From a virus: 20,350 nt of DNA. The notes under the pieces are model-generated. The model made no database searches. It was not told where the DNA came from and saw only the letters and a list, made by a program, of their open reading frames with translations. A program made the position numbers and the translations under genes. Location: positions 1 to 20,350 of the IMG/VR virus record IMGVR_UViG_3300006917_000202. One strand, given 5' to 3'. Shown here in pieces: positions 1 through 20,350 of the stretch; within the stretch, counting starts at the first letter, position 1, and the number at the start of each line of letters is the position of its first letter.

Positions 1-1
1 A

Positions 2-1357
2 GGTGGAACGTATCGCAAGGGTAACTACAGCAGCAACGGCTGGACGGGTGACGCATCGCTAGGCATTGGCATTGAAGCAAGCCGCCACGATGATCAAGAC
101 GACGATTTTGAGGGTGGCATTAACGCCTGTTTGACGAAAGACGGACAAAATAGTGCTACTGCTGATCTCCCAATGGGCGGATACAAGCACACTAACGTGG
201 CAAATGGCACGGCGCGTAACAACTATGCTGCGATTGGTCAGGTTCAAGACGGTTCCTTTATCTGGTGTGGAACCTCCGGTGGAACTGCGAACGCACAGAC
301 CCTCACCCCAAGCCCTGCGATTACTGCCTATGCTGCTGGTCAGGTGTTTCGGTTTATTGCAGGTTTTACCCCTACTGGCACTGTCACTCTTAACGTGAGT
401 GGCGTAGGCGCTAAAAGCATAATTGCAGATCAACTCGGAACGGCAACGGGGTCTCTGTCGTTTATGAAGGGTACGCTAATTGAGGTGTTGTATGATGGCA
501 CTTCCTTTATTCAGCGTAACGGCTCTCGTTTAGGACTTGCCAGCTTTGACAATGCTGCTACCGCACGAACTTTAGACCTATTCAAAAGTCGTGGCACTGA
601 GAGTCCAACCAATGTGATTGTGCAGACTGGTGATCCACTAGGCGTAATTAACTTTTGGGGTGCTAATGGAACTGGGTATGATCGCGCTGCATACGTAGGA
701 GCCGAAATTGATACCACCCCTGGCGCATCGTCTGACATGCCGGGGCGATTGGTGTTTGGAACGACACCCAATGGCTCTGCAAGCACTGTGGAGAGGATGC
801 GAATTACCAACGCTGGTCGTGTCGGTATTAACACAATTAACCCGCTTACTCCGGTCCATATAGTTAATACCGAAAGTGGCACGTTGAACACAATGCTGTG
901 CATAAGCAGCGTGGCTGGAGACGTTTCCACGGCTGCATTAGTTGTCGGAAAAAAAGATAACAACAGCACAACATCGCAGACGTTAATCCAGTTTTTAATG
1001 AATTCAGCGGCTACTGGACAGGGGCAAATTAACGCTAACGGAGCTTCGCAAGCTGCGTTTGGTGCTTACTCCGATGAGCGATTGAAGGAAAACATAGTTG
1101 ACCTGTCACCTCAGTTGTCAGCTATTGCTTCGCTGCGACCTGTTGAATTTGACTATAAAGACGGCACAGGGCATCAGATAGGTTTTGTTGCTCAAGAAGT
1201 TGCCAAGGTCTACCCGGATCTCGTGGGCGAAGGCTCCAACGGTTTTTTAACGTTAACCGGCTTGGGCAAAAATGATGCGCGACTTATAAAAGCCATTCAG
1301 GAACTAGCCGCTCAAGTCGCTTCTTTGCAAGCCCGCCTAGCCAAACTAGAGCGGTAG
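2..1357 (+). CDS. Tail fibre/spike protein with C-terminal S74 intramolecular chaperone (5' end outside window)
   Basis: The frame is open from the first complete codon at position 2, so the gene begins upstream of the window; the TTG at 131 is not a convincing start. The visible 451 codons encode a glycine/threonine/asparagine-rich fibre shaft. An early DDQDDDFEGGINACLTKDG segment followed by LPMGGYKHTNV is typical of podophage-like fibres. Near the end GINTINPLTPVHI precedes the chaperone segment. The C-terminal 95 residues form a Peptidase_S74 domain (PF13884) beginning at SDERLKENI (Ser codon 1070-1072), with GFVAQEVAKVYPDLV and a final helical coiled coil. In this family the domain trimerises the fibre and then cuts itself off before the Ser. 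The product would be a virion adhesin contacting the host surface. The DUF5675 gene follows after 2 bases. The fibre role is confident; the receptor is unknown. Confidence 0.9.
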   Translation, partial: GGTYRKGNYSSNGWTGDASLGIGIEASRHDDQDDDFEGGINACLTKDGQNSATADLPMGGYKHTNVANGTARNNYAAIGQVQDGSFIWCGTSGGTANAQTLTPSPAITAYAAGQVFRFIAGFTPTGTVTLNVSGVGAKSIIADQLGTATGSLSFMKGTLIEVLYDGTSFIQRNGSRLGLASFDNAATARTLDLFKSRGTESPTNVIVQTGDPLGVINFWGANGTGYDRAAYVGAEIDTTPGASSDMPGRLVFGTTPNGSASTVERMRITNAGRVGINTINPLTPVHIVNTESGTLNTMLCISSVAGDVSTAALVVGKKDNNSTTSQTLIQFLMNSAATGQGQINANGASQAAFGAYSDERLKENIVDLSPQLSAIASLRPVEFDYKDGTGHQIGFVAQEVAKVYPDLVGEGSNGFLTLTGLGKNDARLIKAIQELAAQVASLQARLAKLER

Positions 1358-1359
1358 TT

Positions 1360-1749
1360 GTGAAACTGACGGTACGCCGCATTACTGAATACCAGAACGC
1401 TACGTATGGCGTTTTGCTTATTGATGGTAAGCCGTCGTTTGTAACTTTAGAAGATGCTTGGAAGGACAATGCCAAGCAGGTGTCCTGTATTCCTACGGGG
1501 ACGTACAAAATTGTGCGTCATAAGAGCCCAAGGTTTGGCAAGACGTACAAAGTTTTGGACGTGCCTGATAGGTCTGAAATTCTTATTCACGCTGGCAACA
1601 CGCATGAGGACACTCAGGGCTGTATTCTTGTCGGGCTAATGTTTGGAGTTCTTGGGGCTCAAAGTGCAATTCTAAGCAGCCGCACAGCGTTTGAGGCTTT
1701 AATGAACGAGCTAAAGGACGTAAAGGAAGCGGAGCTAGAGATTGTATGA
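1360..1749 (+). CDS. DUF5675 family protein, possible peptidoglycan-active enzyme
   Basis: 129 residues from a GTG start two bases after the fibre stop. The protein matches the DUF5675 pattern: an N-terminal strand pair ending in FVTLEDAW, then IPTGTYKIVRHKSPRFGKTYKVLDVPD, then the diagnostic IHAGNTHEDTQGCILVG at about residues 75-91. The His-Ala-Gly-Asn and the Gly-Cys resemble the His/Cys active-site arrangement of YkuD L,D-transpeptidases, so a cell-wall-directed cysteine enzyme is plausible but inferred. The family is otherwise uncharacterised. The gene ends in an ATGA overlap with the next one (1746), so the two are probably translationally coupled. Its place between a fibre and a holin-like gene is where many phages keep the endolysin. 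No clear Shine-Dalgarno precedes the GTG. Confidence 0.8.
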   Translation: MKLTVRRITEYQNATYGVLLIDGKPSFVTLEDAWKDNAKQVSCIPTGTYKIVRHKSPRFGKTYKVLDVPDRSEILIHAGNTHEDTQGCILVGLMFGVLGAQSAILSSRTAFEALMNELKDVKEAELEIV

Positions 1750-1985
1750 CTGGCGGTGACATTACGGAGTTGCGTTACTGGCTTGACCTAGCGATCAAGG
1801 GACTCATCGGCATTGTTGTTTCAATCGTCGGAATGGATTACCGCAACCTAAAGAAAAGCCTAGAGGACTTAGAAAGCCACAAGTTCCAGGTAACGATGCA
1901 AGTAGAGGTCATGCAAATAGAACTTCGCAGCATGAACCAGCGGCTTGAACGCATGGAACAGAAGCTAGACCAGGCATTGAAGTGA
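1746..1985 (+). CDS. Small membrane protein with C-terminal coiled coil (lysis-cassette candidate)
   Basis: 79 residues. One hydrophobic segment at about residues 12-30 (WLDLAIKGLIGIVVSIVGM) is followed by a charged heptad-like helix, about residues 33-78, ending in MNQRLERMEQKLDQALK. This predicts a membrane-anchored protein with a coiled-coil tail, a layout seen in small phage lysis or holin-accessory proteins. No family was recognised. It overlaps the DUF5675 gene by ATGA at 1746-1749 and the next gene by GTGA at 1982-1985, so it is embedded in a coupled cassette. Function is inferred from shape and neighbours only. Confidence 0.7.
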   Translation: MTGGDITELRYWLDLAIKGLIGIVVSIVGMDYRNLKKSLEDLESHKFQVTMQVEVMQIELRSMNQRLERMEQKLDQALK

Positions 1986-2788
1986 GACTGCTTTTTGCAG
2001 TTTTGTTGCTGTGTGCTGTGAACGCTCATGCCCAAGGCGTAAGTTACATTGGGTTATGCAATAAGACGTGGAACTGTGAAAACACGTTAAAGACCTGGCG
2101 ACAACGTGACATAAGTGTGGGGTGGCTAGAAGGTTCGTTTGGCGCTGAGTGCTCATGCGCCGACCAATTACTGCGTTTAGATCGCCCCAAAGTTATCCGG
2201 GTGCATTTAGCAAATGGTCCGTGTCTAAGAAACCAGCGATGTGAGCCGCACGACGTGTTTGCTGGCTTGACCATTACGCAAGCTAATAAAGCTGTTATGC
2301 GTCCTGGCAGTCGGATGCGTCGGCGTTTTGCTGCGGTGGTAACCCGCTTTAGGCAGCGTCTCTTGCAGTCTCGAAACGCCGTTCAGTGTTATGTAAGCCC
2401 TTGTTTGGAGTGTGATCTCAATGGACCCGCTCGAAAAGTTCTGTCTCGGATTGTACGTGCTCGTTTGCCTGGTTGCGTTCTTGTGGATAATCCACTTAGG
2501 CATCAGTGCTTGTCCCAATCGGTGTGCGAAAAGCACGGACCCGACACCGATCTGCGTGAGCCGTGTATCTATGACTTAGACGGGACAGAGGTTAATTCTG
2601 TGGTTGACTTGCGGCGGATAGCCAAGAAGACTGCTAAGTGCGATCTGCGGTTTTATTGGTCGCATTGGATGAATTGCAACGTTGAAGGGCAGTTGTTCGT
2701 TAAGCCGTCTCAGCGGGTATGTCATTCAACTGGCAAGCGTATGCAAAATGCAGGAGACAGAGCATGGACCGTTTTCTCGGATCGGTAG
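1982..2788 (+). CDS. Exported cysteine-rich protein of unknown function, possible TIM-barrel hydrolase
   Basis: 268 residues from a GTG start inside a GTGA overlap. Residues 1-18 form a signal peptide (MRLLFAVLLLCAVNAHA) with an AHA-type cleavage site, so the protein probably enters the periplasm or is secreted. The mature part is unusually rich in cysteine, with many Cys spread along its length (for example AECSCAD, GPCLRNQRC and CYVSPCLECDL), consistent with disulphides. Alternating hydrophobic strands and helices (KVIRVHLANG, CYVSPCLECDLN, GCVLVDNPL, LRFYWSHWMNCN) resemble a beta/alpha barrel. The Glu in SPCLECDL is a candidate catalytic residue. Its place between a DUF5675 gene and a holin-like gene suggests a role in lysis or the cell wall. 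I do not recognise a named family, and the barrel fold is inference. Confidence 0.75.
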   Translation: MRLLFAVLLLCAVNAHAQGVSYIGLCNKTWNCENTLKTWRQRDISVGWLEGSFGAECSCADQLLRLDRPKVIRVHLANGPCLRNQRCEPHDVFAGLTITQANKAVMRPGSRMRRRFAAVVTRFRQRLLQSRNAVQCYVSPCLECDLNGPARKVLSRIVRARLPGCVLVDNPLRHQCLSQSVCEKHGPDTDLREPCIYDLDGTEVNSVVDLRRIAKKTAKCDLRFYWSHWMNCNVEGQLFVKPSQRVCHSTGKRMQNAGDRAWTVFSDR

Positions 2789-2955
2789 TAAGGCACCTCT
2801 TAAGCCTTGCCTCGGGCGGGTTGTTAGTCATTGGAGTTGGCGATGCCGAAGCTGACAAGCTGGCTGACGCTGTGACGCCTGTATTGTCCGGCGCATTGCT
2901 TTACGGACTTTCGCAGTTTTGGTCGATTAAGGACAAGAAGCGTAACTTCTTTTAA
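2764..2955 (+). CDS. Putative holin, Pam3-gp28-like
   Basis: 63 residues from ATG 2764. An AGGAG at 2752-2756 with 7-base spacing favours this start over the in-frame ATG at 2719. Two hydrophobic stretches (about residues 9-26, VRHLLSLASGGLLVIGVG, and 33-50, AVTPVLSGALLYGLSQFW) are joined by a short acidic linker (DAEADKLAD), and the C-terminus is basic (KDKKRNFF). This is the usual shape of a small two-span holin and resembles the Pam3-gp28 putative holin family. It overlaps the 3' end of the exported protein gene by 25 bases. Its TAA overlaps the TAA of the convergent gene on the other strand. It probably forms the membrane lesion at the end of infection. Confidence 0.7.
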   Translation: MDRFLGSVVRHLLSLASGGLLVIGVGDAEADKLADAVTPVLSGALLYGLSQFWSIKDKKRNFF

Positions 2956-3449
2956 CAGTCTTTGCGGTAGCGTTTGGTCTTTAGCGTTGAGAATGACGCG
3001 CTAGGGGCTCCGTGTGTTTCCTCAGTAGTGTTTGTGACGTAGGAGATGACGGCTTGGAACATCCCGCGAGCTTCGATTTCGGCACAGTGGAGTTTGAATT
3101 GCTTTGCGGCTTGTTCGCGTATGTGGGCTGCCACGTGTGTATCGTCCTCGTAAAGTTGTTCCAGCAGGAATGTGAGGTTAAACGGAACTGGTTGTTTCTC
3201 GAATAGAAACCATCGCAGTCGGTTTATTTCCGCGATGGCTTTTAGGTTGAACGATTGGCGGTGAACTTTGTGAAGTTCATCGTAGCGTATTAGGTGTCCG
3301 TTGCCTGTGGTTAGGATTTTGTCGAAGAAGAAGCAGTAGTCTTTAAGTGCTCTTTCGATGACGGCAAACCATAGTTCGCGTTCGGGGGTTTTTAGGATAG
3401 CGGCTTCTTGATCGACAGCGAATGGGTTGGTTTTGCGATGATCGCTCAT
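2952..3449 (-). CDS. Hypothetical phage protein, last gene of leftward block
   Basis: 165 residues from ATG 3449, chosen because it forms an ATGA overlap with the VRR-NUC gene; the frame extends further upstream but only inside that gene. The protein is mainly helical, with a central stretch KAIAEINRLRWFLFEKQPVPFNLTF and conserved-looking aromatic residues. The C-terminus is Ser/Thr/Lys-rich. No domain was recognised. It ends on TAA at 2952-2954, sharing three bases with the convergent holin-like stop codon. It is the most distal member of a tightly packed leftward operon. Confidence 0.75.
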   Translation of the reverse strand: MSDHRKTNPFAVDQEAAILKTPERELWFAVIERALKDYCFFFDKILTTGNGHLIRYDELHKVHRQSFNLKAIAEINRLRWFLFEKQPVPFNLTFLLEQLYEDDTHVAAHIREQAAKQFKLHCAEIEARGMFQAVISYVTNTTEETHGAPSASFSTLKTKRYRKDC

Positions 3450-3838
3450 AGCTTGTCGGCAAGGTACGCTTCCAGTGTGGCGATAGCTTCTTCTGCGCTC
3501 CAGCACACGCACGCATAGTTCCCGACTTTGTTTAGTTCGTCTATGATTTTGAGCTGTTCTGGGGACGGCTTATTGGGCTTTATTTTAAGCTCGATGTAGA
3601 GCCCGTGGTGCGTTTTGTTTGGCACTGGCACTGAGATATCAGGCACTCCTTTTTTAACGCCAGCGCGAGCCATAGTGACTCTGCGTTGAACGCTTGCTTT
3701 ACGTTCGTTTGGGACGTGCCACGCGAGATGGTAAGCGGGGTGTCTATGGCTTAGAAGGCGGCAATAGTCGAAGAAGGCGATCATGGCGGCTTCTTCGGGA
3801 CCGTGGCGGAAGTTACCCTTCAAACGGTTTGATCTCAT
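3446..3838 (-). CDS. VRR-NUC domain nuclease
   Basis: 130 residues from ATG 3838. The PD-(D/E)XK-type nuclease signature is visible: an N-terminal helix with PEEAAMIAFFDYC (Glu15/16), GVPDISVPVP with Asp67, then YIELKIKP with Glu83 and Lys85, and a closing EQLKIIDELNKVGNYACVCWSAEEAI. This matches VRR-NUC (PF08774). Phage members are thought to cut branched DNA such as Holliday junctions. It overlaps the upstream gene by 26 bases and the downstream gene by ATGA. The frame remains open upstream, to 3970, but that part lies inside the neighbouring gene and lacks domain similarity, so the shorter start is preferred. It could process replication or recombination intermediates made with the Bet/RecT protein at 6366-7220. 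Confidence 0.88.
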   Translation of the reverse strand: MRSNRLKGNFRHGPEEAAMIAFFDYCRLLSHRHPAYHLAWHVPNERKASVQRRVTMARAGVKKGVPDISVPVPNKTHHGLYIELKIKPNKPSPEQLKIIDELNKVGNYACVCWSAEEAIATLEAYLADKL

Positions 3839-4094
3839 CTTTTGGAGCCCAGGCGAGCCATAGGGTGTTTGGGTAGGCTTCTCTAATAACACGGGAGGTG
3901 CGTGGGTTTTCTTCAAACCATCCTCGGTCCCATTTAAGCCAAACGTCTCTTTCGGTTTGTCCGAGGTCAAACCAGTATTCGCGGACGTACCTGACTTCGT
4001 AGCCGTTTACGTCAATGTGTTTGATTGTTATCCAGAACGGAGAGCTGACGGGTGGGTCTTCCCAGGCTTCAAAGTGTTTCCAGTCTGGCGTCAC
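3813..4094 (-). CDS. Hypothetical protein
   Basis: 93 residues from GTG 4094, which forms a GTGA overlap with the preceding 44-residue gene. The protein is rich in Trp, Tyr and acidic residues (DWKHFEAWEDPP, EYWFDLGQTERDVWLKWDRGWFEENP) and looks like a compact beta-rich domain. No family was recognised. Its end overlaps the start of the VRR-NUC gene by 26 bases. The tight packing with both neighbours supports it as a real gene. Function unknown. Confidence 0.7.
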   Translation of the reverse strand: MTPDWKHFEAWEDPPVSSPFWITIKHIDVNGYEVRYVREYWFDLGQTERDVWLKWDRGWFEENPRTSRVIREAYPNTLWLAWAPKDEIKPFEG

Positions 4095-4225
4095 TTCTTT
4101 TTCTTGGTAACGCCTTTAATCTTGCCAGCGTTCTCCGACGCGTAAAACACGGCGTCACCCTGCTTTTTGCCATAGAACTTTTCCATGGCTTGTCTAATTT
4201 TAAGACCCTTTTTGGTCAGTGGCAT
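4091..4225 (-). CDS. Small lysine-rich phage protein (44 residues)
   Basis: The protein begins MPLTKKGLKIRQAMEKFYG, continues DAVFYASENAGKIKGV and ends TKKKK. Very similar short basic proteins, with a KKG..I..AMEK.YG start and a VFYAS...G.I.GV end, recur in many tailed-phage genomes, usually among early genes, with no assigned function. The high Lys content suggests nucleic-acid or nucleoprotein contact (inference). The gene starts within the upstream gene (26-base overlap) and ends in GTGA shared with the next start, so its reading frame is fixed on both sides. At 44 residues it is easily missed by gene callers. Confidence 0.8.
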   Translation of the reverse strand: MPLTKKGLKIRQAMEKFYGKKQGDAVFYASENAGKIKGVTKKKK

Positions 4226-4535
4226 CACAGGCTCCTGTGCAAGCAAACGCAGGACAAGTGTGCCAGTCGGAGCATTGGTTAGCTACAACGTTTTTTTGGC
4301 ACTTGATCATGTAGAACCCATCCCCAGAGAGGGTCTCTACGTGTACTGAGTCACAGTGAAGGACGTTTTCCAGAATAGCTTTTGCAAGCACCTGGGGCTC
4401 GCTTTGGTAGTGTTCTTCCAAGAGAACCCGTAGTTCTGGGTGTTCGTGTGGGCGGTAGGTGTAGCCGTCACCGACCCTTACATGGACGGTAACCTTCCAC
4501 TTGCCGTCGTAGACTGTGTGGGTTGACCAGCTCAT
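4200..4535 (-). CDS. Hypothetical protein with Cys/His-containing C-terminus
   Basis: 111 residues from ATG 4535, three bases after the upstream stop. The N-terminal half is beta-rich (WKVTVHVRVGDGYTYRPHEHPELRVLLEEHY). The C-terminal part contains CQKNVVANQCSDWHTCPAFACTGAC, i.e. five cysteines and a histidine within about 25 residues, which could bind a metal ion. No family was recognised. It overlaps the 44-residue gene by 26 bases. Function unknown; expression as part of the leftward operon is inferred from spacing. Confidence 0.7.
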   Translation of the reverse strand: MSWSTHTVYDGKWKVTVHVRVGDGYTYRPHEHPELRVLLEEHYQSEPQVLAKAILENVLHCDSVHVETLSGDGFYMIKCQKNVVANQCSDWHTCPAFACTGACDATDQKGS

Positions 4536-4538
4536 GCT

Positions 4539-4775
4539 TTAGAACGGCACCTTTTCGTCAGACCCGGCGGGGGCGTTTGCCATGCGCTTTAGGTAGGTGC
4601 TGCACCACTTGACCTCTTGCCTGAGCTGCCTAATTTCGTGGCAAAGAAGAGCAACCATGCCGGACTGGTTAGCCAGTACTGGGGCAAAGGAGGTCTGGTA
4701 CTCGATGAGGCTCACGGCTTCTTTTTCCAGTGCTTCACGGTTCCATTGTTCTGGGCTTTTCTTAGCGTAGCTCAT
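4539..4775 (-). CDS. Small helical hypothetical protein
   Basis: 78 residues from ATG 4775, which overlaps the helicase-loader-like stop as ATGA. The sequence is predicted to be almost wholly helical (EQWNREALEKEAVSLIEYQ, HEIRQLRQEVKWCSTYLKRM). The C-terminus ends in GSDEKVPF, which recalls the acidic-aromatic tails of single-strand-binding proteins, but the rest has no SSB fold. No family was recognised. Coupling to the loader-like gene suggests, without proving, a replication-related role. Confidence 0.65.
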   Translation of the reverse strand: MSYAKKSPEQWNREALEKEAVSLIEYQTSFAPVLANQSGMVALLCHEIRQLRQEVKWCSTYLKRMANAPAGSDEKVPF

Positions 4776-5281
4776 TTAATCATCCTTATGTGCACAGAGG
4801 GTAAAACTGTTTGCAGTGCGGCTTTAATGTCGTCGCTTTCGGCTCGTTTTTCAACCGTTTCGTACCGCTGTCTAAACTGCGCCCGGAGGACGCCTAGCTG
4901 GTCACTGGTTGCGTGCGCGAGTTCCTTTAACCCAGGAACCCCACCAATAGCTTTTAGGGCTTCTGGAGCGAGCCTAGCGGCTTCTTCCTCCGCGTAGTAG
5001 AGGCTTCGCTTTCCAGCGAACAGCACGGCATCCCAGGCGCTAGACCAATCGTCTTTACCGCCTCTGCGGTTTGCCAGAATTGCGGCATTAATTTCGCCAA
5101 CAGAGGGTGGAAACGCTCGTGGTTCGCTAAGGAGTTCTGCGATAGCAACTTGAGTCTCTGTGTAGCTGGCGTGTCCCAGGACGATGCTCCACAGTGTAAC
5201 CCGCTCATCGGAGCAGGATACTTTAGTCCCGTATTCGGCGCGTAAAACGCCAAGCAATCGCCTAATTTCAGTCTCCGTCAT
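4772..5281 (-). CDS. Replicative helicase loader/inhibitor-like protein (G39P-type N-terminus)
   Basis: 169 residues from ATG 5281; an in-frame TTG at 5287 is an alternative. Residues 1-65 show the pattern of phage helicase loaders of the G39P/Loader_inhib type: a first helix TEIRRLLGVLRAEYG, then VTLWSIVLG, then VAIAELLSEPRAFPPSVGEI, where the late FPPSVGEI is characteristic. The C-terminal part (WDAVLFAGKR, LAPEALKAIGGVPGLKEL, LGVLRAQFRQRYETVEKR) matches the second half of such proteins. They recruit the host DnaB-type helicase to the phage origin. It is the first gene of the leftward block, directly beside the origin-like region, which fits. No ATPase motif is present, so it is not a DnaC-type AAA+ loader. 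Confidence 0.75.
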   Translation of the reverse strand: MTETEIRRLLGVLRAEYGTKVSCSDERVTLWSIVLGHASYTETQVAIAELLSEPRAFPPSVGEINAAILANRRGGKDDWSSAWDAVLFAGKRSLYYAEEEAARLAPEALKAIGGVPGLKELAHATSDQLGVLRAQFRQRYETVEKRAESDDIKAALQTVLPSVHIRMIK

Positions 5282-5339
5282 GCCCAATGTGTACCTGATC
5301 TGAACTCTTACCGCTAGTCCCCTGCTACACTTTCTATGT

Positions 5340-5353
5340 GTGGTATATACCAC
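5340..5353 (-). promoter_or_regulatory. Palindrome GTGGTATATACCAC, possible leftward promoter/operator
   Basis: A perfect 14-bp palindrome lies 59 bases upstream of the helicase-loader-like start. Read on the minus strand it contains TGGTATATA, which resembles an extended -10 element. No good -35 is present at the standard distance. It could be the core of the leftward promoter, a repressor site on it, or both. Seen directly in the sequence; function inferred. Confidence 0.4.
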
Positions 5354-5369
5354 CAAGTAAATAAAGTTC

Positions 5370-5398
5370 TTGACAGACCCGTGGTTTTCCCCCCTAAT
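5370..5398 (+). promoter_or_regulatory. Candidate plus-strand sigma70 promoter
   Basis: A perfect TTGACA at 5370-5375 is followed after 17 bases by CCTAAT at 5393-5398 (4 of 6 to TATAAT). It points rightward into a region without a convincing plus-strand gene, ending at the plus-strand terminator at 5892-5934. It might produce an untranslated RNA or a replication primer. The -10 is weak and flanked by C-runs, so confidence is low. Confidence 0.3.
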
Positions 5399-5560
5399 AC
5401 CCTAGGACCCAAAACACCCCCCTTTCCTGCTCGCTTCGCTCGCATTACGCTCTCCCAACCCGCGATGGGTACTTTAGCAGCCTTTGAGTTACGAAACTGC
5501 TCGTTTACAGGGCTGTCTTTTTCCTTGTATTTTTTCCCCCCTAAAATATGTCCTTGATGC

Positions 5561-5830
5561 AGTTTCGGATCACTTGTGAGATTCATGCGGCTTGATCTGC
5601 TCGGAGTGTTGTTCGGATCATCGTAAACAAAATAGAGGTTCGGATTAGAGCTAACGACGTAACGGATCGGCTGTTCGATGCGTGTTACGGTAGGAACACG
5701 TGTATTGAGGGTGTTTTTTGAGCCTGTGGAAAAGCTGTGGATAACTAGGATAAGTTATTAGGATTATTAGGGATCTGATTAGAATTAGGACTTAATAATT
5801 GTGGTTATCGTGGGTATATGATAACCTTCA
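5561..5830. other. Origin-like region: iterons, DnaA boxes, AT-rich tract
   Basis: This non-coding stretch holds three copies of TTCGGATCA/TTCGGATTA at 5564-5572, 5612-5620 and 5639-5647. Two tandem DnaA boxes follow in the same orientation: TGTGGAAAA at 5725-5733 and TGTGGATAA at 5736-5744. The second is the perfect complement of TTATCCACA; the first fits TTWTNCACA. Next comes an AT-rich tract at about 5744-5800 with several TTAGG/ATTAGG words, and an inverted repeat at 5803-5826. Iterons, DnaA boxes and an unwinding-prone tract beside a helicase-loader-like gene are the classic layout of a theta origin. I see no phage initiator gene in the window, so the iteron-binding protein is unknown. 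Confidence 0.5.
5803..5826. promoter_or_regulatory. Inverted repeat GGTTATC-N10-GATAACC
   Basis: Two perfect 7-bp arms at 5803-5809 and 5820-5826 flank a GTGGGTATAT spacer. A TATGAT word (5817-5822, 5 of 6 to a -10 box, plus strand) overlaps the right arm, so this could be an operator over a rightward promoter or part of the origin structure. No good -35 is seen at the normal distance. Confidence 0.35.
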
Positions 5831-5891
5831 GGGGAGAGCGACAAACAACTTGTTGGGGTTGTTCTCCGAACTGCTAGTCACAGTCTTCGTT

Positions 5892-5934
5892 GGCACCAGC
5901 CGAGATTAGTCTCCCGGTTGGTGCCGTTTTTTTT
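5892..5934 (+). terminator. Rho-independent terminator, plus strand
   Basis: Left arm GGCACCAGCCG (5892-5902) pairs with CGGTTGGTGCC (5915-5925), giving an 11-bp stem with one G-U pair, followed by G and eight T residues (5927-5934). It is a strong terminator for rightward transcripts, yet no rightward gene precedes it. The last T of the run is the complement of the terminal A of the tRNA CCA end on the other strand. It would stop rightward transcription from running antisense into the tRNA and early genes. Confidence 0.85.
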
Positions 5935-6009
5935 GGCTGGCGAGGCTGGGATCGAACCAGCGACCACAGGATTAACAATCCTGCGCTCTGCCAACTGAGC
6001 TACTCGCCA
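5934..6009 (-). tRNA. tRNA-Asn (GUU) with encoded CCA
   Basis: 76 bases on the minus strand. Acceptor stem TGGCGAG pairs with CTCGCCA. The D arm is GCTC-AGTTGGCA-GAGC. The anticodon stem CAGGA/TCCTG holds the loop TTGTTAA, giving anticodon GTT. The T arm is GCTGG-TTCGATC-CCAGC. Discriminator G and a genomically encoded CCA follow. All stems pair perfectly. Its 5' ten bases overlap the end of the preceding minus-strand gene, whose TAG stop is formed by tRNA bases 8-10. It probably raises the supply of AAC/AAU decoding during phage growth, or is a remnant used as an attachment site, although no integrase is seen. Confidence 0.97.
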
Positions 6010-6221
6010 GTTTGGGTTAAAACCTCTTGCATGGACTGATGCAGCCAACGGATCCCGTCAGCTTGCCCTTTACTGTAGAGCGATTGCTCGCCCTCCAGGA
6101 GTTTTAGCAGCCGGGTAACCTCTTGGCTAAGGATCGTTTCATGGGCTCGGTAGCCCTGTTTAAACCACCGACGCCGTAGCCGCTGCACCTCGGGGTCAGT
6201 GGTTTTTAGGTCACTCTTCAT
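6000..6221 (-). CDS. Small charged helical protein overlapping the tRNA
   Basis: 73 residues from ATG 6221; a GTG at 6227 is in frame and possible. The protein is basic and helical (PEVQRLRRRWFKQGYRAHETI, VTRLLKLLEGEQ, GIRWLHQSMQEVL). No family was recognised. Its start overlaps the stop of the ribbon-helix-helix gene by 11 bases. Its TAG stop lies inside the tRNA-Asn at tRNA positions 8-10, so RNase P cleavage at the tRNA 5' end would remove the last ten bases of the coding message. It sits in the same leftward operon as Bet/RecT. Confidence 0.65.
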   Translation of the reverse strand: MKSDLKTTDPEVQRLRRRWFKQGYRAHETILSQEVTRLLKLLEGEQSLYSKGQADGIRWLHQSMQEVLTQTGE

Positions 6222-6411
6222 GCCCACACCAGTTCTTCAATGCTTCCTCAAGCGCAGCCGCATGACTCTTGCCTTCTTGTTCGGCAATCGTTTTAAACTC
6301 TTCAAGGAGCTTAATGCTTACGTGGACCGTCCAACGGCGGTAGCCCGTTTTGGGAAGATCGTACCTTAAGCGACGATGCAACTTGTTAGCTTTTCTAATT
6401 TGATTGGGCAT
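6211..6411 (-). CDS. Ribbon-helix-helix (CopG/Arc-like) protein
   Basis: 66 residues from ATG 6411; an in-frame TTG at 6417 is less likely. A basic N-terminus (IRKANKLHRRLRYDLP) precedes the likely DNA-binding strand RRWTVHVSI and two helices, LLEEFKTIAEQEG and HAAALEEALKNWC. This is the strand-helix-helix pattern of the MetJ/Arc superfamily, which binds DNA as dimers. It overlaps the 3' end of the Bet/RecT gene by 46 bases. It probably regulates early transcription; its operator is unknown, but the palindromes at 7683 and 10109-10164 are candidates. Confidence 0.7.
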   Translation of the reverse strand: MPNQIRKANKLHRRLRYDLPKTGYRRWTVHVSIKLLEEFKTIAEQEGKSHAAALEEALKNWCGHEE

Positions 6412-7220
6412 GTCCAAATTCCGTCTGAGCCAAGTTTACATACGTTGTCGCGCAGGTACTCTTCTGCCTTCTCCCTAACGTCAGGAGCTAATTCACGGAT
6501 GTCGTACCGGGTTTCCTTTGCCCTCGTTTGTGGTTCCACTTCCTGACGATCCTGACGTTCCCAGGGGAGTTCGTCACCAGAGACCGCGCTCGCTCTTTCA
6601 AAGCCTCCTGCTTGCGCTTGCGCTTCTCGTGCCTGACCCAAAACCACAGGGAGGTCACTCCCGTTACCAAAATTATTGTTGCCGTAATCATGGGGCATTT
6701 CCTCCGAGGTATATAAGCCGTTTAGTTCTTGTGGGAACGCTTCACGCAAAGCCAAAGCCTTAGCGCATTTAGCGATCATAATTGATGGCATTTGCTCCCA
6801 AATTCCAGGCTTTCCCGTTGGGCTTGGCTTGTAATACTCAGCCATGAGAGCCGTAGCTACTGACGGAAACTTACGGTCTTTTCGGTAGACCTTAGCCGTA
6901 GCTCCCATGATCTTTCCCTGACCATCGACGAGCAACTCGTTCTCCATTCCGTCGTATTCTGGGTGTCTGTTGGCAATCGCTAGGAACCCGTTAATGCCAG
7001 TCATGATCTGGACTTTGCCCTCTACCATAGTGCCGTCGCGCCTTTGGTAGCCTTTGGTCTTGATAAACCAGACCTCTTTTTTGAACGGGTTTAGTCCCGT
7101 TGAGCGGCAGTACTCCACAAACATCGCAAATTCAGCGTCCGTGGCGTTCTGCGCGACAGTGTTTCGCAACACCGAAACAACCTCTCGGCTGCTGTAATCA
7201 ATTTTTTGTAAGTCAGTCAT
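6366..7220 (-). CDS. bet: Phage recombination protein Bet (RecT family)
   Basis: 284 residues. ATG 7220 is preceded by AAAGGAA at a good distance. The RecT/Bet domain (PF03837) covers roughly residues 10-190, with landmarks EFAMFVEYCRSTGLNPFKKE, IMTGINGFLAIANRHPEYDGM, WEQMPSIMIAKCAKALALRE and AFPQELNGLYTSEEM. The C-terminal third is a low-complexity linker followed by a short tail. Family members bind single-stranded DNA and anneal complementary strands. Members usually pair with a 5'-3' exonuclease, but no exonuclease of the lambda Exo or RecE type is visible here; the VRR-NUC gene is the only nuclease in the window. It lies in the leftward early operon behind the zinc-ribbon/RHH gene. Confidence 0.93.
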   Translation of the reverse strand: MTDLQKIDYSSREVVSVLRNTVAQNATDAEFAMFVEYCRSTGLNPFKKEVWFIKTKGYQRRDGTMVEGKVQIMTGINGFLAIANRHPEYDGMENELLVDGQGKIMGATAKVYRKDRKFPSVATALMAEYYKPSPTGKPGIWEQMPSIMIAKCAKALALREAFPQELNGLYTSEEMPHDYGNNNFGNGSDLPVVLGQAREAQAQAGGFERASAVSGDELPWERQDRQEVEPQTRAKETRYDIRELAPDVREKAEEYLRDNVCKLGSDGIWTCPIKLEKLTSCIVA

Positions 7221-7236
7221 TTCGTTCCTTTTATGG

Positions 7237-7644
7237 TTACTTGTTTAAGATAAAGAGGTTTGAAAGTGCCTCTTCCAAAAGCTGTTGGGTCGTCATCTTT
7301 TTGCGAGCCTTCAATTCCTGAAATGCCGCAAAATCCTTCGCGCTTATGTAATGAACCGACAACGTGTGGGTGTTGCCGTAACGCTCGCGCTGCTTTTCCT
7401 TCGCACGAGTCTTGTTGCGCCTGGTCTCATTGTATTCTTTTTGACAATCCCGACACTGCGGCTGTCGTCCCAATGCGCCAACCACACAGCGGTTAAACGC
7501 CTCCAGGGGAAGCGTCTTGTTACACTTTGTGCAAAGTTTGGTCGTTGCCTCAGGCTTTGCCGCTTCGCGCTTCTTTGCCCTAACAGGCTTAACTTCTTTA
7601 ACAGGTGTTGTGGTCTGAAACAGACCAAATAGGTTTTTTAGCAT
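7237..7644 (-). CDS. Zinc-ribbon plus ribbon-helix-helix fusion protein
   Basis: 135 residues from ATG 7644, preceded by GGAGACTAAAA. After a basic linker (PVKEVKPVRAKKREAAKPEA), residues about 38-70 hold CTKCNKTLPLEAFNR and RQPQCRDCQKEYN. This CXXC...CXXC ribbon is of the kind found at the start of phage endonuclease-VII/HNH-like proteins. A basic helix (NETRRNKTRAKEKQRERYG) leads to a C-terminal segment, HTLSVHYISAKDFAAFQELKA then TTQQLLEEALSNLF. This has the ribbon-helix-helix pattern and resembles the separate RHH gene at 6211-6411. No nuclease residues follow the ribbon. It is most likely a DNA-binding regulator. It begins the transcript leading to Bet/RecT, just downstream of an operator-like palindrome. 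Confidence 0.75.
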   Translation of the reverse strand: MLKNLFGLFQTTTPVKEVKPVRAKKREAAKPEATTKLCTKCNKTLPLEAFNRCVVGALGRQPQCRDCQKEYNETRRNKTRAKEKQRERYGNTHTLSVHYISAKDFAAFQELKARKKMTTQQLLEEALSNLFILNK

Positions 7645-7682
7645 TTTTAGTCTCCAGTCATGCCGTCAGTGGCATCTTGTTA

Positions 7683-7696
7683 CTATGTAAACATAG
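7683..7696. promoter_or_regulatory. Operator-like palindrome CTATGTAAACATAG
   Basis: A perfect 6-2-6 palindrome lies between the stop of the gene at 7697 and the start of the zinc-ribbon/RHH gene. The same arms, CTATGT-N2-ACATAG, recur at 10151-10164 in the divergent control region. On the minus strand it contains TTTACA, a possible -35 hexamer. Between it and the 7644 start lies a further inverted repeat, ATGCC-N6-GGCAT (7659-7674 region). It is likely a repressor site controlling the Bet/RecT transcript. Confidence 0.55.
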
Positions 7697-8017
7697 CTAT
7701 GGGTCTTGGTCAAGGATCTCTGTGAGCGCAGCAAATCCGTCGCACCCAATTTCAAAGCTCAAAACATAGACCCCCTCAGAGTCGCCCAGGACCGCCTCAA
7801 AGCCGTCGTTTTCATAGGGACACTCAAGCGTCACTGGACCAGATCCGTCGCTTACGCTGCGTAGGTATTCAGCCAAATCCGCCAATGCGTCGTGGTCAGT
7901 TTGCTTCGCATACAGCTTGCGCAGGTACCACTCCACTGCCTCATCTTCCTCAACGCCAACAATCGCCACCGTCCGGTAGCGATAGCCTTCCGAAAAGAAT
8001 TTCCTGCGAGTCCCCAT
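7697..8017 (-). CDS. Hypothetical acidic protein
   Basis: 106 residues from ATG 8017; an adjacent in-frame TTG at 8020 is less likely. After a basic start (MGTRRKFFSEGYRYRTVAI) the protein is strongly acidic (VGVEEDEAVEWYLRKLY, ECPYENDGFEAVLGDSEGVY) and ends EILDQDP. A mixed alpha/beta fold is likely. No family was recognised. It is preceded by the 26-bp tandem repeat, whose proximal copy ends directly at the start codon and supplies a weak AAAAAAGG ribosome-binding sequence. It is the first gene after the regulatory stretch at 8079-8319. Confidence 0.65.
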   Translation of the reverse strand: MGTRRKFFSEGYRYRTVAIVGVEEDEAVEWYLRKLYAKQTDHDALADLAEYLRSVSDGSGPVTLECPYENDGFEAVLGDSEGVYVLSFEIGCDGFAALTEILDQDP

Positions 8018-8078
8018 CAAATAGCCTTTTTTCCGATCAAGTCAGTCCAAAACAAATAGCCTTTTTTCCGATCAAGTC
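8018..8078. repeat. 26-bp direct repeat, two perfect copies
   Basis: Copies at 8018-8043 and 8053-8078 are identical over 26 bases (plus strand beginning CAAATAGCC and ending GATCAAGTC), with a 35-bp period and a 9-base spacer. The first copy abuts the ATG at 8017. The repeat may be a duplicated leader or a pair of regulator sites, and a recent tandem duplication would also give this pattern. The perfect identity over 26 bases is unlikely by chance. Confidence 0.9.
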
Positions 8079-8319
8079 TTACCGGAAGGAACGCCTTACG
8101 TGAAACACCAAAGTTACAAGGCGAGGGCTCGCACGCGCACGCGCACGCAACCCCAAAACCAGGGTACAGGCACTTAACCACGTTACACGTAGTTAGCGCG
8201 CAACAAGGGTACACTAGCCCTAAGCTGCATCATGCAGTTAAGACGGACAGTGAGCCCAAGGCTCTATAAGCCTCGTGGTTGAATTATCTAGGTCATGTCA
8301 TAGGCAACCCCCAGGGTAT
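8079..8319. other. Non-coding leader with palindromes and a short GC-rich repeat
   Basis: No convincing gene is seen on either strand. The stretch contains GCGAG-GG-CTCGC (8121-8132) running into three tandem GCACGC hexamers (8131-8148), ACGT-TAC-ACGT near 8180-8190, the palindrome at 8225-8237 and a GAGCC-CAA-GGCTC hairpin near 8252-8264. It separates the terminator of the 8353 gene from the leftward gene at 8017, so it should contain that gene's promoter, but I see no good -35/-10 pair. Confidence 0.6.
8225..8237. promoter_or_regulatory. Palindrome CTGCATCATGCAG
   Basis: A 6-1-6 palindrome. Its central GCATCATGC is identical to the centre of the larger palindrome at 10109-10125, and both lie in non-coding control regions of the leftward genes. 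This suggests a shared DNA-binding protein. Function inferred. Confidence 0.45.
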
Positions 8320-8343
8320 AAAAAAAGCCCCGTGGTGGGGCTT
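8320..8343 (-). terminator. Rho-independent terminator, minus strand
   Basis: On the minus strand AAGCCCC-ACCAC-GGGGCTT forms a 7-bp stem with a 5-base loop, followed by a run of T residues (the A-run 8320-8326 on the plus strand). It lies 10 bases after the stop of the gene at 8353-8871 and ends the distal leftward transcript from the 10088 promoter region. Confidence 0.88.
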
Positions 8344-8352
8344 GTAGGCGGG

Positions 8353-8871
8353 TTAAAAGAAACTATCGTTTTGTGTAAGTGCATCTAGCACTCGTTCTGG
8401 GATCTCATCCCTACGAGCTGCAAAAACAGTGACTTTCGATTCTTGGCACAATTTAACCCGTTGTCCAAGGTTAGCAGTTTCCCAGTAGCTACAGATAGCT
8501 TCATACTGTCGGTTGCAGTAGTCATCTTCGTCATGCACGTGGTAGTTCGCCAAGTCTCGCACAATCTCAACACAACGGTCTAACAGCTTGGTCTCGGCGT
8601 CACGCTTAACCATCAGATATTTAACCCATCCGCACGCCCAATGCCCATGACGAATCACCTCTACACTATCCGATTCGCCTCCCAAGTCTTTTAGGATGCT
8701 TTCAAAATTGCTTTCCTCTAGCAAACTAGAGTCACGGGTTCGGCTTGCAATAACGTAGCCCGAGGGCTTGGTACCTATGAAGTTAGCATCGGAATCAAAG
8801 CCAGTGGGATGCTGCCATCTTGGTAAGACCTCATCATAGTAGCCTTGGTCAAATTCAAAACGAGTTGTCAT
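8353..8871 (-). CDS. Conserved hypothetical phage protein
   Basis: 172 residues from ATG 8871, chosen because AGGAGACTT lies directly before it; the frame extends upstream to 8901 without a ribosome-binding site. Recognisable segments are VIASRTRDSSLLEESNFESI, then LGGESDSVEVIRHGHWACGW and VKYLMVKRD. Proteins with this NF...L...GG.....V....HWA.GW pattern recur in unrelated phages without assigned function. The C-terminus carries DEIPERVLDALTQNDSFF. It is the last gene before the leftward terminator at 8320-8343. A structured spacer with two inverted repeats separates it from the preceding gene. Confidence 0.8.
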   Translation of the reverse strand: MTTRFEFDQGYYDEVLPRWQHPTGFDSDANFIGTKPSGYVIASRTRDSSLLEESNFESILKDLGGESDSVEVIRHGHWACGWVKYLMVKRDAETKLLDRCVEIVRDLANYHVHDEDDYCNRQYEAICSYWETANLGQRVKLCQESKVTVFAARRDEIPERVLDALTQNDSFF

Positions 8872-8891
8872 AAGTCTCCTAGTCACAATCG

Positions 8892-8940
8892 TCGGCACCA
8901 TGCCGATCTAGCGGCTACCCCTTGGGATAGCCTGTAGATC
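8892..8940 (-). other. Structured intergenic spacer with two inverted repeats
   Basis: TCGGCA-CCA-TGCCGA (8892-8906) is followed by a longer imperfect hairpin. In it GATCTA (8905-8910) pairs with TAGATC (8935-8940), and inside these GGCTA pairs with TAGCC and CCC with GGG around a CTT loop. The hairpin begins right after the stop of the secreted-protein gene. There is no T-run, so a simple terminator is unlikely. RNA stabilisation, processing or protein binding are options. The word GCTACCCCTT here is repeated at 10120-10129 in the control region. Confidence 0.5.
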
Positions 8941-8941
8941 G

Positions 8942-9283
8942 TTACTGCCCAGGCACACGCCACATCATCGGCTGACCTAGCGCATTGTTCGGCACAATCG
9001 CCGTCACAGTCTCTGATGTCGTTACGTCCCGATCATATATTTGGCTCAGCAGAGGATCAGGTCTCTCCCGTGTCGTCGTCACAACACTGTAGCCCGTGTT
9101 CCAACCCGCCGAATTAACCTCCCCTTGCCTTGGGATTGGTAAACTCGGACCGAACGGAGGCGCGACCGGCACCACATTAGGGTTGTAGATGGGTCGGCTC
9201 GGCATTGGCTCGTACTCTTCCCATAGTTGCGCATGGGCTACCGATGGGATGAGAGCAAGTAATAAGGTAAGGGTTGTTTTCAT
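8942..9283 (-). CDS. Small exported proline-rich protein in early operon
   Basis: 113 residues. ATG 9283 is preceded by AAGGAGACTAACC. Residues 1-19 (MKTTLTLLLALIPSVAHAQ) form a clear signal peptide with an AHA cleavage site. The mature part is Pro-rich at first (EPMPSRPIYNPNVVPVAPPF) and then Thr/Val-rich (GYSVVTTTRERP, TTSETVTAIVP). No transmembrane segment or lipobox is visible after the signal. No family was recognised. An exported product from an early, regulated operon could alter the host envelope, for example by blocking superinfection, but that is inference. The upstream gene's TAA stop lies inside the ribosome-binding cassette, so the two are coupled. Confidence 0.72.
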   Translation of the reverse strand: MKTTLTLLLALIPSVAHAQLWEEYEPMPSRPIYNPNVVPVAPPFGPSLPIPRQGEVNSAGWNTGYSVVTTTRERPDPLLSQIYDRDVTTSETVTAIVPNNALGQPMMWRVPGQ

Positions 9284-9285
9284 GG

Positions 9286-9486
9286 TTAGTCTCCTTGGTC
9301 CGTTAGTTGCTCATCATCATCTTCGTCAGTTTCTTCTATAAGCCCTTCGCGGCGTGCCATATCTGCTACTTCGTCCTCGCTCATGTAGCGCAAGCACGCT
9401 CTGCCTATAGACTCCCAAGACAGTACTTCTTCCTTTGCCCGTTCGATTAAAAGGGTCGTAATCCATCTCACATGGTGGGTTTTCAT
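9286..9486 (-). CDS. Small acidic-tailed hypothetical protein
   Basis: 66 residues. ATG 9486 is preceded by AAGGAGACTAACT, which rules out longer starts. A basic helical N-terminus (MKTHHVRWITTLLIERAKEE) is followed by SIGRACLRYMSEDEVADMAR and a very acidic tail (ETDEDDDEQLTDQGD). Acidic tails of this kind occur in DNA-mimic or anti-regulator proteins, but no family was recognised. It is followed after two bases by the secreted-protein gene. Confidence 0.7.
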   Translation of the reverse strand: MKTHHVRWITTLLIERAKEEVLSWESIGRACLRYMSEDEVADMARREGLIEETDEDDDEQLTDQGD

Positions 9487-9497
9487 AGTTAGTCTCC

Positions 9498-9779
9498 TTA
9501 GTCGTCGTTTCCTAAATGATCGTGGGCTTCGTCCTCTGTCGCAAACACCGACCATTCGGTGCAGTCCAAGTATCCAGGCATGCTGAAGCGAGCCCCATAC
9601 CCGTCGACAATGCGACAGCTCACGAAGTCGCCGTCTATAAAGTCTCGAACATCGTTAGCTGTCAGGGTTGTTGTTTTACCCTTACCTGCACACACCAAGT
9701 CAAAAGGCACCCACACAATTCCGTGAGTGGTGTCGATCTCCGCCCACCTGTCGTAAATCACTTGTTTTACCATGCTCAT
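9498..9779 (-). CDS. Hypothetical beta-rich protein
   Basis: 93 residues. ATG 9779 follows AAGGAGACTAACC; a second Met two codons on is less well placed. The sequence alternates strands and turns (QVIYDRWAEIDTTHGIVWVP, DGDFVSCRIVDGYGARF) and ends in an acidic, His-containing tail (ATEDEAHDHLGNDD). No family was recognised. It lies between two genes with nearly identical ribosome-binding cassettes. Confidence 0.7.
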   Translation of the reverse strand: MSMVKQVIYDRWAEIDTTHGIVWVPFDLVCAGKGKTTTLTANDVRDFIDGDFVSCRIVDGYGARFSMPGYLDCTEWSVFATEDEAHDHLGNDD

Positions 9780-9797
9780 GGTTAGTCTCCTTCGTCT

Positions 9798-10088
9798 TTA
9801 AGCGTGGTCATCGTTGTTGTCGACACACGACAGATCGTCAGCATCGTCGCGCAAAGTCTGGAGTCGTTTGAGTTGCCCGTAAATGTCGCTTTCAAGGTCG
9901 CCGATCAAACGCTCACCAATATTTTCGTTGTAGCCGAATTTGCCACCCATGGTCCGAACGTACGCGAGATACTCGGTTAAGAGGTTCATTGTTTTCTCGT
10001 ATTGCGAAACAAGTGCAACGCGGCGACGCTCTACCTCGTGCTCTTCACTCTCGCTCGGAAATTGTGGCGTGTTGTCTGTCGTTGTCAT
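9798..10088 (-). CDS. First gene of leftward early operon, helical hypothetical protein
   Basis: 96 residues. ATG 10088 follows AGGAGACTAACC. The N-terminus is polar (MTTTDNTPQFPSESEEHEVE). The rest looks helical (RRRVALVSQYEKTMNLLTEY, LIGDLESDIYGQLKRLQTLR) and ends acidic (DDADDLSCVDNNDDHA). No family was recognised. As the promoter-proximal gene opposite the XRE regulator it occupies the place of an early regulator such as a Cro-like or anti-repressor protein, yet it has no recognisable helix-turn-helix. Confidence 0.72.
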   Translation of the reverse strand: MTTTDNTPQFPSESEEHEVERRRVALVSQYEKTMNLLTEYLAYVRTMGGKFGYNENIGERLIGDLESDIYGQLKRLQTLRDDADDLSCVDNNDDHA

Positions 10089-10108
10089 GGTTAGTCTCCT
10101 GGTCAGTC

Positions 10109-10125
10109 GGTAGCATCATGCTACC
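10109..10125. promoter_or_regulatory. Palindrome GGTAGCATCATGCTACC in divergent control region
   Basis: A perfect 8-1-8 palindrome lies 21 bases upstream of the leftward gene at 10088 and about 50 bases upstream of the rightward XRE regulator. Its centre GCATCATGC is shared with 8225-8237. It is a strong candidate for the operator of the XRE protein or of one of the RHH proteins. Confidence 0.6.
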
Positions 10126-10150
10126 CCTTCATAGTCTCATGTCGGGAGTG

Positions 10151-10164
10151 CTATGTCTACATAG
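10151..10164. promoter_or_regulatory. Palindrome CTATGTCTACATAG, second copy of CTATGTNNACATAG
   Basis: A 6-2-6 palindrome with the same arms as the site at 7683-7696. Its right end touches the AGGA ribosome-binding word (10163-10166) in front of the GTG at 10176. On the minus strand it contains TAGACA (5 of 6 to a -35 box), 17 bases before GACTAT. Binding here could repress both the leftward operon and the regulator itself. Confidence 0.6.
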
Positions 10165-10175
10165 GAATAGCTGAA

Positions 10176-10517
10176 GTGCAGCAACTTTTCCCTTTACAGC
10201 TATGCAAAGTTTGCGTAGTTGGTGGTGTAGTTATCGGTCAATCGATGCAAAAGATGAGGCATAGGTTAGATTATCTAGATGCTACGCAACGTATGCAGGT
10301 GCGCGGGCTGCCGTTCCTAACCGCTCGCACGTGTGCTGGGCTAACCCAGCTGCAAGCTGCAGCGATGGTCGGTGTTGACCAGCCGAGGTGGTCTCGTTTC
10401 GAGACTCAGAAAAATGTCTATACAATTCGCGAACTTGCGGTACTTCGGGATATGAGCGGGCTCACCTGGGACCAGTACGGCGCTATCCTAGACGAAGCAG
10501 CTAAGCCAAAGGAATAA
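10176..10517 (+). CDS. XRE-type helix-turn-helix regulator
   Basis: 113 residues from GTG 10176 with AGGA nine bases upstream. ATG 10245 (90 residues) is an alternative start and would drop a hydrophobic, cysteine-containing N-terminus that has no counterpart in the family. The helix-turn-helix is at about residues 50-80: ARTCAGLTQLQAAAMVGVDQ followed by PRWSRFET, the usual GLTQ..AA...GV.Q...SR.E pattern. TIRELAVLRDMSGLTWDQYG follows. It diverges from the leftward early operon across 87 bases carrying two palindromes, the arrangement of phage repressor genes. It probably represses the early operon and perhaps itself. No integrase is present in the window, so lysogeny is not proven. Confidence 0.8.
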   Translation: MQQLFPLQLCKVCVVGGVVIGQSMQKMRHRLDYLDATQRMQVRGLPFLTARTCAGLTQLQAAAMVGVDQPRWSRFETQKNVYTIRELAVLRDMSGLTWDQYGAILDEAAKPKE

Positions 10518-10930
10518 CTACAGATGCTAGGCTAACTATATGGAATCGTTAGCACTATCTTACCTTACGAGAATTAGAAAACTAATTGGGTATTATAATA
10601 ATAATTCCGCAGGGTTAGCCTACCCTCCCGACGGGGTGGCATACTTGTTGCATACTACTATCAGATTCCTAAACCATTTCAGGTGTTTGCCAGCTAAGAG
10701 CCTGGTTTTCCAAAAGGTTTTCGGTTTGAAAGTGGGGCGCTGTGGAGCGGCGGCGGCATCTAATCACCCACGTAAAATTTCCCATCCCTCCACAAACACC
10801 GTTCTACCTTCGACAACAGCTACGCCCAGCTATACCTATGGGCTACACCAAGCCCTCAAAAACACCGTTCTACCCTCACAACCGACCCTAGTAATTTTAT
10901 CCAAACCACTCTATTCAAAAACACTGTTCT
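10518..10930 (+). other. Late-operon leader without a convincing gene
   Basis: About 410 bases between the XRE gene and TerS. A perfect TATAAT (10594-10599) sits in an AT-rich tract but lacks a -35 at the right distance. AGGCTAAC (10529-10536) and GTTAGCCT (10614-10621) form a widely spaced inverted repeat flanking it. GGGCT-N6-AGCCC (10840-10855) could form a hairpin. Three CACYGTTCTA repeats fill the second half. A frame of 132 codons crosses the region (10540-10938), but its sequence is repeat-driven, has no ribosome-binding site and overlaps the TerS start. This is the likely place for the late promoter. Confidence 0.6.
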
Positions 10931-10931
10931 A
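10795..10931 (+). repeat. Three spaced copies of AACACYGTTCTA before the late genes
   Basis: Copies lie at 10795-10806, 10861-10872 and 10920-10931 (periods 66 and 59), each preceded by CAAA or AAAA. The third copy runs into the ATG of TerS (GTTCTATG). A fourth CACCGTTCTA at 11575-11584 runs into the ATG of the zinc-ribbon gene. They may be binding sites for a late activator or a phage-type RNA polymerase, or a translation-start context; the sequence alone does not decide. Confidence 0.7.
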
Positions 10932-11347
10932 TGTCTGACGAGGTAGCTATAGAGGTAGTTGGGGTTCCTGTGGTGTCGGAGCGTCATCCTGATTGGGAGG
11001 CTGACGTAAGTCGCAAGGTTCGGGAGATGGCTAGGGTTGGGCTTACCAAGAACCAGATTAGTATTGCGCTGAAGCTGACTCCACGGGAGTTGGACAACAT
11101 TTACCCTGACGAGCTTACGCAGTCGCAGAGCAGCTTTCAGTATGAGGTTGCTGCGGCGGCTATGGACCAGGTTAGGATTGGCAACGCGCAGATGATTCAG
11201 TACCTATGCAAGGCAAGGCTAGGCTGGACAGAAAACAACGTGGTGGAGCACACAGGCGCTATACATGCGGTTGTGTCGTCTAAGCCGATGAGCAAGGAAG
11301 AGTTTACTGCGCGGTATTTGACTCAGGAAGAAGACGATGGACTATGA
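10931..11347 (+). CDS. terS: Terminase small subunit
   Basis: 138 residues from ATG 10931, with no Shine-Dalgarno. An N-terminal helix-turn-helix-like segment (KVREMARVGLTKNQISIALKLTPREL) is followed by a helical region (YEVAAAAMDQVRIGNAQMIQ) and then YLCKARLGWTENNVVEHTG. The pattern 'W..L..R.GW.....EH.G' is typical of phage small terminases after their oligomerisation helices. It recognises phage DNA and hands it to TerL. It overlaps the next gene by 11 bases. Separation from TerL by two or three small genes is unusual but not rare. Confidence 0.75.
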   Translation: MSDEVAIEVVGVPVVSERHPDWEADVSRKVREMARVGLTKNQISIALKLTPRELDNIYPDELTQSQSSFQYEVAAAAMDQVRIGNAQMIQYLCKARLGWTENNVVEHTGAIHAVVSSKPMSKEEFTARYLTQEEDDGL

Positions 11348-11591
11348 CGCTCAGTTCTTGCAGCGGGAGTACCTAGAAGGCTTAAAGGGTCCGGCTAGGG
11401 TTGGTTGGGTTAGTATTAACGAGGTTCGCCCACAGCCGTTTCAGGAGGTCTTGATCTGTGGACCAGTGCATAAGCACGCTGTAGGCTACCTAGATTGCTT
11501 TGGGGGTCACTGGGTAGTTGGGGATAAGCCTATAGGGTTTAGTCAGTACCCGCATTGGCAGCCTCTTCCTGCGCCACCGTTCTATGAGTAA
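11337..11591 (+). CDS. DUF551-like protein
   Basis: 84 residues from ATG 11337, overlapping TerS by 11 bases. After a short helix the sequence reads VGWVSINEVRPQPFQEVLIC, then GGHWVVGDKPIGFSQYPHWQ and PLPAPP. W.S....P...Q.VLI at the start and HW.PLP.PP at the end are the hallmark of DUF551 (PF04448), a family scattered through phages with unknown function. It overlaps the zinc-ribbon gene by 8 bases, including the CACCGTTCTA element. Confidence 0.75.
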   Translation: MDYDAQFLQREYLEGLKGPARVGWVSINEVRPQPFQEVLICGPVHKHAVGYLDCFGGHWVVGDKPIGFSQYPHWQPLPAPPFYE

Positions 11592-11784
11592 GCGCGGTGC
11601 TCGGCGTGACAAGGATTACGTTTACTATTATCGCTGCCCAGATTGTAACCATGTGGGCATTGTGGTGACAGACAGGTACTATTCGTCCTGTGGGCTTTGT
11701 CGTCGTCGGTTTGGCTTACGTGGGCGCACAATGACCAAAGCAGAGTATGAGGCAATTCGGGGAAAGACTGACGTAAGTGACTAA
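11584..11784 (+). CDS. Small zinc-ribbon protein
   Basis: 66 residues from ATG 11584, directly after CACCGTTCT. Two CXXC pairs (YYYRCPDCNHVG and SSCGLCRRRFG) should bind one zinc ion. The flanks are strongly basic (MSKRGARRDK, RFGLRGRTMTK), suggesting nucleic-acid contact. No named family. Its place between the two terminase genes might mean a packaging accessory role, but many small early-type genes sit in such positions. It overlaps the next short frame by 8 bases. Confidence 0.7.
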   Translation: MSKRGARRDKDYVYYYRCPDCNHVGIVVTDRYYSSCGLCRRRFGLRGRTMTKAEYEAIRGKTDVSD

Positions 11785-11851
11785 GCGTGGTACACAAAAG
11801 ATCGGCTGGTTGTCTAATGGCGAGCGTTTTTACCGTTTCCTGCTCCGGTAG
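11777..11851 (+). CDS. Possible mini-gene, frame continuing past an in-frame TAG
   Basis: 24 residues from GTG 11777: starts VTKRGTQKIGWLSNGERFYR and ends FLLR before TAG 11849-11851. The same frame then continues AFVDYPKINGGRGLTAA to a TGA at 11903-11905, which overlaps the TerL ATG as ATGA. The whole frame is bounded by a TAA (11774) and this TGA, so it looks like a 42-codon gene split by one amber codon. Candidates are a broken gene, amber readthrough, a sequencing error or coincidence. No family recognised. Confidence 0.35.
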   Translation: MTKRGTQKIGWLSNGERFYRFLLR

Positions 11852-11901
11852 GCATTTGTGGATTACCCGAAGATTAACGGTGGTAGGGGTCTGACAGCCG
11901 C

Positions 11902-13308
11902 ATGAAGAAACACGAGGATCGGGTAGTTTGGTCACCACAACCCGGTCCCCAGGAGATGCTGGTTAATTGTCCCATAACGCTCATAGGCTACGGCGGCGCT
12001 AGAGGTGGGGGTAAAACCGATGGGGTACTAGGCAAAATCGCCGTAGATCAGCAGCGATACGGACGAGACTTTAACGCCATCTTCTTCCGCAAAGAACTGC
12101 CTCAAGCAGACGACCTAATCGAACGCGCAAAGCAAATTTACCTCCCGCTAAGGGCTCATTGGGCAGATCAAAAGAAGCAGTTTACCTTTCCAAACGGTGC
12201 TCGTGTCAGGTTTAGACCGCTAGGCGACGACGGAGACGCTGAAAAGTATCAGGGTCAGAACCTTAGCCTGTGCTGCATCGAAGAAGCTGGCAACTTCGCT
12301 AATCCAAGCCCTATCTTTAAGCTGTTCGGCGCTCTTCGAGGCAAGGGAAACCCTCAAATCATCCTAACGTTTAACCCCGGCGGTGTCGGTCACACCTGGC
12401 TCAAAGACTTCTTCATACGTCCAGCACCAAAGGGCAAAAAACTGCTTACAAAAGAGCTGCCTAACGGAAGTTCCTTTGACTACATCTACATTCCCTCTAG
12501 GATCGACGACAATCAGATCCTTTTGGCAAAAGACCCTGAATATATAAACCGCCTACACATGGTAGGCTCACCGGAGCTAGTACGTGCTTGGCTTGAAGGC
12601 GATTGGGAGATCCATGAAGGAAGTTATTTCCCTGAGTTTAGTAGTCGGCACATTATTCGTCCTTTTAACCTCCCTAAGCATTGGACTCGCTACTTGGGCT
12701 ATGATTGGGGCTATCGGTCGCCGTTTGCAGCGATCTGGGGCGCAGTCTCGTCCGGTAAAGACGATTCAGGAAACGAACTACCCTACCCCAAAAACTCCAT
12801 TGTTATTTATCGTGAGCTGCACGGCAAAGGAGTCGATAACACCGAGCAAGCCAATAGAATCGCCGCCGCTTCGATTGGTGAAAACGTCCATGCCGTAGCA
12901 GACCCTAGCATTTTTAATCATCAAGGCGGTCCTAGCATCGCCGATCAGTTTCATTCGGTGTTTGCTAGGTACAAACATCCCAATTTCAGGCTTGCCGACA
13001 ATGATCGCATCGGCGGATGGTCCCAGATCAGACAACGCTTGGTTGCAAAACCTGCGATGCTGTATATTAGCACCAACTGTCCGTACCTGCTGGAAACTTT
13101 GCCAGCGTTGGCAATCGACAAGCGACACCCCGAAGATGCTGACTCAGCAGGGGATGATCACGCTTGCGATGCTTTACGTTACCTGTGCAAAGAGCGATTG
13201 CTGGACAGCAAATACGAAGCAGTACCACCAACGTTTAACAAGGGTTTGATACGGCTAGAGTCGTACATCGCTAGTGTAAGAGCCGAACAAGGACGCGCAA
13301 AAATATGA
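11902..13308 (+). CDS. terL: Terminase large subunit
   Basis: 468 residues from ATG 11902. The ATPase domain has Walker A GGARGGGKT (residues 31-39, Lys38) and Walker B LSLCCIEEAG (121-130, with Glu127/Glu128), and a coupling motif ILTFNPGG (154-161). The C-terminal RNase H-like nuclease shows YLGYDWGYRSPF (Asp268), VHAVADPSIF (Asp334) and SAGDDHACDALRYL (Asp418/419/423). This is a complete, normal-length enzyme that translocates DNA into the prohead and cuts it. Its stop overlaps the portal start as ATGA, so the two are coupled. No strong Shine-Dalgarno precedes the ATG. Confidence 0.97.
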   Translation: MKKHEDRVVWSPQPGPQEMLVNCPITLIGYGGARGGGKTDGVLGKIAVDQQRYGRDFNAIFFRKELPQADDLIERAKQIYLPLRAHWADQKKQFTFPNGARVRFRPLGDDGDAEKYQGQNLSLCCIEEAGNFANPSPIFKLFGALRGKGNPQIILTFNPGGVGHTWLKDFFIRPAPKGKKLLTKELPNGSSFDYIYIPSRIDDNQILLAKDPEYINRLHMVGSPELVRAWLEGDWEIHEGSYFPEFSSRHIIRPFNLPKHWTRYLGYDWGYRSPFAAIWGAVSSGKDDSGNELPYPKNSIVIYRELHGKGVDNTEQANRIAAASIGENVHAVADPSIFNHQGGPSIADQFHSVFARYKHPNFRLADNDRIGGWSQIRQRLVAKPAMLYISTNCPYLLETLPALAIDKRHPEDADSAGDDHACDALRYLCKERLLDSKYEAVPPTFNKGLIRLESYIASVRAEQGRAKI

Positions 13309-15758
13309 ACCCTGAGCCGTTAGTTAAGCGTTTCACCGGACCATACTGGAAAACAGAGATCACACGGGCGCAGGAACGCAGCAAACGGTTCATTGAGCTC
13401 GCTGAAGAAAGTATCCGCGTCTACAACGCTCAAAAAAGGGTAGGTATCCTAAACGATGCTGAACGACGACTTAATAGCTGGTGGTATTGTGTCAATACTC
13501 TTCTTCCTGCTTACTATTCGTCAACGCCAAAAGCCGAGGTCACGCTCCGCAAAAGAACGGGCGGGACGCTCGAAGAGGTAAGCGCAGTTCTGCTAGAGCG
13601 CAATATCCAATACAACATGGACGTTGGGTTTCCGTTTGATCTCGTAGGCTACAATGCTGCCCTACAGTTCCTTCTAACAGGGCGGTCTGTACTGTGGGCT
13701 CGCTACGACGCTGAAATCGGGGAAGAGGAAACCAAGATCGCGCTATTCCAAAGCCCTGAAGGGGAACTCGTAGACGATAAAGGTGAAGCGTATGACGGCG
13801 ATACCTCTGAAGCCGAACAAATCCCAGGCGGTCTAGTCCTGGTTAAAACTACTGTCGAAAGCAAAGAGTCAGAGAGAGCTATTCTTGATGTAGTCCAATA
13901 CAATGACTACCTCTGTAGCGATGCTAGAAACGAAACAGAAGTAGAGTGGCGAGCTAAACGAGCGTACCTAACTCGCTACAACGCAACTAAACTGTTTGGG
14001 CAGGAAGTAGCTGATAAGCTCACGTACGATTCGTTTCCTGACAAGGACAAGCGCGATTGGGAGCGCGATTACGATAAGTACGAAGGCAAAGCAGAACTTT
14101 GGGAAATCTGGTGCGAGGAAACTGAGAAGGTTTATTGGCTGCACCTTAATGCAGAAGAAGGCATCGTGTCTGAGTCAGAACCTCCCATAGAGTACCCAAA
14201 CTTCTATCCGTGCTCCGTTATCGCTCAGAGCCAAGACCCAGACAGCGTGCTGCCTGTTTCTGACTACGCGCATGTAAGAGACCAGATCCTAGAGGTTGAG
14301 CGTCTCACAACTCGTATTCATGCCGTCACTCAGGCTATTCGCACCAACACGCTTTATGACGCCACGCTCGGCAACCAGATCGAGCAGCTAATGACTGGCG
14401 ATCTGAAGATGATTCCTGTAATGAATTGGCCTAGTTACAAGAGTCGCGGTGGTCTCGGTGCTGGAATTGAAACAATGGATATCGCAGCGTACGTCAACGC
14501 GCTGCAAGTTCTTCAGCAAGCACGCCAGACCGCACTAGAGCAGCTATACGAAACGCTAAAAGTTAGCGATCTGCTACGCGGTACATCGGATCAGTACAAG
14601 AGCGCCACGGCGAACCGTTTGGAAAACGCATGGTCGAGTCTTGGACTGGTGGTGCGCCAAAACATGTTTAGCAAGTTCGTAAGTGATGCCATTGAAAAGC
14701 TAGGCATCATCATAGCCAGCACGTTTGAAGGCGAACGCATCTTTGAGATTGGCGATGCCACAAACGTTCTAATGCCGCTGTTACCGTCACCGCCAGAGCA
14801 AGCCCCGCAAATGGGTCCAGACGGACAACCTATGCCAGCTCCAATGCCGCCAGATCCTATGATGATCATGGAAGGCATGAAGCAGCAGATCCTAGACTTT
14901 TTGCGGTCAGAACATCAGTTCTGCTACCGAATACAGATCGCTTCGGACTCCATGATCGCTATTGATCAGGCTCAAGACCAAGCCGAAGGGATGCAACTGA
15001 TCACGTCAGCAGGTGAGTTTTTCAACCAGATGAAAAGCCTCATCGAGCAGTACCCGCCGCTTCTTGGCTTTAGCATTGACCTGTTCCAAAACGTTATAAA
15101 ACGCTTCAAAGGCGGTAAGGAGCTTGATGGGATCTTTACGAAAGCACTCGGTGAAATCGGGCAAATTGCCAAAGCAAAAGAAGAAGCTGCCAAGCAGCCC
15201 CCGCCACCCGACCCAATCATGCAAGAAATGCAAGCTCGGATGCAGATCGCGCAAGTCGAGGCTCAGGCACGCCTTTCAGCAACTCAAATGCAAATGCAGG
15301 ATGCTCACGAAAAGAATATGCTCGTGGCTCAAGAGCATCAGGTAAAAATGCAACGTGAGTCGCTGGACGCTCAGATCCAGGTTCAAAAGCAGCAGTTTGA
15401 CCAGTGGTTAGCACAGCAAGAGTTGGGTATTGCACAGCAAGAGGCGCAGGTTAAGGCTAATGCTGTTCAGGTGGATCTGCTCAAGGTTCAATCCAATGCG
15501 TCTACCGCAGCCAACAAGCAAGCCATTGACCAGGAAGCTATCCGTTTGGGAGCCTTGCTAGATGTGCAGAAAAACGAGCTGGAGCAGCTTCGCGTGCGGC
15601 TTTCTGAGTCTGAAAAGCTAATGGAAGAGCGGCGTTTAGCAAGCGAACAGGAGCTAGAGCGACTACGTTTGGCAGCCGAGGCGTTCCAGGGGAGCTTAAA
15701 CGCTCAACCACAAGGACAACAGCCTGTAGTGGTAAATAACATAGTTCCTCGCTCGTAA
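13305..15758 (+). CDS. Portal protein, P22-like, with long coiled-coil C-terminus
   Basis: 817 residues from ATG 13305. The first 480 or so residues carry the portal core: NDAERRLNSWWYCVNTLLPA near residue 50, DVVQYNDYLCSDARNETEVE near 195, and SDLLRGTSDQYKSATANR near 425. A Pro/Met-rich linker (about 488-525, with PPEQAP and PMPAPMPPDP) leads to another helical region. After QPPPPDP near 630 a very long Gln/Glu-rich coiled coil runs to about 790, resembling the helical barrel of the P22 portal. The tail ends PVVVNNIVPRS. The portal forms the dodecameric DNA gate. At 817 residues it is somewhat longer than the P22 portal (725). Confidence 0.92.
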   Translation: MNPEPLVKRFTGPYWKTEITRAQERSKRFIELAEESIRVYNAQKRVGILNDAERRLNSWWYCVNTLLPAYYSSTPKAEVTLRKRTGGTLEEVSAVLLERNIQYNMDVGFPFDLVGYNAALQFLLTGRSVLWARYDAEIGEEETKIALFQSPEGELVDDKGEAYDGDTSEAEQIPGGLVLVKTTVESKESERAILDVVQYNDYLCSDARNETEVEWRAKRAYLTRYNATKLFGQEVADKLTYDSFPDKDKRDWERDYDKYEGKAELWEIWCEETEKVYWLHLNAEEGIVSESEPPIEYPNFYPCSVIAQSQDPDSVLPVSDYAHVRDQILEVERLTTRIHAVTQAIRTNTLYDATLGNQIEQLMTGDLKMIPVMNWPSYKSRGGLGAGIETMDIAAYVNALQVLQQARQTALEQLYETLKVSDLLRGTSDQYKSATANRLENAWSSLGLVVRQNMFSKFVSDAIEKLGIIIASTFEGERIFEIGDATNVLMPLLPSPPEQAPQMGPDGQPMPAPMPPDPMMIMEGMKQQILDFLRSEHQFCYRIQIASDSMIAIDQAQDQAEGMQLITSAGEFFNQMKSLIEQYPPLLGFSIDLFQNVIKRFKGGKELDGIFTKALGEIGQIAKAKEEAAKQPPPPDPIMQEMQARMQIAQVEAQARLSATQMQMQDAHEKNMLVAQEHQVKMQRESLDAQIQVQKQQFDQWLAQQELGIAQQEAQVKANAVQVDLLKVQSNASTAANKQAIDQEAIRLGALLDVQKNELEQLRVRLSESEKLMEERRLASEQELERLRLAAEAFQGSLNAQPQGQQPVVVNNIVPRS

Positions 15759-15765
15759 AACCGAT

Positions 15766-15799
15766 GGCGCGGTAGGTAAAAACTTTGTATTACTGCGCC
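15766..15799 (+). other. Intergenic hairpin after portal gene
   Basis: GGCGCGGTA (15766-15774) pairs with TACTGCGCC (15791-15799), nine pairs with one G-U, around a 16-base loop. No T-run follows, so it is not a standard terminator. It lies between the portal stop and the next gene and could protect or process the late message. Confidence 0.5.
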
Positions 15800-15815
15800 G
15801 TATAACTGAGGCAGC

Positions 15816-16133
15816 ATGTCAAAGTATAAACTGTTCCAGTATTGTCACGATCAAAAGAAAGTCGTTCCAATCGACCAGGTACAAAAGAGAGTGCAGTCTA
15901 ATGCGCGGGACTACTTCATTCAGGATGAAATGCCGCCGACTCGCAATCCGCTAAACCCTAAAGAAATTTACACTAGCAAGTCAAAACTACGGGCTACCTA
16001 CCGTGCCGCTGGCGTTGTCGAGGTAGGTGATGCCTACGAACGGGGCTATTCCCCTGAAAAGAACGCCGAATCTAGAGAGAAGAAGGTCGTGGCTAATTTT
16101 ATGCAAAACCTACGGGAGAGACTAAATGGATAA
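15816..16133 (+). CDS. Small hypothetical head-module protein
   Basis: 105 residues. ATG 15816 is preceded by TGAGG at a short 4-base spacing. Motifs include YCHDQKKVVPIDQVQKRV, a central NARDYFIQDEMPPTRNPL and ATYRAAGVVEVGDAYERG. The C-terminus is basic and helical (EKKVVANFMQNLRERLNG). Its place between portal and scaffold suggests a minor head protein. No family was named. It overlaps the scaffold gene by 8 bases, and its last codons contain that gene's ribosome-binding site. Confidence 0.75.
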   Translation: MSKYKLFQYCHDQKKVVPIDQVQKRVQSNARDYFIQDEMPPTRNPLNPKEIYTSKSKLRATYRAAGVVEVGDAYERGYSPEKNAESREKKVVANFMQNLRERLNG

Positions 16134-17181
16134 TGTAGAAACCACCCCAACAGAAACGGAAGTAACACCTGAGCGCAATACTGAAGAGCGTTCAATTCGT
16201 GACGCACTAGAACAGCAGTTCGACGCAAAAGAAGAGGCGCAAAGAGTTGAGCCCGAAAAGGAAGCTGTAGCAGAGGATGAGACACCTACCGAGGCAGAAG
16301 AGACTCCCTCAAGCATCATGGAGCGTATCCCTGTCGTTCCCCCGGCTGACATGAACAAAGCCGAAAAGGAGGCTTTCTTAAACCCTACATCGGAAAACGC
16401 GCATGTGTTGCAGCAGTACATGAATCGTAGGGCTTACGAGCTTCGTAGCGACTACCAGCGCAGGATGCAGGAGGTAAATGATCTAAAACAGCAGACGAGC
16501 AAAGTTTATGACGTTCTAAAGGAGCATGAACAAGACTATGCCAAGCAGGGTATTAGCATCGCGGACGTAACCAGGCGGTCAGTCGCGTGGGATCGGGCTA
16601 TGCAAGCTAATCCTGTTGCTACCGCGATTGAATGGCTGGACGCCTATGGGTTATCGGTAAACGATCTAATGCAGCAGGGGCAAATTGACCCAAACATGAA
16701 TGGGTATGCTTACCCTCCGCAGCAGCAAAACTACCTTACCCGTGAAGATGCCGAGCGTATAGCGGAAGAGAAGTTCCAGGCTATTCAGGCAGAACAGCAG
16801 AAAAACGCCGTTGCCTATTATAATGAGCGGGTCGTAGACTCTTTTCTGAAAACAAAGCCGCTTTTTCGAGATCCAGAAACCGCTTCGCAGTTAGAAGCTG
16901 AAATGGCTCCCGTAGTGAGTGGTTTGGCTTCCACAGGTCGCTATAGCTCTCCCGAAGAGATCCTAGAAACGGCGTATAACTATGTGGTCGCAGGTAATCC
17001 GACTTTTTCCAGCATCAATAACGCTGTAGCTGCAAAGTCGGTTGCGGAACAAAAACAAGCCGTCGCGCGAAAAGCAAAGGCGGCTTCGCGGTCAATTACT
17101 GGCTCCGCTGGTTCAGGGACTCCCAGAATACAAGTCAAAGATATGAGGGACAACCTGCGACGCCGCATGAGTGGCGAATAG
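16126..17181 (+). CDS. Capsid scaffolding-like protein
   Basis: 351 residues from ATG 16126, preceded by GGGAGAGACTAA. The N-terminal 70 residues are very acidic and Thr/Glu/Pro-rich (TPTETEVTPERNTEE, KEAVAEDETPTEAEETP). A helical Gln-rich middle (MNRRAYELRSDYQRRMQEVN) and a PQQQNYL linker follow. The C-terminus is basic (KQAVARKAKAASRS ... RDNLRRRMSGE). An acidic, helical protein with a basic C-terminal clamp directly upstream of the major capsid gene is the usual form of a scaffold that directs coat assembly and then leaves. No protease gene or protease motif is seen here. Confidence 0.82.
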   Translation: MDNVETTPTETEVTPERNTEERSIRDALEQQFDAKEEAQRVEPEKEAVAEDETPTEAEETPSSIMERIPVVPPADMNKAEKEAFLNPTSENAHVLQQYMNRRAYELRSDYQRRMQEVNDLKQQTSKVYDVLKEHEQDYAKQGISIADVTRRSVAWDRAMQANPVATAIEWLDAYGLSVNDLMQQGQIDPNMNGYAYPPQQQNYLTREDAERIAEEKFQAIQAEQQKNAVAYYNERVVDSFLKTKPLFRDPETASQLEAEMAPVVSGLASTGRYSSPEEILETAYNYVVAGNPTFSSINNAVAAKSVAEQKQAVARKAKAASRSITGSAGSGTPRIQVKDMRDNLRRRMSGE

Positions 17182-17186
17182 TCGTA

Positions 17187-17220
17187 TTGGGTTGTCCCCA
17201 AACTAAAAAGGACAACTCAA
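17187..17220 (+). promoter_or_regulatory. Hairpin overlapping the major-capsid ribosome-binding site
   Basis: TTGGGTTGTCC (17187-17197) can pair with GGACAACTCAA (17210-17220), 11 pairs with one G-U, around a 12-base loop ending AAAAA. The ribosome-binding word AAAAAGGA straddles loop and stem, and the stem ends one base before the ATG at 17222. Such a structure could control or protect the capsid message. Pairing is seen directly; the effect is inferred. Confidence 0.6.
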
Positions 17221-17221
17221 A

Positions 17222-18178
17222 ATGGCTAATTTGGAAGAGGCAATCGTAGCAACCCTCTTCGATCAGTCGGATGCCATCGCGGACGAGATTTTGCATCACA
17301 ATCCGCTTCTGGCAACGCTGGACGAACAGGGACTAATTCGTAAATTTAGTGGTGGATACGAGCTTCGCAAGCCGATCATGTACAATGATTCGGCTGTAGG
17401 CGGTTTCTACTCAGGCTCTAGCTCGTTCAATCTAGATTCGATTGACGATGCTACAGCGTTTCGTTTCGGCATTAAGCAGGTTTATGAACCGGTAGCGATT
17501 GCAGGGCGTGATCGTCGTGCTAACCGCGACCAGGCACAGTTGCTTGACCTCGCTGAGATGAAGATGAAGGCAGCTATTGCTCGCCTCAAGAACACAGTTT
17601 CGACCTCGCTTCGCGGCGACGGCACCGGATCTGGTGGTCTTGAGTTTGACGGCATCAAGAAGGCTGTCAGCACTTCACCATCGTCTGGAACCTATGGGCA
17701 GATTGACCGTAGCACTAACACGTTTGCACGAAACCTCGCTGTAAACGTAACGCTTTCGGCTTCAAACGTTCAGGAGACCATTACGGATACGTTATCACAG
17801 GTAACTCGTGGCGATGAGATGCCGGATCTTGGTCTCATGGATCGTACTGCCTGGAAGTTCCTCCACAGCTCACTGACCGCGATTCAGCGCATTAACCTTC
17901 CTGCAAAGAAGGCAATCGCTGGCTTCCGCGTGCTTGAGTACGATGGGGCTTCGTTCGTGTTCGATGGCGGTTACGGCTCGTCGGTTCTTGAGTCCAACTC
18001 ATGCCGATTGCTAAACAGCAAATATTGGTCGTTCGACATGGTTCGTGGAGCTGACTTCAAGCCCCTCGCGCCAGAGATGGCTCGTCCAGTAGATCAGGAT
18101 GCTTTCTTCACGGTAATTATCGTAGAAGGCAACCTTTGCTGCGCTGCTCCGGCACTTCAGGCTGTTATTTACGCTTAG
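17222..18178 (+). CDS. Major capsid protein
   Basis: 318 residues from ATG 17222, with AAAGGA nine bases upstream. Typical features of small HK97-fold coat proteins are present: an N-terminal helix (EEAIVATLFDQSDAIADEIL), the loop GGYELRKPIMYNDSAVGGFY, a long helix (DLAEMKMKAAIARLKNTVST), then SLRGDGTGSGGLEFDGIKKA (about 128-147), TRGDEMPDLGLMDRTAWKFL and the C-terminal strands EMARPVDQDAFFTVIIVEGN. It builds the icosahedral shell around the scaffold. The TAG stop is part of the AGGAGG of the next gene. The start carries a strong hairpin. Confidence 0.92.
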   Translation: MANLEEAIVATLFDQSDAIADEILHHNPLLATLDEQGLIRKFSGGYELRKPIMYNDSAVGGFYSGSSSFNLDSIDDATAFRFGIKQVYEPVAIAGRDRRANRDQAQLLDLAEMKMKAAIARLKNTVSTSLRGDGTGSGGLEFDGIKKAVSTSPSSGTYGQIDRSTNTFARNLAVNVTLSASNVQETITDTLSQVTRGDEMPDLGLMDRTAWKFLHSSLTAIQRINLPAKKAIAGFRVLEYDGASFVFDGGYGSSVLESNSCRLLNSKYWSFDMVRGADFKPLAPEMARPVDQDAFFTVIIVEGNLCCAAPALQAVIYA

Positions 18179-18187
18179 GAGGAAACG

Positions 18188-18673
18188 ATGAGCGCATCAG
18201 GATCATTCGGAATCAATTACAAGAAGACCTTTGGAACAGATCCAGCAATTATGCCAGCGAAGGTTGGCGATAAGGGATCATGCCCAGAGGGCGAGTTCGT
18301 GTTTGTTCAGGCAAACGGCGCAATCGCTCAGTACGCTTTTGTTACCATCGACAAGGATGGACAGGCGGCTGAAATGACAACTACCAACGCTGGCTCCAAC
18401 AACCTTATGGTTGGTGCTGCCCAGGTCGCACTCGCTGATAACGAGTACGGTTGGGTGTTTGTCGGCGGTGTTCGCGGTGGTGGAACAGGTAAGGGCATTA
18501 AGGGCAAGGTAGCCGCAAGCTACGTAGCTCTTGCTAACCTTAACACTACGGCGACAGCAGGTGTTGCAGATGACACTTCTACTACTCTCATTAAGAGCGT
18601 TGTAGGAGTTGCTTCGACTACGCCAGCCGCAGCGGTGGAAATCTTCACCACTGACGTAATGAAGGTTAATTAA
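18188..18673 (+). CDS. Capsid decoration-like protein
   Basis: 161 residues. ATG 18188 has a perfect AGGAGG (18177-18182) formed partly by the capsid stop codon, so it should be made in quantity. The sequence is Ala/Gly/Thr-rich and beta-like (GEFVFVQANGAIAQYAFVTI, NNLMVGAAQVALADNEYGWV, FVGGVRGGGTGKGIKGKVAA). This resembles small head decoration proteins, and the position right after the coat gene supports that. A terminator follows immediately. It might alternatively be a head fibre base protein. Confidence 0.75.
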   Translation: MSASGSFGINYKKTFGTDPAIMPAKVGDKGSCPEGEFVFVQANGAIAQYAFVTIDKDGQAAEMTTTNAGSNNLMVGAAQVALADNEYGWVFVGGVRGGGTGKGIKGKVAASYVALANLNTTATAGVADDTSTTLIKSVVGVASTTPAAAVEIFTTDVMKVN

Positions 18674-18679
18674 CCAAAT

Positions 18680-18706
18680 GGGGGCGTCAGTACGAGCCCC
18701 CTTTTT
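18680..18706 (+). terminator. Rho-independent terminator inside the late operon
   Basis: GGGGGC (18680-18685) pairs with GCCCCC (18696-18701) around a 10-base loop, followed by TTTTT (18702-18706). Flanking AAA/TTT can lengthen the stem. It lies directly after the decoration-like gene and before the next start at 18718, so it probably gives high head-protein message and a lower level of downstream fibre message. Confidence 0.85.
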
Positions 18707-18717
18707 CGTTTGGAACT

Positions 18718-18915
18718 ATGAGTTTTACAAGCGAACTAATGGGTTTGGGCATCGCCGCTGAAGTTGCGGTCGAGTTGTCACAGGAAATACAAGGAACAAT
18801 CGCAGGAAAGCCAGTGGTGGAGCAAGCGCAGCTAATAGACGGCGACGTTTTGCAATATGATTTGGCTTTGGACGCATGGGTAACGGGTAACGTCACAGAC
18901 GGGGGAAACTTTTAA
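18718..18915 (+). CDS. Small hypothetical structural protein
   Basis: 65 residues from ATG 18718, eleven bases after the terminator T-run. The N-terminus looks helical (MSFTSELMGLGIAAEVAVEL). The C-terminal half is GDVLQYDLALDAWVTGNVTD, a 'V.QYD....W' pattern often seen near the start of fibre or baseplate-associated proteins. It overlaps the fibre gene by one base (TAATG), so the two are coupled. Function unknown; a fibre connector is a guess. Confidence 0.65.
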   Translation: MSFTSELMGLGIAAEVAVELSQEIQGTIAGKPVVEQAQLIDGDVLQYDLALDAWVTGNVTDGGNF

Positions 18916-20350
18916 TGGCATCAGTAATTCGCCTCAAAAGGCGCGCAACAGGATCGAGTGGCGCACCAGCATCGCTGGCTAACGCCGAAGTAGCATTCAA
19001 CGAAGTAGATAATACGCTTTACTACGGTAAGGGTGGAACCTCTACAGCAGCAGCCAGCATCATTCCGATTGCTGGACCTGGTGCGTATGTGGATCTTACT
19101 AGCAACCAGACCGTAGATGGCGACAAGAACTTTGTAGCGACTACAAACATTAACTCGCTACAGCTTAATGGCGCGCAGGTTACTGCAAACGCTGCCGAGC
19201 TTAACCAGCTTGACGACGTAACAGCAGGTACCGCGTCAGCTTCTAAAGCACTTGTTGTCGATGCAAACAAAGACCTAGATTTTGCAGGTGGTTCAGTCAC
19301 CATGCAGGATCTCGTCGTAAACGGCGACCTTACTGTTAATGGTACTGAGACCATCATTAACACTCAGACTATTGAGGTTGAGGACAAGAACATTGAGATG
19401 GGTGTTGTTGCGACACCTTCCGATGCTACAGCCGATGGCGGTGGAATTATCCTCAAAGGAACCACCGACAAAAGCATTCTTTGGCTTGATGCGTCCGATT
19501 CGTGGACCAGCTCAGAGCATATTGATCTAGCGTCTGGCAAGTCGCTGAAGATCAATGGCACTGACGTTCTTTCCAGCACTGCACTTGGTTCTGGTGTTGT
19601 TAGTTCTTCGCTTGAAAGCGTTGGAACTATCAGCTCAGGTACTTGGCAAGGCACTGAGATCGCTGTCGCGCATGGCGGTACTGGCGCTGACAATGAGCAG
19701 GATGCCATTAACACCCTTACGCAAGTGTCCGGTGCGTCTATTGGACAGGTTCTCACAAAGGTCGGCAACGACGCTGTGTGGTCCACTCCAGAGGACACTG
19801 GGATCACGACCCTAAACGGTCTGACGGCTGATTCGCAGTCTTTTGCCACGGGAACAAGTGGTTCGGACTTCAACATTGACTCGTCTGGTTCTACGCACAC
19901 GTTTAACATTCCCGATGCTTCTTCAAGCAATCGCGGTCTTGTAACAACGGGAGCGCAGACACTTGCTGGTGCTAAGACCTTTGCGGAAAGTGTTACTGTT
20001 GATGTTGCTAATCCGAATCTTACCCTTACCAACACTGAGGGTGGACGTGGTGCTGCGTTTGGTTTGTTTTCGGGAAATCTCTACATCACTCGCTCAGGTG
20101 GAAACCTTGGTGGGAACTGGCCAGCAACTATCAACCTTGAGACTAATTCTTGGGGTCTAAACCGCTACACACCAGCAGCGCAGTTGCATGTTGGAATCAG
20201 CGATGCTTCTAGCAAGGGTTTTGTTGTTACTGCTAAGGCAAGTCAGTCAGCAAACCTGATGGAGCTTCAAAACAGCGATGAAACTTCGTTGTTTACTGTT
20301 AGCAACACTGGCGTTGTAACCGCTGGCGAATGGCAGGGTACGGACGTTGG
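18915..20350 (+). CDS. Tail fibre-like structural protein (3' end outside window)
   Basis: 478 full codons from ATG 18915; the frame is open to the window end. The N-terminus (MASVIRLKRRATGSSGAPAS then LANAEVAFNEVDNTLYYGKG) is a known start for fibre/appendage proteins of marine-type phages. NAAELNQLD (residues 92-100), VNGDLTVNGTETIINTQTI and the repeated GTWQGTEI / GEWQGTDV words are shaft repeats. LNRYTPAAQLHVG near the end is the phrase that usually precedes an S74 region in full-length fibres. It is likely an appendage binding the host. It shares style but no long identity with the fibre at the window start. Confidence 0.88.
   Translation, partial: MASVIRLKRRATGSSGAPASLANAEVAFNEVDNTLYYGKGGTSTAAASIIPIAGPGAYVDLTSNQTVDGDKNFVATTNINSLQLNGAQVTANAAELNQLDDVTAGTASASKALVVDANKDLDFAGGSVTMQDLVVNGDLTVNGTETIINTQTIEVEDKNIEMGVVATPSDATADGGGIILKGTTDKSILWLDASDSWTSSEHIDLASGKSLKINGTDVLSSTALGSGVVSSSLESVGTISSGTWQGTEIAVAHGGTGADNEQDAINTLTQVSGASIGQVLTKVGNDAVWSTPEDTGITTLNGLTADSQSFATGTSGSDFNIDSSGSTHTFNIPDASSSNRGLVTTGAQTLAGAKTFAESVTVDVANPNLTLTNTEGGRGAAFGLFSGNLYITRSGGNLGGNWPATINLETNSWGLNRYTPAAQLHVGISDASSKGFVVTAKASQSANLMELQNSDETSLFTVSNTGVVTAGEWQGTDV

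Follow-up and report, generated by a model that had tools for sequence, protein, structure and literature searches.

Gene organisation of the early region

The window, a stretch of 20,350 bp, is a fragment of an environmental phage record with tail-fibre-like ORFs at both ends. The late genes, among them those for terminase, portal and capsid, are located on the plus strand, and the early genes form a block on the minus strand (2952-10088). This block encodes a helicase loader (4772..5281, minus strand), a RecT/Bet-type single-strand annealing protein (6366..7220, minus strand) and a VRR-NUC nuclease (3446-3970), and it also holds an endonuclease-VII-like ORF, a small ribbon-helix-helix-like ORF (6211..6417, minus strand) and a tRNA-Asn(GTT) (5934..6009, minus strand) that is located alike in most relatives. 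Between the tRNA-Asn and the loader, about 650 bp (about 5285-5933) contain no gene. The codon usage gave little or no signal in the tested open frames of this intergenic stretch and a signal in all real genes tested. A coding function of the repeats and open frames was rejected, since the codon-usage test was negative for the ORF at 5314-5586 as well as for 68-aa ORFs in the relatives G002 and G004. The tRNA was the only Rfam family found. Elsewhere in the early block, two direct repeats of 24-35 nt that are 32-35 bp apart were observed in the window (8009-8078) and in two other records (L026, 963-1018; L034, 8727-8785). In each lineage they occupy the gap that precedes the next early ORF and are possibly operators.

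A nucleotide search of annotated phages with the window gave no match, and relatives of the loader were not found in the genome contigs searched. Distant relatives of the terminase were present only in two Gammaproteobacteria MAGs, and the loader and the DnaA boxes described below were absent from the stretches examined there. With profiles of the loader and of RecT, eight lineages were found that have the gene order RecT, small ORF, (tRNA-Asn), intergenic region and loader.

The loader has the G39P/lambda P fold

The initial annotation had placed a putative replication origin beside a helicase-loader-like gene, and this assignment of the gene is borne out. The protein scores above the cut-off for PF11417, and its AlphaFold model (mean pLDDT 78.7) has an N-terminal G39P fold that superimposes on SPP1 G39P (1no1) with a Z of 10.1 and an rmsd of 1.5 A over 65 of 67 residues. 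Lambda P on the E. coli DnaB (9oa1) was matched with a Z of 9.0, and the next unrelated row had a Z of 5.3. Unlike the fold comparison, a PDB sequence search with the loader alignment was negative. Judged by its modelled fold, the product is a true G39P/lambda P-type loader, and as such it would bind and load a replicative helicase. Lambda P acts on a DnaB module that is also used by the loaders DnaC and DciA (PMC9912922), and it is therefore plausible that a phage loader works at a site opened by DnaA.

Two tandem DnaA boxes lie beside an easily melted tract

Two tandem DnaA boxes had been described in the intergenic stretch, one of them perfect, and both were found at 5725-5744. Box 1, TTATCCACA, has the perfect consensus (5736..5744, minus strand), and box 2, TTTTCCACA, follows as a direct tandem (5725..5733, minus strand). 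The two 9-mers are separated by 2 bp, which gives an 11-bp period. Both boxes are conserved in the strains L002 and L009, and box 1 aligns with the boxes of the more distant G008, L095 and G009. A lone exact TTWTNCACA is not rare, as an order-2 Markov model predicts about 1.1 in 20 kb. Under Markov simulation a same-strand pair within 25 bp occurred in 0.13% of the windows (P 0.0013 per window) and in 0.015% of the intergenic regions, and the cluster is thus beyond chance. When L002 was compared with the window, 30 sites differed within 5623-5831, and the positions between 5712 and 5749, which include the boxes, formed an unchanged island in this quickly changing part; this is a modest effect with a post hoc P of 0.04. 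The boxes are very probably functional DnaA sites. DnaA-trio and CTAA repeats showed no excess in the analysis, and a GATC cluster of the Dam/SeqA type was rejected, as it was not unusual for the window.

The AT-rich tract of the initial annotation is also present. By nearest-neighbour duplex stability, no other 80-bp stretch of the 20,350 bp is as unstable as positions 5743..5822, and on this computed stability they are a candidate DNA unwinding element adjacent to the boxes. The record-wide minimum also falls into the RecT-to-loader segment in L002, G006, G009 and G010. In G002, G003 and G004, which are also without boxes, it lies outside of this segment. In E. coli and B. subtilis the AT-rich tract is found on the opposite side of the boxes from that in the window.

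The GC skew had been suggested as a check of the origin and gave no origin signal. The cumulative skew of the window has a maximum and not a minimum near the site, and in G002 and G009 the minimum is at the early/late divergence and not at the box region. This is weak evidence, uninformative to negative, because the skew follows the gene strand in these phages.

The boxes recur between RecT and the loader of several related phages

The relatives that repeat this design in the RecT-to-loader segment have loaders that are about 50% identical; those of G008, L095 and G009 are 44-50% identical to the loader of the window. In L038/G008, L094 and L095, the sequence TTATCCACAGGTTATCCACA with two perfect boxes lies upstream of the loader, at a distance of about 235-245 bp. 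In the 34.7-kb record G009, five perfect boxes follow each other with an 11-bp period in the opposite orientation, directly after the homologue of the small ribbon-helix-helix ORF, and TTATCCACA occurs nowhere else in this record. In G010 a single box is located at this junction. In G006, TTTTGCACA is accompanied by a degenerate TTATTAACA 11 bp away and by TTTTTCACA. No TTWTNCACA was observed in the shared region of G002, G003 and G004 or between the tRNA-Asn and the loader of L091/L093. DnaA boxes are present in five of the eight lineages (in G006 as scattered or degenerate boxes only) and absent in G002, G003/G004 and L091/L093, and their position and orientation vary between the lineages.

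When one record per lineage was counted, the 7.3 kb of the segment contained nine perfect boxes and the other 131 kb contained two (binomial P 1.6e-10, with the tandem copies not independent of each other). The best local alignment of the window region to the regions of G008, L095 and G009 corresponded exactly to the boxes.

Tandem boxes were also observed beyond these relatives. The exact tandem TTATCCACA-NN-TTATCCACA is present in at least 120 viral contigs, with a chance expectation of about one by a rough estimate. Among 80 surveyed contigs (L123-L202), the pair was outside of ORFs of at least 100 aa in 67, 53 had three or more boxes in a span of 300 bp, and in 30 the pair was no more than 3.5 kb away from a member of one terminase family, with a small-terminase-like ORF often close by.

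No support for the repeats and the inverted repeat as general elements

Three iterons had been included in the proposed origin. The repeats exist on the plus strand as TTCGGATCA at 5564..5572 and 5612..5620 and as TTCGGATTA at 5639..5647, where the strain L002 reads TTCGGATCA. They were not found in other lineages and are known only from the one that comprises the window, L002 and L009, so they are not supported as a general element of the design. Three 9-bp repeats of a single lineage, with no initiator found, do not make up an iteron-type origin as in P1 or lambda. Similarly, the inverted repeat GGTTATC..GATAACC exists at 5803..5826 but is destroyed in the near-identical L002. What stands of the original origin reading are therefore the boxes, the melting-prone tract and the adjacency to the loader, which recur in relatives; the iterons, the inverted repeat and the GC skew do not support it.

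A perfect 14-bp palindrome, GTGGTATATACCAC, was observed at 5340-5353 between the loader start and a G-rich block. In addition, GACWGTGACTAGC occurs beside an antisense terminator in the window (5873-5885, minus strand) and in L004 (2475-2487). Six records have one copy each and the reversed control pattern had none; it may mark a very short leader peptide that starts with GTG.

A phage initiator was not recognised

The absence of a visible initiator had been noted from the window, and it extends to a larger record. When the larger early proteins were scanned with Pfam and PHROGs, no initiator and no O-like or DnaD-like protein was detected. The relative G002 (35.6 kb) has no recognisable initiator, helicase or polymerase, and it is nearly complete, because the gene order of G006 makes its two ends neighbours. 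A search of eight records, the window and seven related ones, found no DnaB-type helicase. Several early proteins are without an assigned function and could hide an unrecognised initiator.

The initiator gene usually precedes the loader gene, as in lambda O-P and SPP1 38-39. The distant Firmicute-type records L097 and L105 have a DnaD/O-like or replisome-organiser gene directly upstream of the G39P loader. In the window this slot is occupied by the box-bearing non-coding region.

Promoter-like elements and other possible functions of the boxes

Upstream of the loader, the G-rich block GGGGGGTGTTTTGGGTCCTAGGGTATTAGGGGGG (5389..5422, minus strand) is the sole strict quadruplex motif (G3+N1-7) of the window and likewise the sole one in G002 and G003. 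Together with a TTGACA on the opposite strand it is located just upstream of the loader in 11 of 11 aligned records, including the box-less lineages. In the window, this TTGACA (5370..5375, plus strand) is a possible -35 element of a transcript directed away from the loader and across the AT-rich tract, and no canonical -10 was seen for it. An intrinsic terminator-like hairpin followed by T8 is present at 5892..5934 on the plus strand, and relatives have an antisense terminator of different sequence near the same position that would stop transcripts leaving the loader. As both the TTGACA and the antisense terminator are present, a transcript through the AT-rich tract is possible.

These elements would fit a transcriptional switch, in which host DnaA turns the loader operon or an antisense transcript down or up, with the origin located elsewhere, for example in the divergent early/late promoter region where the GC-skew minimum is found. 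We consider this unlikely. The boxes are 230-660 bp away from the loader start, their orientation flips between lineages, and they accompany the DNA that melts most easily in the record, which a simple operator would not need.

The boxes might also act as a decoy that titrates host DnaA, either to stop host replication or to free the replisome, in the way that the E. coli datA locus soaks up DnaA. The five perfect high-affinity boxes of G009 would titrate DnaA at a high phage copy number, and other environmental phages commonly have tandem boxes, in many cases close to terminase genes. Still, two boxes as in the window are a weak sponge, and a decoy leaves the steady position beside a helicase loader and a melting-prone tract unexplained, which makes this reading improbable, slightly more so than the switch.

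An ORF of 64 codons that includes a hydrophobic segment covers the boxes in L038 (about 5384-5578), L094 and L095, and this segment changes residues yet stays hydrophobic across the three strains. The least probable reading, and a very unlikely one, takes the region for a plain regulatory spacer or a structured RNA gene and the box-like letters for relics of a small membrane-protein gene. In its favour, the boxes of G008, L094 and L095 lie inside this ORF (..SYPQVIHRLW..), one frame of the window reads ..SYPQLFHRL.. and the plus strand of the region folds well into a multibranch structure (z -4.5). Against it, the boxes of G009 and G010 lie outside of genes and point the other way, and the frame in the window lacks a start codon (ATG, GTG or TTG). 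In addition, G008, L094 and L095 do not differ from each other over the 62 nt surrounding the boxes, even at synonymous sites, and a conserved RNA was rejected because L002 does not keep the fold.

A putative origin driven by host DnaA

Having weighed these alternatives, we favour a role in replication. The region is likely the replication origin of the phage, and, with slightly less confidence, the stretch at about 5285-5933 with its core at 5725-5822 is probably driven by host DnaA and served by the phage loader. Host DnaA would bind to the tandem boxes and help to melt the adjacent AT-rich tract, and the G39P/lambda P-type loader would place the DnaB helicase of the host on the separated strands. 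Primase and polymerase III of the host would complete the rest, and RecT and the VRR-NUC resolvase may serve a later, recombination-dependent phase. Because the design of boxes and melting-prone DNA recurs in several relatives without a recognisable initiator, these phages probably borrow the replication starter of their host. That DnaA is the sole initiator is a tentative reading, to which we give a little less than even weight.

In the well-studied phage origins of lambda, SPP1 and P1, a replicon-encoded initiator opens the origin and DnaA is a helper at most. The lambda ori with O and P is similar to the window in its loader, which resembles lambda P in the model and would act on host DnaB, but the window has no O-like initiator and no lambda-type iterons within a gene. 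SPP1 encodes the origin-binding protein G38P and the helicase G40P, and its oriL works with G38P-G39P-G40P (PMC5615212). The window shares with SPP1 the G39P fold of the loader and the nearby genes for a single-strand annealing protein and a resolvase, whereas counterparts of G38P and G40P were not recognised.

DnaA boxes are also part of the iteron plasmid origins of P1 oriR, pSC101, R6K, F and RK2 (PMC5043065). As in these, the boxes are beside an AT-rich tract and short direct repeats occur in the lineage of the window, but the plasmids need a replicon-encoded iteron-binding Rep; here none was recognised and the repeats are not shared by the relatives. The E. coli-type oriC also has consensus boxes and an adjacent unwinding element, and its cooperative DnaA arrays consist of same-direction boxes exactly 2 bp apart (PMC4451416). 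The design described here differs from it in that no more than one to five boxes are present and a phage carries them, in the placement of the AT-rich tract on the other side and in the phage-encoded loader.

One phage paper describes software-annotated DnaA boxes in a predicted origin; that phage has its own primase and polymerase (PMC11512268). Our literature search, which covered mainly papers available without subscription, found no paper on a loader-only phage with a DnaA-box origin.

It is conceivable, though we hold it at somewhat below even, that a clade of tailed phages has dropped its O-, G38P- or DnaD-like initiator and has a mini-oriC that is read by host DnaA alone, with only the G39P/lambda P-type loader retained for capturing host DnaB; a chromosome-type initiation would thereby be joined to a phage loader. 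The tandem-box signature is easily searched for, and the scan of viral contigs suggests that many unstudied phages carry it. If the reading is true, a small system of DnaA, loader and DnaB could be rebuilt in vitro, DnaA would be seen to hand over to a loader that is normally partnered with proteins of the O/G38P type, and the replication of these phages would be tied to the DnaA-ATP cycle of their host.
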